From Thermoplasmatales archaeon E-plasma (lineage in GTDB: Archaea; Thermoplasmatota; Thermoplasmata; Thermoplasmatales; Thermoplasmataceae), in assembly GCA_000496135.1 (NCBI GenBank), contig KI542675.1:372001-436000 (forward strand): a stretch of DNA of 64,000 nt, in the 5' to 3' direction. This document shows positions 1 through 64,000 of the stretch, piece after piece. A program made the translations under genes and the position numbers. Each line of letters opens with the position of its first letter. Position 1 is the first letter of the stretch. Under the pieces are notes generated by a model. The model saw only the letters and a list, made by a program, of their open reading frames with translations. It had not been told where the DNA came from and made no database searches.

Positions 1-1
1 C

Positions 2-220
2 TATCCAGTAACATTCACTGAATCAGGATTACCATCCGGTACATCATGGTCAGTGACATTCAACGGACAGACATCATCCTCAACATCAACAACAGTTTCA
101 TTCAGCGCAGTTGACGGAACATACTCCTACACAATAGGTGCAGTCTCAGGTTACACATCCTCACCATCAAGCGGATCAGTAACTGTAAACGGAGCATCGG
201 CAGGAGTAAGCGTAACATTC
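2..220 (+). repeat. Surface module A, copy 1
   Basis: A 219-nt, 73-codon unit almost identical in DNA sequence to the units at 704 and 935, including third codon positions. That points to recent duplication or gene conversion rather than protein-level conservation only. Confidence 0.9.
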
Positions 221-1681
221 ACAGCGTCATCAACGCCGCCACCAACACAGACAGCTGCTACATATTCTATTGTAAATGCAACCTCATCTAACATTAATCT
301 GTACACATTACCTGAAGCTGAGAAATTCACAGTTTCCAACACGGTTACTGTGAACAATGTAGTTCTTTACCTTGGTGGATCCGGAACAGTATCGTTCTCC
401 ATAGGAACATCCTTCCAGGGTACTCAGGTATTGGGAGCAACAAATGTAGTTGTTGGATCTACAATAGGCTGGTATAGCACAACATTCGCAAATGTAACAC
501 TTTCAGCAGGCACGGACTACTTCCTTAACGTAAACCTTGTCTCAGGAAGCACACAGTGGGGATACACCTCTTCAACTTCAACATCAGTTGACACAGGAGC
601 ATTACAGGACTATTGGTACAGTGGATCAACGCTGACTCATGACAACTCATATCCTGATATATATTCAGTTGGGTATGTGCCTGTTTCATCCTCACCGACA
701 AGCTATCCAGTAACATTCACTGAATCAGGATTACCATCCGGTACATCATGGTCAGTGACATTCAACGGACAGACATCATCCTCAACATCAACAACAGTTT
801 CATTCAGCGCAGTTGACGGAACATACTCCTACACAATAGGTGCAGTCTCAGGTTACACATCCTCACCATCAAGCGGATCAGTAACTGTAAACGGAGCATC
901 AGCAGGAGTTAACATAGCGTTCACACAGGATAAGTATCCAGTAACATTCACTGAATCAGGATTACCATCCGGTACATCATGGTCAGTGACATTCAACGGA
1001 CAGACATCATCCTCAACATCAACAACAGTTTCATTCAGCGCAGTTGACGGAACATACTCCTACACAATAGGTGCAGTCTCAGGTTACACATCCTCACCAT
1101 CAAGCGGATCAGTAACTGTAAACGGAGCATCGGCAGGAGTTAGCATAGCCTTCTCGGCTACAACAACCAGCTACCCGGTGGGAACCTATGTTATAGTAAA
1201 TGCAACTTCGTCGAATATCTATCTTTACACATTACCTGAAGCTGAGAAATTCACAGTTTCCAACACGGTTACTGTAAACAATGTTGTTCTATATCTGGGA
1301 GGTGGATCCGGTAAGGTTTCATTCTCAATAGGAACATCACGTGGAGGATCTCAAACGCTGGGAACTACAGATGTTACAGTAGGTTCTTCAACAGGTTGGG
1401 TTAAAGTATTCTTCAATGATGTTACCTTAACAGCAGGCACGGACTACTTCCTTAACGTAAACCTTGTCTCAGGAAGCACACAGTGGGGATACACCTCTTC
1501 ACCATCAGTTGACACAGGAGCATTACAGGACTTCTGGTACAGTGGATCAACGCTGTATCATGACAACTCATATCCTGATATATTCTCCATTGGCTATAAC
1601 ACACAATCAACAGCAGCAATACTGGGTCAGATGTTCTCTGACAACACAATGTCAGGCGTCAGCTTACCAAACATTTTTTAA
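2..1681 (+). CDS. Repeat-rich extracellular/surface protein, 3' part only
   Basis: The frame is open from the first bases of the window, so the 5' end and any signal peptide lie outside; about 559 residues are visible. It is built from two modules: a 73-residue Ser/Thr/Gly-rich beta module starting YPVTFTESGLPSGTSWSV (three copies, order A-B-A-A-B) and a roughly 135-residue module starting VNATSSN (two copies). TESGLPSGTSW modules are common in secreted proteins of Thermoplasmata and near thermopsin-like proteases; they are presumed extracellular adhesion or stalk domains. The protein ends in PNIF without a transmembrane anchor or basic tail, so it is either released or anchored through the missing N-terminus. 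Codon choice is unusually uniform (aca, tca). No catalytic motif is visible in this part. Confidence 0.85.
   Translation, partial: YPVTFTESGLPSGTSWSVTFNGQTSSSTSTTVSFSAVDGTYSYTIGAVSGYTSSPSSGSVTVNGASAGVSVTFTASSTPPPTQTAATYSIVNATSSNINLYTLPEAEKFTVSNTVTVNNVVLYLGGSGTVSFSIGTSFQGTQVLGATNVVVGSTIGWYSTTFANVTLSAGTDYFLNVNLVSGSTQWGYTSSTSTSVDTGALQDYWYSGSTLTHDNSYPDIYSVGYVPVSSSPTSYPVTFTESGLPSGTSWSVTFNGQTSSSTSTTVSFSAVDGTYSYTIGAVSGYTSSPSSGSVTVNGASAGVNIAFTQDKYPVTFTESGLPSGTSWSVTFNGQTSSSTSTTVSFSAVDGTYSYTIGAVSGYTSSPSSGSVTVNGASAGVSIAFSATTTSYPVGTYVIVNATSSNIYLYTLPEAEKFTVSNTVTVNNVVLYLGGGSGKVSFSIGTSRGGSQTLGTTDVTVGSSTGWVKVFFNDVTLTAGTDYFLNVNLVSGSTQWGYTSSPSVDTGALQDFWYSGSTLYHDNSYPDIFSIGYNTQSTAAILGQMFSDNTMSGVSLPNIF
272..676 (+). 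repeat. Surface module B, copy 1
   Basis: About 405 nt encoding a module with landmarks LYTLPEAEKFTVSN, YFLNVNLVSGSTQWGYTS and DNSYPDIYS. The second copy is at 1196-1597. The edges are nearly identical in DNA while the middle is diverged. Confidence 0.8.
704..922 (+). repeat. Surface module A, copy 2
   Basis: Second 219-nt A unit. It differs from copies 1 and 3 only at a few bases near its 3' end (gcatcagcagg here, gcatcggcagg in the others). Confidence 0.9.
935..1153 (+). repeat. Surface module A, copy 3
   Basis: Third 219-nt A unit, separated from copy 2 by only four codons, forming a direct tandem. Confidence 0.9.
1196..1597 (+). repeat. Surface module B, copy 2
   Basis: Second B unit. 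It shares LYTLPEAEKFTVSN, the YFLNVNLVSGSTQWGYTS block and DNSYPDI with copy 1; the central strands differ (for example KVFFNDVTLTAG against STTFANVTLSAG). Confidence 0.8.
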
Positions 1682-1689
1682 ATTCCCAA

Positions 1690-1722
1690 CAAATAATTTT
1701 TTTAATTTTTAAAAATTTTTTA
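1690..1722 (+). terminator. T-rich transcription terminator of the surface-protein gene
   Basis: Directly after the stop codon there are three runs of 5 to 7 T in about 30 nt. Oligo-T tracts are the usual archaeal terminator. The rest of the gap to 1978 is AT-rich and shows no gene. Confidence 0.5.
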
Positions 1723-1978
1723 GAATTTATAATTACGCACTTTCTTCAAATTGTATTTACCTATGACCTACTTTTATGCGTTAAAAATCTACATCAGTTT
1801 TATTCAATTAAGGAAACCTACCCTCGATGAGGAATTTTTACAAACTAAATACATATGTACTATCTCATTTCTGCTATTCGCATTGATATTGCCCCATTAA
1901 AATATTGAAATTACCCAGAAGAACTCTAATTGCCTGGTAATAAATAGAAGGAGTGCTAGGCGTAATTTTTAAAAAATA

Positions 1979-2347
1979 TCATTTCTCAATGCTCTTGATT
2001 AAGCCTATTAAGAAATCTTTCTGAGGCATTTCTTCAATGGCTTTTAGAAGATTAACACTGTCAACCACTCTATCTTCTTCTGGAAGTTCAAATTGTGCCT
2101 CTAGCCTAATTGCCATTAAATTCTGCAAATTTACATTTTTCAGTGATAGAAAAACCTCCAAACTTGTTTTGCAAAATTCCCTGTACTTTAGATCATCTGT
2201 ATCTTTTGCAAGCTTAACAAGTAAATCTTTGAAAGTCTCTACCTGTTCTTCAGAGTTTAATTTTAAGAGATCACTGAAAAATTTCTCCATTTCAGCCATT
2301 TTTTCATTTTTTGTTCCATTTGCGATAAGTTCATAATTTACTTTCAT
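1979..2347 (-). CDS. Small helical protein of unknown function
   Basis: A 122-residue protein read from the ATG at 2347 (MKVNYELIANGTK). A longer frame begins at a TTG at 2506 but would overlap the 3' end of the next gene by 65 nt, so the internal ATG is preferred. The sequence is rich in Leu, Lys and Glu and looks all-helical (FFSDLLKLNSEEQVETFKDL), with no Cys pair, transmembrane segment or catalytic motif. It lies downstream of the 307-residue gene on the same strand with a gap of about 95 nt and may be co-transcribed. I do not recognise the family. Confidence 0.6.
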   Translation of the reverse strand: MKVNYELIANGTKNEKMAEMEKFFSDLLKLNSEEQVETFKDLLVKLAKDTDDLKYREFCKTSLEVFLSLKNVNLQNLMAIRLEAQFELPEEDRVVDSVNLLKAIEEMPQKDFLIGLIKSIEK

Positions 2348-2441
2348 TTGTTTATATTGCAAGAACCATAATAAACTATTTTCTGAATCAATATTAAAAA
2401 AAAGTGCTTTAGGGGTAAAGATATATATTGTTATGGAAATT

Positions 2442-3365
2442 TTATTGAGGTTTGTCAACCTTGTCTGCAAAAGACAGGTATATTTTCCATCTGGGGAATT
2501 TTTCAAATGCCTTAAACAACAGTGAATAAAATTCTGTGCTGCTAACCTCAGGAACTATGAACCCCATAGTAAATATTCTGCCATCAAGTTTCTGTGGGAG
2601 TGCAAGAATTGGAATCCCTAACTCTGCGGCATTTGTAGAAATGTATTCAACAACTTCATTTCTGAACTTGGTTTCAAAAATATGCTCTGACGAACTTATT
2701 TCATTTATACTGGGATCCCCAACTTTCAATAAACCATGCCTGTCTCTAAAGACTGCGCTAATTTCACCGTCAGTGATATACCTGATTTGTCTGTTCCATC
2801 CCATTCCTAGAATCTGAACTATGGGGTCTTTTCTAATATCAACAGCTTCAGGAGGAATTTCAGAGTTTGCTTCAATATAGTCAATATTTGTAATTTCTGC
2901 CACTCTTCTGAACATATCCAGTATTCCTTCAGCCTCACCCAGGTAACTTACCTTAAAGTCCCTTAATTTAGTTGAGGCTTCGGCAATAATGCCAGAAACT
3001 ACCTTCAAATGAACGCTGTGAAATCTAAAGAAGAGGTTGGTAACTCCATTAATATTGATTATGGCATCTATAACAACTGAATTTGATGAAATTAGTTTCT
3101 TGTGCAATGTAAACAATGCTGAATTTGTTATTTCCTCTGAAGAAGAGTAAAAAAGATCATGTTCCTTCAGAGCGGTTTCAGTCTTTAAAAAGTCATTCCC
3201 TCTTTTGGGAATATTTAGAATTAATATTCCCTTTTCTCCCTGCATTTTAATTCTTCCTATGGATATAATATCTTTACCACTTAGTATACTGGAAGTCTTA
3301 TCTTCCGTTACAAATTTCAGGTGGCATCTCTTATCCAAAACTCTATGAAAGTCTTTTATTATCAT
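2442..3365 (-). CDS. Conserved-looking protein of unknown function
   Basis: A 307-residue soluble protein starting at ATG 3365. It has mixed alpha/beta character with no signal peptide or membrane segment. An internal stretch (SVVIDAIININGVTNLFFRF, then VSGIIAEASTKLRDFKVSYLG) reads like a ligand-binding or regulatory fold. A recognisable C-terminal helix-turn-helix, as in Bat-type activators with similar-looking N-terminal domains, is not evident. The gene is probably first of a two-gene unit with the small downstream gene. Function is unknown; I assign no family. Confidence 0.7.
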   Translation of the reverse strand: MIIKDFHRVLDKRCHLKFVTEDKTSSILSGKDIISIGRIKMQGEKGILILNIPKRGNDFLKTETALKEHDLFYSSSEEITNSALFTLHKKLISSNSVVIDAIININGVTNLFFRFHSVHLKVVSGIIAEASTKLRDFKVSYLGEAEGILDMFRRVAEITNIDYIEANSEIPPEAVDIRKDPIVQILGMGWNRQIRYITDGEISAVFRDRHGLLKVGDPSINEISSSEHIFETKFRNEVVEYISTNAAELGIPILALPQKLDGRIFTMGFIVPEVSSTEFYSLLFKAFEKFPRWKIYLSFADKVDKPQ

Positions 3366-3528
3366 AATGAGGTATGATATAGAACAATATGAATCTTTTT
3401 TGTTTGAAAAATATAATGGAAGATTATTCCATTCTATGGGAACGCATTAACCGATTATCTTATCATTAAATTTTCGAACCATGTGTAACAAGACAACTTA
3501 ATTGTTTTTATTAAGCTGAGTCATTCCA

Positions 3529-4506
3529 CTATCTGATGAAGGAATAAATTTTTCTTCGCAGGTCTCTGATATCTGTATTTTCCTGAATTAAGCCAGAATC
3601 TATTAATTCGGTCAAGGCATTTTGAACTGTTCTTCTACTGAGACCTGTTGCACTTATCAAACTGCCCTGGTCAATTTTAATGGAATTCTTTATTATATGC
3701 AGGACAAATTTTGTTGCTGGACTCCCTTCAAAGACTTCCATATGCTTATCCATACTGAAGGTATCTCCTCTTAATGATAGTCTTTGACTTGCTAGAGATG
3801 CAACGGAATCTACTGAGACATTTCCTAAATTTATTTCTTTTCCATATCTGAGAATTAGTTCTACCTGTTGTTTTTCCAGGGGAGCCTCAAACATAACCTT
3901 CTCAAGACTGATGCATTCTAAAATAGAATCCGCCCAATCCCACTTTATATTTCCGAGTTCATCATAAATTTCCACACCTTTCCCGGTTTCCCTTCCTTCT
4001 ATAATGATGGTATCCGGTTCAAATTCTTGAGCTTCACTTATTTTGTCTATTGTCTCATTAAGTGTTAGCTGCTCCGCTATTCTCTTTTTTCCAACCTCCA
4101 TTATAAGGATAAGATCATTGGATTTTGCGAATTCGGCAGCAATTTTTCTCTCCTTTTTAGGAATATTGCACACTCCCTCGCTTATTTCAATGTAATTAAA
4201 TCCGGAGTTTTTTAGCAAGTTTAATCCCTTTTCAAACTTCCCCCGGACGAAGCAAGTTTCAAGGAAAGTTCCTCCATTACTGACTCCTATACCATAAGAT
4301 TTAATTTGAGAAATTCTATGAATTAGGGAATTTGTATCAGTTAAAAATGCAAGTCCCCAACCTATTTTTATATAACTTACAAAGGGAAAAAGTACTTTTA
4401 GCATGCTTAAATCAGTGGATAATCTGTCGATCACCATTGTTTTGCCTATGCCTTCATTTAATTCCTCTTCAACCCCGGAAATTTCTGATCCATATAAATT
4501 TAACAT
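3529..4506 (-). CDS. Phosphosulfolactate synthase (ComA) homologue with C-terminal winged helix
   Basis: ComA-family enzymes add sulfite to phosphoenolpyruvate to give (2R)-phosphosulfolactate. Family blocks are clear: KTMVIDRLS, YIKIGWGLAFL, GIGVSNGGTFLE, NYIEISEGVCNIP, IMEVGKK, EGRETGKGVEIYD, VMFEAPLEKQQVELI, GNVSVDSVASLASQRL. Known ComA proteins are about 250 residues; this one has about 70 extra C-terminal residues with a winged-helix/HTH pattern (IDQGSLISATGLSRRTVQNA, ALTELIDSGLIQ). The ATG at 4506 (325 aa) is chosen because upstream frame starts only at a TTG (4560) and an A/T-rich box lies near 4528-4540. It is divergent from APS reductase and ATP sulfurylase, a link to sulfite supply. 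Thermoplasmatales are not known to need coenzyme M, so the product or a purely regulatory role is open. Confidence 0.85.
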   Translation of the reverse strand: MLNLYGSEISGVEEELNEGIGKTMVIDRLSTDLSMLKVLFPFVSYIKIGWGLAFLTDTNSLIHRISQIKSYGIGVSNGGTFLETCFVRGKFEKGLNLLKNSGFNYIEISEGVCNIPKKERKIAAEFAKSNDLILIMEVGKKRIAEQLTLNETIDKISEAQEFEPDTIIIEGRETGKGVEIYDELGNIKWDWADSILECISLEKVMFEAPLEKQQVELILRYGKEINLGNVSVDSVASLASQRLSLRGDTFSMDKHMEVFEGSPATKFVLHIIKNSIKIDQGSLISATGLSRRTVQNALTELIDSGLIQENTDIRDLRRKIYSFIR

Positions 4507-4592
4507 AAGATTCAAACTTGTATACTTAAACACGTATTTATTTTTACTACAATTGCGCAAATTTTTCTTACAAATTAACTATCAATAAGCAA

Positions 4593-4603
4593 TTTAGGTA
4601 TAT
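4593..4603 (+). promoter_or_regulatory. TATA element for the APS reductase-ATP sulfurylase operon
   Basis: The sequence tttaggtatat lies about 20-25 nt before the ATG at 4618, the spacing expected for a leaderless archaeal transcript. The roughly 110-nt gap to the ComA-like gene is thus a divergent promoter region. Confidence 0.45.
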
Positions 4604-4617
4604 GACAATCATCCATT

Positions 4618-5307
4618 ATGAATAGAGTATATGGTGACGAGACATTGTTCGAGGTACTTAAGACCTCTCAAATGTATTTCGGGAATGATATTGTATTTCT
4701 GTGCAGTTTCAGTAATGAAGATATGATTATACTGGATTCTTTATGCAGAAATCATATACCTATCGATATATATACAATAGATACTGGACGCTTGAATCCA
4801 GAGACCTATGAGTTCATAGATGAGGTAATAAAACGCTATGAAGTTAAATTAAACTATTTAGTTCCTGATAGCGGATCATTACAGTCCATGCTCCTGGAAA
4901 ATGGTCCTCAGCTGTTCTATGAAAGCGTTGAAAAGAGAAAACTTTGCTGTAAAATCAGAAAAGTTGATCCACTTTCGAAATTATTAACGGGGAAGAGAGC
5001 TTGGATATCTGGAATAAGATCAACACAGACTAGCGAAAGGCAAAAGTTCAAACTGTACGAAGTTAACAACGGGTTGACAAAAATTAATCCTCTTATTGAT
5101 TGGACAGATGAGAAGGTTAAGAAAGTCATTCAAAGTCTAGGGATACCAGCCAACAAACTTTACAGAAAAGGCTATAGAAGTATAGGTTGCTATCCTTGTA
5201 CGAGGCCAGTGTTTGAAGGTGAAGGTGACAGAGATGGAAGATGGTGGTGGGAAAACGGATCCAAAGAATGTGGTATTCACACATCTAATTTGGGTGGTTC
5301 TAATTGA
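4618..5307 (+). CDS. cysH: Assimilatory APS/PAPS reductase
   Basis: A 229-residue phosphoadenylyl/adenylyl sulfate reductase that reduces activated sulfate to sulfite. The PP-loop-type N-terminus is VFLCSFSNEDMI. Two cysteine pairs, CC at 110-111 and CYPC at 191-194, are the [4Fe-4S] ligands that mark APS-reducing (rather than PAPS-reducing) members, and the catalytic C-terminal motif ECGIH is at 217-221. IDTGRLNPETYEF and SGIRSTQTSER are family substrate-site blocks. The stop overlaps the TTG start of ATP sulfurylase, so the two are translationally coupled. The C-terminal thioredoxin-like domain of plant enzymes is absent, so an external thiol donor is needed. Confidence 0.92.
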   Translation: MNRVYGDETLFEVLKTSQMYFGNDIVFLCSFSNEDMIILDSLCRNHIPIDIYTIDTGRLNPETYEFIDEVIKRYEVKLNYLVPDSGSLQSMLLENGPQLFYESVEKRKLCCKIRKVDPLSKLLTGKRAWISGIRSTQTSERQKFKLYEVNNGLTKINPLIDWTDEKVKKVIQSLGIPANKLYRKGYRSIGCYPCTRPVFEGEGDRDGRWWWENGSKECGIHTSNLGGSN

Positions 5308-6485
5308 TATCTCCATATCATGGTGGATCCAGAGTAAAAATCCCGAATTGCAAAATAGAAAACCTGAATATATTACCTAAAATCCAAATAGATGAACAGA
5401 CCCTAATCACACTAAGCCTATTAAAAATTGGAATTCTCAGTCCGTTAGACTCTTTTCAAGGTTACGAAGAGGCAATGGAAATATCCAGAGAGGGAAGAAT
5501 GGAAAATGGTCTTGTCTGGTCTATGCCAGTACTTCTTCCTGTAACAGATGAAGAATCATACACATTTAGTGAGGGTGATGAAACAACCCTGCATTTTTCG
5601 GATAAGTTAGTCGCTCTCATGAAGATTGAGGAAAAGTTTTCTCTGGACATGTATGAATATTGCAATAGAATATTCGGAACAACAAGCATTGATCACCCCG
5701 GAGTCAAAGCAATCCTTCAAAAAGGGAATAAATTTGTTTCAGGGCACATTAAAGGGATCAATAATTATAACACACATTTTTCAACAATGCAGCCTGATCC
5801 AGACAAACTCAGGGGACTATTCAACAAAAAAGGTTTTAAGACTGTAACCGCATTTCAGACAAGGAATCCACCGCACAGGGGACATGAATTCCTTCACAAA
5901 TACTCTCTACTTTCCACAGATGCTCTATTCATAAACCCCGTTCTGGGCCCTAAAAAAAGTGGAGATTTTTCGGATCAGGAAATATTTCAATCATATCAGG
6001 TCTATCTCGATAAGTATTTACCTAAACAAAGAACCATTCTGTTGCCCCTCATATACGCCATGCAATACGCGGGACCAAGAGAGGCAATAATGCACATGAT
6101 TATGAGAAAGAATTTAGGATGCACTCACTTTGTCATAGGGAGAGATCATGCAGGAGTGGGATCATTTTATGGTCCGTACGCTGCAAGGGATTATGTCAGT
6201 ACATTCACAGATATAGGAATCGAGCCTGTCTTTCTGAAGGAAGCATATTACTGTAAAGCATGCACAGAAATCTCAAATGATGATATATGCCCACATGACG
6301 ATTCTCAAAAGAGCCATTTCAGTGGAACAAAGATCCGTGATGCATTTCTGCATAAAAGGGAACCATATCCTTATGAAATGAGAGGTGAGATATATAATAA
6401 AATCATAGAACTTCGCTCAAGCAAACAAAACACTGTTGAGACGTTAGATAAATTGGAAATCAATTTGTCAAATCCTTTGGAATAG
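5304..6485 (+). CDS. sat: ATP sulfurylase (sulfate adenylyltransferase)
   Basis: Makes adenosine 5'-phosphosulfate from ATP and sulfate, the substrate for the upstream reductase. It has 393 residues, the size of single-function prokaryotic Sat. Landmarks: N-terminal HGG, the ATP-binding QTRNPPHRGHE near residue 185, GRDHAGVGSFYGPYAARD, and a CKAC...CPHD zinc-binding cluster as in thermophilic Sat. The TTG start at 5304 overlaps the preceding stop by four bases (TTGA). No APS kinase gene is nearby, which agrees with direct APS reduction. Confidence 0.95.
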   Translation: MISPYHGGSRVKIPNCKIENLNILPKIQIDEQTLITLSLLKIGILSPLDSFQGYEEAMEISREGRMENGLVWSMPVLLPVTDEESYTFSEGDETTLHFSDKLVALMKIEEKFSLDMYEYCNRIFGTTSIDHPGVKAILQKGNKFVSGHIKGINNYNTHFSTMQPDPDKLRGLFNKKGFKTVTAFQTRNPPHRGHEFLHKYSLLSTDALFINPVLGPKKSGDFSDQEIFQSYQVYLDKYLPKQRTILLPLIYAMQYAGPREAIMHMIMRKNLGCTHFVIGRDHAGVGSFYGPYAARDYVSTFTDIGIEPVFLKEAYYCKACTEISNDDICPHDDSQKSHFSGTKIRDAFLHKREPYPYEMRGEIYNKIIELRSSKQNTVETLDKLEINLSNPLE

Positions 6486-6487
6486 GT

Positions 6488-6499
6488 TTTATATAAAAA
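6488..6499 (+). promoter_or_regulatory. TATA box of the 173-residue membrane protein gene
   Basis: A near-consensus box, tttatataaaaa, is centred about 24 nt before the ATG at 6517. No ribosome-binding site follows, as expected for a leaderless transcript. Confidence 0.65.
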
Positions 6500-6516
6500 T
6501 TAAATAATAGTTCCTT

Positions 6517-7038
6517 ATGATTCTAAACGCTCTGTCAACAAATGCAAGTAATTCCTCGACAGATAATGAAAGTGCATACTTCCTGTTAATATTCATTGTT
6601 TTGATTGTGGGTTTTCGCCTGAGAAGAATTGGTAAAAACAGGAACATAAGCCCTCAGAGGTTAGCGATGATTATCGTTTTATATTCAATACTTGCCTATA
6701 CTACATTGATTGGCGCACCATCACTTGGCGGCTATCTTTATTATATGCTTATTATCGCCTTAATTTGTGGAGTAGTACTGGGAATTCAAATAACGGATAA
6801 AATAGAAATCAAATATGTTTCTGGAAGAATAACATATCAAAGACCATACATTCTCAGCATCCTGTTTTTAGGGCTGTTCATTGTAAGAGAAATAGCGTTT
6901 CTCCTTATTACTCAGTCATGGATCCTGTCATATATCGCAATAGCTATTTTTGCCTCATTAGGGCTAATTATTGGAGAGGTGTTCACAATATTCAAAAAGG
7001 GTATGTATAATAGACATGAGCAACCAGACACAAACTAA
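6517..7038 (+). CDS. Four-helix integral membrane protein, CcdC/DUF1453-like
   Basis: A 173-residue protein with four predicted membrane segments (about residues 20-36, 47-65, 73-90, 112-160 as the last pair). The basic loop after the first helix (FRLRRIGKNRNISPQRLAMI) and the small-residue helices GGYLYYMLIIALICGVVLGI resemble the CcdC/DUF1453 family, but this is by eye only. A short hydrophilic tail carries HEQPD. The TATA box fixes the ATG. Function unknown; it is not obviously part of the sulfate operon. Confidence 0.7.
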   Translation: MILNALSTNASNSSTDNESAYFLLIFIVLIVGFRLRRIGKNRNISPQRLAMIIVLYSILAYTTLIGAPSLGGYLYYMLIIALICGVVLGIQITDKIEIKYVSGRITYQRPYILSILFLGLFIVREIAFLLITQSWILSYIAIAIFASLGLIIGEVFTIFKKGMYNRHEQPDTN

Positions 7039-7093
7039 TTTAGAAATTCAACAGTAATGAAAGTTTTTAATTCATCTCTAACATAAAGACTGA

Positions 7094-7459
7094 ATGAAGC
7101 TTGATGAAAGGAAAAGTTTCGACATTCTATCTTCGTTGAGGGTTATGGGCGACCCGGAATACGGTGGAACAGGCTCAATCAGTGAAAATATACTTGTAGG
7201 TTATCTTTATGGAATATTGAGCGAAAAGTCAAGTGCAGTAATCAGAGTTGATCGAGAAGACATGAAAGTCATCAAATATGGTGCTTATTCTTATATAATC
7301 TGGTTTGACGACATTATAGATGATCTTGAGGAGGAGGTTGCGCAGGAAGAGACGTCTGAAGATACTGAACCTGGTGACATAATGCTATTGCCTGTTGCAA
7401 TAGAAGGTCCATTTAATGATCGTGAAATTATGGAATTGATACACGAAGGAGCTATTTAG
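7094..7459 (+). CDS. Small acidic protein of unknown function
   Basis: A 121-residue soluble protein with a strongly acidic central loop (DDIIDDLEEEVAQEETSEDTEPGD) between two probable alpha/beta halves, one containing AVIRVDREDMKVIKYGAYSY. There is no Cys, transmembrane segment or known motif. It stands alone between a membrane protein gene and a convergent neighbour. I do not recognise the family. Confidence 0.6.
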   Translation: MKLDERKSFDILSSLRVMGDPEYGGTGSISENILVGYLYGILSEKSSAVIRVDREDMKVIKYGAYSYIIWFDDIIDDLEEEVAQEETSEDTEPGDIMLLPVAIEGPFNDREIMELIHEGAI

Positions 7460-7468
7460 TTTTTTAAT

Positions 7469-7512
7469 ACAAATTCCTCTCTAGAGATTTGTAAATGCCT
7501 AATTCTTTAGGC
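7469..7512. terminator. Two adjacent hairpins between convergent genes
   Basis: Arms acaaat (7469-7474) and atttgt (7487-7492) enclose the palindrome ctctagag. A second hairpin, gcctaa/ttaggc, spans 7497-7512 with a four-base loop. They lie between the 3' ends of convergent genes and could stop transcription or protect 3' ends in either direction. Confidence 0.4.
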
Positions 7513-7581
7513 AGGGTGACTGCAACAAGTATAAGGTAAATTACTTTCTCAGAAAATATCATTTCCAATAATAAGGAAGAA

Positions 7582-8280
7582 TTAACGGTTACCCATCTCG
7601 CTTATTATTGCTGCCATAATCAGTCCCAGAAGCCGGTCTGTATCCCCTACAAATTCAAGTTTCCACCTGTCTCTCAGAGATATAATCGGAGCGTATAAAT
7701 TAGCAGCGAGATTTCCATCCTGATCCATTACCTCAATTAACTTCCGGTAGCCTCTATACTCTGTTTTAAGCAGAATCGCGCCGTTGAGGTCCATCACTTC
7801 CAAAGACTCCTTTGCCAGGGCCATCATCCTGTGCTTCGCTGAATATATCTCATTCTCCTCCCTTCCATTCATTATTTTAAAAATATGTGTATTGGAAAGA
7901 AGGTTTCCATCGGTTACAGAATAATAGAAATTTCCACCGTTATCTCCGATTTTGAAATTTAGTAACCCAGCCAAAGATTGGGCGAGCTTGGCAAACCCCC
8001 TTGCAGGTTCTGCTGATGGGCCCGGCGAAGTATCGTAATTGACAGTCAAAATTGCTGTATCCTGATCTGTCTTTACCATTTTCGTTCTGTATTTTTCAAA
8101 ATTGATTGGTACTCCCTCCATCTGAGGCCGTATAATTTTTTGATCCATCAGATATAATGTATTATAGCCCTTCATCGTTTCTTTCACTTTTCTGATATCA
8201 TCTTCGATCATGTGTAAATCAATGAAAACAGCTATAATTTTTTTTGGATATATGCCAATTGCAACGAATAGTATGCGCAT
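7582..8280 (-). CDS. Possible LURP-one/scramblase-type (tubby-like) beta protein
   Basis: A 232-residue protein starting at ATG 8280; a shorter start at 8211 (MIEDDIRKVKET) is possible. The C-terminal half alternates short beta strands with a turn pattern (KHRMMALAKESLEVMDLNGAIL, KTEYRGYRKLIEVMDQDGNLAA) resembling LURP-one-related/scramblase barrels and ends in a hydrophobic helix (DRLLGLIMAAIISEM). That assignment is weak. There is no catalytic motif. It is convergent with the acidic-protein gene and next to tRNA-Glu. Confidence 0.6.
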   Translation of the reverse strand: MRILFVAIGIYPKKIIAVFIDLHMIEDDIRKVKETMKGYNTLYLMDQKIIRPQMEGVPINFEKYRTKMVKTDQDTAILTVNYDTSPGPSAEPARGFAKLAQSLAGLLNFKIGDNGGNFYYSVTDGNLLSNTHIFKIMNGREENEIYSAKHRMMALAKESLEVMDLNGAILLKTEYRGYRKLIEVMDQDGNLAANLYAPIISLRDRWKLEFVGDTDRLLGLIMAAIISEMGNR

Positions 8281-8344
8281 AAATGTTATTTAGCCGGTTA
8301 AAGAATTTTCAGGGAAATTGATGGTTTTTAAGGTAAATTAAAGA

Positions 8345-8419
8345 TGCTCCGGCCGGGATTTGGACCCGAGTCGAGGGATTGAGAGTCCCTTATGCTTGAC
8401 CTGGCTACACCACCGGAGC
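8345..8419 (-). tRNA. tRNA-Glu (anticodon CUC)
   Basis: A 75-nt cloverleaf on the minus strand: acceptor GCTCCGG pairs with CCGGAGC, the anticodon stem AGGGA/TCCCT encloses loop CTCTCAA (anticodon CTC), the T arm contains GGTCCAAATC, and the discriminator is A. There is no intron and CCA is not encoded. Confidence 0.95.
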
Positions 8420-8482
8420 TTTACACCCCATTCATTTGCCTGATTTATTATTTGTTATTAAGCTTCAATGGTTCTAAAGCAC

Positions 8483-8935
8483 CTAGGTAGATTTGATAGC
8501 ATTTTCAATAATATTGAGAACTTCCAAAAACTGTTCCTTTGTTTCCAGATCTATGGGCGCAAAAATCTTTGAAATATTCTCTTCATATTTCTCTTTCAGT
8601 TCATCATAAAGAACTGCTCCCTTCGATTTCAGTTCAATATTTATTATTCGTCTGTCACTGGAAGATCGTTTTCTCTCTACCAGCCCTTTTTTTTCCAGCT
8701 TGTCTATTATTCCTGTGATCCAGGGTTGTGTGATCAGGTTTAGTTCCGCCAGTTTCACCATTGGACATACTCCCTCGGTTGAAAGGGTCTTCAGAATTCT
8801 AAATTCAATTATTCCTATACCGTATTCATTTAGAAAAGCTTCAAGGTTTTTGTATAAGACTTTATACACTGAGGAAAATTCTTTCCAGATTTTGAAATCT
8901 ATGTTACTGTCAATGTCATTATTTTCCGCTTTCAC
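8483..8935 (-). CDS. MarR-family transcriptional regulator
   Basis: A 150-residue winged-helix regulator. The MarR core is visible: [20 protein letters not shown], recognition helix region [20 protein letters not shown], and the wing [20 protein letters not shown] with the typical DRR. The flanking helices form the dimer. The GTG start at 8935 lies inside the 3' end of the exporter gene, so the two are co-transcribed and translationally coupled. MarR proteins usually repress a linked efflux pump until a ligand binds, and a candidate operator precedes the exporter gene. Confidence 0.9.
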
Positions 8936-10700
8936 TTTTTAACATCTCCTTTGGTTCCGTAGCTTTTTGCTGGAGTTGATTCGAGTTTTTTGTTTCATCA
9001 TTATCATTAAAAATACTCTTCGCTCCCTCGTGGACATATTTCTTCCCTCTCATGCTGGATACAAATGCAGCTATGAGTGACATTATGATTCCAAGAATGA
9101 ATGCAATTCTAAGTGAGGACATAAAAGCACCCGCCAGAGCATCAGGGAACCACTCTTTACCAGCAATGGTCAATTGTGCTGATAAGGGAAGATGCATGTA
9201 AACACCGGTAGCCTGTAATATTGGAACTACCGGATTCTGTCCGAGGAATGCAGAGAATAAAAGTATGGTAGGTGAAGTTCCGGATATTATCCCAGAAACC
9301 TGAGATGAAAGAGCAGGACCAATGTTAAGGGCCGCAATTGATGAACCTATTGAAGCCGGAATGTTGGCGCTGAGACCCGTTAATACTATTGTAAAGAAAA
9401 GTCCAAGGCTTGCTGTCTGCGCAGCATTCTGCAATGTAGCCCTCATTCCGGAAGCAGCTCCACGGGTCTCTGCCGGAACTGAATTCATAATCGCCGCAGC
9501 ATTCGGGGCAGCGAACATACCGCTCCCAGTGCCCATTAAAAATAGTATGGCTGCAAAATAAGGGTAATAGAAATTATAAGGAAGCAAAGCCAGTAGGGCA
9601 AATGCAAGTGCTACAAGAAGCATTCCTAAAGTCGCAAGAAGTTTTGCTCCATGCTTATCACTTAACCTTCCGGAAAGGGGACCCATAAACAAAAATCCTG
9701 CAGTCATTGGAAGCATATACACGCCAGCCCAGAATGGAGTGGATGCGAAGGAATACCCATGTATGGGGAGCCAGATACCCTGTAGAAGGATAATCAGCAT
9801 TAACATAACACCACCTCTTCCAAGCGCCCCGAGTAATGCAGCAAAATTTCCTGCTGCAAAAGCCCTTATCCTGAATAGCTCCATCTTGAACATAGGTTGT
9901 TTTACCTTGGTTTCTACATAAGGGAAAATAATGAGTAATATTGCTCCTGCGCTAAGCGCTGCATCTACCCACGGATTTGTCCAGCCATATAAACTGGTTC
10001 CATATGGAAGCAGCCCATAGGTAACACCAATAAGGAGTAAAGTTAATCCTATTCCAAATGTGGCGTTACCAACATAATCTATTTTCTGATCAGTCTGCCT
10101 TACTCCGGTTTCCTTCATTTTCCAGTAAGACCAGATGGTTCCAATAGCGCCCACAGGGACACTTACAAGGAAAACATAACCCCAGTCAAAAACTGCAAGA
10201 ATACCTCCCAGAACAAGCCCAATGAACGATCCAGCCAGGGCAGCTACCATGTTAAGACCAAGAGCCATTCCTCTCTCATCTACAGGAAACGCATCGGTGA
10301 GAATTGCAGAGCTGTTTGAAAACAGAAAAGCGGCCCCTACCCCCTGAACCAATCTGAAAATAATCAATTCCAGAGCAGCGGTATCACCCAAAACACCGAA
10401 TACCGAGACAAGGTAAAGCAGTATGGAACCAAAAGTAAAAAGCATAAAGCCAAAGTTGAATAGTCTTACTCTCCCATAAATATCAGAAAGCCTTCCAAAT
10501 GACACAAGAAGCGTTGCTGTGACAATGTTATAACCCATTAATAGCCATAGAAGATATACAAGCGAACTGGATTGAAGGAAGTTGATGTGAATTCCATTGA
10601 ATATTGCCGGAATGGATATCAGGATAATCGTTCCGTTTATGGCTGCCATCATAATTCCTATGGTCGTGTTTGATAAGGCTACCCATTTGTATTGAACCAT
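8919..10700 (-). CDS. DHA2-type major facilitator drug exporter (14 TM)
   Basis: About 593 residues from the ATG at 10700; a TATA-like ttttatatg about 30 nt upstream favours this over the start at 10727. Features of the EmrB/QacA group: about 14 hydrophobic segments, motif A-like [13 protein letters not shown] after TM2 and [14 protein letters not shown] in the second half, and a motif C-like run in TM5 ([15 protein letters not shown]). It probably exports hydrophobic compounds or acids by proton antiport. The C-terminal hydrophilic tail overlaps the MarR gene. The region 10728-10941 upstream holds promoters and a large inverted repeat. Confidence 0.9.
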
Positions 10701-10745
10701 ATTACCGGAACACAATTTATTGAACATATAAAAGGTTTACAACTT

Positions 10746-10775
10746 AAACATTAAGTGCAATACTTTTTAATGTTT
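10746..10775. promoter_or_regulatory. Candidate MarR operator
   Basis: A perfect 9-bp inverted repeat, aaacattaa (10746-10754) and ttaatgttt (10767-10775) with a 12-nt spacer that itself contains gt...act symmetry. It overlaps a second palindrome, acttaa-aca-ttaagt (10742-10756). It sits immediately upstream of the exporter TATA region, where a repressor would block TBP/TFB or polymerase. Confidence 0.55.
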
Positions 10776-10924
10776 GTGTATACTTAGCATAGAAACCATA
10801 TGTTATAATGAAACTATTTCTATGTTTTTACCTGCTTTTCGGGATTAAATACAAATCATAATTTTATAAATTAGGTACATTGGGACCTATATTTTCCCTT
10901 CACCATTCTCATTGTAAAAAACCA

Positions 10925-10933
10925 TTTTATACC
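10925..10933 (+). promoter_or_regulatory. TATA box for the 10951-12544 gene pair
   Basis: ttttatacc lies 18-26 nt before the ATG at 10951, consistent with leaderless initiation there rather than at the in-frame TTG at 10942. Confidence 0.55.
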
Positions 10934-10950
10934 AATGTAAATTGTTCCCC

Positions 10951-11817
10951 ATGGATAAGTCCGAACTCTCAGAGGTTATACTTCAGATAATGCCTGAGAG
11001 ACGTGATAATGGAAAATTTCATTTTATTCTACTCAGGGGAAACAATGAATTATTTCCTCTAACGGGAGAATATTCCATATTTACAAAATCAATCCCGGTA
11101 ATCAATAGTTACCGCCTCTTTCTCCTTAGAAACAACAAAGTTAAGGTATCTGGATTTCTTTATGCAAAGCCGGGCATAGAGCAACTAACTATTTTTAATG
11201 GAACATTTCTTAAAATTTGCGAATACTGTAATGAGAGGAATATGGGTATAGCTGGAATTAATTTAACTGGAGCAGATGGTTCCGTGATTAATATCCTGTA
11301 TCGAGATGGAACCACAATCGATTTGGATACTATCAACAATTTCCGAAGCAGGGCTTACAGGATTAATCATATAGTTATTAGAGGGGAAGAAACAGAAATT
11401 TGTTTGAAAAAAGACTTTTCAATGGAAGCTTTTGGCAGAAGACAGGAAGTGTCAAAAATCATTTCAGAAATAGTCTATGAAGCACTTTCTCTCTCCATGG
11501 AGGCATTTGAAAGAATTGGTAAATGTGTTTTCAAAAAAGGTGGAAGTATTGAAGAGAGACCTGTTCCAGTAAGATTTTTGATTTCCGACAGACATGCATG
11601 GGACCTTTTTCTTTCAAGCAAACTTATCACATGGCGGTCAAAAATTTCGGGCGGGTCTGAAATGGTGATATTTCGAAGAGGTGACAGTCAAAATCTGGTA
11701 AGGGCATTTATGGAGGATAATAAAATTTCCATATTTCCAATGGCAAGCACATCCATAGGTATGATAGGCAAGCTGGCCGAAGAGATAGAGGATATGGGGG
11801 GAGTTTTTATTGCCTGA
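10951..11817 (+). CDS. Protein of unknown function, first of a coupled pair
   Basis: A 288-residue soluble protein from ATG 10951 (MDKSELSEVILQ). It has predominantly beta-rich halves with a CEYC pair in ICEYCNERN (about residue 90), but no second pair to complete a zinc site. There is no signal peptide or membrane segment. The 3' end overlaps the next gene by eight bases. I do not recognise the family; the tight coupling suggests the two products act together. Confidence 0.65.
   Translation: MDKSELSEVILQIMPERRDNGKFHFILLRGNNELFPLTGEYSIFTKSIPVINSYRLFLLRNNKVKVSGFLYAKPGIEQLTIFNGTFLKICEYCNERNMGIAGINLTGADGSVINILYRDGTTIDLDTINNFRSRAYRINHIVIRGEETEICLKKDFSMEAFGRRQEVSKIISEIVYEALSLSMEAFERIGKCVFKKGGSIEERPVPVRFLISDRHAWDLFLSSKLITWRSKISGGSEMVIFRRGDSQNLVRAFMEDNKISIFPMASTSIGMIGKLAEEIEDMGGVFIA
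11795..11802 (+). promoter_or_regulatory. Shine-Dalgarno site for the second gene of the pair
   Basis: A G-rich ggggggag lies about 7 nt before the TTG start at 11810, inside the end of the preceding gene. It supports this non-ATG start. Confidence 0.5.
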
Positions 11818-12544
11818 GTTGAAAACCTATTCTTTCGAACAATCTAACAACAAAGAGGGAATATACCTTCACAAACTTATTAGCATGGTATATTCTGCAA
11901 TAAAATCGCAGGAGCAATTCCTTGACATAGATCAGGTTGAACGCCCAGCACTTTCAAATGGGTTCGCCCTGTTGAAGTTTAATGAAAGGACTGGAAATCC
12001 AATCAGGTTTTTCCTATGTATAGACGGGCGGTATTTTGGATATTTAAATAGATACAACTATTCAGGATTTGAAAGAAAGATATTGGTGACTTATGCCAAT
12101 CACAGAAAGGCTTTTGATGGACTAACGGGAGAAAAGTGGTATTCAGGCAGGGATGGAAGCGAAGCCCTCGTAGTTCTTCCGGATTCTGAAATGCACATGT
12201 CCTTAATTCCCCAGGCTCCATTTCCAGTTTATGAAGGCATTGATCCGGTTTCTTTTTTTGAATGTATGCGGGCTGTCCTTGGTTACAGGAAGAGTTATGG
12301 GTTCTCTGTGGCGCGCCTCATACTGCTAAACGAACTTATGCCTTTCCGGTTGGGAATAAACGGGGAAGATTTATCAAAGACAATAGATTTTTATCTAGAT
12401 ACCGGCATAAAGTCAGGAATAATCACATCAAGACAGGGCAAACTGATGATCAATGGAAAAGCTTTCCGATCTCCTTCTATTACTGCTAAATATTATTTTG
12501 GCTATATGGAGAGGGCAAGAAAGAAATCATTATATGATTTTTAA
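11810..12544 (+). CDS. Protein of unknown function, second of a coupled pair
   Basis: A 244-residue soluble protein starting at TTG 11810, supported by a strong upstream SD. Blocks include FALLKFNERTGNPIRFFLCI, YANHRKAFDGLTGEKWYSG and a C-terminal helical part (ITAKYYFGYMERARKKS). No known motif is visible. It ends seven bases before the convergent phosphate-permease gene. The partner is the 288-residue protein immediately upstream. Confidence 0.65.
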   Translation: MPELKTYSFEQSNNKEGIYLHKLISMVYSAIKSQEQFLDIDQVERPALSNGFALLKFNERTGNPIRFFLCIDGRYFGYLNRYNYSGFERKILVTYANHRKAFDGLTGEKWYSGRDGSEALVVLPDSEMHMSLIPQAPFPVYEGIDPVSFFECMRAVLGYRKSYGFSVARLILLNELMPFRLGINGEDLSKTIDFYLDTGIKSGIITSRQGKLMINGKAFRSPSITAKYYFGYMERARKKSLYDF

Positions 12545-12550
12545 GTTATA

Positions 12551-13450
12551 TTATAGAGCATAACCCAGTAAAAGACCTATCAATGGAGAAATGATCCACA
12601 TAGCAACCACGATCATAAATGGCTTAAGGAAAATTGCCTTAATTTTATATGAAATTCCTGAACCAAGGATGCTGGAAGTTAGGGTTTGAGTGTTCGATAA
12701 TGGAACGGAAAAAAATGTGGCCGTTTCCACGAGAAGGGAGGATACCAGAAGTGAAACAAAAGCGCTCACATATCTCATGGAATACATTTCCTGGGAAACA
12801 CGTTTTATAACACCTTTGCTCAGGAAAATAGATCCAAAAACAATGCCAAATGTCATTATGGCGAGGTCTGAAAGGTTATCACCGGTAAGTGCAGCTATGA
12901 GTCCCAGGGTATTTGCACCCAGTGTAAAGGCCGTTAGAAAGGATACAATGACAAGAAGTGGTTTTAAAATCTTCGGAACAGACCAGGGGTTGATTGAAGA
13001 TTTTCTCAGCATAACTCTGTTCAAAACTATGGATAGTATTATTGATATTAAAGGAGCAAAAACCCATGCGGCAATAACGAGGTACACATAATCTACATTA
13101 AAGGCATACCCATATCTCAAAGAGATGCCCAGTCCAGTCCCAACAAGAGCCATTGTAAGCGACAGAGGTATCCTTGCCCATGTGGCGAATATAAAAATGA
13201 ACAGGGAAACTGCAAGGGCAAATATTATAAAAACTGGAGACTGCGGCATTATTTTTGCCACAGAATCCTTGAGTAAATGGCCCTCAATAAGTAAACCAAA
13301 TGAAAAACCTGCAATTCCTACAATTAAACCCATGTCCCTGCTTACAATTCTTGATCCTATAATATTTCCAACGGCGGCGCTTAAGTTATTGCCTGATACG
13401 AAACCGGACAGTAAACCCGAAAGTACAAGGATTGTTATAAAATAAATCAT
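12551..13450 (-). CDS. pitA: Inorganic phosphate permease, PiT/PHO4 family
   Basis: A 299-residue membrane protein with about nine or ten hydrophobic segments. The duplicated PiT signature is recognisable though divergent: VSGNNLSAAVGNIIGSRI near the N-terminus and FTLGANTLGLIAALTG in the second half (GANDxxNA in canonical members). It is smaller than E. coli PitA and lacks the large cytoplasmic loop, as in many archaeal PiT proteins. The start overlaps the stop of the DUF47 gene (ATGA), a classic Pit accessory arrangement. Phosphate is the likely substrate; sulfate is a less likely alternative. Confidence 0.85.
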   Translation of the reverse strand: MIYFITILVLSGLLSGFVSGNNLSAAVGNIIGSRIVSRDMGLIVGIAGFSFGLLIEGHLLKDSVAKIMPQSPVFIIFALAVSLFIFIFATWARIPLSLTMALVGTGLGISLRYGYAFNVDYVYLVIAAWVFAPLISIILSIVLNRVMLRKSSINPWSVPKILKPLLVIVSFLTAFTLGANTLGLIAALTGDNLSDLAIMTFGIVFGSIFLSKGVIKRVSQEMYSMRYVSAFVSLLVSSLLVETATFFSVPLSNTQTLTSSILGSGISYKIKAIFLKPFMIVVAMWIISPLIGLLLGYAL

Positions 13451-14127
13451 TTTGAAACAGATTGAACAATAGTAAGGACAATGTCAGATACATCTTCACA
13501 TCCATCGAGCATATCATCGAGTATGTGAACCATGGAATTTAGATGATTAAAGGCCAGGTAAGATATTGAATCTGATTTTTTATAAAGTAAGTCGATAATA
13601 CCGTCTTTCATTTCGTCGACATCCTGTTCAAGTCTTTCTATCTCTTCTCTCTTGGCCCTGATTTCCTCAAGGTTGTTCGCCTCAAGAATCTGCTTTATTA
13701 ATTTTGAAGCTGAAACGTTTGAGTTTATAATGTCAATAAAGTTAGAATACACATTTCTAATGAATTTTTCCCTTTCATCTTTAAAAAGAGGACTATTCCT
13801 TGCTCGAACGACCTCCCTTGAGATCCAGTAGGATTTGTCCAGAATGTCATCAAATGTTTCAGCCAGTTCAAGAAAATTGTCCATTAGATTTGAACCTATT
13901 GCCCCCGAGGTAATAATATTCTTGAGATTAAATGTAAGAGAATCTCCTTCTTTCTCCTTCTCATAAACGTTTTCAGCTAGAGTTTCTAAATTTTCATTTT
14001 CACCTGATATCATCTCCAAAATGTAATTACTGGATGACTCTATCAACTCTGCATAATATGTCATCTTCTGAAGAACCTGCCTCTCTCCAACAACCATTAA
14101 TCTCTTCAGAAAACTGTAGTTAACCAT
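13447..14127 (-). CDS. DUF47/PhoU-like Pit accessory protein
   Basis: A 226-residue all-helical protein of the TIGR00153/DUF47 type, a PhoU-like fold. It has several acidic metal-binding repeats (ENVYEKEKEGDSLTFNLKN and EEIERLEQDVDEMKDGIIDL) and MVHILDDMLDGCEDVSD near the end. Such proteins are encoded directly upstream of PiT permeases and are thought to control their activity. The stop overlaps the permease start by four bases. The promoter lies in the 44-nt divergent gap to the pirin gene. Confidence 0.9.
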   Translation of the reverse strand: MVNYSFLKRLMVVGERQVLQKMTYYAELIESSSNYILEMISGENENLETLAENVYEKEKEGDSLTFNLKNIITSGAIGSNLMDNFLELAETFDDILDKSYWISREVVRARNSPLFKDEREKFIRNVYSNFIDIINSNVSASKLIKQILEANNLEEIRAKREEIERLEQDVDEMKDGIIDLLYKKSDSISYLAFNHLNSMVHILDDMLDGCEDVSDIVLTIVQSVSK

Positions 14128-14145
14128 TCTTTTAAATTGTTAAAG

Positions 14146-14156
14146 GATATAAAAAG
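14146..14156 (+). promoter_or_regulatory. TATA box for the pirin gene
   Basis: gatataaaaag is centred about 21 nt before the ATG at 14172. It supports initiation at that ATG even though family alignment would begin at the internal ATG 14232. Confidence 0.5.
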
Positions 14157-14171
14157 CTCTCTCATATGTGA

Positions 14172-15098
14172 ATGAATTTAAACATCATTGAAAAGAATAG
14201 AAATATTAACCCATTAACTATAACTATCAATATGATAGTTAATAGAAAATTGTTAAGGGTCATTCAGGCGCAGAGCACTTCAGATGGAGCAGGAGTCAAA
14301 CTTAACCGGGCATTTTCCTATTATGTTGAACCGTTAATTGATCCATTTTTAATGATGGACAATTTTAATTCAGTGGATCCGGAGGGATACATGGCTGGTT
14401 TCCCATGGCACCCGCACAGAGGAATTGAGACTGTCACGTATATTCTTAAAGGAGAAATTCAGCACGAGGACAGCACAGGTAACACTGGAAAAATAAGTTC
14501 AGGAGATACACAGTGGATGTCTGCGGGCAGCGGGATAATTCATCAGGAAATGCCTCAATTGAACAGGGATGGAATCAACGGATTTCAGATCTGGGTTAAT
14601 CTTCCAGCGGACAGGAAAATGTCAATGCCCAGATATAAAGACTTGAAAGGGCATAATATTCCAGAGTCTTACATTGAAGATGCGACGTTCAAAATTATCA
14701 CCGGGAGCCTCAATGAGGAATCGAATCCTGCTTTTTCAATAAGGGCTGAAACTGCCATATTTGATGTGAATGTTCCATCTGAAAGGGAATTATCCATTCC
14801 AGTAAAATCCGGTTACACTTCTATCATATACGTATATGAAGGCTCAATTTATATTGGCAGTGAACACCAGAGAATAATGAAAAATTCAACAGCACTACTT
14901 GACAGAACAGGGGAAAATATATTTTTATCCTCAGGAGACAGTCAGGCAAAGTTTGTCCTGCTCACCGGCAAACCTCTCAATGAGCCCGTCGCCTGGAGAG
15001 GGCCAATAGTAATGAACTCGTGGAATCAAATAGAATCGGCTTATCGTGAACTGAATCAGGGAACATTTCTTAAACATCGTGAAGTTGAGCAGGTATAG
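14172..15098 (+). CDS. Pirin-family protein (bicupin)
   Basis: 308 residues. The pirin N-terminal cupin is clear: DGAGVKLNRAF, MMDNF, FPWHPHRGIETVTYILKGEIQHEDSTGN with the metal-binding His residues, then SSGDTQWMSAGSGIIHQEMP with the second His/Glu set. The C-terminal cupin follows (SGYTSIIYVYEGSIYI). Some pirins have quercetinase activity and others act in regulation; the sequence does not decide. The typical family N-terminus matches the internal ATG at 14232 (MIVNRKLLRVIQA), so the first 20 residues may be an extension. Confidence 0.92.
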   Translation: MNLNIIEKNRNINPLTITINMIVNRKLLRVIQAQSTSDGAGVKLNRAFSYYVEPLIDPFLMMDNFNSVDPEGYMAGFPWHPHRGIETVTYILKGEIQHEDSTGNTGKISSGDTQWMSAGSGIIHQEMPQLNRDGINGFQIWVNLPADRKMSMPRYKDLKGHNIPESYIEDATFKIITGSLNEESNPAFSIRAETAIFDVNVPSERELSIPVKSGYTSIIYVYEGSIYIGSEHQRIMKNSTALLDRTGENIFLSSGDSQAKFVLLTGKPLNEPVAWRGPIVMNSWNQIESAYRELNQGTFLKHREVEQV

Positions 15099-15121
15099 GA
15101 ATACTTAAAAATTCATTGCAT

Positions 15122-15802
15122 TCATTTATGAAGCAGATCGATTATTTTCAGCATTATTTCATAATTCAACTGCCCCTCACCTGTTTCATTTTCATACTTC
15201 GTATAAGTAAAATCAGATACTGTTAATGAAGAGATAAGCCTGTATATACTTGATTCTCCGCCCATTGGAATGAGAGATAAAATGTTTTTTTCTGTTCTGA
15301 TAGTCGAGATATCTCTGCATAGCCCTAAAAATGAAGCTTCAGATTGTGTCCTTATTGCCACCTTTACAGCTCTGAATCCCTCGTGAAAAACGCCTTCAAT
15401 GATGTCCATAACCGGGGTTTTATCAGTAATATGAAATGATACCAGAGTTCGATCTCGGGGAAGTTCTATTCCAATTTTCCCGATTAGAGAAGAATCAACG
15501 TCGATTATATTCCCTTTCTTCAATAATGCTTGAGAGTAAAAAATAGCTGCCTTCTCCACATTCTTCTCTCTGAAGGTGGTGATCATGTTTGAAAAAGAAC
15601 GGTTTAAAATGTCCAGAATGTGGATTCTATCTTCCATGCTGGTGTTTTTGATCAGATCATAACGTATTTCAGGGACAACATTGCCCATGGAGTTAAGTTT
15701 CTGTAATACTTTCACTGTCTTTTCAAGTGACTCAGGAATAATGGAAACTATTACAACAGGAAACTTTCCCGTTTTTTTTAAAATTTCAATTGATGCAGAC
15801 AT
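15122..15802 (-). CDS. aroD: Type I 3-dehydroquinate dehydratase, divergent
   Basis: 226 residues, matching the TIM-barrel class I enzyme of the shikimate pathway. Recognisable blocks: VPEIRYDLI (substrate-binding Glu/Arg), TTFREK, LVSFHIT (position of the catalytic His), FRAVKVAIRT with the Schiff-base Lys, IPMGGESSIYRLISS and the closing GEGQLNYE (family PGQ). Several blocks are eroded relative to bacterial AroD, but all the key positions seem present. No other aromatic-pathway gene is in the window. It lies 66 nt downstream of carB on the same strand. Confidence 0.78.
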   Translation of the reverse strand: MSASIEILKKTGKFPVVIVSIIPESLEKTVKVLQKLNSMGNVVPEIRYDLIKNTSMEDRIHILDILNRSFSNMITTFREKNVEKAAIFYSQALLKKGNIIDVDSSLIGKIGIELPRDRTLVSFHITDKTPVMDIIEGVFHEGFRAVKVAIRTQSEASFLGLCRDISTIRTEKNILSLIPMGGESSIYRLISSLTVSDFTYTKYENETGEGQLNYEIMLKIIDLLHK

Positions 15803-15868
15803 TTATAACCATGATTATAACCCGGATTAAAGCTTGCACTTATTGTGTATATTGATTACTAAATAAAT

Positions 15869-18800
15869 TTAATTATGATAGGATGTAAGTTCCCTTGCTT
15901 TCGAGGTAACCTGCTGCGACGAAATCAATCGCATGAAAAGCCGTTCATTTAAAATAACTGGACAACCCCTTCTGAGTAATATTTTTTTAATGTTTTCCAC
16001 TTCAAGATTAATTTCTCCGCCAAGATCTACAAATGTCGTTGTATTAAGAAATTCAATTCTCTCTATCATTTCCTCAATCTCATCCGGATTGAACACCTCG
16101 ATCCCATTGATTCCAGCAGTTAATTGTTTAATTCGTATGGAAACGTTTTTGTCAGAATAAATAACTGCATGTCTATAGGTATCCATTCCATAATGCCTTG
16201 CTATTTTAGACCACATCTCCTCCTGAGTCTTTCCCGATACCATCATTTCTCCCGTCGATCTCATTTCAGGGCCAATTCTCATATTTTCTCCTGAGAAAAT
16301 CCTGAAAGGGAAAACCGGGATTTTGGCAGAATACGTTTTCGGGTTCCATTGAAAATCTGGTAGAACTCCCCATATAATTGCATCTATTCCATATTTGATC
16401 CAGTTTATACCAGTAGACTTGCAGATGAAAGAAAAGGATCTGCTAAGCCTCGCGTTCAGTTCAATTATCATTATTATGTCATCCTTAACAGCCAGCTGGA
16501 GATTGCTGAAGCCTTTCAGTTCGTAATATGAGGTTAATTTATGTAAAATCTGCTCTATTCTATTCAGTATATCTTTCCTGATTAAATCCGGTCCGGTAAT
16601 GCTAAGCGCATCTCCTGAATGGATACCTGCTTCCTCAATGTGAATTGATATTCCTGCTATTCTCATATCTTTTCCATTTGAAATAAAATCAACGTCTAAC
16701 TCATCATAGTTTTCAAGATATCTGTTTGCAAGTATTTTTCCTTTGATTCCGATCTCTTTATAGTGAGCCATAATATGTTCCAGCTCGCTCTTTCCTTTTA
16801 AAATTTTGACTGAACTTCCTCCTATTATGAAACTTGACCTCAGGATGACTGGATAACCCAGTTGCTCAATTTTTTCCGGTAGATTTTCCAGAGTATCAGA
16901 ATATATGAATTCAGTTTGAGGTAGTCCCATCCTATCCAGATCACTACTGAATTTTATTCTGTCTTCAATATTATCTATATTTTCATGTGATGTCCCCAAA
17001 ATTATATCCTTCCCAAAGAGTCTGGCCAGGTCACTTGCCATATTTTGGCCAGTCTGACCGCTGAATTGTATAATTATGCCTACCGGTCTTTCAAATTTTA
17101 TTATATTGGCTATGTACTCCAGCTTTAAAGGCTCAAAATAGAGTCTTCCTGAAACGTCGAAATCAGTTGAAACTGTTTCAGGATTTGAGTTGATCATTAT
17201 GGTGGGAATATTGGCATGTTTCAGGTGCAGAAGAGTTTTAACAGAACCAAAATCGTATTCAAGCCCCTGAGAAATTCTGTTTGGCCCGGAACCTATTATT
17301 AAGATTGATTTTCCTGGTGAAAGAGGTGATGCATCGTAATTTTCAAAATATGTTGAATAGAAATATCCTGATTGTGAGGCAAATTCGTTGGAAGATGTGT
17401 CAATAACTCTAAAACTGGGCACTAAATCTAATTTCCTTCTCTTTTCATACAAATCTAATTCGGTAAGTGAATGCTCCTGTGCAATAAAATAATCGGGAAT
17501 TCCCAGTTCTTTCAATTTTCTCAGATTGTCAACGGAGAATTCTGAATTGTTCAAAATTGTAATTATGGAATGTAATCTGTCTAATATTTCCCTGTCCCAT
17601 CCTGTTAATGTGGCAATGGTTTCCATATTGTAACCATCTTTTAATGCCTGGAAAATGGCTCTTAATCTAAGGTGAGTTGGTCTTTTAAGATATTCCAGCA
17701 GGTCTCCGGAATTTGAATCAAAAGACATACCAAATTGCTGACCCTCCTCAAGGGATGCAACAGCCTTAAACATGGCTTCTTCGAAAGTTCTTCCTATGCC
17801 CATTACCTCCCCTGTAGACTTCATTGAAACGCCAAGGTTGATATCGCCCGGAAATTTTTCAAAGGGCCATTTGGGTATCTTAACTGTTACATAATCAAGG
17901 GAAGGCTCAAAGGCAGCAGAGCTGTTACCTGTAATCGGGTTATTCAGCTCACCAAGCAAATATCCTATACACAATTTTGTGGCTATCCTTGCAATGGGGT
18001 ATCCGCTTGCCTTGGACGCAAGTGCAGAAGATCTTGAGGTTCTGGGATTCACCTCAACAACATAGAATGTTTCATTTTCAGAATCGAGGGCAAACTGGAC
18101 GTTGCAAGCACCAATAATATTCAATGAATCAGCTATTTTAAGAGCATGTTCCCGCATTCCGTAATATTCTCTGTCGCTAAGCGTTAGTGAAGGGGTAACA
18201 ACTATGCTCTCCCCTGTGTGTATTCCCATGGGATCAAGATTCTCCATGTTGCATATACAGATAGCATTTCCCGCTTTATCCCGAAGAACCTCATACTCCA
18301 GTTCTTTCAGACCAAGGAGTGATGATTCAATCTCAACTTCTGATACATCCTTTCCTGTGAAAACTTCTGAGAAAAAAGGCACAGCCTCATCTCTTCCCGT
18401 AATTATTCTTCCAGCCTTTCCGCCCAAACTGAAGGATGTTCTTGCGATGAAGGGGTAGAACTGTATGGTCTCTACTTCTTCCATCCACCTGGAGGAATGA
18501 ATTATGGAAGAACGTGGTATATTTTCGCCTATGGATATCATTTTTTCGTGGAACTCTTTCCTGTCTTCCGCAATTTTTATATTTTCAGGTTCAGTTCCCA
18601 GCACGTTTAAATTGTATTTGCTTATAATGCCTGATTTTTCAATTTCCATCAGGAGGTTCAAAGCAGTCTGACCACCCATTGAACATAGCAGAGAATCAAC
18701 TCTCTCGTTTTCTATTATCTCCTTCACTACTTCGAGTGTCATAGGTTCTATGTAAATTCTGTCTGCAATTTCATTATCAGTTTGAATCGTGGCTGGATTT

Positions 18801-18946
18801 GAATTAAGAAGTATTGTGTATATACCCTCCTCTCTTAGGGATCTTGCAGCCTGAGACCCGGCATAGTCAAATTCTGCCGATTGTCCTATAATTACTGGTC
18901 CCGATCCTATAATGAGAACCCTATTTATTCCAGGCATTCTTGGCAT
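15869..18946 (-). CDS. carB: Carbamoyl-phosphate synthase large subunit
   Basis: 1025 residues from ATG 18946 (MPRMPGINRVLIIGSG), which has a strong GGAGGTG ribosome site 3 nt upstream; an in-frame TTG at 18958 is less likely. Two homologous ATP-grasp halves are seen, each opening with a Rossmann block (IGSGPVIIGQSAEFDYAGSQ; IGSGPNRISQGLEYDFGSV), the conserved NSNPATIQTD/NSNPETVSTDFD motifs and ELNARLSRS. The C-terminal MGS-like allosteric domain is shortened. It forms carbamoyl phosphate for pyrimidine and arginine synthesis using ammonia channelled from CarA, whose gene overlaps upstream. Confidence 0.97.
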   Translation of the reverse strand: MPRMPGINRVLIIGSGPVIIGQSAEFDYAGSQAARSLREEGIYTILLNSNPATIQTDNEIADRIYIEPMTLEVVKEIIENERVDSLLCSMGGQTALNLLMEIEKSGIISKYNLNVLGTEPENIKIAEDRKEFHEKMISIGENIPRSSIIHSSRWMEEVETIQFYPFIARTSFSLGGKAGRIITGRDEAVPFFSEVFTGKDVSEVEIESSLLGLKELEYEVLRDKAGNAICICNMENLDPMGIHTGESIVVTPSLTLSDREYYGMREHALKIADSLNIIGACNVQFALDSENETFYVVEVNPRTSRSSALASKASGYPIARIATKLCIGYLLGELNNPITGNSSAAFEPSLDYVTVKIPKWPFEKFPGDINLGVSMKSTGEVMGIGRTFEEAMFKAVASLEEGQQFGMSFDSNSGDLLEYLKRPTHLRLRAIFQALKDGYNMETIATLTGWDREILDRLHSIITILNNSEFSVDNLRKLKELGIPDYFIAQEHSLTELDLYEKRRKLDLVPSFRVIDTSSNEFASQSGYFYSTYFENYDASPLSPGKSILIIGSGPNRISQGLEYDFGSVKTLLHLKHANIPTIMINSNPETVSTDFDVSGRLYFEPLKLEYIANIIKFERPVGIIIQFSGQTGQNMASDLARLFGKDIILGTSHENIDNIEDRIKFSSDLDRMGLPQTEFIYSDTLENLPEKIEQLGYPVILRSSFIIGGSSVKILKGKSELEHIMAHYKEIGIKGKILANRYLENYDELDVDFISNGKDMRIAGISIHIEEAGIHSGDALSITGPDLIRKDILNRIEQILHKLTSYYELKGFSNLQLAVKDDIIMIIELNARLSRSFSFICKSTGINWIKYGIDAIIWGVLPDFQWNPKTYSAKIPVFPFRIFSGENMRIGPEMRSTGEMMVSGKTQEEMWSKIARHYGMDTYRHAVIYSDKNVSIRIKQLTAGINGIEVFNPDEIEEMIERIEFLNTTTFVDLGGEINLEVENIKKILLRRGCPVILNERLFMRLISSQQVTSKARELTSYHN

Positions 18947-19988
18947 AAACACCTCCAAATGCCTTTTTCATCTCCCCAAAAAAGTTGCATGGGTCCACAG
19001 GTCCCGGTGACCCTTCAGGGTGATACTGTACAGACATGGCAAATTTTTCACTATCTGCCACCATTTCTACGGCTCCATCATTGGCATCTCTTTGTATTAC
19101 CTCCAGTGGAGTACCAAAAAGACTTTCTTCAAGAACATGGAAATTATGATTGTGTGAAGTAATGAAACACTTCTCTCCCTGTATTACCGAGTGGTTCGTG
19201 CCATGGTGGCCATATAACATCTTTCCAGTGGAGGCACCCAGCGCCATACTCAGAACCTGATGTCCAAGGCAAACACCGAAAATTGGAAGTTTTCCATAGT
19301 TCTTTCTTATTAATTCTCTTACACCATCAAGGCTTTCATCGGATGGATCTCCCGGGCCATTTGATAAAAATATTCCCGAATATCCTCCGTTAATGGTAGA
19401 AAATGGAAAATCAAACGGAACAACATGCAGAGAGCATATTCTTGAGACCTGATCAAGAAGGGATTTTTTGGTTCCCATATCCACGAATAAAATTTCATCA
19501 TTTCTGTCGTTATTAAGATGATAGTCAAATGTAGTAGCGAACCTCCGAAGAAGATCGCGTGTGTTCATAGTTCCGAAGTCAATTTCCGGGTTTCTGGTGC
19601 ATGATATTATCCCCCTCATATTTCCTTTTTTTCTGATAAGTTCAATAATCTTTCTTGTATCCACACCTTTGATTCCCGGTACTCCGCTATTATTCAAAAG
19701 CATGTCAAGCTCACGAAAAGCTTCTGTATTCAAGCCTGAGGTTTCCCTTACTATCACACCGGAAGTTGAAATATCTCTGCTTTGAGGTATACTTCTTCTC
19801 AGGTTATATGTCAAAACCGACGGGAAAGCAAAAAGCACGATTTGACCTCCGTAGGATGGGTCAGTTAAAACTTCCAGATACCCTGTTGGTGATGTAGTAA
19901 AAATTAATTCTCCTGAGACATCAATAGATGCCCCAAATGCCTCCCCCTCAAAGACGTTTCCATCTTCAAGGAGAAGGTATCTCTTCAA
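18921..19988 (-). CDS. carA: Carbamoyl-phosphate synthase small (glutaminase) subunit
   Basis: 355 residues. The N-terminal CPSase_sm domain (YLLLEDGNVFEGEAFGA, LTDPSYGGQIVLF) is followed by a class I glutamine amidotransferase: GIFLSNGPGDPSD, the nucleophile elbow FGVCLGHQVLSMALG and VQYHPEGSPGP carrying the catalytic His and Glu. It hydrolyses glutamine to deliver ammonia to CarB. The start codon is TTG at 19988; no nearby ATG fits the family N-terminus. Its 3' end overlaps the carB start, giving a coupled carAB operon, with aroD possibly read through. Confidence 0.97.
   Translation of the reverse strand: MKRYLLLEDGNVFEGEAFGASIDVSGELIFTTSPTGYLEVLTDPSYGGQIVLFAFPSVLTYNLRRSIPQSRDISTSGVIVRETSGLNTEAFRELDMLLNNSGVPGIKGVDTRKIIELIRKKGNMRGIISCTRNPEIDFGTMNTRDLLRRFATTFDYHLNNDRNDEILFVDMGTKKSLLDQVSRICSLHVVPFDFPFSTINGGYSGIFLSNGPGDPSDESLDGVRELIRKNYGKLPIFGVCLGHQVLSMALGASTGKMLYGHHGTNHSVIQGEKCFITSHNHNFHVLEESLFGTPLEVIQRDANDGAVEMVADSEKFAMSVQYHPEGSPGPVDPCNFFGEMKKAFGGVYAKNAWNK
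18950..18956 (-). promoter_or_regulatory. Shine-Dalgarno site deciding the carB start
   Basis: GGAGGTG (minus strand) is complementary to the archaeal 16S 3' end and lies 3 nt before ATG 18946, inside the end of carA. Confidence 0.65.
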
Positions 19989-20241
19989 ATATCCACCTTC
20001 CCTCTATTGTAACATTCGAATTCTATTTTGAATAATTTTTTCTCAACTGTACCTTTCAAGATGCCACCACTCTAAACTTATAGGATAGTTTTAAAATATA
20101 TAAAACCATTTTTGTTATCAGATATGATCACTATCATTCCCGTGAACAAATGCTCTGATTCCTGATGTAAATTAATTTTCTTGCTCCAGGAAGATGTTTA
20201 GAGCGTTAATATAAGCTGACTCAATACCATGGTCATGTCAG

Positions 20242-21021
20242 GTGCAGGGATTGATAATACCAAGGGCACAGAGGAGGGACTGGAATTTTTTTAAGAAAAA
20301 TTCTGAAGCTTTCGCCCAGAGCATTTCTCACAAAGCAGGTGAGGATTTGAATGTTCTGGTCGATCATTTGCCTGCTTCCGGAAGATTCAGGGCTCTGGAC
20401 GTGGCAACCGGTACCGGGTTCACTGCTATGAAACTTGCAGAACTCTATGATGTTGTGATTGGACTTGACACCACAAAAGAAATGCTCAATCACGCGGTAA
20501 CGCTTTCTGATGAAAAATCTGTTAATAATCTGATATTTATAATTGGAAGATCTGAAAAAATGCCGTTCATGGATCGCACTTTCGACGTTGTTACCTGCAG
20601 ACGTGCAGCTCATCATTTCATTGATCATGAAGGATTTGTAAGAGAGAGCAAACGGGTTCTAAGATATGGGGGGACCTTTGGTTTTGTGGATATGCTGTCA
20701 CCTGATGAGGACAATAAAGGTTTATTCAACCAATTTGAGAGAATACGAGATGAAACCCATATTTCAGCTGGAACAAAAAAGCACTGGGAGGATATCTTAG
20801 TAAATGAAGGATTTAAGATAGAATTTTCACAGGTTACAAAAGAGAAAATGACATTTGAGAGATGGCTTTCGCCAGTTAAGGCAGATTCACTTCAGGGGAA
20901 AAAGTGCAGAGAGTATCTGGAGACTAATGAAGAATTGAAATCACTTCTTTCATATAACTATAAAGATGATTCTTTAATAAAGCAAAGGCTCGTTCTCGTA
21001 GCAAAGGCTCCGGAGGCCTGA
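20242..21021 (+). CDS. UbiE/COQ5-like class I SAM-dependent methyltransferase
   Basis: 259 residues. The SAM-binding motif I is LDVATGTGFTAMKLAEL, motif II is VVIGLDTTKEML, then SEKMPFMDRTFDVVTCRRAAHHF and FGFVDMLSP. This is the UbiE-like arrangement; the substrate (quinone precursor or other) cannot be told. The start is GTG 20242 (a TTG at 20251 is possible); no ATG is available in frame. The TATA-like ttaatata at about 20207 fits. The divergent gap to carA (about 250 nt) contains both promoters. A DUF72 gene follows after 28 nt. Confidence 0.85.
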   Translation: MQGLIIPRAQRRDWNFFKKNSEAFAQSISHKAGEDLNVLVDHLPASGRFRALDVATGTGFTAMKLAELYDVVIGLDTTKEMLNHAVTLSDEKSVNNLIFIIGRSEKMPFMDRTFDVVTCRRAAHHFIDHEGFVRESKRVLRYGGTFGFVDMLSPDEDNKGLFNQFERIRDETHISAGTKKHWEDILVNEGFKIEFSQVTKEKMTFERWLSPVKADSLQGKKCREYLETNEELKSLLSYNYKDDSLIKQRLVLVAKAPEA

Positions 21022-21049
21022 AAGTATAGTCGTCACAGGATAGATTGAT

Positions 21050-21850
21050 TTGAACATTTTTGCAGGAACTTCAGGCTGGAGCTATGAACAGTGGGTCGAT
21101 GCCATTTATCCTCACGGATTAAGGCCTTCCCAGTACCTTAAATATTATTCAACAAGGTATAATGCCGTAGAAATTGATTCAACTTTCTACAGGATTCCAG
21201 ATGATAAAACAATATTAAAATGGATAAAGTCCACTGGCGGGAACTTTAAGTTCTGCCCGAAGATGTTCAGAAAAGTAACACATGATATGAAACTTGAAAA
21301 TACCGGAGAAGTTATTGATAATTTCATTAAAAATATCTCATCACTTGGAAAAAATCTTGGAATAATCCTGATTCAAATGCCCCCTACATTGAAATTTAAA
21401 AATATCAAATTAATTAAAGATTTTATTGGATATTTACCCCATGGCTTCAAATTTACCTTTGAATTCAGGGATAATTCATGGTTCAAAGATGAAATAAGTT
21501 CTATTCTGAGAGATTATGGGATTGGAATAGCATGGGCTGACACGCCATTTATAAACAAGCATTACGAACTGACTAGTAATTTCTTATATTTGAGGCTGGT
21601 TGGAGACAGAACTATACAGGAATCTAATTTCGGGAGGACTTCGATTTTCAGGGATGTGCAAATAGAAGAATGGGTGAAAAAAATAGAGGAAGTAAGCGGG
21701 AGAATAGAAAGTGCTTTCATTTTTGCAAACAATCATTATGAAGGGTATGCTCCCAGAACAATAGACCTGTTAATGACAAAACTCGGCATTTCTAATCATG
21801 ATTTCATAGACAGAAAGAATCATGAAGACTATCAGGGAAAATTATTCTGA
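21050..21850 (+). CDS. DUF72 family protein, copy 1
   Basis: 266 residues with DUF72 hallmarks: GTSGWSYEQWVDAIYP at the N-terminus, YYSTRYNAVEIDSTFYRIP, PPTLKF, FTFEFRDNSWF and the late FIFANNHYEGYAP. The fold is a TIM barrel of unsettled function, sometimes discussed in relation to nucleic-acid metabolism. It starts at TTG 21050 close behind the methyltransferase, so probably an operon. A paralogue sits at 42408. Confidence 0.9.
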   Translation: MNIFAGTSGWSYEQWVDAIYPHGLRPSQYLKYYSTRYNAVEIDSTFYRIPDDKTILKWIKSTGGNFKFCPKMFRKVTHDMKLENTGEVIDNFIKNISSLGKNLGIILIQMPPTLKFKNIKLIKDFIGYLPHGFKFTFEFRDNSWFKDEISSILRDYGIGIAWADTPFINKHYELTSNFLYLRLVGDRTIQESNFGRTSIFRDVQIEEWVKKIEEVSGRIESAFIFANNHYEGYAPRTIDLLMTKLGISNHDFIDRKNHEDYQGKLF

Positions 21851-22183
21851 TGCTATTATGTAAGGAACTTGACATTCCTCTTGTGCCAAACAAAATAAAC
21901 CCTATCATGATGTTCTCTGCAGGTTTATATTTCCCTATAGATTTGTGAAAACACCTTATCCAGGGTTGAAGAATTTCCAGCAGAGAATTTTGATTTGCAG
22001 CTGTTATTTGTATCGTTTAAGCGGGCATTTTTGTATTTGGGGAATCCTTACATCTGCAAATTATACGTTTTCCAGGAGTGTGATTCATAATAGATCAGAA
22101 AATATCTCAAAGCCTTTTCATCCATATGGAGATTTTCATGCATCTCATAATATTGGGGTATTTGCACTCAAATCTATAAAATA
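21851..22183. other. 333-nt gap between convergent genes
   Basis: No tRNA, clear hairpin or coding frame with family resemblance was found here. An open frame on the plus strand runs through into the antisense of the next gene and looks accidental. Confidence 0.5.
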
Positions 22184-22588
22184 TTATTTAATAAGGTCAA
22201 TAAGTTTTGATGCTTCCGGTACAGAGAGTTCTTCGATTGTACCCTTCTTATTGTCCTTCAGAAACTTTTCAAGTTTCTCCTTAGAGGCTGGATTCCTTGA
22301 AAGCAGGCTATTTATGAAACTAATTTGCTTTGGGGTTGCGTTTCTGCCTCCACTCTGCGTTGGCGCCCCCTCCACTCTTGGAAGTGTTTTCAGTTTATCT
22401 ATTAACTCTGAAGCTTCTCTGGATGTCAACTCAGAAACATTTCCTTTCCTTTTATCGGCAAGATATTCTTTCAGGGTTTTTTCACCACCCTTTGAATTTT
22501 TCTCCAGATTTGAGATAAATTCTATTTGCTTTGGAGATATATTCCTTGCATCTCTGGAACCATCGTTTCCATCCCTGTTATTCATCAT
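22184..22588 (-). CDS. Small basic protein with two KQIxFI...EASxLID repeats
   Basis: A 134-residue protein made of two homologous units of about 50 residues: SPKQIEFISNLEKNSK..LKEYLADKRKGNVSELTSREASELIDKL and TPKQISFINSLLSRNP..LEKFLKDNKKGTIEELSVPEASKLIDLI. Similar single motifs occur at the ends of various phage and bacterial DNA-related proteins, where they are thought to be small helical interaction or nucleic-acid-binding modules. The protein is Lys/Asn/Ser-rich with no Cys or membrane segment. Start at ATG 22588 or 22585. Confidence 0.75.
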   Translation of the reverse strand: MMNNRDGNDGSRDARNISPKQIEFISNLEKNSKGGEKTLKEYLADKRKGNVSELTSREASELIDKLKTLPRVEGAPTQSGGRNATPKQISFINSLLSRNPASKEKLEKFLKDNKKGTIEELSVPEASKLIDLIK

Positions 22589-22667
22589 TGTAATTCCTTC
22601 AACATAAATCTTTAAGCTATTTTATGTTAACTGTTTCCACAATTGTTATGAAGATGAAGTATTATTG

Positions 22668-24101
22668 TTAATCCATTGAAAAATCGATATATGTATTTTT
22701 AAGGTGAAGATACTCTTCTATCCCGTGAACACTTCCTTCTCCTGCCTGGCCAGTCATTCTGAATCCAGTGTGATATCCCTGACTGCTCTCCGGTCCGGGC
22801 ATATTGATATACAACTCGCCAAATCTGATCTTCTCGGAAAATCTCATTGCAAATCCAATATCTCTTGTAAACAGATATGAGGCAAGACCGTATTTTGAAT
22901 CGTTGGCCAATTGGAGCAACTGTTCCTCATCATTAACGCTCATGGCAGGGAGGACTGGCGCAAATATTTCCTCCTGAAAGATATTTGAATTCTGATCTGC
23001 TCCTTCTACAAGAACGGGATTATAAAAGAACCCATTCCGGAATTGCTTTTCGGATGCTGCCAAACCCATTTTCGTTATCTTTGACCCTCCTTCGGCAGCC
23101 TCATTGAGGATTTTTGAAGTGCCTGAAACTGCTTTACTGTTAATAAGCGGACCCATAGAGCTGTTTATGGGTGACCCCATTGTAATTTTCATTGAAGCGT
23201 CTTTAAAAAGTTGTATGAACTTGCTGTAAATATCCTCGTGAACATACAGTCTTTCCGCTGCTATGCAAGATTGCCCGGCATTGCTGTACTTAGCCCACAT
23301 AAGGGTATCTATTGCATTTTTAAGATCTGCATCTTTCCATACCATGAACGGTGCCTTTCCTCCAAGTTCAAGTATGAGCTTGGCCATATTTGACGAAGCT
23401 TTGTTCATTATGTGCTGGCCCACTTCCGTGGAACCTGTCATTGTTATCAGTGAAACTTTCCTGTTTTCCACAAGATAATCACCAATTGTTGATCCGGAGC
23501 CTGTTATGAAGTTGACAACGCCCTTTGGAAACCCTGCTTCAGAGAATTTCTTCACGATCCATTCAGCTGAACCCGGGGTATCGCTGCTTGGTTTCAAAAT
23601 TACTGTATTTCCGCATAATAGAGCAGGAGCAAGTTTTCTTACAACCATGGCTGCAGGAAAATTCCATGGCGTTAAGGCGAGGACAACTCCGTAAGGAACC
23701 CTGGACTGAATAATCCTTCGCATGCCGGTATCTCCTTCAACATAATCTCCGTTCAGTTTTCTCTCGAATCCTATGTAGTACCATAATTGATCCAGAACTC
23801 CATCTACTTCTCCCTTAGCTTCAGATATAATTTTCCCATTTTCTTTCATTAGAATATCTTCAAGTTCAGATCTTTGGCTTTCAATGAGGTTGTATACCTT
23901 GAGTAGAAGCATTGATCTTTCCTTACTGTTTGTAGCAGACCAGTTTGGAAAAGCATCCATGGCAGAATCTATGGCGTTCTGTGCCTCTGCTTTCGTTGCA
24001 GATGGGAATTTATAAAGTAATTCTCCAGTCACCGGGGAATATTTTGGAATTTCGCTTTCGTTTTCAGGCTTAATATATTGTCCATTAATGTAGAATTCCA
24101 T
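22668..24101 (-). CDS. NAD(P)-dependent aldehyde dehydrogenase, possible glyceraldehyde dehydrogenase
   Basis: 477 residues, full-length ALDH superfamily. It has the cofactor block LTPWNFPAAMVVRKLAPALL, the catalytic Glu in LELGGKAPFM and the catalytic Cys in SNAGQSCIAAERLYV, plus EEIFAPVLP. The end (GFRMTGQAGEGSVHGIEEYLHLKN) resembles the succinate-semialdehyde/lactaldehyde group, which in Thermoplasma-type archaea includes the glyceraldehyde dehydrogenase of the nonphosphorylating Entner-Doudoroff route. That substrate is inference. A HxlR regulator gene lies 38 nt upstream on the same strand. Confidence 0.88.
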   Translation of the reverse strand: MEFYINGQYIKPENESEIPKYSPVTGELLYKFPSATKAEAQNAIDSAMDAFPNWSATNSKERSMLLLKVYNLIESQRSELEDILMKENGKIISEAKGEVDGVLDQLWYYIGFERKLNGDYVEGDTGMRRIIQSRVPYGVVLALTPWNFPAAMVVRKLAPALLCGNTVILKPSSDTPGSAEWIVKKFSEAGFPKGVVNFITGSGSTIGDYLVENRKVSLITMTGSTEVGQHIMNKASSNMAKLILELGGKAPFMVWKDADLKNAIDTLMWAKYSNAGQSCIAAERLYVHEDIYSKFIQLFKDASMKITMGSPINSSMGPLINSKAVSGTSKILNEAAEGGSKITKMGLAASEKQFRNGFFYNPVLVEGADQNSNIFQEEIFAPVLPAMSVNDEEQLLQLANDSKYGLASYLFTRDIGFAMRFSEKIRFGELYINMPGPESSQGYHTGFRMTGQAGEGSVHGIEEYLHLKNTYIDFSMD

Positions 24102-24139
24102 AATTTTAAAAGTGAATCATGTGTTAAAAGCTTTCGCAG

Positions 24140-24487
24140 TTATTCTGCCTCTGGAACAGCCCATTGTTCGCCCCATTGCCTGAGGTCATTCAGAGCAAAT
24201 TTCAGCGCTTTTCCCTTCTCCGTTAAGTCATATTTCACCCTGAATGGGCGTGTTGATGCTATTTCTCTTGAGACTAGATGAACATCTTCAAGATATTTCA
24301 GGGTTCTTGAGAGTGTTCTGGGACTGATATTTTTGGCATCTCTCAATAGATCATTAAACCCTTTTGGGCCATCACTCAAATGCCTTATAATAATAAGATT
24401 CCATTCACCGCCAATGAGCCGAATTGACTTTACAATTGGACAGTCTGGAGATTTTTCTTTTTGCTCCTGAATCTGGTCAATATTCAA
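24140..24487 (-). CDS. HxlR-family transcriptional regulator
   Basis: 115 residues with the HxlR signature: CPIVKSIRLIGGEWNLIIIRHLSDGPKGFNDLLRD, ISPRTLSRTLKYLEDVHLV and the wing YDLTEKGKALKFALNDLRQWGEQW. The N-terminal Cys of the CP pair is the residue that senses aldehydes or oxidants in several family members. Start codon TTG at 24487; no internal ATG exists. It probably controls the downstream aldehyde dehydrogenase, itself or YceI. A perfect aaataa-cc-ttattt palindrome at 24511-24524 precedes it. Confidence 0.88.
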   Translation of the reverse strand: MNIDQIQEQKEKSPDCPIVKSIRLIGGEWNLIIIRHLSDGPKGFNDLLRDAKNISPRTLSRTLKYLEDVHLVSREIASTRPFRVKYDLTEKGKALKFALNDLRQWGEQWAVPEAE

Positions 24488-24510
24488 TTTTTCACTTCAA
24501 AAAAGATAGT

Positions 24511-24524
24511 AAATAACCTTATTT
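24511..24524. promoter_or_regulatory. Palindrome upstream of the HxlR gene
   Basis: aaataa-cc-ttattt, a 6-bp inverted repeat about 25 nt before the regulator's TTG start. It could be an autoregulatory operator, though AT-rich palindromes occur by chance. Confidence 0.3.
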
Positions 24525-24556
24525 AAGCTTTATAAAAAAATATAATTTTGAAAATT

Positions 24557-25108
24557 TTATTTCAGTTGAACAAGTTCAAGATTAATATTGATTTTAATTC
24601 CATCACCAACCAAGACTCCACCGCCTTCAAGAACCATGTTCCATACTAGACCAAAGTCTTTTCTGTTTATAGTTCCGCTAAGTGATATACCCTGTCTTAA
24701 ATTTCCATATGGGTCTGTTATTGGACCGCTTCTCTCAATATCAAAGGTATACGGTTTTTCAACATCCCTGATCCTGAGGTTTCCGGAAACTTTAAAATTA
24801 TCTCCAACTTTTTGCACAGAGTTACTTGTGAATATAATCTCCGGAAACTCCTCAACTTTCAGGAAATCTGGTGATTTCAGATGATTATCCCTATCAGTGT
24901 TGCCAGTTTCTATGCTGGAGGAGTCTATTTTAACTATCACTGACGACTTCTCTACATTGGAGATATCTTCCTTTCCCTCCACCGAGAATTTCTTAAATCT
25001 TCCATTGACGTGAGAAATCATCATGTGCCTGACAGAAAACTCTATGCTCGAGTGCTCTTTATCTATTTCCCAACTTCTTAAATTCTCATTCTGAGTTGCT
25101 ATTGCCAT
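24557..25108 (-). CDS. YceI-family lipocalin-like protein
   Basis: 183 residues from ATG 25108, placed by a TATA box (gttatatatc on the minus strand) 20-28 nt upstream. YceI blocks: SWEIDKEHSSIEFSVRHMMISHVNGRFKKF, SIETGNTDRDNHLKSPDFLKVEEFPEIIFTS and GTINRKDFGLVWN. The family forms a beta-barrel that binds polyisoprenoid chains. There is no signal peptide with this start, so it is likely cytoplasmic, unlike E. coli YceI. It shares the strand with HxlR and ALDH downstream. Confidence 0.9.
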   Translation of the reverse strand: MAIATQNENLRSWEIDKEHSSIEFSVRHMMISHVNGRFKKFSVEGKEDISNVEKSSVIVKIDSSSIETGNTDRDNHLKSPDFLKVEEFPEIIFTSNSVQKVGDNFKVSGNLRIRDVEKPYTFDIERSGPITDPYGNLRQGISLSGTINRKDFGLVWNMVLEGGGVLVGDGIKININLELVQLK

Positions 25109-25126
25109 GATACTAAATATTAAATT

Positions 25127-25136
25127 GATATATAAC
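25127..25136 (-). promoter_or_regulatory. TATA box of the yceI-like gene
   Basis: gttatatatc on the minus strand is centred about 24 nt before ATG 25108, placing the transcript start at or next to the start codon. Confidence 0.55.
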
Positions 25137-25191
25137 AATAAAATAACACATCAGTTAGTAGCTATCATTCAGGTTAGTATGTTCTACGCCC

Positions 25192-25730
25192 CTAATTTCT
25201 GAAAACAATCCCAAAATTGATCATGTCGAAGTATGTGCCGTTAAGAAATAATGACTCTCTCTCGATACCTTCTATGGAAAATCCGCATTTGAGAAGGACC
25301 CTCATGGATGAAGGATTGTTGTGCATTACCTTTGTATGGAGTCTATGTAAATTCATAGCATTCATCGAATAGTTAACAACAAGCCCTAAAGCAACAGAGG
25401 CAATTCCTTTATTTCGAAATTGTGAGTTTATCCAGTAACCCACATGTGCGCTCCTGTTTTCATAATCAATTTCGCTAAGCCCGATAATTCCAACCTTTCT
25501 ACCTTCAAAGGATATGAACCAGTCTATAATGAACGGTTTACCATTTTCTTCTCTGTTCTTTTCTATAAAAAACATAGCGTCTTCCTTGGCATAAGGATAA
25601 GGAAAGACTCTGCTTCCTATGGTTTTTCCTATACTCTCATCGTTTGCCAGTTCCGAAAGTTCATCGGCACTATGAATTTCAAGCGGGTTTCAAGAGATAC
25701 TTTTCCTGAGGTAAGAATAATTTTCTCCAC
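25192..25730 (-). pseudogene. Frameshifted RimJ/RimL-type GNAT acetyltransferase
   Basis: The visible intact frame begins at ATG 25575, but homologous sequence continues upstream in the same frame without a start (PLEIHSADELSELANDES..FPYPYAKEDAMFF) to a stop at 25690-25692. The expected N-terminus (EKIILTSGKVSLE) is then found in another frame, opening at GTG 25730. The two halves join near 25690 with a single-base loss or two-base gain. The C-terminal part carries the acetyl-CoA region SQFRNKGIASVALGLVV and NLHRLHTKVMHNNPSSMRVLLKCGF. Either a recent pseudogene, a sequencing error, or programmed shifting. Confidence 0.72.
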
Positions 25731-25887
25731 ATCAACAAAAACAACTTCTCTATTTTAACCTATGTAGATGAAGATTATCTTATAGTAGAATATTAGAAGC
25801 TGTATTGACAATTGAGGGAATATATGATAAGGTTCCTTAAATTTTCTAAATATTTGTAATTATATAAGAAATCTACATACCTGATCA

Positions 25888-26949
25888 ATGTCTTCAATGA
25901 GAACAACTCATCATAAAATCTATGAGGCAGATTCAAGAAATTTATCAATGATGGAAGACAGAAGTGTAGACTTGATTGTAACCTCACCGCCATATCCGAT
26001 GATTGAGATGTGGGATCAGTTATTCTTTTCTCTCAATGAAGAAATTGAGATGAAAATGAAGGTTAATGACAGTATTAATGCCTTTGAGCTGATGCACAAA
26101 GAACTGGATTCTGTGTGGGAAGAATGCTATCGGGTTTTAAAATCAGGCGGGATAATGTGTATTGTCATAGGTGATGCCGTTAGGACTTTTGACGGTACAT
26201 TTCAATTATTTTCATCGCATTCAAGGATTCTGGCAAAGGCAATGCAAATGGGTATGTATTGCCTTCCTTCCATAATATGGAATAAACCTACAAACGCACC
26301 GAATAAATTTCTAGGTTCCGGCACTCTCCCCGTTGGAGCTTATGTAAAAATGGAACATGAGCACATCCTCATATTCAGGAAGGGCGAAAAAAGAAAATTT
26401 TCCGGAGAGGATTTGAAAATAAGAAGAAAGAGTTCCATTTTCTGGGAAGAAAGAAATGAATGGTATTCTGATATATGGAGAGGTATTAACGGGAAACGGC
26501 AAACATTGGAGGGTGAGGGATTCAGGAGCAGAAGTGCAGGATTTCCTCTGGAAATTCCCCGGAGACTGATCTCTATGTTTTCATCGATTGCGGACACTGT
26601 ATTCGATCCATTTCTCGGAGAGGGAACAACGGTCACGGCGTCAATATTGCTTGAAAGAAACAGTGTTGCAAGTGAAATAGAGCACAATCTTGTAGAACAA
26701 TATTGCAAAAACATCGTTTTTCAGGAGAAGAACATTAATAGATTAATTGAAGAACGGAAAAAGAAGCATAAGGATTTCATTCAAAATAACGCGAATAAGG
26801 AATGGAAATATTTCAATGAGTTTTTGAAGATGCCTGTGGTGACAACAAATGAGCAATGGATTAGATTTGACCGTATCAATGAGATCGTTCTAAAGCAGAA
26901 TGGGAAAAAAGAGATCATGGAACTTATTGCATCTTATGGAGAGGGATAA
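25888..26949 (+). CDS. Orphan DNA methyltransferase, TSPPY class
   Basis: 353 residues. The catalytic motif IV TSPPYPMIEMWDQLF is N-terminal and the SAM motif I FDPFLGEGTTVTASILLERN is C-terminal, the permuted order of beta-class N4-cytosine/N6-adenine methylases. The middle part contains the usual target region (IIWNKPTNAPNKFLGSGT, HEHILIFRKGEKR). About 70 residues of helical extension follow motif I. No restriction endonuclease gene is adjacent, so it may be a solitary epigenetic methylase. ATG 25888 is accepted; the gap upstream holds an AT-rich promoter region. Confidence 0.87.
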   Translation: MSSMRTTHHKIYEADSRNLSMMEDRSVDLIVTSPPYPMIEMWDQLFFSLNEEIEMKMKVNDSINAFELMHKELDSVWEECYRVLKSGGIMCIVIGDAVRTFDGTFQLFSSHSRILAKAMQMGMYCLPSIIWNKPTNAPNKFLGSGTLPVGAYVKMEHEHILIFRKGEKRKFSGEDLKIRRKSSIFWEERNEWYSDIWRGINGKRQTLEGEGFRSRSAGFPLEIPRRLISMFSSIADTVFDPFLGEGTTVTASILLERNSVASEIEHNLVEQYCKNIVFQEKNINRLIEERKKKHKDFIQNNANKEWKYFNEFLKMPVVTTNEQWIRFDRINEIVLKQNGKKEIMELIASYGEG

Positions 26950-27004
26950 ACATCCAGCAGACATAAATTTCCTGCATTCATATTCACAACACATTTTGCA
27001 TATT

Positions 27005-27019
27005 ATTACCTATGGTAAT
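27005..27019. promoter_or_regulatory. Inverted repeat upstream of the MFS gene
   Basis: attacc-tat-ggtaat, 6-bp arms, about 45 nt before the GTG start at 27064. Possible operator; there is no linked regulator. Confidence 0.3.
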
Positions 27020-27063
27020 TTCACACATCGTTAATATTAATTCATAAGAGTTTTTTTTCCGCC

Positions 27064-28332
27064 GTGGACTCGTCAGTAAACAAAGAAGAATTAAGGGAAA
27101 ACAAAAGATATTTTGGATGGATCATGCTTGCATCCATCCTAACAGATGAATGGAACATATTCCTCATACCGCAAACCAACCTTTTTGTTGAAAACATTTA
27201 CAGGTTATCAAGTTTGGAACTTGGAATAATTACGGGAATTGTAATATTAGGGGCAGCCATAGGGTCATTCCTTGGGGGCATATTTACAGATTTTTTTGGA
27301 CGGAAAAAAGTGTTTCAGATCGATATGGGTTTGTTCATTTTTTCTGCAATTTTCTCCATACTAAGTTATGATGTTTTTCTTCTCATGATTTCCAGACTAA
27401 TTGCTGGAATAGTCGTTGGTGCTGACATCGCGAATGTCTATGCATACATAATGGAAACTGAGGAACCTGGAAAGAGAGAGTATATTGGATCACTTGGACC
27501 ACTTATTGCAAGCTTTTCCATTTTATCAATTAATGGAATAGTACTCGTATTGTTATTACTGAAGGGGAGCTCCCTGTTAATTTGGGACCTGTCGCTTTTA
27601 TTCAGCTGCATACCTGCAACCGTAAGTCTTGCACTGTCTCGTGGTATCAAGGAAAGCATTCCATGGAAATCAGAGTCAAATAAAAATATTAGTTTCAAAA
27701 AAATGTTTCAAAAAATTAGATCAAAGGATAAGTTGAGAGACACATCAATTTACTCCTATATTTCAGGGGTTGCAACTACCATAGAGGTTGGAACATTTGC
27801 CTTTTTCATTCCATTCATAGTGTCGAAAACAGGTATTTTTAACGAAATACAGGTAAGGTTGATTGTTCTTTCCATCTATGCAATAGGCATTCCTGCTGGA
27901 TTTATAGGAGCAAGGCTTGTCTCAAGACTGGGATTTAAAAGAATAAGCTGTTATGGTTATCTCATGACTTTGATTGCCTTGTTTTTGTCTGCAATCTTTT
28001 TGATCTATCAGTTTTATTATTTTGTTCCAGTAACAATGATGATCTTTGTTTGGGGTAACCACTGGAACAGTCAGCCTATTATACCAACACAGGCAATCGT
28101 TTCCAATACTGAATTCAGAGGAAAATCAATAGGTATAACAAATTTCATTTCTGAAGTTCCAGCGTTTCTTTCTATTTCCATATTTCCTTCGTTTGTGAAC
28201 TACTTTGGTCTTGGTATTTCCACAATGGTCATTTGCATTGCACCCATTTTTGGTTTGATGGCATCGATATTCATTTACAAAGAAATTTATGGTCATACGA
28301 GTGATATAAATAAGTTGAAAATCAATAATTAA
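27064..28332 (+). CDS. Major facilitator transporter, sugar/organic-acid porter type
   Basis: 422 residues with 12 predicted membrane segments, starting at GTG 27064. The motif-A equivalent after TM2 is GGIFTDFFGRKKVFQID, followed by RLIAGIVVGADIANVYAYIME in TM4-5, a pattern of the sugar porter/metabolite:H+ symporter groups. The second half repeats GFIGARLVSRLGFKRI. The substrate is unknown. It stands alone, with a T-run just before the start and an inverted repeat upstream. Confidence 0.85.
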   Translation: MDSSVNKEELRENKRYFGWIMLASILTDEWNIFLIPQTNLFVENIYRLSSLELGIITGIVILGAAIGSFLGGIFTDFFGRKKVFQIDMGLFIFSAIFSILSYDVFLLMISRLIAGIVVGADIANVYAYIMETEEPGKREYIGSLGPLIASFSILSINGIVLVLLLLKGSSLLIWDLSLLFSCIPATVSLALSRGIKESIPWKSESNKNISFKKMFQKIRSKDKLRDTSIYSYISGVATTIEVGTFAFFIPFIVSKTGIFNEIQVRLIVLSIYAIGIPAGFIGARLVSRLGFKRISCYGYLMTLIALFLSAIFLIYQFYYFVPVTMMIFVWGNHWNSQPIIPTQAIVSNTEFRGKSIGITNFISEVPAFLSISIFPSFVNYFGLGISTMVICIAPIFGLMASIFIYKEIYGHTSDINKLKINN

Positions 28333-28468
28333 AAAGCGCGATAAAAATGAAATAGAACATAATTTATAATGAGGAGATTAAGATGAGATAGACAAATATG
28401 CAGGTTAAGAGTATTCAGATTATGAAAGACATCCATAAATGTAGAGCAGCAGACATGGCAAAGGGTCT

Positions 28469-29116
28469 ATGCATCAAGATGCGAGCAAAAAAATACAGAC
28501 CGGCGAACATAAGGTCATGGAGAGAAGCTTCATGAAGGCGTCACGTATTCTGCTCATTTTTCCCGCGCTGGTTTTTGTTTATATTATTCTCTATCACAGT
28601 TTCTACCTCGAGCTGTATCCCCTTTCAACTGTGGATCCTTACCTCTATTATGGCTATTCACCAGGATTCTGGGCTGTGGATATTTCGTTCTGGATATTCT
28701 CACCACTGATGTATCTGACTTTCAGGAAGAATTATGAAGGCCGCATTCTATCTATAATCTATACATTATGCATGGATGCGTCTGCCGTAGGAGCCTTTCT
28801 TGTATTTTTTTCTCTTGTCTATGGATTAGATATTTTTGCTTCTCATTACTATACTTATGGGTTTGTCCTGATGTTGTTGTTTGTACTTCCAATTGAACAT
28901 ATTAAGGCAAATAAAAAGCTCTTGTTGTATTTCCTTGTTTTTCCTGTCATGGGAATTGTCTGGAGGATCTCTGGTCCTGGGAATATAGGTTATTTCCTCT
29001 CGCCGAGCGTGGTAATAGATTTGATCATGATAGTTTACTGCTTCTTTTTCGAAGCGTTGTTGGTAGGCGCATTGTCCGCAGGGGGTAAAAAGGCATGGAC
29101 AGCAACGTCACATTAA
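28469..29116 (+). CDS. Polytopic membrane protein of unknown function
   Basis: 215 residues with five or six hydrophobic segments (for example ILLIFPALVFVYIILYHSFY, YTYGFVLMLLFVLPIEHI). The N-terminal 20 residues are hydrophilic; starts at Met17 (28517) or Met22 (28532) would give a more usual membrane protein. Aromatic-rich loops (YLYYGYSPGFWAVDISFW) face one side. No family recognised. It ends four bases before tRNA-Leu, which is on the other strand. Confidence 0.6.
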   Translation: MHQDASKKIQTGEHKVMERSFMKASRILLIFPALVFVYIILYHSFYLELYPLSTVDPYLYYGYSPGFWAVDISFWIFSPLMYLTFRKNYEGRILSIIYTLCMDASAVGAFLVFFSLVYGLDIFASHYYTYGFVLMLLFVLPIEHIKANKKLLLYFLVFPVMGIVWRISGPGNIGYFLSPSVVIDLIMIVYCFFFEALLVGALSAGGKKAWTATSH

Positions 29117-29120
29117 AAAG

Positions 29121-29205
29121 TGCGAGGGATGGGATTTGAACCCACGAACCCCAACGGGACAGAATCTTAAGTCCTGCACATTTGACCAGACTCTGCAACC
29201 CTCGC
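29121..29205 (-). tRNA. tRNA-Leu (anticodon UAA)
   Basis: An 85-nt type II tRNA on the minus strand. The acceptor GCGAGGG pairs with CCCTCGC, the anticodon stem CAGGA/TTCTG encloses loop CTTAAGA (anticodon TAA), there is a long variable arm, the T arm carries GGTTCAAATC and the discriminator is A. No intron; CCA not encoded. Confidence 0.95.
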
Positions 29206-29506
29206 ATTGCATCGGCTTTATGCATTTTTACTATATTGACCTATCCAATGTCTATAACTTTAATGGAGCTAATATAAGCTGGAAAAGCTTAAACTGGGAC
29301 ATATTCCCACAAACAAACTGATCCACATTTATAGATTTGGATGATCATTTTATTAACTGTAACTTTACTCATTTTCAAATTGTCTAATAGTCAAACATTT
29401 GCCATTTATGATATTTACCCATAAAGTGCTGAGACCCTTCATGTTTATTTTTCTCTCAGAAAATACTCAAAATTGTATATACTAAAAATATTTAACAAAA
29501 GTCAGG
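29206..29506. other. AT-rich spacer with promoter elements
   Basis: About 300 nt with no convincing gene. It contains several TATA-like stretches; the most relevant is aaatattta near 29487, about 20-25 nt before the hairpin leader at 29507. Confidence 0.5.
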
Positions 29507-29582
29507 TAAATCCGAAACTCCACAGGAATGAAGAGCCGTTTGGTATGTGGATGATGTCAGTTAAATACTCATTACGGATTTA
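29507..29582 (+). ncRNA. Candidate structured 5' leader (hairpin) of the 29588 gene
   Basis: Perfect 8-bp arms taaatccg (29507-29514) and cggattta (29575-29582) enclose 60 nt. A second, inner stem is formed by tccaca (29519-29524) and tgtgga (29546-29551). The right outer arm ends five bases before ATG 29588. A TATA-like element about 20-25 nt upstream would start the transcript at the left arm. Leaders are unusual here, where most genes appear leaderless. Confidence 0.4.
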
Positions 29583-29587
29583 GTCTT

Positions 29588-29866
29588 ATGGTATATCAAG
29601 GGGGATTTCCGGATAATGGAGAAATTGTTAATTTTACCGTAGAAGATGAACCAAAATGGGTCAAAGTAAAGCTGGGGGACGGTTCAGAAATACAGATAAA
29701 AATGGAAATTGTTGCCATAATGAAAAATGGCAATGATCCGAATACTGGTTTGCCAATTTATATGGTTCAGGCAACAAATATAATCAGACTTAACAATATT
29801 CCAAAGGAATTAATAAATAAAAAACCAAAGGAAGGGGACAAAGGACAGGGTGGCCTCTACCGTTAG
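29588..29866 (+). CDS. Small beta-rich protein of unknown function
   Basis: 92 residues, mostly beta: VEDEPKWVKVKLGDGSEIQI, then MEIVAIMKNGNDPNTGLPIY and VQATNIIRLNNIPKELI, with a Gly/Lys-rich tail. There is no Cys or membrane segment. It lies 18 nt upstream of the Lrp-type regulator on the same strand, and downstream of a hairpin leader. I do not recognise the family. Confidence 0.7.
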   Translation: MVYQGGFPDNGEIVNFTVEDEPKWVKVKLGDGSEIQIKMEIVAIMKNGNDPNTGLPIYMVQATNIIRLNNIPKELINKKPKEGDKGQGGLYR

Positions 29867-29884
29867 CTGCAAAGGTATGTTTTT

Positions 29885-30289
29885 ATGGATCCTACCATAG
29901 ATGACAGGGACCGCAAGATACTGGAAATCCTTCAGGACAACAGCAGGTTATCAAATACAGAAATAGCCAAAATTATCGGGGTATCTGAAGGAACCATAAG
30001 GAAAAGGATTAAACGGCTGATTGATGTCGGAATCATTGAAAAATTTACAACTGTAACAAAGAAAGAAGGTCAGGACGCCATAATTCTGGTAAGGGTTGAT
30101 ACCAGGGAATCTGGTAAAACTATCAGGAATCTCAAAGAAAAATTCAGGGAGGTTTATGAATTTTCAGGAAAAGCTGATCTGGCAATCCGTATAAGGTGTG
30201 CATCCATAGATGAAATAAATATAACCGTGGATGAAATCAGAATGTTTTCAGGAGTCAGGTCTACAGAAACATTGATCAGGTTGAAATAG
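29885..30289 (+). CDS. Lrp/AsnC-family transcriptional regulator
   Basis: 134 residues. The N-terminal HTH is textbook: DDRDRKILEILQDNSRLSNTEIAK, IIGVSEGTIRKRIKRLIDVGII. The C-terminal RAM-type ligand domain follows (ILVRVDTRESGKTIRNLKEKF, VYEFSGKADLAIRIRC, IDEIRMFSGVRSTETLIRL). Archaeal members sense amino acids and tune their metabolism. Likely co-transcribed with the upstream 92-residue gene. Confidence 0.93.
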   Translation: MDPTIDDRDRKILEILQDNSRLSNTEIAKIIGVSEGTIRKRIKRLIDVGIIEKFTTVTKKEGQDAIILVRVDTRESGKTIRNLKEKFREVYEFSGKADLAIRIRCASIDEINITVDEIRMFSGVRSTETLIRLK

Positions 30290-30486
30290 CCATCTTTTTT
30301 GAATAAGCATAATCAAAGATACAAAATGCATGAAAAAGAATTTATATCTTATTATGATGTTAACTCTCCGGTATAAAGGCTGGAAAAAACCCTGCAGAAC
30401 ATACAATGAAATCTGGCATTTCCAAAAAATGCTGATTTTTAAGGTATCTCGGGTTCCCCAATTACGAAAGTGACGGGATGAATAAC

Positions 30487-30493
30487 AAGGTGA
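30487..30493 (+). promoter_or_regulatory. Shine-Dalgarno site of alba
   Basis: aaggtga lies 6 nt before ATG 30500 and matches the anti-SD. Together with TATA-like sequence near 30340 and 30371 it implies a leadered transcript, unlike many genes here. Confidence 0.55.
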
Positions 30494-30499
30494 GCGAAC

Positions 30500-30775
30500 A
30501 TGACAGAAGCAAATATTATCTATGTGGGAAAGAAGCCAACTATGAATTACGTGCTTGCAGTGGTTACACAATTCAATAATAATATTGAAAAGGTAACCAT
30601 AAAGGCGAGGGGAAAGGCCATAAGCAAGGCAGTTGACATTGCAGAGATAGCGAAGAGAAAATTCGTTCAGACTGCCAATTATGATAACATTACTCTCTCA
30701 ACTGAAGTGGTAGAAGGGGAAAGAGGAGAATCTAACGTTTCATCAATAGAAATTGTAATGTCTAGAACTAAATAA
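30500..30775 (+). CDS. albA: Alba chromatin / RNA-binding protein
   Basis: 91 residues, typical Alba length. Signature GKKPTMNYVLAVVTQFNN contains the acetylatable Lys-Lys pair, and VTIKARGKAISKAVDIAEIAKRKF is the core DNA/RNA-binding face, followed by the beta-hairpin region ending IEIVMSRTK. It is an abundant dimeric nucleoid and RNA-binding protein of archaea. It has a strong ribosome site and probably a leader of over 100 nt. Confidence 0.96.
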   Translation: MTEANIIYVGKKPTMNYVLAVVTQFNNNIEKVTIKARGKAISKAVDIAEIAKRKFVQTANYDNITLSTEVVEGERGESNVSSIEIVMSRTK

Positions 30776-30857
30776 TCGCTAAGTATAGCAATATACTTCA
30801 ATAATTTTTAACTAATAATTAAATTAACAGTTGTAATCATGAAGAAGCCTGACTACT

Positions 30858-31838
30858 ATGAAGGAACCATTTTTGTTAAATTCAGGGCTCAATAAAAGGC
30901 TTGAGCAAATAAACACCAGAATTAATGAAATTCTTGTCAGTGATAGCCCTGATTTGGATGAAATGGCCAAATACACATCCATGGCAGGGGGCAAAAGACT
31001 GAGACCACTTATGGCGATCCTGGCGTATCAAATATCCTCTCAGTATGGGGATATTGAAAGAATTCTTGATCTGGCAATCGCATATGAGCTAATTCATACT
31101 GCAAGCCTTGTTCACGATGATATAATTGACGGGGCAATTACCAGAAGAGGAAAGCCATCTCTAAACTACAAGTACGGTATGGCAAATGCCATCGTTGTGG
31201 CGGATTATTTATTTGCTGTGGCATACGGTTTAGGATCAAAATATGGTTCAGAAATTTCTCAGATAATGGCTTCTGCAGCAACAAAGCTTGCGGAGGGTCA
31301 GATAAACGAATCAATAAATCTTGGAAATCTAAGTATCACTGAAGAAAAATATTTTGAGATTATATCAGGCAAGACAGCATTTTTCTTCGGCGCAGGGGCT
31401 AAATGCGCAGCCCTGGCAGCCAATGCTGATACTGTAACCGTAGATTCAATGTTTCAATTTGCATACAATGTGGGAATGGCTTTTCAGATAACTGATGATA
31501 TTCTGGACATTGTTGGTTCTGAAGAAGCCATGGGAAAGCCAATTTTTACAGATATAAAGCACAATGCAATAACCCTTCCCGTAATATTTGCTTTGAAGTC
31601 ACAGGATGAAAAAATGGTTAATCATCTGAAACTTGTCATCAACGGACAGAGACAGGATAAGGAAAGCGTAGACATAGCAAAAGCGTTTATATTGAAATCT
31701 GGAGGAATCGATTATTCCATATCCAAGGCAAAATGGTTTATGGATCTTGCAATGGCTGCCCTTAAAAATACAAAGAAAACACCGGATCTTGAGATCCTTC
31801 TTGAACTGGCAAGTTCTATCATAAGCAGAATATCCTGA
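30858..31838 (+). CDS. Isoprenyl diphosphate synthase (geranylgeranyl/farnesyl type)
   Basis: 326 residues. Polyprenyl-synthase blocks: GGKRLRPLMAIL, first Asp-rich motif HDDIIDGAITRRGKPSLN, the KTAFFFGAGAKCAALA helix and the second motif FQITDDILDIVGSEEAMGKP. The short spacing in the first motif (DDxxD) is the archaeal GGPP/FPP type. It supplies the C20 chains of the membrane lipids. ATG 30858 has only a weak purine stretch upstream. Product length cannot be told from these motifs alone. Confidence 0.92.
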   Translation: MKEPFLLNSGLNKRLEQINTRINEILVSDSPDLDEMAKYTSMAGGKRLRPLMAILAYQISSQYGDIERILDLAIAYELIHTASLVHDDIIDGAITRRGKPSLNYKYGMANAIVVADYLFAVAYGLGSKYGSEISQIMASAATKLAEGQINESINLGNLSITEEKYFEIISGKTAFFFGAGAKCAALAANADTVTVDSMFQFAYNVGMAFQITDDILDIVGSEEAMGKPIFTDIKHNAITLPVIFALKSQDEKMVNHLKLVINGQRQDKESVDIAKAFILKSGGIDYSISKAKWFMDLAMAALKNTKKTPDLEILLELASSIISRIS

Positions 31839-31934
31839 GTTATAAACGGTTCTCGCACTTAAATTATAATTTTGCAACTGTTGAGGTTAATACTTTAACC
31901 GATATGCATATTAGTTTAGTTTTCATAATCGATA

Positions 31935-33491
31935 ATGGATGGTTCGCAAGTAGAGAAAGTTAGGGAAGAGGTATTTAACAGACTTGGAATAGGTGCAACT
32001 GAGAACGGCATCTTTTCGGGTTCATGGAAGAAGGGAAAATCAAGCCGTATGATCAGATCAATATCCCCCATAGATGGTACACATCTATGCTCAATCGATC
32101 AGGCTACGGAGAGTGATTATAATTCAGTAGTGAGTACATCTGTAAAAGCCTTTGAAGAGTGGTCACAGGTACCTGCACCCAGGAGAGGAGAATTTATCAA
32201 GAAAGTATCTGACGCTCTGGAAAAATCAAAAAATGATCTAGGTCTCATAGTATCGCTGGAGATTGGTAAGGTAATTTCAGAGGGGCAAGGCGAAATTCAG
32301 GAAATGATCGATATTGGCCATTATGCACTGGGGCTTTCAAGACAATTATTCGGATTAACAATGGCCAGCGAAAGACCATTCCACAGGATGTACGAACAAT
32401 GGTTACCTGTGGGGCCTGTGGGAGTAATTTCAGCCTTCAATTTTCCCTCATCGGTATGGTCATGGAATTCATTTATCGCAGCGGTTTGCGGTGATTCTGT
32501 AATATGGAAACCCTCCAGCAAAGCTGCCCTTTCAGCCATAGCCGTGACAAAAATTGTTGCATCTGTAATGGAGAAGGAATCAGTCCCTCCTATATTTTCA
32601 ACTGTATGTGGCGGTGGTGCTGAGATCGGAGAACTCTTAAGCAAAGACCAGAGAATTCCTGTTGTTTCTTTCACAGGGTCCGTAGCCACAGGTAAAATAA
32701 TAAGTAAAAACGTAGCTGAAAGACTGGGAAGATCAATTCTGGAGCTTGGGGGAAATAATGGAGTAATAATATCGTCCAAAGCTGATCAATCTATTGCAAT
32801 GAAGGGATTGCTGTTTGGAGCACTTGCCACGGCAGGTCAAAGATGCACAACAACGAGAAGAGCAATAATAGAAAACTCAATTTATAAGAGCTTTACAGCA
32901 GACATGATTCAGGCATATTCCAGTGTAAACATTGGAAATCCCCTAAATAGCGAAACTCTTGTTGGGCCCCTCATAGATGAATCCGCCGTGAAAACATATC
33001 AGAAGACTGTATCAGAGGCTGTAAAACAAGGAGGGAAAGTACTTTCCGGAGGAAATGTCTTAAAGATAAAAGGCCTTGAAAACGGGTATTATGTAGAACC
33101 AACAATAATAGAGGCAAACCATAAGGTTACAATATCCAATGAAGAAACCTTTGCACCCATATTGTATGTTTTCAAGTATGACAAAATAGAAGAAGCCATA
33201 AGAATTCACAATTCAGTGCCTCAGGGGCTCTCTTCTGCCATTTTCACTAACGATATCAGAGAGGAGGAATCATTTCTCTGCTCATCTGGTTCTGACTGCG
33301 GTATAGCAAACGTGAATACAAGCACGGCTGGAGCAGAGATCGGGGGGGCTTTTGGTGGAGAGAAAAACACAGGCGGAGGAAGAGAAAGTGGTAGCGACGC
33401 ATGGAAAGGCTATATGAGAAGACAAACCGTTTCAAAGAATTATGGGAAAACCCTTCCACTTTCGCAAAATGTTGAGTTCAGATTATCCTGA
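31935..33491 (+). CDS. ALDH7 (antiquitin)-family aldehyde dehydrogenase
   Basis: 518 residues. ALDH core: FNFPSSVWSWNSFIAAVCGDSVIWKPSS, catalytic Glu in LELGGNNGVII, catalytic Cys in ATAGQRCTTTRRAI and EETFAPILYVF. The C-terminus GGGRESGSDAWKGYMRRQTV followed by NYGKTLPLSQNVEF is diagnostic for the ALDH7/antiquitin group, which oxidises alpha-aminoadipate semialdehyde (in equilibrium with piperideine-6-carboxylate) in lysine metabolism. The actual archaeal substrate is inferred. It is distinct from the ALDH at 22668. Confidence 0.9.
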   Translation: MDGSQVEKVREEVFNRLGIGATENGIFSGSWKKGKSSRMIRSISPIDGTHLCSIDQATESDYNSVVSTSVKAFEEWSQVPAPRRGEFIKKVSDALEKSKNDLGLIVSLEIGKVISEGQGEIQEMIDIGHYALGLSRQLFGLTMASERPFHRMYEQWLPVGPVGVISAFNFPSSVWSWNSFIAAVCGDSVIWKPSSKAALSAIAVTKIVASVMEKESVPPIFSTVCGGGAEIGELLSKDQRIPVVSFTGSVATGKIISKNVAERLGRSILELGGNNGVIISSKADQSIAMKGLLFGALATAGQRCTTTRRAIIENSIYKSFTADMIQAYSSVNIGNPLNSETLVGPLIDESAVKTYQKTVSEAVKQGGKVLSGGNVLKIKGLENGYYVEPTIIEANHKVTISNEETFAPILYVFKYDKIEEAIRIHNSVPQGLSSAIFTNDIREEESFLCSSGSDCGIANVNTSTAGAEIGGAFGGEKNTGGGRESGSDAWKGYMRRQTVSKNYGKTLPLSQNVEFRLS

Positions 33492-33493
33492 AC

Positions 33494-36400
33494 TTATTTC
33501 CATTTTTTACTGCTTCCATAGGTTTCTTCAAGTAGCTTTTTAAACGCTTTCTTCCTTCTTGCCCTTTTTTTTATGGAGATAGACGCTGAATACGCTGCAA
33601 GGGCAATAAATGCCACAATAGAGACATTCAGAGCCAGAAATGATATGTTGGAATAGGATATCTCAACTCCGTTTGAGAAGATATACTGGCCGTCTGTAAG
33701 GATCACTTCAATATAAACGACATATTTGTTACCAGGAAGGATACCATTCACAAAAGTAAATGTTGAGCCCGCTCCCAATTTCAAAGTATTGTTGTTTTTA
33801 GTACCGAGCTGGTAATAATGAACATCTATATGGCTAACCGAGGTCTGGCTGGAGAGAGTCCAGCTTAGAAACAGGGTAAAAAACAGTAATGGAATTGCCC
33901 TGTCCAGCGTTATGCTGGGATTGTTTACATTGGAGGGATTCAGAAAGAATGATATATTTACATTTATAGTGCTGTCAGATGTTGAGTTCTCTGTTACAAC
34001 ATATGGAGTATAGAAAGAGGCGTTAAAAGTAATATTTGCAGATCCTTCTGGAACATATGCTGTATAATATCCGCTACTATCAGAAAAAGAATAATCTGAA
34101 TTATTATATTCAACTTTAACTGACGAGACTCCAAAATGATATTTGGAATTTCTAATGACACCACTTATGGCAACCATCTTATGACTGGGCGTTAAGATCA
34201 GATTCAGGGTTTTGTTCTGTCCGGGAAAAATATATAGTGTTGTATTAATAGTGATGAAACCGGGGTGAGATATGTCAAGAAATATCTTTCCCGGTTCTAC
34301 AAGAAATTCAGCCGTACCATTAAGTTCAACGCCTGTCTGGTTATTGATTTTTACAGTTGCATTTCCCGGGCTCGTTGTTATATCCAGCCTGACTGCAAAA
34401 GGTATAAGTTTTACAGTCAGATTTTTCTCGCCTGCATTTACAACTGAATGGAACGTTCTGAACCCTTCTAATTTCATATATATTGAATTGTTTTCATTCA
34501 GTAAATACAAACTTGATCCGTTTTGCTTTTCAAGATTTATAAAATAGTCAGCAGTTAAATTAGAATAGAAATTGTTTGATGAATTTATAACCGATGATAT
34601 ATTGAGTTTCACCTTCACTGTTGAAGGAATTGATATATCTATGTAAGTTTTCAAATCCTGTGATGAATAAGATATGTTATAGTTTCCTGGCGGCTGAAAA
34701 TTAAATTCGGCAGAATTTATGACATTCCCGTTTTCAGAAAAGGTTCCGTTTGTAGATTCCTGAGAGAGAATACCGGAAATGTTTCCTGAGGTCTGATTAA
34801 GATTCAATAATATCTGAATGTTATTTTTTAGAACGTTTCTTACCGCATTAATTGACGAAACAGTAGGATTCCCGTAAGAGAAATTTAATCCCCCCTGATT
34901 TGAAGAAACATTTACCATGGAATAATTTTCAGGGGCTGTGTTGTTGATATACAAATCATAATATGTATTCGCAACGTAATTTGAATGTCCTGTTATATCT
35001 GGATAAGAAAATGAAGCTTCTGGAAAACCATAAAGGCTGCCGTATATTCCGGTTCGATCAACCCCAACAGCTATGTACGAGGCATAAAGGAATTCAGGGA
35101 AAATATTGAATGAATGGGAATATGCATTGACTCCGGCGCTCAAAACATCTCCTTTAAAGCTGATCCATAACTTAAGGTTTCTATGAGTTGTTATATTGAA
35201 GAAATAGGAATAATTACCATTAGCTGTGGATAGCATGATGAGAGCACCATAGCTGTTATTTGATTCCTCTATTCCGGTGAAAATTCCAAGTTTCGGAGTG
35301 TACTGTAGTGAGAGAAAGTTGAAAGTGGACCCATTTTCAATGGAAATATTGGAGTTTGCAAGATTTAGACTGGTTGTTATATTGAAATCTGTCATATCTT
35401 TTGGAGGAGAAAATATGGCCTCGTTTCCGGCAGATCCAGTTAAATTAAGTACTGCTTTTACCATCCATCCAAGGTTAGGTGTTCCCAGACCTGTAACAGG
35501 GTTCCACCCATAGTTGGCATGATAATATCCATTTGTACCATTGGAAACACTTACAAGGGCTTTTCCATAGTAATTTGTTCTGGATATCTGGTATAGCAGT
35601 GGGTTTAAAAATCCCAGACTATGGCCGCTCATCTGGTCAAGTATGGCTATCATCCCCGCCCACATCGGGGCTGCAATGCTGGTCCCTCCAACACTGTATT
35701 CATAATTTCCGTCGATTACAATGACTCCCGGCTGTGTACTCGCATCAAGAGAAACGTCTGGAACCCCTCTCATGGTATTGTTATAGCCGTAAGGGTCCTG
35801 CCACCCTGGAGCGCTAAATACGGTGCTGAAACCACCGCCACTTCCGTAGCTGGATTTTCCTGATCCACCACCCCACGCAGTCTGTGAAAATACTCCATCT
35901 TTTGCAATCAGGGAGGTTCCGCCAACACCTGTTACGTATGGAGATGACGCAGGAAAATTGACTTGAAGGGTGTTTCCTCCATTGAAGGCTCCGTGATCAC
36001 CGCTTGCCGCCACAACGGTAATATGATCAAGAGCGGCCATTTTAAACGAAGCAGAATATTCACTAAGAACGCCGGGAGACATCTCATTCTCAGAAAGGCC
36101 CCAGCTAAGGGATATGACGTTTGCCATACCGTTTTCTATTGTTAAATTTATTGCCTCCTGAAGAAATTGTGAACTGGCAGTAGGCACCACGACCAGAAGA
36201 ATATGTGCCTTCTGGGCCATTGCATGAACCCATTCAACATCTGTGGACGTTTCTATTGACCAGTTAAAATTAGTCTGAGTAACCGGTCCCAGTGGTTCAT
36301 ATATTGATATATTTGCTGGCAATAAATTGTTTATGCCATCAAAAACAGACAAATCGTATGAAAGAAATTGCGAACCATATGCATCAATTATGGCAACAGT

Positions 36401-36862
36401 TTCCCCTGCCCCTCCATATTTTGTGGAATAATTTGTAAGATTGTATGCACTCCATATATTTTGTGGAACATAAGGCGGTTCACCATTGCTATTAGCGGAT
36501 GGAATGTAATTAATCAGAGGTATAGCATTTTGTGAATTCGTGTTATTCAGGATTTTTAAGGCACTCCCATATTTTTTAAGTGAGTTCAGGGAATTTTGTG
36601 TATGATTCCCGTAGATGTCAATATAGTTTTTACCTGCCTGATAATTAATATTATTGTTATTAAGGTACTTTTCCACAACTCCAACGTATTTCACATTGTT
36701 AAAATATACAACATGTGTCAGGTTACTGTTTTTGTTAAAAGTATTTCCCGTTTCACTGAAATTTACAGGGGTGGAATCAGTCCTTAAATCATTGTAGGAT
36801 GTTATTGACATGGGCATCGCTATTAGAATCACAAAAAAAATTGCAATTGCGAACCCCTTCAT
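33494..36862 (-). CDS. Secreted, membrane-anchored sedolisin (S53) acid protease
   Basis: 1122 residues from ATG 36862, placed by a TATA-like box about 25 nt upstream. An N-terminal signal sequence (MKGFAIAIFFVILIAM) is followed by an S53 pro-region, then the catalytic domain with tetrad positions Glu204 and Asp208 (ETSTDVEW), Asp288 (ASGDHG) and Ser395 (GGTSIAAP), and the calcium loop GWNPVTGLGTPN. About 650 residues of beta-rich, Asn-rich domains follow, including PEGA/CarboxypepD-like stretches (VRLDITTSPGNATVKINN). A C-terminal membrane helix (NVSIVAFIALAAYSASI) and basic tail anchor it outside the cell. It digests protein at acid pH for heterotrophic growth. Confidence 0.93.
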   Translation of the reverse strand: MKGFAIAIFFVILIAMPMSITSYNDLRTDSTPVNFSETGNTFNKNSNLTHVVYFNNVKYVGVVEKYLNNNNINYQAGKNYIDIYGNHTQNSLNSLKKYGSALKILNNTNSQNAIPLINYIPSANSNGEPPYVPQNIWSAYNLTNYSTKYGGAGETVAIIDAYGSQFLSYDLSVFDGINNLLPANISIYEPLGPVTQTNFNWSIETSTDVEWVHAMAQKAHILLVVVPTASSQFLQEAINLTIENGMANVISLSWGLSENEMSPGVLSEYSASFKMAALDHITVVAASGDHGAFNGGNTLQVNFPASSPYVTGVGGTSLIAKDGVFSQTAWGGGSGKSSYGSGGGFSTVFSAPGWQDPYGYNNTMRGVPDVSLDASTQPGVIVIDGNYEYSVGGTSIAAPMWAGMIAILDQMSGHSLGFLNPLLYQISRTNYYGKALVSVSNGTNGYYHANYGWNPVTGLGTPNLGWMVKAVLNLTGSAGNEAIFSPPKDMTDFNITTSLNLANSNISIENGSTFNFLSLQYTPKLGIFTGIEESNNSYGALIMLSTANGNYSYFFNITTHRNLKLWISFKGDVLSAGVNAYSHSFNIFPEFLYASYIAVGVDRTGIYGSLYGFPEASFSYPDITGHSNYVANTYYDLYINNTAPENYSMVNVSSNQGGLNFSYGNPTVSSINAVRNVLKNNIQILLNLNQTSGNISGILSQESTNGTFSENGNVINSAEFNFQPPGNYNISYSSQDLKTYIDISIPSTVKVKLNISSVINSSNNFYSNLTADYFINLEKQNGSSLYLLNENNSIYMKLEGFRTFHSVVNAGEKNLTVKLIPFAVRLDITTSPGNATVKINNQTGVELNGTAEFLVEPGKIFLDISHPGFITINTTLYIFPGQNKTLNLILTPSHKMVAISGVIRNSKYHFGVSSVKVEYNNSDYSFSDSSGYYTAYVPEGSANITFNASFYTPYVVTENSTSDSTINVNISFFLNPSNVNNPSITLDRAIPLLFFTLFLSWTLSSQTSVSHIDVHYYQLGTKNNNTLKLGAGSTFTFVNGILPGNKYVVYIEVILTDGQYIFSNGVEISYSNISFLALNVSIVAFIALAAYSASISIKKRARRKKAFKKLLEETYGSSKKWK

Positions 36863-36879
36863 AATTCGTAAATACAACT

Positions 36880-36894
36880 TTTATTAATATATCT
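36880..36894. promoter_or_regulatory. Shared AT-rich divergent promoter of the S53 protease and priS
   Basis: ttttattaatatatc reads as a TATA element in both directions: about 25 nt before the protease ATG at 36862, and about 20-25 nt before the first residues of the PriS frame near 36908. Confidence 0.5.
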
Positions 36895-36907
36895 ATCATG
36901 GGTAATC

Positions 36908-38056
36908 ATAACAGGCGAACAGGAATTTCTAAGAAGAGAATTTAAGAACTATTACGAAAAGGCAACACTGCAGTTACCGGACAAGTTTAACTCAAGGGAG
37001 ATAGGTTATATTCCATTTAATGGGCCAATGAACAGACATGGCGGAATATCTTCAATAATCGAGTTTACCAGTTTCATCAGGAGAATTGTTCCCAAGCACC
37101 TTTACTATTCCATTGCATATTACAATAAACCTCTGGAAAGGGTTATGGCTGAAAAAGAGTGGGAGGGTGCGGAGCTTATATTTGACCTTGATGCAGACCA
37201 CATAGAGGGAGCCAGCAGTATGTCATATGAAGAGATACTGGCTGAGGTCAAAAAACATACAATAAGACTGGTTGAAAAGTATCTAATGGGAATGTTACAA
37301 TTTAATGAAAATGAAATATCACTATATTTTTCAGGGGGACGAGGTTATCATGTGCACATAAAGAGTGAAAGAGTCTATGACCTTTCTTCCGATTCAAGAC
37401 GTGAAATCGCAAATCTCGTTAGAGGAGAAGGGGTTACTGCCAAAGAAATAAAGCAGAATCCGGGGCTCATAAGGCATGAGGGTCAGGGATGGCTTGAAGA
37501 GATTGATGATCTTTTCTGCAGTATAATAGTTGAATGTACAAAGGGAAATGATGAAGGAATTTTAAAAGAGATATTTTCTGATGGCCGTATAAGAAATGCA
37601 TATATTTATGGTATGAAACGTCCTGCTGGAAAAATAGGAAGTAACAGAAACCGGGGTGCCGTTTTAGCAAAGAAGGGTCCTGAAAAATATAAGTTTTTTG
37701 AAGAAAGTGATATGCAGGTTCTGGAATATGCTGTAAAAATTGTCAGGAGCAAAAATGCTTGTGAGATTGATGAACCAGTGAGCACTGATATTCACAGATT
37801 AATCAGATTTCCGGGGAGCCTCCATGGTAAAACAGGTCTAAAGGTGGTGCCGGTATCATTAAAAGATATGCCTGCATTTGATCCATTAAGAGATGCAATT
37901 CCTGTAGAATTTAAAAAGGGAGAAATACGAGTTAACACATTAAAAAAAACAGAGATTAAATTTGATGGAGAACTTTTTAAGTTAGAAGGGGTTGAAAATT
38001 TAAGAAGAGATCTGGCCATATTCCTGATTAGCTCAGGCAGGTCTATGTTAGAATGA
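36908..38056 (+). CDS. priS: DNA primase small (catalytic) subunit
   Basis: Archaeal PriS. The catalytic aspartates lie in ELIFDLDADHIEG; other blocks are YYSIAYYNKPLERVMAEKEWEGA, SGGRGYHVHI and IHRLIRFPGSLHGKTGLKV. The first canonical start is ATG 37028, but the same frame is open upstream and encodes the family N-terminus (EQEFLRREFKNYYEK, then SREIGYIPFNGPMNRHG). No ATG, GTG or TTG occurs before it in frame; an ATG at 36898 is in another frame. I place the start near ATA 36908 on promoter spacing. Real start uncertain. Confidence 0.88.
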   Translation: MTGEQEFLRREFKNYYEKATLQLPDKFNSREIGYIPFNGPMNRHGGISSIIEFTSFIRRIVPKHLYYSIAYYNKPLERVMAEKEWEGAELIFDLDADHIEGASSMSYEEILAEVKKHTIRLVEKYLMGMLQFNENEISLYFSGGRGYHVHIKSERVYDLSSDSRREIANLVRGEGVTAKEIKQNPGLIRHEGQGWLEEIDDLFCSIIVECTKGNDEGILKEIFSDGRIRNAYIYGMKRPAGKIGSNRNRGAVLAKKGPEKYKFFEESDMQVLEYAVKIVRSKNACEIDEPVSTDIHRLIRFPGSLHGKTGLKVVPVSLKDMPAFDPLRDAIPVEFKKGEIRVNTLKKTEIKFDGELFKLEGVENLRRDLAIFLISSGRSMLE

Positions 38057-38122
38057 TTATTATATAATAATTAATGCACAAAAGATTATTATATTTTGAA
38101 GAAATGCAAAGTCAGTGATATA

Positions 38123-38548
38123 ATGGAATTTAAAAAATCGAAAACACTGGAAAATTTAAAGGCTGGATTTGCTGGAGAGAGCCAGGCAAATAGAAGATAC
38201 CTGTATTTCTCCCTTAAAGCAGATGAGGAGGGACAGCAGGAGATCTCACAGGTTTTTAGATCCACAGCAGATGGAGAGACAGCTCACGCATTTGGGCATC
38301 TTAAATATCTTGCAACCGTAGGAGACCCTGTAACTGGTGAGCCAATAGGCACTACTGAACAAAATCTCAAATCCGCAATAGCCGGTGAAACATATGAATA
38401 TTCACAGATGTATCCTGGATTTGCAAAGGTCGCAAGAGACGAAGGATTTGAGGATATTGCCCACTGGTTCGAAATTCTGTCGAAAGCTGAGAAATCTCAC
38501 GCAAAGAAATATGAAGAAACCCTGGGAAAACTAAAGACAACAAACTGA
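38123..38548 (+). CDS. Rubrerythrin, ferritin-like domain only
   Basis: 141 residues from ATG 38123 (MEFKKSKTLENLKAGFAGES); an in-frame TTG at 38096 would add nine. The diiron ligands are in FAGESQANRRYLYFS, DGETAHAFGHLKYL, AGETYEYSQMYP and AEKSHAKKYEE. The C-terminal rubredoxin domain of classical rubrerythrin is missing, as in sulerythrin-like proteins. It reduces peroxide with electrons from an unknown donor. The DUF3501 gene follows after 8 nt and is a recurrent partner. Confidence 0.92.
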   Translation: MEFKKSKTLENLKAGFAGESQANRRYLYFSLKADEEGQQEISQVFRSTADGETAHAFGHLKYLATVGDPVTGEPIGTTEQNLKSAIAGETYEYSQMYPGFAKVARDEGFEDIAHWFEILSKAEKSHAKKYEETLGKLKTTN

Positions 38549-38556
38549 GTGGTATA

Positions 38557-39129
38557 ATGAACCCAATATTAAGGGAGGAGATATCTTCTCCCGAAGATTT
38601 TTCAAAAATAGTTGAAAAAAACCGAAAAGATATAATTAAACTAAAAGCCCTTCGCAGGGTATCTTCAAAAACATTCAGTTTTCTATTCGAATGCAAGGAA
38701 ACTCTACTTAACCAGATAAATGAAATGATTTATGTTGAAAATGTTCATGATCAGGAGGAAATAAACCGCCTTATCAGAGTATACAATGAACAGATGCCTG
38801 AAGGTAATGAGTTTAGTGTTACCATGTTCATAGAGATCACCGATGAGAAGGAACTGGTTAGAGAACTCCCTAAACTGGCTGGTATTGAGGAACACATTGT
38901 TTTAATATACGATGGAAACGAAAAAAGGGCAATACCTGAGGAGGGTAGATCAACTGATGTCCTTGAATCAACCGTACAATATTTGAAATTCAGATTCAGT
39001 AAAAACGAGATTGGGTTATTCAAAAACTCAAAAAATGTCTTTATCAGTACAGACCACAAGACATACAAAGAAAGTGTAAAAATAAATGATGATCTCTTAA
39101 AGGATTTAAAGAAAGAACTATCATCCTGA
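38557..39129 (+). CDS. DUF3501 family protein, rubrerythrin partner
   Basis: 190 residues of the DUF3501 type: LRRVSSKTFSFLFECKETLL, NQINEMIYVENVHDQEEINR, VYNEQMPEGNEFSVTMFIEI and ELPKLAGIEEHIVL. Members usually sit beside rubrerythrin genes in bacteria and archaea, sometimes also near iron-sulfur oxidoreductases, so a role in peroxide reduction or its redox supply is likely. The biochemical function is not known. Its stop codon lies only a few bases from the right end of an IS605-type remnant. Confidence 0.85.
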   Translation: MNPILREEISSPEDFSKIVEKNRKDIIKLKALRRVSSKTFSFLFECKETLLNQINEMIYVENVHDQEEINRLIRVYNEQMPEGNEFSVTMFIEITDEKELVRELPKLAGIEEHIVLIYDGNEKRAIPEEGRSTDVLESTVQYLKFRFSKNEIGLFKNSKNVFISTDHKTYKESVKINDDLLKDLKKELSS

Positions 39130-39130
39130 T

Positions 39131-39165
39131 CAGTGACATCCTCCCCATACTAACGCAGGGGGCTT
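39131..39165 (-). mobile_element. Right end of an IS200/IS605-group element
   Basis: On the minus strand the sequence reads ggaagccccctgcgttagta followed by tggggaggatgtcac, with CCCC/GGGG arms forming a terminal hairpin. This resembles the conserved right end of archaeal IS605/IS1341 elements, which also makes the guide (omega) RNA scaffold. The TnpB remnant ends inside it, as in intact elements. Confidence 0.6.
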
Positions 39166-39416
39166 CCGGTTTCAGTGATCGGAGTTATCATTGCTGATAG
39201 AGTTCCAATCTCCACGGGCGTCAATTCAGGAGTGCCCCTCCCTACCTTTATCATTCCCATATTGCGAATGTTTATTGCGGGGTTCATGTCCCGATCGATG
39301 ATCAGGACGCATGAGCTGCAGTGGTATATGCGGTCTGATAGTTTCAGCTTGAGTTTCGCAAGAATTAAAGAGAAATATGTCATACTAATCCGCGCAATTC
39401 CGTGATTTCCCTGCAT
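39150..39416 (-). pseudogene. TnpB 3' remnant (IS605/IS1341 type)
   Basis: Only the last 80 or so codons of a TnpB nuclease remain: LSDRIYHCSSC (second half of the zinc finger), DRDMNPAINIRNMG (the last catalytic Asp and the conserved DRDxNAAxNI region) and ELTPVE. The first CxxC pair, the other catalytic acids and the whole N-terminal part are gone. Residues before LKLKLSDR are non-homologous junction sequence. It is inactive, and abuts another transposase fragment. Confidence 0.8.
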
Positions 39417-39418
39417 TT

Positions 39419-39793
39419 CTAGCCTGATTCCGGCAGTGCACCAACCAGTATCCGATCCGATGGCTTTATCCCCGTCTCATTGAGTATCCTGACCGCCCGT
39501 CCGATTCGGATCCATAGACTACCCTCATGGGTCATTTCACGGGCATGGCTTTGATTCCCCACAATATTCCTTAGCATTCCGGGAAGATTGAGATCTTTTA
39601 AAACCTTCATTACAGGTAACAGATCACCACAGGAATATGTGGTTACAGTTTTCTCCACAAACTTCCCATCACTAACGGGTCCAATATACCTCGATTTCTG
39701 TCTGATTTTCTTTACTTCTTTATCATAATACGGTGTGATCTCGTATTTGTATTTTTTTCCATGAATTTTCTTGATTCTGTAAAACTTCTTCAT
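39419..39793 (-). pseudogene. Truncated IS4/IS1634-type transposase, N-terminal fragment
   Basis: 124 residues. The start MKKFYRIKKIHGKKYKYEI, then RQKSRYIGPVSDGK and LLPVMKVLKDLNLPGMLRNI match the N-terminal portion of IS1634/IS4-type transposases, which are normally over 400 residues; the DDE catalytic core is absent. The frame stops three bases before the TnpB remnant, so the two fragments form a mosaic of decayed elements. Assignment to the exact IS family is by eye. Confidence 0.6.
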
Positions 39794-39926
39794 GTCGGTA
39801 AGCTGGGATCATATTAAATAAATACTTTCTCCGTCATTTTATTGCTTATAATAAAGTTCCACAAGATGAATAAGAAAAGTATGTGCCTACATTTCTAACG
39901 AGTTGAGGCAGGATCGTAAATGTTAA

Positions 39927-40361
39927 TCACTGTTTTCCTGCTGCCAATATTATCTTCTTTTCGGATTTAGCTTTAAAGTAATCGTTAATGAATGATAGTG
40001 AGACACAGATAACACAGATTATAAAAAATGTCCTGTGTGGACTCCAGGAACTCTGTACAACAAATAAGTATAAAATTGGCCAAAACCAAAAATATCCTGA
40101 AATTAAATAGTAGTGTTTCTGATTTGAAATCAATTCGTTAATAATCTGATCCTGATCTGCAATAATTGTAATATTCCACTTTTTTGAACGAATTTCTAAC
40201 AATTTTTTGAAACTTTTAACGTAATATTTCCGATCAGAATTCATCGACAAACCTATAATAAAAGCGCTTAGATTTAAAAAGGTAAGAAAATAAAGAACCA
40301 TAATTATGAATCCAAGTGGTGGTGAATAATTCCACAAACTAAACGGTAAGCCTAACATCAT
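39927..40361 (-). CDS. Short membrane protein, downstream copy of a tandem pair
   Basis: 144 residues (ATG 40361 or 40358) with four hydrophobic segments: two N-terminal (GFIIMVLYFLTFLNLSAFII), a soluble loop with DRKYYVKSFKKLLEIRSKK and IINELISNQKH, then two more (FWFWPILYLFVV, FIICVICVSLSF) and a basic tail. It is a paralogue of the gene at 40484-40933, sharing the DRKxY...LE...K...TI...I(I)xxLIxN...W..LY layout. Upstream lies the remnant of a peptide reading frame shared with the other copy. Function unknown; immunity-like membrane protein is one guess. Confidence 0.65.
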   Translation of the reverse strand: MMLGLPFSLWNYSPPLGFIIMVLYFLTFLNLSAFIIGLSMNSDRKYYVKSFKKLLEIRSKKWNITIIADQDQIINELISNQKHYYLISGYFWFWPILYLFVVQSSWSPHRTFFIICVICVSLSFINDYFKAKSEKKIILAAGKQ

Positions 40362-40400
40362 TTTAGATCCTCAATAATAAACATAATTAAAACGTTGGTT

Positions 40401-40483
40401 TCAGGAAGAACCAACATATTTCCACTGGCCTGTACCAAAGTTGTTGCAGCACAAGCCTATCAGAGTAAAGTCACAATTGCCTG
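40401..40483 (-). pseudogene. Remnant of a peptide C-terminus, copy 2
   Basis: In the gap between the two membrane-protein genes the minus strand encodes ITGNCDFTLIGLCCNNFG followed by TGQWKYVGSS and a stop at 40401-40403. The end matches the C-terminus at 40951 (CNHFGTGQWKYVGS) in DNA and protein. No start codon is available; upstream the frame runs into the end of the 40484 gene. Confidence 0.5.
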
Positions 40484-40933
40484 TTATGATTTTAGCCCCT
40501 CGAATATTATCCGCTTTTTTCTTTTCATATTTTCGTAATATTGTGTTAATAGAAGAAAAAACGAAGCAATCTCAATTATAAACAATACAGTTATTGATCC
40601 AAGTTTATTTGGTATTGCAAAAAAATAAACGAGAGGCCATATTGAACCTAATACGGTATACAAAGAAAATCGGGCATAGTTTGCGATCAATTTATCTATA
40701 ATCGACTCTTCATTTTCAGTGATAGTTAATTGTGACTTCTCAGCTATCTTTTCTAAGTTAAGCTTGTATGCATCATGGTAAGCCTTTCTATCGGCGCGAA
40801 TATCAAATAGTTTAATGACAAAACGCGTTTGACTATTTATAGTCAAAAATAAAAATATAACGATATATCCGAAGAGATTCGGTCCAATGAATTCTGTAAC
40901 AAGCATCATATTAAAACCAGTAAAAAACTCCAT
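40484..40933 (-). CDS. Short membrane protein, upstream copy of a tandem pair
   Basis: 149 residues from ATG 40933 (MEFFTGFNMMLVTEF). A longer frame to 41053 exists only because it overlaps the peptide remnant in another frame. Four hydrophobic segments with a central soluble loop (RADRKAYHDAYKLNLEKIAEK, ESIIDKLIANYARF) and basic tail MKRKKRIIFEGLKS. It is a paralogue of the gene at 39927-40361. The ATG comes 17 nt after the stop of the peptide remnant, an arrangement repeated at the other copy. Confidence 0.65.
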   Translation of the reverse strand: MEFFTGFNMMLVTEFIGPNLFGYIVIFLFLTINSQTRFVIKLFDIRADRKAYHDAYKLNLEKIAEKSQLTITENEESIIDKLIANYARFSLYTVLGSIWPLVYFFAIPNKLGSITVLFIIEIASFFLLLTQYYENMKRKKRIIFEGLKS

Positions 40934-40950
40934 ATATATTATGAGTTGGT

Positions 40951-41205
40951 TCAAGAACCAACATATTTCCACTGACCAGTACCAAAGTGGTTGCAGCTGT
41001 TTGAAACATATTGTGCATATAATGTAGGCAAGCCCGGTACTGGAGCAAACCACTTTTCTACAGGCATAATATTAATAGTGTTGCCATTAGAAAGTATACC
41101 CGTCACTCCAAACGAAGAACCCTAAGACACGGGTCCTGTTATCCATGGATAGTAATAATCGCTTGATATGGCGTCAAAATCTAAGACTATTTTTACGCCA
41201 TATTT
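40951..41205 (-). pseudogene. Broken small secreted-type protein, C-terminal part
   Basis: An 84-residue frame interrupted by one TAG (41122-41124). Before it: KYGVKIVLDFDAISSDYYYP, WITGPVS; after it: GSSFGVTGILSNGNTINIMP, VEKWFAPVPGLPTLYAQYVS, NSCNHFGTGQWKYVGS. It is entered from another TAG at 41206-41208. The aromatic/Gly/Asn-rich composition suggests an extracellular protein. The last 15 residues recur at 40401. No family recognised. Confidence 0.5.
41166..41203. repeat. 9-bp inverted repeat upstream of the acyl-CoA dehydrogenase gene
   Basis: Perfect arms atatggcgt (41166-41174) and acgccatat (41195-41203) with a 20-nt loop. It lies at the decayed edge of the peptide remnant and about 60 nt before ATG 41266, so it could be an operator or a scar. 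Confidence 0.4.
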
Positions 41206-41265
41206 CTAAAGTTATCCTGATGACGAAACAGATATTTACCGCCGATGGTTTAGGATATGATTTAA

Positions 41266-42411
41266 ATGAATAATCTTTCAGCGGAAGAATCAGAAGTAAT
41301 TCAATATGTAAAACGCTTTGCAAATGATGAAGTTAAACCACTGGCAAGAGAAATTGATCTGAAGATGGAAGTTCCTGATAAACTAATTAAGAGGATGCAT
41401 GAACTGGGTCTCTTTGCAAGTTACATACCGAAGGAATATGGCGGATATGGTATGTCTTTTAGTTTTCTGGTTAATGTGATCGAGGAATTATCAAAGGCAT
41501 GCCCAAGCACTGCACTTGTTTTGGATGGAGCATTGACCCTCTTTGCTGAGCCGGTATTAATGTTTGGCTCAGAAGACTTAAAGAAGCGATACCTTCCAAG
41601 AGTTGTGAATGGTGAAATAGGTGGCCTCGCACTAACTGAACCCGGGGCAGGTAGCGACGCTGCTGCCATAAAAACAACGGCCAAAAAGGAAGGGTCTGAA
41701 TATATTATTAATGGATCAAAGATATTCATTAGCAATGGAAGGCTTGCGAAGTTCTATGTTGTTGATGTTGTAACAGACTCATCAAAAAAGCACAAGGGAA
41801 TTTCCACTTTTGTTGTTGATGCAGAGACTCCTGGTCTTAAAATAAGCAGGGATATTCACAAACTGGGTATAAGGGGTTCAAGCACAGTAGAACTTGTTTT
41901 TGAAAATGTCAGGGTTCCGGAAGAGAATATTGTTGGGAAACTCAACGAAGGATTCAGGGTTGTAATGGAAACTCTGGATGCTGGAAGAATTGGAATAGCA
42001 GCACAGGCTCTTGGTATCGCAGAAGGAGCCTTTGACGAAGCTGTAAAATATGCAGCTCAAAGAAAACAGTTTGGAAAGTCCATATCGGACTTCGAGGGCA
42101 TTCAATTCATGATGGCAGATATGGCAACCAAGATAGAAGCCTCAAGACTTCTGGTCTATGAAGCTGCTGGCAAATGGGATCGTCATGAGGACTGCATCAA
42201 AATATCTTCAATGGCAAAGCTCTTTGCTTCAGACGCAGCAATGGAAATAACAACGGAAAGTTTGCAGCTATTCGGAGGATATGGCTATACGACCGACATG
42301 GACGCAGAAAGACATATGAGAGACGCTAAAATTACTCAGATATACGAGGGTACGAATCAGATACAGAGGATAATCATAGCAAGGAAGGTATTGGAGGAAC
42401 TTGGAATTTGA
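41266..42411 (+). CDS. Acyl-CoA dehydrogenase
   Basis: 381 residues, standard ACAD length. Signature 1 GGLALTEPGAGSDAAAIKTTA, the substrate/FAD region YIINGSKIFISNG, GIRGSSTVELVFENVRVPEEN, and signature 2 QLFGGYGYTTDMDAERHMRDAKITQIYEGTNQIQR with the catalytic Glu in YEGTN. It introduces the 2,3-double bond in beta-oxidation or branched-chain amino-acid breakdown, passing electrons to ETF (not in this window). ATG 41266. Its stop overlaps the next TTG start by four bases. Confidence 0.95.
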   Translation: MNNLSAEESEVIQYVKRFANDEVKPLAREIDLKMEVPDKLIKRMHELGLFASYIPKEYGGYGMSFSFLVNVIEELSKACPSTALVLDGALTLFAEPVLMFGSEDLKKRYLPRVVNGEIGGLALTEPGAGSDAAAIKTTAKKEGSEYIINGSKIFISNGRLAKFYVVDVVTDSSKKHKGISTFVVDAETPGLKISRDIHKLGIRGSSTVELVFENVRVPEENIVGKLNEGFRVVMETLDAGRIGIAAQALGIAEGAFDEAVKYAAQRKQFGKSISDFEGIQFMMADMATKIEASRLLVYEAAGKWDRHEDCIKISSMAKLFASDAAMEITTESLQLFGGYGYTTDMDAERHMRDAKITQIYEGTNQIQRIIIARKVLEELGI

Positions 42412-43214
42412 ATATACGCATAGGATGTTCCGGCTGGTCCTATCCGGAATGGTCTGGAACATTCTATCCTAAATCCACCACGCCATCTTTACGTTACTAT
42501 TCATCTTTTTTTAACACAGTTGAGGTCAATAGCACCTTTTATAAAGTACCGCAACGGGAGAATGTGGAATCATGGTTGAAGCAAATTCCAAAAACTTCGG
42601 ATTTTACATTCAGTGTCAAAGCACCAGCTGAATTTACCCATCCATTTAAATCGGATGATATTAAGAAAAGACTGGATATTTTCAGCCTTTTTGAAGAAAG
42701 TGTTCTCAAGCCAATAAAAGATTCCGGCAGAATGGCCATGACTATGTTTGGGTTGCCTCCGTGGGTTGGAAAGGATAATTTTGAGTCAGAACTTAAATTA
42801 ATCAGGGAGGTCACACAAGGATGGATGAATCCATTCGTGGAGCCAAGGAACAGGTCATTATTCTCCGGAAGTCAATTCTTCAATTCATGTACTAAATTTG
42901 ATCTGGGAACGATAACCGTGGACAGCCCCGATCATCAATTATCAGATATATTTGATTCGGCTAATAGTTCATATGTGCGTTTTCATGGAAGGAACAGAAA
43001 GAAGTGGAGTGAAAAAGGAGCTGGAATGGAAAAGTATGATTATAAATATTCTGACGAGGAACTGGAACATTTTGCAAATATCCTTAAAACAAAAGAAGAT
43101 TCCAATATTATGGTCTATTTCAATAATCATCCCTGGGGGAACGCACCGGTGAATGCAATTAATCTTGGTCATTTGCTGGGCATTAAAATTAAGACATACC
43201 AAAGTATGCTGTGA
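42408..43214 (+). CDS. DUF72 family protein, copy 2
   Basis: 268 residues: GCSGWSYPEWSGTFYPKS, YYSSFFNTVEVNSTFYKVP, FTFSVKAPAEFTH, VRFHGRN and the late IMVYFNNHPWGNAPVNA. Same TIM-barrel family as the gene at 21050 but clearly diverged and with a larger insertion near RNRKKWSEKGAGMEK. The TTG start at 42408 overlaps the acyl-CoA dehydrogenase stop (TTGA), and GatD follows three bases later, so it is embedded in an operon. Confidence 0.9.
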   Translation: MNIRIGCSGWSYPEWSGTFYPKSTTPSLRYYSSFFNTVEVNSTFYKVPQRENVESWLKQIPKTSDFTFSVKAPAEFTHPFKSDDIKKRLDIFSLFEESVLKPIKDSGRMAMTMFGLPPWVGKDNFESELKLIREVTQGWMNPFVEPRNRSLFSGSQFFNSCTKFDLGTITVDSPDHQLSDIFDSANSSYVRFHGRNRKKWSEKGAGMEKYDYKYSDEELEHFANILKTKEDSNIMVYFNNHPWGNAPVNAINLGHLLGIKIKTYQSML

Positions 43215-43217
43215 CAG

Positions 43218-44459
43218 GTGGTATCGATGGATTTCGCAAGAGGAACGAAGCTTACGATCAAATATAATGGAAACGTAATGGAAGTAACTTATATTTCAAG
43301 GGATGAAGATTATTTAACAGTGAAATTACAAAATGGATATAATATAACAATTCCAGAAAACAAAATTGATGTTTTGAAATCAAGTGAACCACAGACTGTA
43401 AAAAAGAAGAGGATTACCTTAAAACACGGAAATGGAACTCCAATATCTTTAATTACAACAGGGGGAACAATCGTGAGCGCAATAGATTATGAAACAGGCG
43501 CTGTACATCCTTCAACCGATATTCGTAGGATAATAGATCGTTATCCATATATGGAAGAAAAATACACCATAGCGGTAAGAGAGTTTGATAATATTTTAAG
43601 TGAAAACATGCAGCCCGAGATGTGGATAAAGCTCGCAGGAGTTGTAAAGGAAGAACTGGGGAAATCGCATGGGGTAGTGGTATCTCATGGAACTGACACA
43701 ATGTCATATACGGCATCAGCACTTGCATTTATGTTCGAAAGCCTGACAGGCCCTGTAATCATGGTGGGTTCACAGAGAAGTTCTGACAGGCCCAGCAGTG
43801 ATTCATTCGGAAACATGGAGGGTGCCATGGCTTTTTCTTCAACTAATGTTGGGGAAATTTGTATTTCAATGCACTCCGGAACCTCTGACAATAGCATAAG
43901 TCTGCACAGAGGAACAAGAACCAGGAAGATGCATTCTACCAGGAGGGACGCGTTCAGAACGGTTTCTGGAAAACCAATAGCAGAGTTTAAGAATAAAAAT
44001 GTTGATTTCTTATCAGAATATAAAGAAAAATCAGACAAAATCTCACTTTCAGACAAAATTGAAGAAGCGGTTTCAATGGTCTACTTTCACCCGGGATTAT
44101 CAGGTCAGGATCTGGAAAAGCTCAGTGAAGGGAAGCGCGCCATTATAATTATGGGAACCGGTCTTGGGCACATATCACAATCGTTATTTCCATCCGTGAG
44201 GAAAATAATGAGCATGGGAACAAAGGTGGTAATGACGACCCAGTGTATGGCTGGTAGAGTGAATTTAAACGTCTATTCCACAGGAAGAGAACTTAAAAAA
44301 ATCGGAGTTGTTTCAGCCGGGAATATGCTTCCCGAGGTCGCTTTAACAAAAGCCATGTATCTGTTGGGAAATTATCCCGATGAAGATTTTGAATCAATGA
44401 TGAATATGAACATGAGGGGAGAAATAATGGAAAGAGAATTTTTAGGTGATTGCTATTAA
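43218..44459 (+). CDS. gatD: Glu-tRNA(Gln) amidotransferase subunit D
   Basis: 413 residues, GTG start at 43218 (ATG 43227 is an alternative). An N-terminal Tudor-like GatD domain (GTKLTIKYNGNVMEVTYISR) precedes an L-asparaginase-type domain: SLITTGGTIVSAIDYETGAV with the nucleophilic Thr, VVSHGTDTMSYTASALAFM with the second Thr/Asp and the Lys further on. It releases ammonia from glutamine for transamidation of Glu-tRNA(Gln). Overlaps gatE by 14 nt. GatDE is exclusive to archaea. Confidence 0.96.
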   Translation: MVSMDFARGTKLTIKYNGNVMEVTYISRDEDYLTVKLQNGYNITIPENKIDVLKSSEPQTVKKKRITLKHGNGTPISLITTGGTIVSAIDYETGAVHPSTDIRRIIDRYPYMEEKYTIAVREFDNILSENMQPEMWIKLAGVVKEELGKSHGVVVSHGTDTMSYTASALAFMFESLTGPVIMVGSQRSSDRPSSDSFGNMEGAMAFSSTNVGEICISMHSGTSDNSISLHRGTRTRKMHSTRRDAFRTVSGKPIAEFKNKNVDFLSEYKEKSDKISLSDKIEEAVSMVYFHPGLSGQDLEKLSEGKRAIIIMGTGLGHISQSLFPSVRKIMSMGTKVVMTTQCMAGRVNLNVYSTGRELKKIGVVSAGNMLPEVALTKAMYLLGNYPDEDFESMMNMNMRGEIMEREFLGDCY

Positions 44460-46260
44460 TACCAAAGATAAGAAAATAAAAATAGGGCTTGAAATTCACC
44501 TGCAGCTATCTACAGGAAAATTGTTCTGTAAATGCCCTGATATGAATAATTCAGGAATTAAGGGAAAATTCTCCAGAAAATTATTTCCTACAGAAAATGA
44601 ATCAGGGGATGTTGACGTAGCAGCATTACAGGAAGAGAGAAAGAATGTTATCTATGAATATGAGGTATCAGATAACAGTTGCCTTGTTGAAGCAGATGAG
44701 GAACCGCCGCACGAGATCAATGCGGATGCTCTTGATACGGCACTTCAGATTGCTTTTTCATTTAACTCAGAAGTCTTGAATGCGGTATCGGTAATGAGAA
44801 AAGTTGTTGTAGATGGATCAAACACGTCCGGTTTCCAGAGAACGGCAGTTGTCTCAACCGGGGGTTATGTTACAGTTAATGAAAAGAAAGTTGGTCTGAC
44901 AACAATCTGCATTGAAGAAGATTCAGCAAGGAGAGTTGAATCAGGGAATGATCATACTGTATTTTCTCTTGACAGACTTGGTATTCCGCTGGTAGAAATA
45001 TCCACCGCACCTGATATTGAAACATTTCAGGAAGCCGTAGATGTTGCCAGGGAAATAGGTATGAGAGCCATGCTAACCGGTAATATAAGACGGGACAGTG
45101 ATGCGATCAGGCAGGATGTCAATTTCTCAATGGGCTATGGCCGCGTTGAAATAAAGGGTATTTCGAAACTGTCGTTGATATCGGAAGCACTTATTGCTGA
45201 AGAAAACAGGCAGAAATTCCTATCGGAAGCCATAGGAATCTTTTTAGAAAGAGGGGGATTCGATGGAACAGTTCTTATTGATTACACAGAGAAAATAGCG
45301 AAATCAGAATCTAAAATTATTCAGAAAGGAATTGCAGCTGGCAATAGAATTTTTGCAGGGAAACTGGAAAATCTGGGAGGAATTTTGAAATCGGGAAATT
45401 ACAGGATAGGTAAGGAACTAGCCGACGCATTAAAGTTATTCTCAATTGGAGGTTTTATCCATTCAGATGAACTTCCCGGGTACGGCATAACTCAGGATGA
45501 GGTTAATGAAATTAAAAAATTTCTTAAATCTCGGGAAAATGATGCAATTATATTGATATCAATTCCAGAATCAAAGAAAGACATAGCTCAGGACGCAATC
45601 AATAAGAGGGTTGAGAAGCTTTTATCCCTTGATTTTTCTGAAACAAGAGCTGCCAACGAGGATGGGACATCCAGATTTCTTAGACCCATATCGGGGTCAG
45701 GAAGAATGTATCCGGAAACTGATATTCCCACCATAAAAATTAAAAATAGCAGGATGGTCGAGTTAAATTCAGCTGCTCCAAAATCGTTTGATCAGGCCCT
45801 TTCATCTTTTACTGATGAGTGGGAAATATCAAGGCAGGAAGCTGAAATAATATTAGCAACCGGAAGAAAAAAAGAATTCATTGAACTCGCTAAATTATGG
45901 GGAAAACCAAGGGAGATGTCAAGGATGATCCTGCAGTCAATACCGGAAATTGAAAGGAAATACAGAAAAAAACTTGAATACGGTGATCTCAAAACTCTGG
46001 TCGAAAAGATAGCAACAAAAAATTACGGGAGGATTTCTCTGGAGATGGCCATAGATCAATGTATTTCAGGAAAGAGTATAGAAGAGGTAGTGATTTCAGA
46101 TGATATCAGGCCACTGGATAGAAATGAATTGAAAATTATAGTTGAACGAATACGAAAAAGTGGAGACATTAGAAAGGAAAACATAATTGCAAAGGTGAAG
46201 AATGAAACCAATAGACCTGTAGATCCAAAGATAGTTATGGAAATATATCAAAACTCATAA
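44446..46260 (+). CDS. gatE: Glu-tRNA(Gln) amidotransferase subunit E
   Basis: 604 residues, GTG start at 44446 inside the end of gatD. The kinase/transamidase cradle domain is seen in KIGLEIHLQLSTGKLFCKCP, RKLFPTENESGDVDVAALQEE and LGIPLVEISTAPDI, followed by the AspRS-like GAD insertion region and the C-terminal YqeY-like helical tail (NELKIIVERIRKSGDIRKE). It phosphorylates and amidates the glutamate on tRNA(Gln) with ammonia from GatD. Confidence 0.96.
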   Translation: MIAINTKDKKIKIGLEIHLQLSTGKLFCKCPDMNNSGIKGKFSRKLFPTENESGDVDVAALQEERKNVIYEYEVSDNSCLVEADEEPPHEINADALDTALQIAFSFNSEVLNAVSVMRKVVVDGSNTSGFQRTAVVSTGGYVTVNEKKVGLTTICIEEDSARRVESGNDHTVFSLDRLGIPLVEISTAPDIETFQEAVDVAREIGMRAMLTGNIRRDSDAIRQDVNFSMGYGRVEIKGISKLSLISEALIAEENRQKFLSEAIGIFLERGGFDGTVLIDYTEKIAKSESKIIQKGIAAGNRIFAGKLENLGGILKSGNYRIGKELADALKLFSIGGFIHSDELPGYGITQDEVNEIKKFLKSRENDAIILISIPESKKDIAQDAINKRVEKLLSLDFSETRAANEDGTSRFLRPISGSGRMYPETDIPTIKIKNSRMVELNSAAPKSFDQALSSFTDEWEISRQEAEIILATGRKKEFIELAKLWGKPREMSRMILQSIPEIERKYRKKLEYGDLKTLVEKIATKNYGRISLEMAIDQCISGKSIEEVVISDDIRPLDRNELKIIVERIRKSGDIRKENIIAKVKNETNRPVDPKIVMEIYQNS

Positions 46261-46591
46261 AATAAGGTTCTTCATATATTCTCTAGCCTAATGTACTGGT
46301 GACTTTATTTTTGGTGAGGGTTTATCTCATTCAGAAAATATTCTCACTGGCAGCCTGCCTCAAGTATTGAGATTATGAGGAATTTCCATGGCTATTTAAT
46401 ATTTTTATGTTCATAGCTTTTGCAAAAGAAGGTTAACCTTTGCTGTTTCGTAAATGCCATATACATTGTTATTCTGAACACACCTTACTCAATCCACAGA
46501 CCTTTTATATCAACTAACGGTTCGAATTATTAGAGGTTGTTAAATATTGGAAAGGCAATAATTTCTTAGTTTTCTCTGCTGTTCTAAAAAA
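46261..46591. other. Long non-coding region upstream of the nuo operon
   Basis: About 330 nt with no plausible gene. It contains two adjacent perfect 12-bp palindromes at 46417-46428 and 46429-46440, and several T/A-rich stretches. Confidence 0.5.
46417..46440. promoter_or_regulatory. Two abutting perfect 12-bp palindromes
   Basis: cttttgcaaaag (46417-46428) is followed without spacer by aaggttaacctt (46429-46440). The second is further framed by gcaaa and tttgc. They lie about 185-205 nt before nuoA and could bind a dimeric regulator of the respiratory operon. Confidence 0.4.
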
Positions 46592-46603
46592 TTATTAAAT
46601 ATC
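46592..46603 (+). promoter_or_regulatory. TATA box of the nuo operon
   Basis: ttattaaatatc is centred about 25 nt before ATG 46623, the spacing of a leaderless transcript. Confidence 0.55.
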
Positions 46604-46622
46604 TTCTTAGCATACTCGTTTA

Positions 46623-47060
46623 ATGTTGCTATATGGATACATCCCGCTCTTCATTACCTTCATTTTGATGGCAATAGGGATGTTTTTGATATTCACACTG
46701 CTTCCTACTCTGTCGGAGTCAAGAGCAAATCGCGGGAAAAAATTATCCTTTAAACCATCAGATATCATTAAAAATCTCTCGAGAGAATCATCTCCTGTCA
46801 GTGATTCCAGTTATACTGAAACATATGAATCTGGTGAGGTTTCAAGAGGCTCCTATAATTCATTCGTTCGGGTGCAGTATTATTTCGTTATCCTTCTGTT
46901 TATATTGTTTGATGTGGATATGGCCCTTCTTGTTCCATGGGCATTTGATTTCAAGAATCTAGGAGTATACCCCTTCATAGAAACTATTATCTTTATATTG
47001 ATGCCTATGTTCGCTGTTTTTTATGGTTATAAAAAAGGATACATGAGGTGGATAAAATGA
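46623..47060 (+). CDS. nuoA: NADH-quinone oxidoreductase-like subunit A
   Basis: 145 residues. The NuoA core is [32 protein letters not shown], with the conserved Glu/Asp and PWAFDF, and three membrane helices. The loop between TM1 and the YESG motif is about 20-30 residues longer than usual and polar ([18 protein letters not shown]). Membrane subunit next to the quinone site, first gene of the nuo operon. Overlaps nuoB by 13 nt. Confidence 0.93.
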
Positions 47061-47521
47061 AAACTGGAGACACCGGCATTCTGACCACTACCATGGAAAA
47101 AGCCATGGAGTGGGGGAGAAGCAATTCTATCTGGCCACTAACATTTGGTCTGGCATGCTGTGCCATAGAAATGATGGCTGTTCAAGCTTCAAAAGCAGAT
47201 GTTTCAAGATTTGGGAGTGAGGTTTTTAGAAATTCCCCAAGGCAATCCGACCTGATGATTGTATCTGGCACAGTAACAAAAAAAATGGCTCCCAGAGTAA
47301 GGAGACTTTACGATGAAATGCCTTATCCCAAATATGTCATAGCAATGGGAGTATGTGTTATTCAGGGTGGGCCGTATAATCAGGGTTATTCTGTTGTTTT
47401 AGGGGTTGATCGGGTTATTCCGGTTGATGTATATGTTCCTGGATGTCCGCCAACTCCAGAAGCTCTAATCAATGGTCTTATCACTCTCCAGAAGAAGATA
47501 AGGGGAGAAACAGACAGGTGA
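47048..47521 (+). CDS. nuoB: NADH-quinone oxidoreductase-like subunit B
   Basis: 157 residues. Carries the four ligands of the terminal N2 [4Fe-4S] cluster: Cys37-Cys38 ([12 protein letters not shown]), Cys103 ([10 protein letters not shown]) and Cys133 ([11 protein letters not shown]). The [18 protein letters not shown] block is standard. It passes electrons to quinone at the NuoB/NuoD interface. Confidence 0.96.
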
Positions 47522-47525
47522 GATT

Positions 47526-47984
47526 ATGGTTGAAATAGTTGAAGAACCTGCCGGAAAAGATAAGAGAAAAATATTCAGGGTAAAAAAAGAGGACCTCTTA
47601 CCTGCTATGAAATCATTTTATGATCAGGGGTATGACCATCTGTCACTTATTACAGGTATAGACAGGAGAGATAAAATTGAGGTTGTATATCATCTCTATT
47701 CTTTCCAGAAGAATGAGTATATCGTCGTTAAGACAGAGACTCTAAACGATACAGTTCCCAGTGTTACTTCAATCTGGCAAAGCGCAGACTGGGACGAGAG
47801 AGAACAGTATGATATGCTTGGTATAACATTTGAAGGGCACCCTGATTTAAGGAGGATTCTTCTACCAGAAGGATGGTCCGGTTACCCACTGAGAAAGAAT
47901 TACGACTTGAGTAAGGTTCAATTTGTTAACATGGACGAGGAAGGTAACGATTATGCCAGTTTTGATCCAGGAGATGGTTGGTAA
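47526..47984 (+). CDS. nuoC: NADH-quinone oxidoreductase-like subunit C
   Basis: 152 residues of the 30-kDa subunit family: GYDHLSLITGIDRRDKIEVVYHL, then ADWDEREQYDMLGITFEGHPDLRRILLPEGW and YPLRKNYDL. Peripheral-arm subunit that supports NuoD. Short acidic tail. Overlaps the start of nuoD by seven bases. Confidence 0.95.
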   Translation: MVEIVEEPAGKDKRKIFRVKKEDLLPAMKSFYDQGYDHLSLITGIDRRDKIEVVYHLYSFQKNEYIVVKTETLNDTVPSVTSIWQSADWDEREQYDMLGITFEGHPDLRRILLPEGWSGYPLRKNYDLSKVQFVNMDEEGNDYASFDPGDGW

Positions 47985-49105
47985 TGAATACTGCAAAACC
48001 ATTAAACAAATACGTCGAACTCAACATGGGTCCGCAACATCCTTCAACTCATGGAGTTTTAAGATTAAAATTGCTTTTAGACGGGGAAACGGTAAAGAGA
48101 GTGGAGCCGGTAATTGGATATCTCCATCGTAATGCAGAGAAAATTTGTGAACTTGACTATTACTGTGACTCACTTCTGTATTTTGACAGAATGGATTACG
48201 TAAATTCATTATCCATGGAGGCAGGATACCTTGAGGCAGCAGAGAAATTACTGGGTATAGAACCTCCCGAGAGGGCTAAGTGGATAAGGACAGTAATGGC
48301 TGAACTCAGCAGAATTGCCTCTCATCTTGTGTGGGCAGGTGCGTATGGTCTGGATTTAGGAATGCTTACACCTTTCTTTTATGTATTTGATTTGAGGGAG
48401 CAGCTTTTGAATATCTTCACTGAGGCTAGCGGTTCAAGACTGCTCACTAATTATATGAGTATTGGTGGGGTTTATCAGGATTTCAACGACAAGATCGTTT
48501 ATATGATAAAGGATTTTATCAAAACTTTTCCAAAGAAACTGGAAGAGGTATTCAATTTATTTGTCAAGAATGACATTTTTATTTCGAGAACGAAGGGAAT
48601 TGGCATCCTGGAAAAGGATATTGCCATCAGCTATGGTGTGACTGGTCCAATGCTTAGAGCCTCAGGGGTTGAATATGATGTTAGAAAAGCGGAACCTTAC
48701 CTGATGTATGATAAGGTAAACTTCGACATTCCTGTTTCTTACACAAAGGATTGTCTCGGAAGATTTCTTGTCAGATATGAAGAAATGAGGCAGTCAGTAA
48801 AAATAGTGAAACAGGCCATAGATAAAATTCCGGACGGTCCGTATTTTAATCCGAAGGCAAAAAAATCACTCATGATAAGGTTAAGGGGAGAAGGAGAAGC
48901 TTATGGACGAACAGAGTCAAGCAAGGGAGAATTCGGGGTGTATATAGTGGGCGATGGAACTGTAAAGCCCTATAGAGTAAGAGTCAGAAGCCCTACATTT
49001 AAAAATCTTTCAGTTCTGAGAGAACTTGGAAAAGATGTTATGATAGCAGATCTTGTTGCAATTTCCGGTTCAATAGATCTTGTTTTTGGAGAGGTTGACA
49101 GATGA
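47978..49105 (+). CDS. nuoD: NADH-quinone oxidoreductase-like subunit D
   Basis: 375 residues, 49-kDa/hydrogenase-large-subunit-like. Quinone-site blocks NMGPQHPSTHGVLRLKLLLD and IGYLHRNAEKICE, then MAELSRIASHLVW and the end IVGDGTVKPYRVRVRSPTF with DLVFGEVDR. The nickel ligands of related hydrogenases are absent, as expected for complex I. The alternative start a few codons on (47984, MNTAKP) is possible. Confidence 0.96.
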   Translation: MVMNTAKPLNKYVELNMGPQHPSTHGVLRLKLLLDGETVKRVEPVIGYLHRNAEKICELDYYCDSLLYFDRMDYVNSLSMEAGYLEAAEKLLGIEPPERAKWIRTVMAELSRIASHLVWAGAYGLDLGMLTPFFYVFDLREQLLNIFTEASGSRLLTNYMSIGGVYQDFNDKIVYMIKDFIKTFPKKLEEVFNLFVKNDIFISRTKGIGILEKDIAISYGVTGPMLRASGVEYDVRKAEPYLMYDKVNFDIPVSYTKDCLGRFLVRYEEMRQSVKIVKQAIDKIPDGPYFNPKAKKSLMIRLRGEGEAYGRTESSKGEFGVYIVGDGTVKPYRVRVRSPTFKNLSVLRELGKDVMIADLVAISGSIDLVFGEVDR

Positions 49106-50142
49106 ATATATTAAACAGAATCCAGGGAATTCTTTCACCTCTGGGACATGACCTCTCATTTGCCGGAGCATATCTGATTGAAACAATAATTGCCCTTGTC
49201 TTTGCAGTAACCGTAGTAGCGGGCATGGTATATTTCTTCAGGAAATATATGGCAAGAGTGCAGAACAGAATAGGCCCAAACAGAGTTGGAAAATTCGGTG
49301 TTTTACAGGTAATGGCTGATGGACTTAAGCTAATGCAGAAGGAGTCAATATTCCCGGATGGCCGGGATGATCTTCCATATAAAATAGCACCAATAATCGT
49401 ATTTCTGGGGCTCATACTTGCGTTTATCATTGTGCCATACAGCAACCTTTACTGGTTTGGATCATTAACGGTAACACATTCAAACGTAGGAATAATTTTA
49501 ATTTTCGCAATTCTGGCAATAATGCCAATCGGTGAAATATTTGCAGGAATAAGTTCCAACAACAAATATGCAATGCTGGGTGCGCTCAGAGCTGTGGCCA
49601 AGGATATATCATTCGAAGTACCAATGATGTTGTCTATTTTGGCGATTATCATGATTGCATCAGTCAACACATCTCAGCCGTTGAATTTACAAAACATAGT
49701 GTCTGTTCAGAATATACCATTTGGGATACTTGAACCAATCGGGCTTTTCATATTCTTCATATCCATGATAGCAAGGGCTTCTTATTCTCCATTTGATATG
49801 GGAGAGAGCGACAGTGAACTTGTAACCGGAGATACAACAGAATATGGAGGTTTAAGATTTGGTCTGTTCTATATGGGACTATTTGGAACCATATTTCTAG
49901 GATCAATGCTGGTTAGTGTACTCTACCTGGGAGGCGGAAGCGGACCTTATGAGAGTTCACTTGGGTTCATATGGTTTCTTATTAAAACAGTAGTTCTGGT
50001 TGTCATATCATTAACTGTATGGTTATCAATGCCCCGTGTGAGAATTGACAAATTTGTGAACTTTGGATGGAAGATACTATTGCCTCTTTCATTCATTAAT
50101 CTGGTAATAACAGGAATAATTGTACTTGGTGGTATAGCATGA
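49102..50142 (+). CDS. nuoH: NADH-quinone oxidoreductase-like subunit H
   Basis: 346 residues, about eight membrane helices. NuoH blocks: RVQNRIGPNRVGKFGVLQVM (arrangement varies), ADGLKLMQKESIFPDGRDDL and RASYSPFDMGESDSELVTGD. It forms the membrane side of the quinone chamber and links the electron and proton parts. The start overlaps nuoD by four bases. Confidence 0.95.
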   Translation: MNILNRIQGILSPLGHDLSFAGAYLIETIIALVFAVTVVAGMVYFFRKYMARVQNRIGPNRVGKFGVLQVMADGLKLMQKESIFPDGRDDLPYKIAPIIVFLGLILAFIIVPYSNLYWFGSLTVTHSNVGIILIFAILAIMPIGEIFAGISSNNKYAMLGALRAVAKDISFEVPMMLSILAIIMIASVNTSQPLNLQNIVSVQNIPFGILEPIGLFIFFISMIARASYSPFDMGESDSELVTGDTTEYGGLRFGLFYMGLFGTIFLGSMLVSVLYLGGGSGPYESSLGFIWFLIKTVVLVVISLTVWLSMPRVRIDKFVNFGWKILLPLSFINLVITGIIVLGGIA

Positions 50143-50570
50143 TAGAGGTAAAACAACCTAAAAGAATCCCGTTTATTGGAATGCTCCAGGGAATGCTTAC
50201 AGTATTCAAGCATGGGTTACAGAAGCCGGTAACAGTACAATATCCAGAGGAGAAGGAAAATCTACCAGATCGTTTCAAATACAGAATTTTCCTCTCAATG
50301 GATGATTGCGTTGGGTGTACACTGTGTGAACAGGTTTGCCCCAATCTTACAATTTCAATGCAGACTGTGGAAAGGGAAAACCCACGGAACAAAAGGAAAC
50401 TCTATCCTGACGTGAATTTTGGAACGTGTACAGTATGCAGAAACTGTGAAGAAATCTGCCCAACAGATGCAATTTATCTAACACATGTATTTGAGACTGC
50501 TAGAACAAGAAACTCATTCACTTATAACCCGGAAGAGCTGGAAAAGCACGAGGAAGAGGTAAAAAGATGA
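50139..50570 (+). CDS. nuoI: NADH-quinone oxidoreductase-like subunit I, 2x[4Fe-4S] ferredoxin
   Basis: 143 residues. Two binuclear-ferredoxin motifs CVGCTLCEQVCP and CTVCRNCEEICP bind the N6a and N6b clusters that connect NuoB to the electron input. In a complex without NuoEFG, this subunit is the likely docking point for a ferredoxin or another donor. Overlaps both neighbours by four bases. Confidence 0.96.
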   Translation: MIEVKQPKRIPFIGMLQGMLTVFKHGLQKPVTVQYPEEKENLPDRFKYRIFLSMDDCVGCTLCEQVCPNLTISMQTVERENPRNKRKLYPDVNFGTCTVCRNCEEICPTDAIYLTHVFETARTRNSFTYNPEELEKHEEEVKR

Positions 50571-50815
50571 TTTTTGATATCATTCTGGTTATTTTCGGGG
50601 CAATTCTGGCCATTGTGGCTATTAAAGCAGTTTCCGAGAAAGATATACTCAGGGCCATAATCTGGTTAATGCTCTTTCTTTTTACCATTTCTGCTTCATT
50701 TATCTATATGGGTGCATCGCTCATTGGAGCAATAGAATTATTAGTTTACGTTGGAGCAGTTTCATCATTGCTTGTATTCACAGTAATGCTCACAGGAGGT
50801 AAAGAGATTGAATAA
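50567..50815 (+). CDS. nuoJ1: Subunit J, N-terminal half (split gene)
   Basis: 82 residues with three membrane helices corresponding to the first part of NuoJ: FGAILAIVAIKAVSEKDILRA, LFLFTISASFIYMGASLIGAIELLVYVGAVSSLLVFTVML. The central ELLVYVGAV motif is the conserved NuoJ TM3 region with the pi-bulge. The other half is encoded by the next, overlapping gene; split nuoJ is known in other archaea. Confidence 0.88.
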   Translation: MIFDIILVIFGAILAIVAIKAVSEKDILRAIIWLMLFLFTISASFIYMGASLIGAIELLVYVGAVSSLLVFTVMLTGGKEIE

Positions 50816-51023
50816 AATGTCGGCCATAGTTGCATCAACGTTCTTCTTTTTAGTAACAGCAGTGGAAGTATTTCAGATACCGGGGACGTTTATACCAAAG
50901 GAGCAGTCAATAGGTAATATTGGGGTTTTGCTCATGAATCAGTATCTTATCGCATTTGAATTATTATCCATAATACTCGTAGTGGGCATACTTGGAATGA
51001 TGCATATATCGGAGGATGACTAA
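50808..51023 (+). CDS. nuoJ2: Subunit J, C-terminal half (split gene)
   Basis: 71 residues with two membrane helices, TTG start at 50808 (overlaps nuoJ1 by eight bases; ATG 50817 is an alternative). It matches the end of NuoJ: GTFIPKEQSIGNIGVLLMNQYLIAFELLSIILVVGILGMM. The IGxLLxxxYLxxFELxSxxLL pattern is characteristic. Confidence 0.85.
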   Translation: MNKMSAIVASTFFFLVTAVEVFQIPGTFIPKEQSIGNIGVLLMNQYLIAFELLSIILVVGILGMMHISEDD

Positions 51024-51025
51024 GT

Positions 51026-51325
51026 ATGTTTTTATACATTGCCGAATTAATATCGCTTTTATTGTTTACAATTGGACTTGCAGGTGTAATGACATCAAAC
51101 ATTGGAATAAAGATGCTCATATCAATAGAACTGATGCTGAACGCATCCATATTCAGTCTCGTGGCAATTGGTATAACCAGCGGTAGCGTTTCACCGCTAA
51201 TCCTGGCGCTGTTTGCAATAGCAATAGGAGCAGCAGAATCTGTAGTTGGAATCAGTCTCCTTGTATCTGTATACAAAAAATACGGGAAAATAACCATTTC
51301 CCTATTAAAGGAGATCAGGTGGTAA
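51026..51325 (+). CDS. nuoK: NADH-quinone oxidoreductase-like subunit K
   Basis: 99 residues, three helices, typical NuoK: LFTIGLAGVMTSNIGIKMLI, SIELMLNASIFSLVAIG with the conserved membrane Glu, and ALFAIAIGAAESVVGISLLV with the second Glu. Part of the proton channel next to NuoN. Confidence 0.95.
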   Translation: MFLYIAELISLLLFTIGLAGVMTSNIGIKMLISIELMLNASIFSLVAIGITSGSVSPLILALFAIAIGAAESVVGISLLVSVYKKYGKITISLLKEIRW

Positions 51326-51326
51326 C

Positions 51327-53219
51327 ATGATTGATTATGAATGGTTCATTTTTCTAAGTCCAATAATCGCTTTCCCTATTTCATTTACAGTTGGAAGATA
51401 CAGAAGAAACCTTGCAGGTTACATCGCAACAATATCAATCCTCATATCATTCATTCTTTCGTTTATTGTATATCTGCAGATAAGGGATACATCTTCACCT
51501 GTTTATCAGTCATTCAACTGGTTCGGAGACATTAATGCCGGAATATACATAGATCATCTGGCTCTGGTTATGATATTAATGGTATCCTTTGTCTCATTAA
51601 TGATTCACTTGTTTGCTTTATACTACATGGGAAAGGACCCTAACAAACATGTATATTTTGCAGAAACCGCTCTTTTTACCGGTGGTATGCTGGGACTATC
51701 GATCTCATCAAATCTCGTAGAATTTTTCCTTTTCTGGGAGCTCGTGGGAGTTTGTTCCTATCTGTTGATAGGCTTCTGGTATTTCAAGCCAAACGCATCT
51801 TCAGCGGCGAAAAAAGCTTTCATCGTAACAAGAGTGGGAGATCTTCTATTTCTGATTGGTCTTAGCATATTGTATGTTAGCCTTGCTGACAAAGTTGCAT
51901 CACCCCTGAGCATTGCATATATTGTAAATCCATCAAGCTGGCCTCAGATTCTCAACTATGTTGGAACAACTAATCTGACTTTAATAGGTCTGCTTTTCAT
52001 GGGAGGAGCCGCAGGTAAATCAGCACAATTTCCGCTTCATGTATGGATTCCGGATGCTATGGAGGGTCCAACTACAGTTTCCGCTCTAATCCATGCTGCC
52101 ACTATGGTAACTGCTGGTGTTTATCTGGTGGCAAGGGTTTATCCAATTTATCTTCACTCAACTGCTGCACTGGATTTCGTTTTATTCATAGGAGCATTTA
52201 CTGCTCTCTTTGCCGGTACAATCGGCATGGTGGTAAACGACCTCAAGAGGATACTTGCATATTCAACAATCAGCCAGCTTGGTTACATGTTTGCAGCATT
52301 GGGCATTGGAAGCATAATTGGAGACAGCGCAATCTCATTTGCACTGTTTCACACAATGGTTCATGCTGTATTTAAAGCACTCCTGTTTCTTGCAGCCGGT
52401 GCTATTCTTCTCACAATGATGGAATTGAGGGATGTGAAAAAAATGGGTGGTCTATGGAAGAGAATGCCCATTACAATGACTCTCATGTTCATTGGAGCAA
52501 TAACTTTGGCGGCATTACCTTTCACTGCTTCCTACTATTCAAAGGATACAATAATAGATGCAAGCTGGAACTTCTTCAGTGCAAACGGCTATTCGCTCTT
52601 TTCATTTTTACCCTGGTTAATGTTGATTCTGGGAGCTCTCACAACGACAATATATACCTTCAGGTTCTTTTTCCTGGCAGCTCTTGGAAAGCCAAGATCT
52701 GAACTGGCAAGTAAGGCAAAGGACCCTTCCAAGATTGTACTGATACCACTCATAATTCTGGCAATAATTGCCCTTATCATGGGACAATTTCAATACCTCT
52801 TTTATGATTTCATTTACGCACACACTATTCATGTATCAATTCCATATATCGTATCATTAGCACCGTCAATGATGGTACTTCTTGGACTTCTCATAACCAT
52901 ACCACTGTATGCAACCAGCGGCTGGATGTCTCTGGACCTGAAGAAAAGCAGATTATACAGGGTAGTTAAGAACAAATATTATCTGGATAAGCTATTCACA
53001 AATGATATTGCGGAAAGAGGTATTATTCCATTATCATCAGGTTTTTCCACATTTGAAGCATACTTCAGCAGATCAATTGAAGCCATAGGCTCTGGTACAT
53101 TGAGATTGGGTTCATTTTTCAGAAAACTTCAAAACGGTATAATTGAATATTATTTTGTTGTGCTTGTCATAGGAATTTCCATAATCCTGCTAATTGTGGA
53201 ACTGCTGGGGGGATTCTAA
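51327..53219 (+). CDS. nuoL: NADH-quinone oxidoreductase-like subunit L, antiporter-type
   Basis: 630 residues. Antiporter core: FFLFWELVGVCSYLLIGFWY with the key Glu, GGAAGKSAQFPLHVWIPDAMEGPTTVSALIHAATMVTAGVYLVAR with the key Lys, NDLKRILAYSTISQLGYM. A long C-terminal section after the antiporter fold contains the lateral helix typical of NuoL. Proton-pumping subunit. Confidence 0.96.
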   Translation: MIDYEWFIFLSPIIAFPISFTVGRYRRNLAGYIATISILISFILSFIVYLQIRDTSSPVYQSFNWFGDINAGIYIDHLALVMILMVSFVSLMIHLFALYYMGKDPNKHVYFAETALFTGGMLGLSISSNLVEFFLFWELVGVCSYLLIGFWYFKPNASSAAKKAFIVTRVGDLLFLIGLSILYVSLADKVASPLSIAYIVNPSSWPQILNYVGTTNLTLIGLLFMGGAAGKSAQFPLHVWIPDAMEGPTTVSALIHAATMVTAGVYLVARVYPIYLHSTAALDFVLFIGAFTALFAGTIGMVVNDLKRILAYSTISQLGYMFAALGIGSIIGDSAISFALFHTMVHAVFKALLFLAAGAILLTMMELRDVKKMGGLWKRMPITMTLMFIGAITLAALPFTASYYSKDTIIDASWNFFSANGYSLFSFLPWLMLILGALTTTIYTFRFFFLAALGKPRSELASKAKDPSKIVLIPLIILAIIALIMGQFQYLFYDFIYAHTIHVSIPYIVSLAPSMMVLLGLLITIPLYATSGWMSLDLKKSRLYRVVKNKYYLDKLFTNDIAERGIIPLSSGFSTFEAYFSRSIEAIGSGTLRLGSFFRKLQNGIIEYYFVVLVIGISIILLIVELLGGF

Positions 53220-54701
53220 ATGTTTATGGTTTTGATATTTTTACTGCTTATACTGTCTTCAATTGCAGCTTTTTTCGTGAAGAAAAAATCATGGGAATTT
53301 TCAATGATCACCACACTCATTATTTTATTCCTGGTTTTCATATATGCTCTTTTAAATTTCAGGTCAGGTTACAATGGAGGAATTATCTCTAAATACAGTC
53401 TTTCACTGGTTCCGGCCATTGGCATAAACTTTTCTTCAGGGGTATCATCACTGACCCTTGCATTGCTTCTGCTTACAACTATAATAATGCCAGTTGCAGT
53501 ATATACTGCGAAGAATGGGAAATACGGATCTCTTTTCTACGGTTTAATGATGCTTACAGAAGTAGGGTTATTTGGCCTTCTAATCTCCAGGAACTTCATA
53601 TTCTTTTACATATTCTGGGAAGCAGTAATAATACCTGTTTTTCTTTTGATTGCAATATATGGCGGTGAGAGAAGGGAATCTGCCTCTCTTAAGTTCTTTA
53701 TTTATACTCAGTTGGGTTCAGTATTCCTCCTTCTTTCAATCCTGACCCTGTTTGCATTTTATTATAACATGAACAACGTATTTACTCTAAATATGACAAC
53801 ACTTCTTTCCGGTACTTTCATCAACGGAACAGCCATTCCCACATTCTGGAAATATTTCGTCATATTCGGCTTTATCTTCGCATTTCTTGTTAAGATGCCC
53901 TCCTTCCCCCTGCACTCGTGGTTGCCGGATGCGTATGGCTCTGCACCTTACCCTGTTACTGTAATACTTGCCGGAGGGCTTTCTCTGATGGGTGGATATG
54001 GATTTTTCGGCATTCTGCTTCCCTTATCATCCATAATTCCGTCATCAGTTTCATGGATCATCATAGCCCTTGGAATTATAAGTCTTGTATATTTCGCACT
54101 GGTTGCAATGATGCAGAACAATCTTAAGAGAATGCTTGCATTTGCAAGCGCTGCTTCAATGGGTTTTGTTAACATATCATTTGGTGTGGGTATTATGGAA
54201 ACTGGTTCCTATGCTATTCAGGAACTTACAGGTGGTATATATCAGATTTTGGCCCATGGTCTCATAATTGCACTTTTATTTGCAACTTTATTCTCGATTA
54301 AAAGCAAAACCGGTAAAGAAAATATACACAGTCTCGGTGGAATCCACAGAGAGGTTCCAGTACTTTCATCCATCTTTCTTGGAGGCCTCCTCGCTTCGCT
54401 GGGTCTTCCAGGTTTTGCAGGCTTTATATCCGAATTTTCCATTGTGGCGGCATCTTATGCTGTAATTGGACCATTAATATTCCTGGTAATCTTTGGCATG
54501 ATAATAACGGCATCATACCATATCTGGGCTGCTCAAAGAGCTCTTTACGGGCCTTATAATGAAACACTTGGACCAATGAATGATATTGGAAGGCATGACA
54601 TAATGGTACTTGGTTCACTCTTAATACTCATCTTTGTTCTGGGAATCTATCCAAATCTTATCTTTGGCATAATTTCGAAATACGTCGGGGTGTTCCTTTA
54701 A
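53220..54701 (+). CDS. nuoM: NADH-quinone oxidoreductase-like subunit M, antiporter-type
   Basis: 493 residues, 14 helices. FYIFWEAVIIPVFLLIAIYGG carries the TM5 Glu; FAFLVKMPSFPLHSWLPDAYGSAPYPVTVILAGG the broken TM7 with Lys; QNNLKRMLAFASAASMGFV the TM8 Lys. Starts immediately after the nuoL stop. Confidence 0.96.
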   Translation: MFMVLIFLLLILSSIAAFFVKKKSWEFSMITTLIILFLVFIYALLNFRSGYNGGIISKYSLSLVPAIGINFSSGVSSLTLALLLLTTIIMPVAVYTAKNGKYGSLFYGLMMLTEVGLFGLLISRNFIFFYIFWEAVIIPVFLLIAIYGGERRESASLKFFIYTQLGSVFLLLSILTLFAFYYNMNNVFTLNMTTLLSGTFINGTAIPTFWKYFVIFGFIFAFLVKMPSFPLHSWLPDAYGSAPYPVTVILAGGLSLMGGYGFFGILLPLSSIIPSSVSWIIIALGIISLVYFALVAMMQNNLKRMLAFASAASMGFVNISFGVGIMETGSYAIQELTGGIYQILAHGLIIALLFATLFSIKSKTGKENIHSLGGIHREVPVLSSIFLGGLLASLGLPGFAGFISEFSIVAASYAVIGPLIFLVIFGMIITASYHIWAAQRALYGPYNETLGPMNDIGRHDIMVLGSLLILIFVLGIYPNLIFGIISKYVGVFL

Positions 54702-56132
54702 ATGAATTTTATAAACATGCTTCAAACCGCAGACTTTACCACGCTATATCCTGAGATTTTCCTTGGTGTAATGGCATTTATAATGCTGTTAATGGGTTTA
54801 AGATACAAAAACCCCAGAATATATTCAGCAATATCCTTCATTTCCCTGATCATTGCAATAATTCTTCTGCTCATATTTGATTCATCAGCTTCATCCATCT
54901 TTTCAGGAGTTTTACAGATAAACGACTTTGGACTGTTCTTTGCAATAATAATGCTAATTTCCTCAATATATATGGTTCTGCCATCCACGAGGGAAGTACC
55001 TGAAAAGCCTGAATTATTCTATGCAACACTGTTGTTCGTTAACATTTCCATGATAATAGCAGCTTTCAGTTTGAATTTAATCGTAATTTTCATCGCATTC
55101 GAAGGTGTGAGTATTGGTACATACGTTCTTACTGCTTATGGAAAGTCCAGAAGGAATCTTGAAGCGGCAACCAAGTATTTTTTCACGGGTACAATTGCAA
55201 CATCTTTTATTTTGTTCGGCTCTGCGTTCTATTATATTTCAGCAGGAACATTCAGTATGCAGAATGTGACATCGCTACAATCCCATTCTGTTTTGATTGC
55301 CATGATATTTCTCTTCGTGGGATACGGCTTTAAACTTGCCCTTGTTCCAATGCATCAGTGGGCCGTTGATACATATGACGGATCACCTAATTCTGTATCG
55401 GCTTTTCTTTCAACAGGTACCAAAGTCCTTGCTTTCCTGATCATAATGAGAATTTTCCTTGTAGGTTTCTCTCTGGATCATACAGATATTTTTTATTTGT
55501 TTGTCATAATCTCTATCATCACAATGACCTATGGTAACATAGCTGCTTTATCAGAAACAAATCTCAAGAGGATATTTGCTTATTCAAGTGTTGCCCAGGC
55601 TGGTTATCTCATCCTGGTACTCGCTGTTGTTTCAAACAACTATTCATCATATTCAGTGAATCTTGCCATACTTGCAGGAATGTTCTACGCACTGGTATAC
55701 ATTTTCATGAAAGGAGGTGCTTTCTTCTCCGTGGGACTCGTCAAGAAGGAAAACGCAAAAATAGATGATCTTTCCGGTTTGGCCTGGAAATCTCCGGTTA
55801 TTGCGGTGTCCATAATCGTTCTGCTCATAAGTCTGGCAGGTGTTCCTCCAACAGCAGGATTCTTTGCAAAATACTATCTGTTTCTCTCATTAATCAGTGG
55901 ACAATTGTGGTGGCTTGCAGTAATAGCCATAGTCAACAGCGCATTATCAGTTTTCTACTATCTGAGGTTAATAGTAATTATGTTCAGGAGAAACAGTGAA
56001 AATGAGTTTGATCTATCTCCTTCTGTATATTATCCGGTGGTAATAGCAGCAATTCTAATGTTTGCACTTGTGGCACTTGTCTATGAGTTTCCGACGATTC
56101 AGACTTATGTTACCGGTTTATTTGGGGTGTGA
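54702..56132 (+). CDS. nuoN: NADH-quinone oxidoreductase-like subunit N, antiporter-type
   Basis: 476 residues. VIFIAFEGVSIGTYVLTAYGKSRRNLEAATKYF, FGYGFKLALVPMHQWAVDTYDGSPNSVSAFLSTG (key Lys) and ETNLKRIFAYSSVAQAGYL, all as in NuoN. It ends the canonical operon; no nuoE, F or G homologue follows. Confidence 0.96.
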   Translation: MNFINMLQTADFTTLYPEIFLGVMAFIMLLMGLRYKNPRIYSAISFISLIIAIILLLIFDSSASSIFSGVLQINDFGLFFAIIMLISSIYMVLPSTREVPEKPELFYATLLFVNISMIIAAFSLNLIVIFIAFEGVSIGTYVLTAYGKSRRNLEAATKYFFTGTIATSFILFGSAFYYISAGTFSMQNVTSLQSHSVLIAMIFLFVGYGFKLALVPMHQWAVDTYDGSPNSVSAFLSTGTKVLAFLIIMRIFLVGFSLDHTDIFYLFVIISIITMTYGNIAALSETNLKRIFAYSSVAQAGYLILVLAVVSNNYSSYSVNLAILAGMFYALVYIFMKGGAFFSVGLVKKENAKIDDLSGLAWKSPVIAVSIIVLLISLAGVPPTAGFFAKYYLFLSLISGQLWWLAVIAIVNSALSVFYYLRLIVIMFRRNSENEFDLSPSVYYPVVIAAILMFALVALVYEFPTIQTYVTGLFGV

Positions 56133-56134
56133 TT

Positions 56135-56482
56135 ATGAATCCAGTAGTTGATCTTGAAATAATAAAATCGGCTCTTCTGTATGGAGAACCTGCTGACGCA
56201 ATGGACCGAATAGAATCAAGAATGAAGAGAATTAAGAGACTTACAGATATTGGTGAGAAGCAATACACCGATCATGTTCTCTTCCTCAGTAAAATGAAGG
56301 AATATTTGCAGGGGAATCTAAGTACATCAGATCTCCACGATTTTTTAATTAAAAAAAATATTTTTCAGATGGATGATTACGAAACATTTGTCGAAAGTTT
56401 CGTCTACTTTTGTGAATATTCAAGGGACAGGTACAACCTGAAGTTTCCAAATTATGACTCAAAGAGATGTGATGACCTGTGA
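56135..56482 (+). CDS. Small helical protein downstream of nuoN
   Basis: About 115 residues from ATG 56135, three bases after the nuoN stop; a GTG at 56129 overlapping nuoN is the alternative. Helical, charged, with no membrane segment or cluster motif (DAMDRIESRMKRIKRLTDIG; FVESFVYFCEYSRDRYNL). Two isolated Cys. Position and coupling imply co-expression with the complex, perhaps as an assembly or accessory factor. Family not recognised. Confidence 0.75.
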   Translation: MNPVVDLEIIKSALLYGEPADAMDRIESRMKRIKRLTDIGEKQYTDHVLFLSKMKEYLQGNLSTSDLHDFLIKKNIFQMDDYETFVESFVYFCEYSRDRYNLKFPNYDSKRCDDL

Positions 56483-56754
56483 AGAACGAAGAGATAATAA
56501 TGGAACTATCCAGAGGGCTTGATGAAGAGAAGGCTGCTGAAGCAATCCATGAGCTAAGAAAGAACGGTGAGCAATTTCTGTATAATCAGCAGGCAAAGCG
56601 CATAATTATCGGTCGGGAATGGAATCAGATATGCAGGGGTGATTTGAATACATATTTCTCCAGGGAAATGGAAAGAATCACAAAAGTGCTCAACATCAGC
56701 AGCAGGAAAACCTTTGAAGAGGCAGACTACCGCTTTAACCTGACCATGTATTAG
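56479..56754 (+). CDS. Second small helical protein downstream of nuoN
   Basis: 91 residues, GTG start at 56479 overlapping the preceding stop by four bases. Sequence such as MELSRGLDEEKAAEAIHELR and IGREWNQICRGDLNTYFSRE suggests a soluble helical protein with one Cys. It completes the operon before the crotonase gene (14-nt gap). Not recognised; most simply an accessory or assembly protein of the Nuo complex. Confidence 0.72.
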   Translation: MKNEEIIMELSRGLDEEKAAEAIHELRKNGEQFLYNQQAKRIIIGREWNQICRGDLNTYFSREMERITKVLNISSRKTFEEADYRFNLTMY

Positions 56755-56768
56755 CAGGGCATTTAATT

Positions 56769-57500
56769 ATGAATGAGAAAGTTGCAAGGGAACAAATTGA
56801 TGACATTGGGCTAATTGAAATATACAACCCGGATCAAAACGTCATAGATATAGAGGTTTTAATGGGCATAGCTTCTGCGGTCTCCGGTTTTATATCAGAG
56901 GATTCCGTAAGGGCAATATTAATAAAATCAAGAGGTAAGGATTTTTCACTTGGGTATGACGGCTCCTGTAAAAGGCTGAGAGACAATTCGTGGCTTTTAA
57001 CGGTATATGATACTTCCTCGGCAATATACAGCATGATTCGAAGTTCAGGTAAACCATTCTTTGTTTCCGTGAAAGGAAAATGTCTGGGTCTTGGTTTGGA
57101 ACTGGCTCTTGCTAACGACTTTATTCAGGTTGATCCGGGGGTAAAAATGGGTTTCCCTGATTACGAATTCGGAATTCCCTCCTTAATGATGCCTCCAGCC
57201 TCCATGGAGGACAGGATAGGAAACCGAGTAATTTACAGAAATATCCTGACTTCCAGAATTTTTAGCGGAGAAGATGCTGTTAAATTCGGAATTGCAGATT
57301 CACTTGAGCAGGACTCTTATGACCCGGTTAAGTGGGTTAAAGGCGTAATGTCAGGATTAAACTTCCAGATATTTTCAATTGCGAAGCAGCAAAGATTCCC
57401 GGATCCATCAATAATGAGAGAGTACAGGTCTTTCATAAAAAGCTACGATACTTCAGTAGTGCGAATTAAGGAACTGGAATCAAAACGTTTATTGATTTGA
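56769..57500 (+). CDS. Crotonase-fold enoyl-CoA hydratase/isomerase family protein
   Basis: 243 residues. Crotonase features: RAILIKSRGKDFSLGYD (first oxyanion position), FVSVKGKCLGLGLELALANDFIQV (second oxyanion glycine, usually GxxxGGGxxxxxxCD, here LGLGLE) and SRIFSGEDAVKFGIADSL. The two catalytic Glu of true hydratases are not both evident (ELALAND, FGIPSLMMPPA), so the reaction is uncertain. Could be read through from the nuo operon; convergent with tatC, whose 3' end overlaps it by 12 nt. Confidence 0.82.
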   Translation: MNEKVAREQIDDIGLIEIYNPDQNVIDIEVLMGIASAVSGFISEDSVRAILIKSRGKDFSLGYDGSCKRLRDNSWLLTVYDTSSAIYSMIRSSGKPFFVSVKGKCLGLGLELALANDFIQVDPGVKMGFPDYEFGIPSLMMPPASMEDRIGNRVIYRNILTSRIFSGEDAVKFGIADSLEQDSYDPVKWVKGVMSGLNFQIFSIAKQQRFPDPSIMREYRSFIKSYDTSVVRIKELESKRLLI

Positions 57501-58310
57501 TGGGACATCTATTACATCCTGATCCTTTTTCTTCTCAAATTTTCTTGAAACATATGCACCGACAAAGTATAGAAGAATTATTGGAATGGCAAGAAGCATC
57601 ATTGTAAAGCCAATCATGCCCGGTGAGAAAATAACCCCAAAAATTAAAGCTCCAACAACGGCATATCTCCAGTTTTTGAACCAGTAGTCTGAAGGGACAA
57701 GTCCTGCTCTAGTTACACCAATCATTACTATGGGCGTTTCGAAGGCCATTCCAAAAGTAAGGACATAGATGAGGAAAAACGATACAAAACTGGTTATACT
57801 CATAGTAGGTTGAGCTCCAAGTCCAGAATCATAGTAATACAATATTGTAAAAACATCAGGAGCTACGTAGTAAAGGCCAATGAATGCTCCAAAAATGAAT
57901 AGAAGAATTGCAGGTATCAATACTTGCTTCAATGCAGCCTTTTCGTTTGCTTTCAGGGCCGGACCTATGAATTTTGAAAGCTGGTACGTTATCCATGGGG
58001 AACTGCAGATAATGGTCAGAAATAAACAGGAATATAGATCCGCAACTACCCCGTCAGTGGAATTTATCAAAATCAGGGTAAATTCCTTGTGGATAAGATG
58101 ATATCTTATTGCTCCAAAAAGCTGGTCGCCCATGTTGAAATATGGTGATGGATATATAAACGGTATACTATAACCATAAATTACAAAGGGTTGTTCCTTA
58201 AAAAAAAAGAACAGAAGGAAGAATACGAAGAAAACCTTCAATATATTAATTAAAACTTTCCTTAGTTCTTCCAGATTTGAAGTTATGAGCCTTAAGGGGC
58301 TCTCTTCCAT
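57489..58310 (-). CDS. tatC: Sec-independent protein translocase TatC
   Basis: 273 residues with six membrane helices. TatC landmarks: N-terminal ITSNLEELRKVLINI, SPWITYQLSKFIGPALKANEKAAL, GMAFETPIVMIGVTRAGLVPSDYW and the final ALIFGVIFSPGMIGFTMMLLAIPIILLYFVG. Receptor for twin-arginine substrates. Its ATG overlaps the tatA stop by one base. Confidence 0.94.
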   Translation of the reverse strand: MEESPLRLITSNLEELRKVLINILKVFFVFFLLFFFFKEQPFVIYGYSIPFIYPSPYFNMGDQLFGAIRYHLIHKEFTLILINSTDGVVADLYSCLFLTIICSSPWITYQLSKFIGPALKANEKAALKQVLIPAILLFIFGAFIGLYYVAPDVFTILYYYDSGLGAQPTMSITSFVSFFLIYVLTFGMAFETPIVMIGVTRAGLVPSDYWFKNWRYAVVGALIFGVIFSPGMIGFTMMLLAIPIILLYFVGAYVSRKFEKKKDQDVIDVPSNQ

Positions 58311-58603
58311 TAATGACCACTCTTTAGCTTTTCAGCTACCTCATTTCTGATCTGGTTTATATCCTTGTTTTCTGTTGATATTCCGAGAGTTTTGGCAAAG
58401 CTTGTAACATCGGCGTCCTTTGGTTCCGGAGAGGTTCCATTGACATAGCCCTTGATCTCTTTTTCTATTTCTGCCTGTCCTCTCTTGAATTCGCCAGTAG
58501 CTCTTCCCAGATTTCTGGAGAACTCCGGTATCTTCTTTGCACTACCGAAAAGCAGGACTATTACCAGACCTACTATGAGCCATTCCCATGGTGAATCAAA
58601 CAT
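58310..58603 (-). CDS. tatA: Sec-independent protein translocase TatA
   Basis: 97 residues. N-terminal membrane helix WLIVGLVIVLLFGSAKKIPEFSRNLGRATGEFKRGQ with the FG hinge and amphipathic helix of TatA/E, and a longer-than-usual charged tail (EPKDADVTSFAKTLGIST). It forms the pore for folded proteins with TatC directly downstream. Confidence 0.93.
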   Translation of the reverse strand: MFDSPWEWLIVGLVIVLLFGSAKKIPEFSRNLGRATGEFKRGQAEIEKEIKGYVNGTSPEPKDADVTSFAKTLGISTENKDINQIRNEVAEKLKSGH

Positions 58604-58762
58604 ACATAATAATTGGAAGAGTCTATTTAATCATTTTGAATTGGCTGTTTTAAAAGGATTTACATATTCTATTTTATAATTCACCACAATTTTCATATGT
58701 ATTTAATGAAAAGTCACTTTGTTGCTAAGAACTGCTATTTATTATTGCAGAAAAATAAAATA

Positions 58763-59110
58763 TTAATTAATTTTATTCACATCAATTTCTACTTCATAGC
58801 CTGCTTTCCTGAAATCTGAAAGGGATTTTTCGCAGGTATCCATGATTTCTCTTGGAAGTTCGCTGAAGGAGAATGAAATGACCTTTTTACTGGAATTGAT
58901 TATGACAAAACCCAGTGTTCGGTCAGATGGCATTATTTCGTCTGTTCTGGCAAACTCTTCAATGAATTCATTCATACTGTCCTGGATCAGGGGGGAATTT
59001 ATAACATCCTTAAAATATTCCAGTGATGCAGGTAAAGAATCTATGACTACACATATGGTAGAGGGATGGTATCCCTGAACCGTTATGTTGTACATCGCGC
59101 AATCAGTCAT
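58763..59110 (-). CDS. Small protein of unknown function coupled to the peroxiredoxin gene
   Basis: 115 residues, ATG 59110, starting 3 nt after the peroxiredoxin stop. Alpha/beta with VQGYHPSTICVVIDSLPASL, LGFVIINSSKKVISFSF and a C-terminal helix-strand (SLSDFRKAGYEVEIDVNKI). Three Cys (4, 19 and one near the end), but no CxxC. Co-transcription suggests a role related to peroxide defence. Family not recognised. Confidence 0.72.
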   Translation of the reverse strand: MTDCAMYNITVQGYHPSTICVVIDSLPASLEYFKDVINSPLIQDSMNEFIEEFARTDEIMPSDRTLGFVIINSSKKVISFSFSELPREIMDTCEKSLSDFRKAGYEVEIDVNKIN

Positions 59111-59113
59111 TAT

Positions 59114-59725
59114 TCATGCCTTTACTCGCTGGAGGTACCATCTCTCTGCCCCTTCTTTCTCTCTTTCAAGGGCAGAATCAAGCGTTGTTGGAGCCCCTTT
59201 GACGCCGCCATCTCCCTCTTTCCAGTTAACCGGAGTGGCCAGTTTCCTGTCCCAGTTAAACTTAAAGGCTTTGATGACTCTTATTATCTCGTCAAGGTTT
59301 CTTCCAACCTCTGCGGGATAATATACCATCCATCTCACTTTCTGATCCGGGTCAATGAGGAAAACTCCTCTTACAGTCATTCCACCCTTTTCATCCATCA
59401 TATTAAACATTCTTGCTACCTCAAGTTGAGTGTCTGCTATAACGGGGAAAGGTACGGTAATACCATATTTTTCCTTTATATCCTTCAGCCAGGCAATGTG
59501 ACTGTAAATACTGTCTATACTCAATCCGAGAAGCTGGACTCCCAGTGCTTTAAATTCATCATATCGCTGCGCGAATGCCATGAATTCTGTTGTGCACACC
59601 GGGGTAAAATCCGCCGGGTGTGAAAACAGTAAAACCCATTCTCCTTTGAATTGCGAAAGTGTTATTGGTCCGGCAGTTGTATTTGCACTAAAATCTGGCG
59701 CTTTTTCTCCTAAATATACTGGCAT
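59114..59725 (-). CDS. 1-Cys peroxiredoxin (Prx6/AhpC-TSA type)
   Basis: 203 residues. The peroxidatic Cys44 sits in HPADFTPVCTTE, with the catalytic Arg in PDQKVRWMVYYPAEVGRN. The long C-terminal arm is of Prx6 type and ends RWYLQRVKA. Cys44 is the only cysteine, so no intra- or intermolecular resolving Cys exists, unlike many archaeal Prx6 members; an outside thiol must reduce it. The 115-residue protein is coupled downstream. Confidence 0.95.
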   Translation of the reverse strand: MPVYLGEKAPDFSANTTAGPITLSQFKGEWVLLFSHPADFTPVCTTEFMAFAQRYDEFKALGVQLLGLSIDSIYSHIAWLKDIKEKYGITVPFPVIADTQLEVARMFNMMDEKGGMTVRGVFLIDPDQKVRWMVYYPAEVGRNLDEIIRVIKAFKFNWDRKLATPVNWKEGDGGVKGAPTTLDSALEREKEGAERWYLQRVKA

Positions 59726-59827
59726 TATATCACCAACAGGTAATCGTTTACTAATTTATTAATAAAACTGTTATGAGCCTTATTTGCACACTATGAAATA
59801 TTTAAATATTCGAGAATCAGCAGTCTG

Positions 59828-59841
59828 GTTATGCGCATAAC
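59828..59841. promoter_or_regulatory. Perfect 14-bp palindrome between peroxiredoxin and D12 methylase genes
   Basis: gttatgcgcataac is fully self-complementary. It lies about 45 nt before the GTG at 59885 and about 100 nt before the peroxiredoxin start, in the divergent gap, so a dimeric regulator could control either gene. Confidence 0.45.
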
Positions 59842-59884
59842 AAATTGGAAATTATTAACTTAGTCTGAGCAATCAGGCATAATC

Positions 59885-60655
59885 GTGAGAAATGAAAATA
59901 GGTTTCTGAAATATCCCGGTACAAAAATCACATTAGTTAAGGATATTCAAAAGGAATTCGTGATTTCAGGCAGAAGAATCTTTGTTGATGTATTCGGCGG
60001 ATCAGGCTCAGTATCCCTTAATATGCAGGCAGAGCAAATAGTATATAATGACATTGACCCTGAGCTGGTCTCTATATTTAAGGCTGTGAAGATGCATCCG
60101 GAAGAATTCTATTCTGAGATGTGTATTATGACGGAGTCTGAATCAGATTTTTTAACGTATGGGTCGAAGCCTGTAAACTGGAAAAACAAAAAGGTAAGAG
60201 ATGCAGGCATATCGTTTCATAATTTTACGACTGGTTTTGGGGGAAAGGGAGAAACCTATTCAACCAGGGAAAAGGGAGCTTACCAGTACACCGTAAAAGT
60301 TATGCAAAATTATAACATAATAGCAAAAAAAGTTAAAGAATTTACAATTGAAAACCTTGACTTCAGGGAAATTATTGCAAAATATGATGATAGTGACTCT
60401 TTTTTTTACATTGACCCGCCATATCCCGGCAGAAACTGGTACAATTTTTCGTTTTCCATGGATGATATGAAAGATTTAAAAGCGGTTCTCAGCAAAATAA
60501 AAGGTATCTATCTTATGAATTTTAACAGGGATGATCCCATCCCCAAAGAAATATTCGGAAATCCACAATATACAATAAAGTATGAAAACAAGAATGCCCC
60601 TCCTGATCAGGAATACCGATACTATGCTTACTATACCAACCTGAAAAAGAAATAA
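59885..60655 (+). CDS. Orphan D12-class N6-adenine DNA methyltransferase (Dam-like)
   Basis: 256 residues, GTG start at 59885. Motif X KYPGTKITLVKDI, motif I FVDVFGGSGSVSLNM and motif IV FFYIDPPYPGRNWY are in the alpha-class order of Dam/DpnM enzymes. The target-recognition part is short. There is no nuclease gene beside it; solitary or of viral descent. Convergent with the AAA+ gene, leaving about 40 nt between stops. Confidence 0.88.
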   Translation: MRNENRFLKYPGTKITLVKDIQKEFVISGRRIFVDVFGGSGSVSLNMQAEQIVYNDIDPELVSIFKAVKMHPEEFYSEMCIMTESESDFLTYGSKPVNWKNKKVRDAGISFHNFTTGFGGKGETYSTREKGAYQYTVKVMQNYNIIAKKVKEFTIENLDFREIIAKYDDSDSFFYIDPPYPGRNWYNFSFSMDDMKDLKAVLSKIKGIYLMNFNRDDPIPKEIFGNPQYTIKYENKNAPPDQEYRYYAYYTNLKKK

Positions 60656-60694
60656 GGACAAAATAAAAATATTGTCCTAAAAAAATTGCAAAGT

Positions 60695-62194
60695 TCAGTG
60701 GTATGATGGGTCATCATTATAGTTATGGAATGTGGGATAATAGGTATCATCACGCTGTGAAAGCGTATTCTCCGAAGACATTGCTACCCCCAGATTTCCA
60801 TAGGTCTTGTTGATTTTTTCCTCTACGGGCAGGTATGTTTTTAAAGCTTCAAGTACATCTTCAACCTCTGTGAGTTTGCTTTCCCTTGAAACAGCCAGAT
60901 CCCCTGAGGCCCTGATGAGACCACCCAGCTCCCTCAATCGCAGAGTCAATGCATTATCTCTGTGATCTATGGTTTTAGCTCTCCTCTTTCCTTCCTCCAC
61001 AATCAGGTTTGCTGCTTCAATGGCCATATGTGGGATCTTACCATCGGAATTAATTTCCTGTGCTATAAATTGAAGGTATTTCAGTCTGTTTTCAGGGTTA
61101 TCCGGGATTGATACTTCCATTAGAATTTCGTATCCGCTTCCAACTATTCTTGATCTCAGCGGGCTGAGAATATATTTTAAATCCTGCATATTGCATGCTG
61201 CCACAAGTATAAAATTTGCAGGAACATTATCAACTCTGACACTTGCCCCGGCGCTCTGGGGATTCCTTCCAGTTATGGGGAATTTCTTCTCCTGCATGGC
61301 GGTGAGTATAGATCTCTGCAATTCTCCAAGGTGTGTAATCTCATCAACGAAAAGTATCCCTTCATGAGCCTCGTGAACAGATCCAGCAATAACTCTTTCA
61401 AACGGCATAGTTCCCAATTGTGGATGCCCGCCATAGGGATCGTGCCTGACATCGCCAAGTAGTTCTGTTTCACTGGCTCCCGTTGCAAGAATGAATGTAT
61501 TGCGGTTCAGTGGGATTATGACTTTGCTTGGACTTCTTTTGTCCATCTTTCTTCTTTTCTCCAGGGTTCTCTCGTCAAGGATCCTGATCTTGTCATTTGC
61601 CCTTTCGTAAACAATAACTTCTTCATGATCTCCATTCTTCCTTGTTGAAGTGACTTTTTCCGGACTGCTTTGTACTCCAAACGCAGCACCTATGACGTTA
61701 AAAACATCTCCAAATGGACCCTGACCTGTGGAATTGTTTTTTTGCTGGTTACAGCTTGGGCATATGCTCTCATTATATGATGAAAGAAAACCGCATTTAG
61801 TACATCTGAATCCCAATCTCTCGGAAATTTCAAAAGAAACATTCTCAGGATCAATAAGAATACCTTCTGCGGCATTTAATTCTTCTCTCTCCTGTTCTAT
61901 CTGTGTTGCTGTTTTGATCTCTATAAATGGCCTCTCTGGATATTCAGGATTATGTAGTACCCTGACCTCTTCCTTTGGTCTGTCAATGAAAAATGACATT
62001 GCCTGAGCGATCATAGATTTCCCAACGCCTGGAGGTCCAACCAGAAGGAGATGTCTTCTCTGTCTGGCTGCGATTCTCGCTATCCTTACCGCATCATCCT
62101 GACCAATAACTCTTTCCAGAGGATTGGAAGGGATTTTCAGCTGGGAAGTATCGGATATGCTTCCAAAATCTGCATTTATGAAGTATGATCCCAT
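60695..62194 (-). CDS. LonB-like AAA+ ATPase without protease domain, with zinc ribbon
   Basis: 499 residues. The ATPase closely follows archaeal LonB: VIGQDDAVRIARIAARQRRHLLLVGPPGVGKS (Walker A 53-60), HEAHEGILFVDEITHLGELQ (Walker B around 280-286), TAMQEKKFPITGRNPQS, NFILVAACNMQDL, SPLRSRIVGSGYEI. LonB normally has a membrane insertion between Walker A and B; here that place holds a CTKC-CPSC zinc ribbon (131-148). The sequence ends after the lid helices with a Tyr/Asn/Asp-rich tail and lacks the S16 Ser-Lys protease domain. It overlaps dnaG by 19 nt, so a role in RNA or DNA handling rather than proteolysis is possible. Confidence 0.88.
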   Translation of the reverse strand: MGSYFINADFGSISDTSQLKIPSNPLERVIGQDDAVRIARIAARQRRHLLLVGPPGVGKSMIAQAMSFFIDRPKEEVRVLHNPEYPERPFIEIKTATQIEQEREELNAAEGILIDPENVSFEISERLGFRCTKCGFLSSYNESICPSCNQQKNNSTGQGPFGDVFNVIGAAFGVQSSPEKVTSTRKNGDHEEVIVYERANDKIRILDERTLEKRRKMDKRSPSKVIIPLNRNTFILATGASETELLGDVRHDPYGGHPQLGTMPFERVIAGSVHEAHEGILFVDEITHLGELQRSILTAMQEKKFPITGRNPQSAGASVRVDNVPANFILVAACNMQDLKYILSPLRSRIVGSGYEILMEVSIPDNPENRLKYLQFIAQEINSDGKIPHMAIEAANLIVEEGKRRAKTIDHRDNALTLRLRELGGLIRASGDLAVSRESKLTEVEDVLEALKTYLPVEEKINKTYGNLGVAMSSENTLSQRDDTYYPTFHNYNDDPSYH

Positions 62195-63507
62195 GCTACG
62201 ACCCTCAATTCTTGTGGCTTCTTTGTTATATTTCCTATTTTAACACCATAAATGTTCTTGATGCCGGATTTATAAGCAATATCCACAAGTCTTTGAGAAA
62301 TAACGCCTCCTGTTATTATGGAATGCGCCCCTGAAACAGTTTCTATTTTATCCACTGCTTCAGCCACTGGAAAAGACCCTAAGGTTTTTCCCTCCTCATC
62401 ATAAATTTCAGTTATCTTTTCCTCTGTCAAACTCGTGAGTCTCTTCTGTATGCTTCTCGGGTCGTTGAAATGGAGAGTACCATCGTCCTCTTCAACAATG
62501 TCTTCCTGAACTGTTTCTATTTCGGCAGTGGTTACTTCAATTTCAGGTTTTTGAATCTTCTCCGAAGGTTTGTGTTCCTTTTTAAATTCTCTTTTCTCTG
62601 GAACATTTTTCATTGCCTCAGCGTTCTTCTTCTCAGATGTGTTGTTTCTCTCATTGACAGCTTTTAACTCCTCGGTCATTCCCCTCATTGAAAGGTATTG
62701 CTCAACCGGGGTTTTGTATCTTAGCGCTTTTACTATCTGTTTGTAAGTAAGCTCTTCAACCTCAGTTCCTGGGGGTGCTCTTGCAACAAAATCCACCTCT
62801 GCAACCTGAAGCATTTCCTTAAGTATGAGATCTCCTCCACGGTCACCGTCAAGGAAAACCGTTACAGTTCTCTCTCTAGATAACTTTTGCACTGTCTTGG
62901 GAATGCTTGTTCCCTGAACAGCTATGGTGTTCTTTATTCCGTATCTAAGAAGATTGATTATATCGCTTCTGCCTTCAACTACTATTATGGAATCTGAATC
63001 CTTTACTGCAGGTCCTGCAGGCAAGTGATCTTCTCCATATGTTATAATTTCAGCTTTTTCAACTCCTTCCCTTACAGTGGCAATTATGCTTTCACTCACA
63101 CTCTTTCCACTATCGGTCATCTTTTTGTAAAGCTGTTCTGCCCTTTCAATAACCTTCTTTCTCTTTTCCTGCCTAACATCTTCCAGGGTTTCTACCTCTA
63201 CTTTGGCTTTGCATGGGCCAATTCTATCGATTGTTTCCAGCGCTGCGGCCAGTATAGAACTTTCCACTTGGTCTAACCCTGAAGGTATTAATGCATAACC
63301 TTCTGTTCTTCCTTTTTTACTGTCAATTTCTACTTCAATTCTTCCTATCTTTCCGCCTTTCTGAAGGTCCCTGAGGTCTAACTCATCACCGAGTAATCCC
63401 TCTGTTTGTCCAAAAATAGCCCCAACAACATCGGGTTTTTCAACCACCCCATCCGTTGAGATCTTGGCTTTGATAAGATATTTTGTAAGATTTGGATCTA
63501 CATTCAT
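62176..63507 (-). CDS. dnaG: Archaeal DnaG-type primase / exosome-associated protein
   Basis: 443 residues from ATG 63507, chosen because GGTGAT precedes it by 5 nt; a GTG at 63516 is in frame. The TOPRIM core is SIIVVEGRSDIINLLRYGIK and TVTVFLDGDRGGDLILKEML; the N-terminal archaeal domain is VEKPDVVGAIFGQTEGLLGDELDLRDLQ, and the C-terminal part follows a low-complexity Lys/Glu linker. In archaea this protein has weak primase activity and is a stable exosome subunit. Co-transcribed with the Lon-like ATPase downstream. Confidence 0.95.
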   Translation of the reverse strand: MNVDPNLTKYLIKAKISTDGVVEKPDVVGAIFGQTEGLLGDELDLRDLQKGGKIGRIEVEIDSKKGRTEGYALIPSGLDQVESSILAAALETIDRIGPCKAKVEVETLEDVRQEKRKKVIERAEQLYKKMTDSGKSVSESIIATVREGVEKAEIITYGEDHLPAGPAVKDSDSIIVVEGRSDIINLLRYGIKNTIAVQGTSIPKTVQKLSRERTVTVFLDGDRGGDLILKEMLQVAEVDFVARAPPGTEVEELTYKQIVKALRYKTPVEQYLSMRGMTEELKAVNERNNTSEKKNAEAMKNVPEKREFKKEHKPSEKIQKPEIEVTTAEIETVQEDIVEEDDGTLHFNDPRSIQKRLTSLTEEKITEIYDEEGKTLGSFPVAEAVDKIETVSGAHSIITGGVISQRLVDIAYKSGIKNIYGVKIGNITKKPQELRVVAWDHTS

Positions 63508-63511
63508 CAAT

Positions 63512-63518
63512 ATCACCT
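63512..63518 (-). promoter_or_regulatory. Shine-Dalgarno site deciding the dnaG start
   Basis: AGGTGAT on the minus strand, complementary to the 16S 3' end, ends 4-5 nt before ATG 63507. Confidence 0.55.
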
Positions 63519-63725
63519 TTTTTGTCGTATACTAATTTATAACAGGATAGAATCCGGCAACAATCTAATCCATTTTCTATCTCCATTAAGATATTCATTG
63601 CAAATCCGTATTTAATCAATTCGATACTAAATACATGATGGATTCAAGTAATCCCTAACTTGCATGGAAGAATCATCAGGGAACTATAATTAATGATATT
63701 GCGTTGTGCCTTCAGGAATTATTTC

Positions 63726-64000
63726 ATGTTTGAGAGTGAAACTTCAACTACAGGAGGCATTGATTTACTGGATCAGCAAAAAACCATAATACGGCAATAT
63801 TCCAAGGCAATCCTGATTTCAGGGATATTTGGCATTGTTTATGAAATCTTATCCGGATTTCCGTACTTAGGCGTCTATTTATTCTTTAGTCTACCATTCC
63901 AGTTTCCATCGGTTGCTTTTCATTCCTCATCATTGGTTATCATTGCATTTTCTTCTTTGGTCTCATCTTATATTTCATTGGGTATTGGGGTATTATTTCT
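63726..64000 (+). CDS. Membrane protein, 5' part only
   Basis: An open frame from ATG 63726 (or in-frame ATG 63693) runs off the window, 91 visible residues. After a polar start (MFESETSTTGGIDLLDQQK) it has at least two hydrophobic segments (AILISGIFGIVYEILSGF, then VIIAFSSLVSSYISLGIGVLF) with an aromatic loop. No family can be named from this part. Confidence 0.6.
   Translation, partial: MFESETSTTGGIDLLDQQKTIIRQYSKAILISGIFGIVYEILSGFPYLGVYLFFSLPFQFPSVAFHSSSLVIIAFSSLVSSYISLGIGVLF

Follow-up and report, generated by a model that had tools for sequence, protein, structure and literature searches.

Gene arrangement and domain architecture

The window, a stretch of 64,000 nucleotides from the Thermoplasmatales archaeon E-plasma (contig KI542675.1, positions 372,001 to 436,000), carries at 3529..4506 on the reverse strand a gene for a protein of 325 amino acids, in which a phosphosulfolactate synthase-like (ComA) TIM barrel is fused to a C-terminal winged helix-turn-helix (wHTH) domain. 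The open reading frame spans 3529-4560 on this strand, and homology supports the ATG at 4506 as the start codon. The fusion gene is divergent from cysH (4618..5307, forward strand), which encodes a sulfite-making APS/PAPS reductase of the CC...CxxC iron–sulfur type (PF01507, E = 7.5e-41; PRK02090, 229.9 versus a cut-off of 154 bits), and from sat (5304..6485, forward strand), whose start overlaps the end of cysH and which encodes an ATP sulfurylase (PF01747, E = 7e-77; PRK04149, 396.8 versus a cut-off of 387 bits). The regulatory region between them occupies 4507-4617. A preliminary description of this DNA had reported a clear ComA-type sequence with about 70 additional C-terminal residues of winged-helix pattern, divergent from the APS reductase and ATP sulfurylase genes within the span 3529-6485, and our analysis bears out both domains, the divergence and the span.

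Residues 21-248 match PF02679 (ComA) with E = 5e-58 (196.9 versus a gathering cut-off of 25.2 bits), and the barrel domain (residues ~21-250; 3757..4446, reverse strand) aligns in Foldseek with 1QWG with a TM-score of 0.85 by target, an rmsd of 2.0 Å and 36% identity over the structural alignment. The protein scores under the cut-off of the NCBIfam equivalog TIGR03849 (206.2 versus 280 bits). The C-terminal domain (residues ~259-323; 3538..3732, reverse strand) has a MarR-type winged-helix fold, with helices at residues 263-273, 280-287 and 291-303 and wing strands at 307-311 and 319-323. When the C-terminal ~70 residues were scanned alone, the Pfam cut-off for HTH_36 was reached (25.1 versus 25 bits), and those for MarR_2 (25.0 versus 27) and MarR (23.0 versus 24.6) were missed. 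The AlphaFold2 model, obtained with 40 homologues, has two confident domains (mean pLDDT 91.5 overall and 94.5 for the winged-helix domain), and the linker formed by residues 250-257 is the sole segment with a pLDDT below 50. The modelled C-terminal domain resembles MarR structures with TM-scores of 0.83-0.90 over 63-68 columns and best rmsd values of 0.8-1.4 Å, which, together with the HTH_36 match, confirms the helix-turn-helix that had been assumed for this part of the protein. In contrast to the MarR family, the fusion does not have separate dimerisation helices, and the ComA barrel is found in their place. Three residues of the HTH, R291, T293 and Q295, are invariant among 40 fusions. An assembly or frame artefact is ruled out, since the fusion was found again in dozens of independent genomes.

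Conservation of the ComA active site

ComA ordinarily links sulfite with phosphoenolpyruvate (PEP). The fusions keep the residues that are common to Methanocaldococcus jannaschii ComA and Bacillus subtilis YitD, among them those of the charged core and the EVGKK lysine. K43, E79, E103, S105, E133, K137, E168, R170, E171, E205, Q212, N227, R244 and D246 (M. jannaschii numbering) are each kept in 93-100% of the fusions, and the window protein keeps K47, E83, E107, S109, E137, K141, E170, R172, E173, E207, Q214, N229, R246 and D248. In M. jannaschii ComA, K137 is reportedly the proposed catalytic acid/base. With these core residues kept, the sulfite/PEP site of the fusions looks intact, and catalysis is therefore possible. 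Two differences from the enzymes were also found: A226 (M. jannaschii numbering) is replaced by a fixed G, with the fusions consistently presenting NLGN where ComA has NLAN, and T48 of ComA/YitD is missing. The LRGDTF motif is not present in L039-L041, paralogues from one genus that do not adjoin cysH, and these may act purely as regulators, with other targets.

Distribution, origin and linkage to cysH-sat

The fusion recurs among relatives; its absence from all of them would, according to the preliminary description, have refuted the interpretation. Of 117 genomes in the order, 38 have a strong match, and these cover most of the 17 genera in which any match was obtained; in ten genomes of the order the match covers a short HTH stretch only. 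Elsewhere in the class, families f14 and f15 have the fusion too, and f27 has a stand-alone ComA. A contig scan that used the single window protein as query recovered two close relatives only. When the ComA domains were placed in a maximum-likelihood tree, the fused proteins all fell into a single clade (support 98/89), and the fusion therefore probably arose once. Within this clade, clade A (support 97/85), which includes the window protein, unites the f1 and f14 sequences with four from f15, and almost every member adjoins cysH. Clade B comprises 24 f15 sequences located mostly away from cysH, a gene that is missing from many of the clade-B genomes and located elsewhere in others.

The supposed linkage to sulfate genes also proved to be conserved. 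Among the order's 117 genomes, 36 have this cysH; every one of them also has the fusion, and cysH never occurs without it (Fisher 4e-28, a value that ignores shared ancestry and is descriptive). Most loci show the divergent pairing, which extends over two families and into part of a third. Two genomes of the order have the fusion without cysH (G047 and G110, the latter cut at the contig end), and in G077 both are present on separate contigs. The genes farther out vary between loci while the fusion-cysH pair persists, and no general conserved neighbours beyond cysH-sat were found in the neighbourhoods of the fusion loci.

Since clade B is mostly unlinked to cysH, the control of sulfite is perhaps not the sole role of this architecture, and clade B may regulate other genes; its neighbours include a PurT-type ligase, as well as a triosephosphate isomerase and a ROK kinase (both recognised by eye). 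These neighbours, the exchange of A226 and the missing T48 would fit a regulator that senses another phospho-metabolite, for instance PEP alone as a carbon/energy signal, instead of sulfite. We regard this as unlikely, given that within the order clade A accompanies sulfite-producing genes in nearly every case, and that the sulfite/PEP site is not degraded.

A predicted operator in the shared intergenic region

In the region between the fusion gene and cysH we identified a conserved 21-bp palindrome, AATATGnAAAWTTTnCATATT. A palindromic motif was trained on 38 fusion-cysH intergenic regions, with whole clades (proteins more than 62% identical) held out each time. The learned motif was stable, and in this held-out training the intergenic site outscored every other position of its locus in 26 of the 38 loci. 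A repeat with a matched control gave 27 of 38, compared with 0-1 of 38 for five sets of other upstream regions in the same loci. The motif log-likelihood was 99 for the intergenic regions and 23-31 for the control upstream regions, and the palindromic model generalised better than an unconstrained motif model. Six intergenic regions (L055, L058, L060, L067, L130 and L134) contain weak sites only. Outside the training set, a site directly upstream of the fusion gene is retained both in G047, which has no cysH, and in G077, where the two genes are unlinked. When the best site was masked, 16 of 28 loci had their next-best site at a distance of 32-33 bp, where 1.4 would be expected, and this tandem spacing occurs in 7 of 13 clades (p = 7e-7). 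A distance of 32-33 bp corresponds to three helical turns, which suggests cooperative dimers on one face of the DNA.

In the window, the predicted operator O1 (ATTGCGCAAATTTTTCTTACA, 4552..4572, unstranded), located with the palindromic position weight matrix, is centred at an equal distance of 56 bp from the two start codons, and among 63,980 window positions it ranks second when its own clade is left out and first with the full model. A weaker predicted operator, O2 (AATAAGCAATTTAGGTATATG, 4584..4604, unstranded), lies 32 bp from O1, with its centre 24 bp before the cysH start, and overlaps the presumed cysH TATA region; it scores 6.3 bits in the window and 9.9 in the sister genome. Over the loci analysed, O1 tends to lie either 56 or 67 bp from the cysH start, two distances that differ by one helical turn. 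The proposal of the preliminary description that the protein regulates the sulfate genes is thus backed by a conserved, tandem, palindromic predicted operator in the very region, 4507-4617, to which it had pointed.

The element is AT-rich, and some second copies are found about 31 bp before the start codon, the TATA position for a leaderless transcript. A site no more than ~31 bp from a start overlaps with the AT-rich TATA region, so that some of the second sites are possibly promoter elements. That the intergenic element is altogether a standard core promoter of archaea (BRE/TATA), with the linkage reflecting only a shared ancestral neighbourhood, seems to us very improbable: the other upstream regions of the same loci yield no comparable motif (23-31 versus 99), the distance of O1 from the starts is mostly 48-76 bp, which places it upstream of where the core promoter is expected, and the fusion-cysH pair persists in wider neighbourhoods that have been shuffled.

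Consensus pattern matching in the E-plasma genome gave 65 matches per strand, versus 38 for the reversed control, and the best matches other than those of the locus were inside coding sequences, or in one instance at the end of such a sequence, so that no wider regulon is supported.

Possible fates of sulfite

No protein with a NIR_SIR domain, indicative of sulfite reductase, was found in the E-plasma genome, and among the 36 genomes with cysH such a protein is present in three and missing in 33. The missing sulfite reductase, and the other use of sulfite offered by a UDP-sulfoquinovose synthase, go beyond what the preliminary description had considered. The gene for this synthase (G000:C3:353270-354442) is located ~22 kb from the fusion gene, outside the window, and its product reaches the cut-off of the NF041015 equivalog (626.3 versus 575 bits) and matches SQD1 (1QRR, E = 2.4e-109). 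No operator upstream of it was found in the top matches of the region. The Sulfolobus UDP-sulfoquinovose synthase uses sulfite and UDP-glucose, and a Thermoplasma acidophilum homologue has been listed (PMC4388408). PMC12421959 cites 6-C-sulfofucose in T. acidophilum N-glycans, a sugar for which, according to this source, no biosynthetic pathway has been identified.

A homologue of UDP-sulfoquinovose synthase is present in 33 of the 36 cysH genomes, the other three being 78-89% complete, and also in 36 genomes of the family that have no cysH. Given that the synthase is far more widespread than cysH, sulfite can be obtained in other ways, and cysH-sat would be one of several possible sources; we infer the link from the sulfite of cysH-sat to UDP-sulfoquinovose synthase.

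The preliminary description had also raised the possibility of an unrecognised sulfolactate pathway, to be recognised by homologues of ComB and ComC. ComC (PF02615) was not found in the E-plasma genome. A ComB-family protein is indeed encoded there, adjoining ribosomal protein L11 (193.5 versus a cut-off of 235), and a homologue occurs in 91 of the 117 genomes and in nearly all family members, with or without ComA, so it is not a specific ComA partner. The proposal is weakened by these results, and we rejected a coenzyme M or sulfolactate pathway on the grounds of the missing ComC and of a ComB distribution that is independent of ComA.

The same data bear on whether the fusion could be primarily an enzyme, a phosphosulfolactate synthase draining excess sulfite to sulfolactate, with the wHTH serving for localisation or oligomerisation. 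Every polar core residue of ComA/YitD is kept, the EVGKK lysine included, no sulfite reductase is available to remove sulfite, and a ComB-family phosphatase is encoded. However, this role would leave unexplained the palindromic operator with its helical spacing and the invariant residues of the recognition helix, and, with ComC missing and a ComB homologue that adjoins the L11 gene and occurs irrespective of ComA, we consider it quite unlikely.

Comparison with known systems

The fusion shares its TIM-barrel fold and active-site residues with ComA, the (2R)-phospho-3-sulfolactate synthase (PF02679, TIGR03849; M. jannaschii 1QWG, B. subtilis YitD 1U83), but it adds a wHTH, it is encoded in a genome without ComC, and it is linked to sulfite production. 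For the HTH the closest named model is that of MsvR, a methanogen redox regulator (NF053755), whose wHTH matches 34 of 40 fusions (best 2.4e-6); the window protein, with a match of 2.4e-6, misses the equivalog cut-off (27.4 versus 220 bits) and matches profile positions 1-71, the HTH part, only. MsvR and the fusion have in common a divergent, putatively auto-regulatory arrangement and paired boxes, and several predicted fusion operators carry TACGAA/TTCGTA half-sites resembling those of MsvR (TTCGTA/TACGAA), a protein that reportedly represses transcription from its own promoter by obstructing BRE/TATA (PMC3729527). In MsvR an N-terminal HTH is combined with a V4R sensor, whereas in the fusion the HTH is C-terminal and the proposed sensor is ComA; no V4R domain is present among the Pfam matches of the window protein.

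Regulators in which a metabolic enzyme domain joined to an HTH controls genes of its own pathway include RbkR (riboflavin kinase), ThiN-HTH, GfcR (phosphoribosyltransferase) and BirA. In the case of ComA-HTH the pathway sensed would be the supply of sulfite, and we found no ComA-based member of this group in the open-access literature. Another point of comparison is YeiE, which is of the LysR type. This bacterial sulfite-stress regulator (PMC12880088) has the control of sulfite-related genes in common with the proposed role of the fusion, with an unrelated fold and sensor domain.

Proposed mechanism and implications

We propose that the ComA barrel fused to a MarR-type winged helix constitutes a transcription regulator, and consider it probable, though by no means assured, that it is a dedicated one-component regulator of the divergent cysH-sat genes, in which the barrel would detect sulfite together with PEP (or the product of the two) and may still work as an enzyme. 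Dimers of the fusion would bind the 21-bp palindrome between the divergent genes, often as two copies spaced by 32-33 bp, and in the window they would occupy O1 and O2, controlling both cysH-sat and the gene of the fusion itself. Binding of sulfite with PEP, or of phosphosulfolactate, to the ComA domain would alter DNA binding, and the output of sulfite would thereby be matched to demand. Given that sulfite reductase is usually missing, this demand is probably not the formation of sulfide but, at least in part, the synthesis of UDP-sulfoquinovose for sulfonated surface sugars.

In this scheme we infer the ligand, any residual catalysis and the direction of control. The logic of end-product feedback favours repression at high sulfite, with the fusion acting as a repressor and sulfite as its co-repressor. 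We note beside this that O2 lies over the presumed cysH promoter. Since O1 is upstream of both promoters, activation instead of repression is possible. More tentatively, the fusion could be a trigger enzyme that fixes sulfite onto PEP and switches cysH-sat accordingly; it would then govern a truncated sulfate assimilation that ends at sulfite and feeds a sulfonate, namely a sugar of the UDP-sulfoquinovose type, rather than sulfide and cysteine. We hold this further step to be a possibility on the doubtful side.

The ComA-based family, its operator and the truncated sulfite pathway appear to be undescribed, regulators that combine an enzyme domain with an HTH being already known; no described ComA-HTH regulator was found in the open-access literature, a body of work from which most subscription journals are missing. 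Sulfite is a reactive, toxic compound, and we did not find a description of archaeal control over its formation. If the proposed function is true, ComA would join the enzymes that have become regulators of genes, and would do so with a defined operator; this would also account for the ComA homologues of non-methanogens that carry the annotation of coenzyme M enzymes. The retention of cysH and sat in genomes where sulfite reductase is missing and UDP-sulfoquinovose synthase is present suggests that in these acidophiles sulfate assimilation serves the synthesis of sulfosugars.

Fusions apart from cysH and the ComB-family homologue

The clade-B ComA-HTH genes of family f15 (e.g. loci L107, L110, and L122) mostly do not have sulfate genes as neighbours. 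Genes identified by eye as those for triosephosphate isomerase and a ROK kinase lie near them, as does a gene for a PurT-type ligase. Many f15 genomes with a clade-B fusion lack cysH. Genome G047 has a ComA-HTH gene (L070, 3358-4383) and a strong predicted operator (15.3 bits), yet no cysH, and is among the few genomes in which sulfite reductase genes are present; its fusion appears to be either a remnant or a regulator that has been rewired. A second ComA-HTH paralogue, which does not adjoin cysH, occurs in one genus of the family to which the window belongs (L039, 7769-8761; L040, 7700-8692; L041, 6553-7545; partial copy, L141, 1-756). In this paralogue the LRGDTF motif is substituted, e.g. 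by GLAGEGLF, and it may be a descendant that acts solely as a regulator, its active site having degraded.

A ComB-family (2-phosphosulfolactate phosphatase) homologue is found in 91 of the 117 genomes of the order, with or without ComA. In the genome under study it lies at L188, 1398-2063 (minus strand; G000:C3:107900 region), adjoined by a ribosomal protein L11 gene and an MptE-like gene. Phosphosulfolactate is probably not its real substrate.

Other features of the window

The Ta1207-family gene at 2442-3365 (minus strand; PF19020, E = 6.9e-67) adjoins ComA-HTH only here and in the closest relative (L033). The gene at 53-1681 encodes a repetitive surface protein whose repeats (YPVTFTESGLPSGTSWSVTFNG...) are nearly identical to one another; related repeats also occur at L170, near UDP-sulfoquinovose synthase, and elsewhere, e.g. 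at L035.

Immediately 5' of a peroxiredoxin-like gene (59114-59725, minus strand), two overlapping operator matches were observed at 59772-59810, one of 12.1 bits, little below the predicted operator O1, and the other a pattern match with three mismatches. These could be due to chance or could mark a second target of the regulator; MsvR, the closest HTH model, is a redox regulator.
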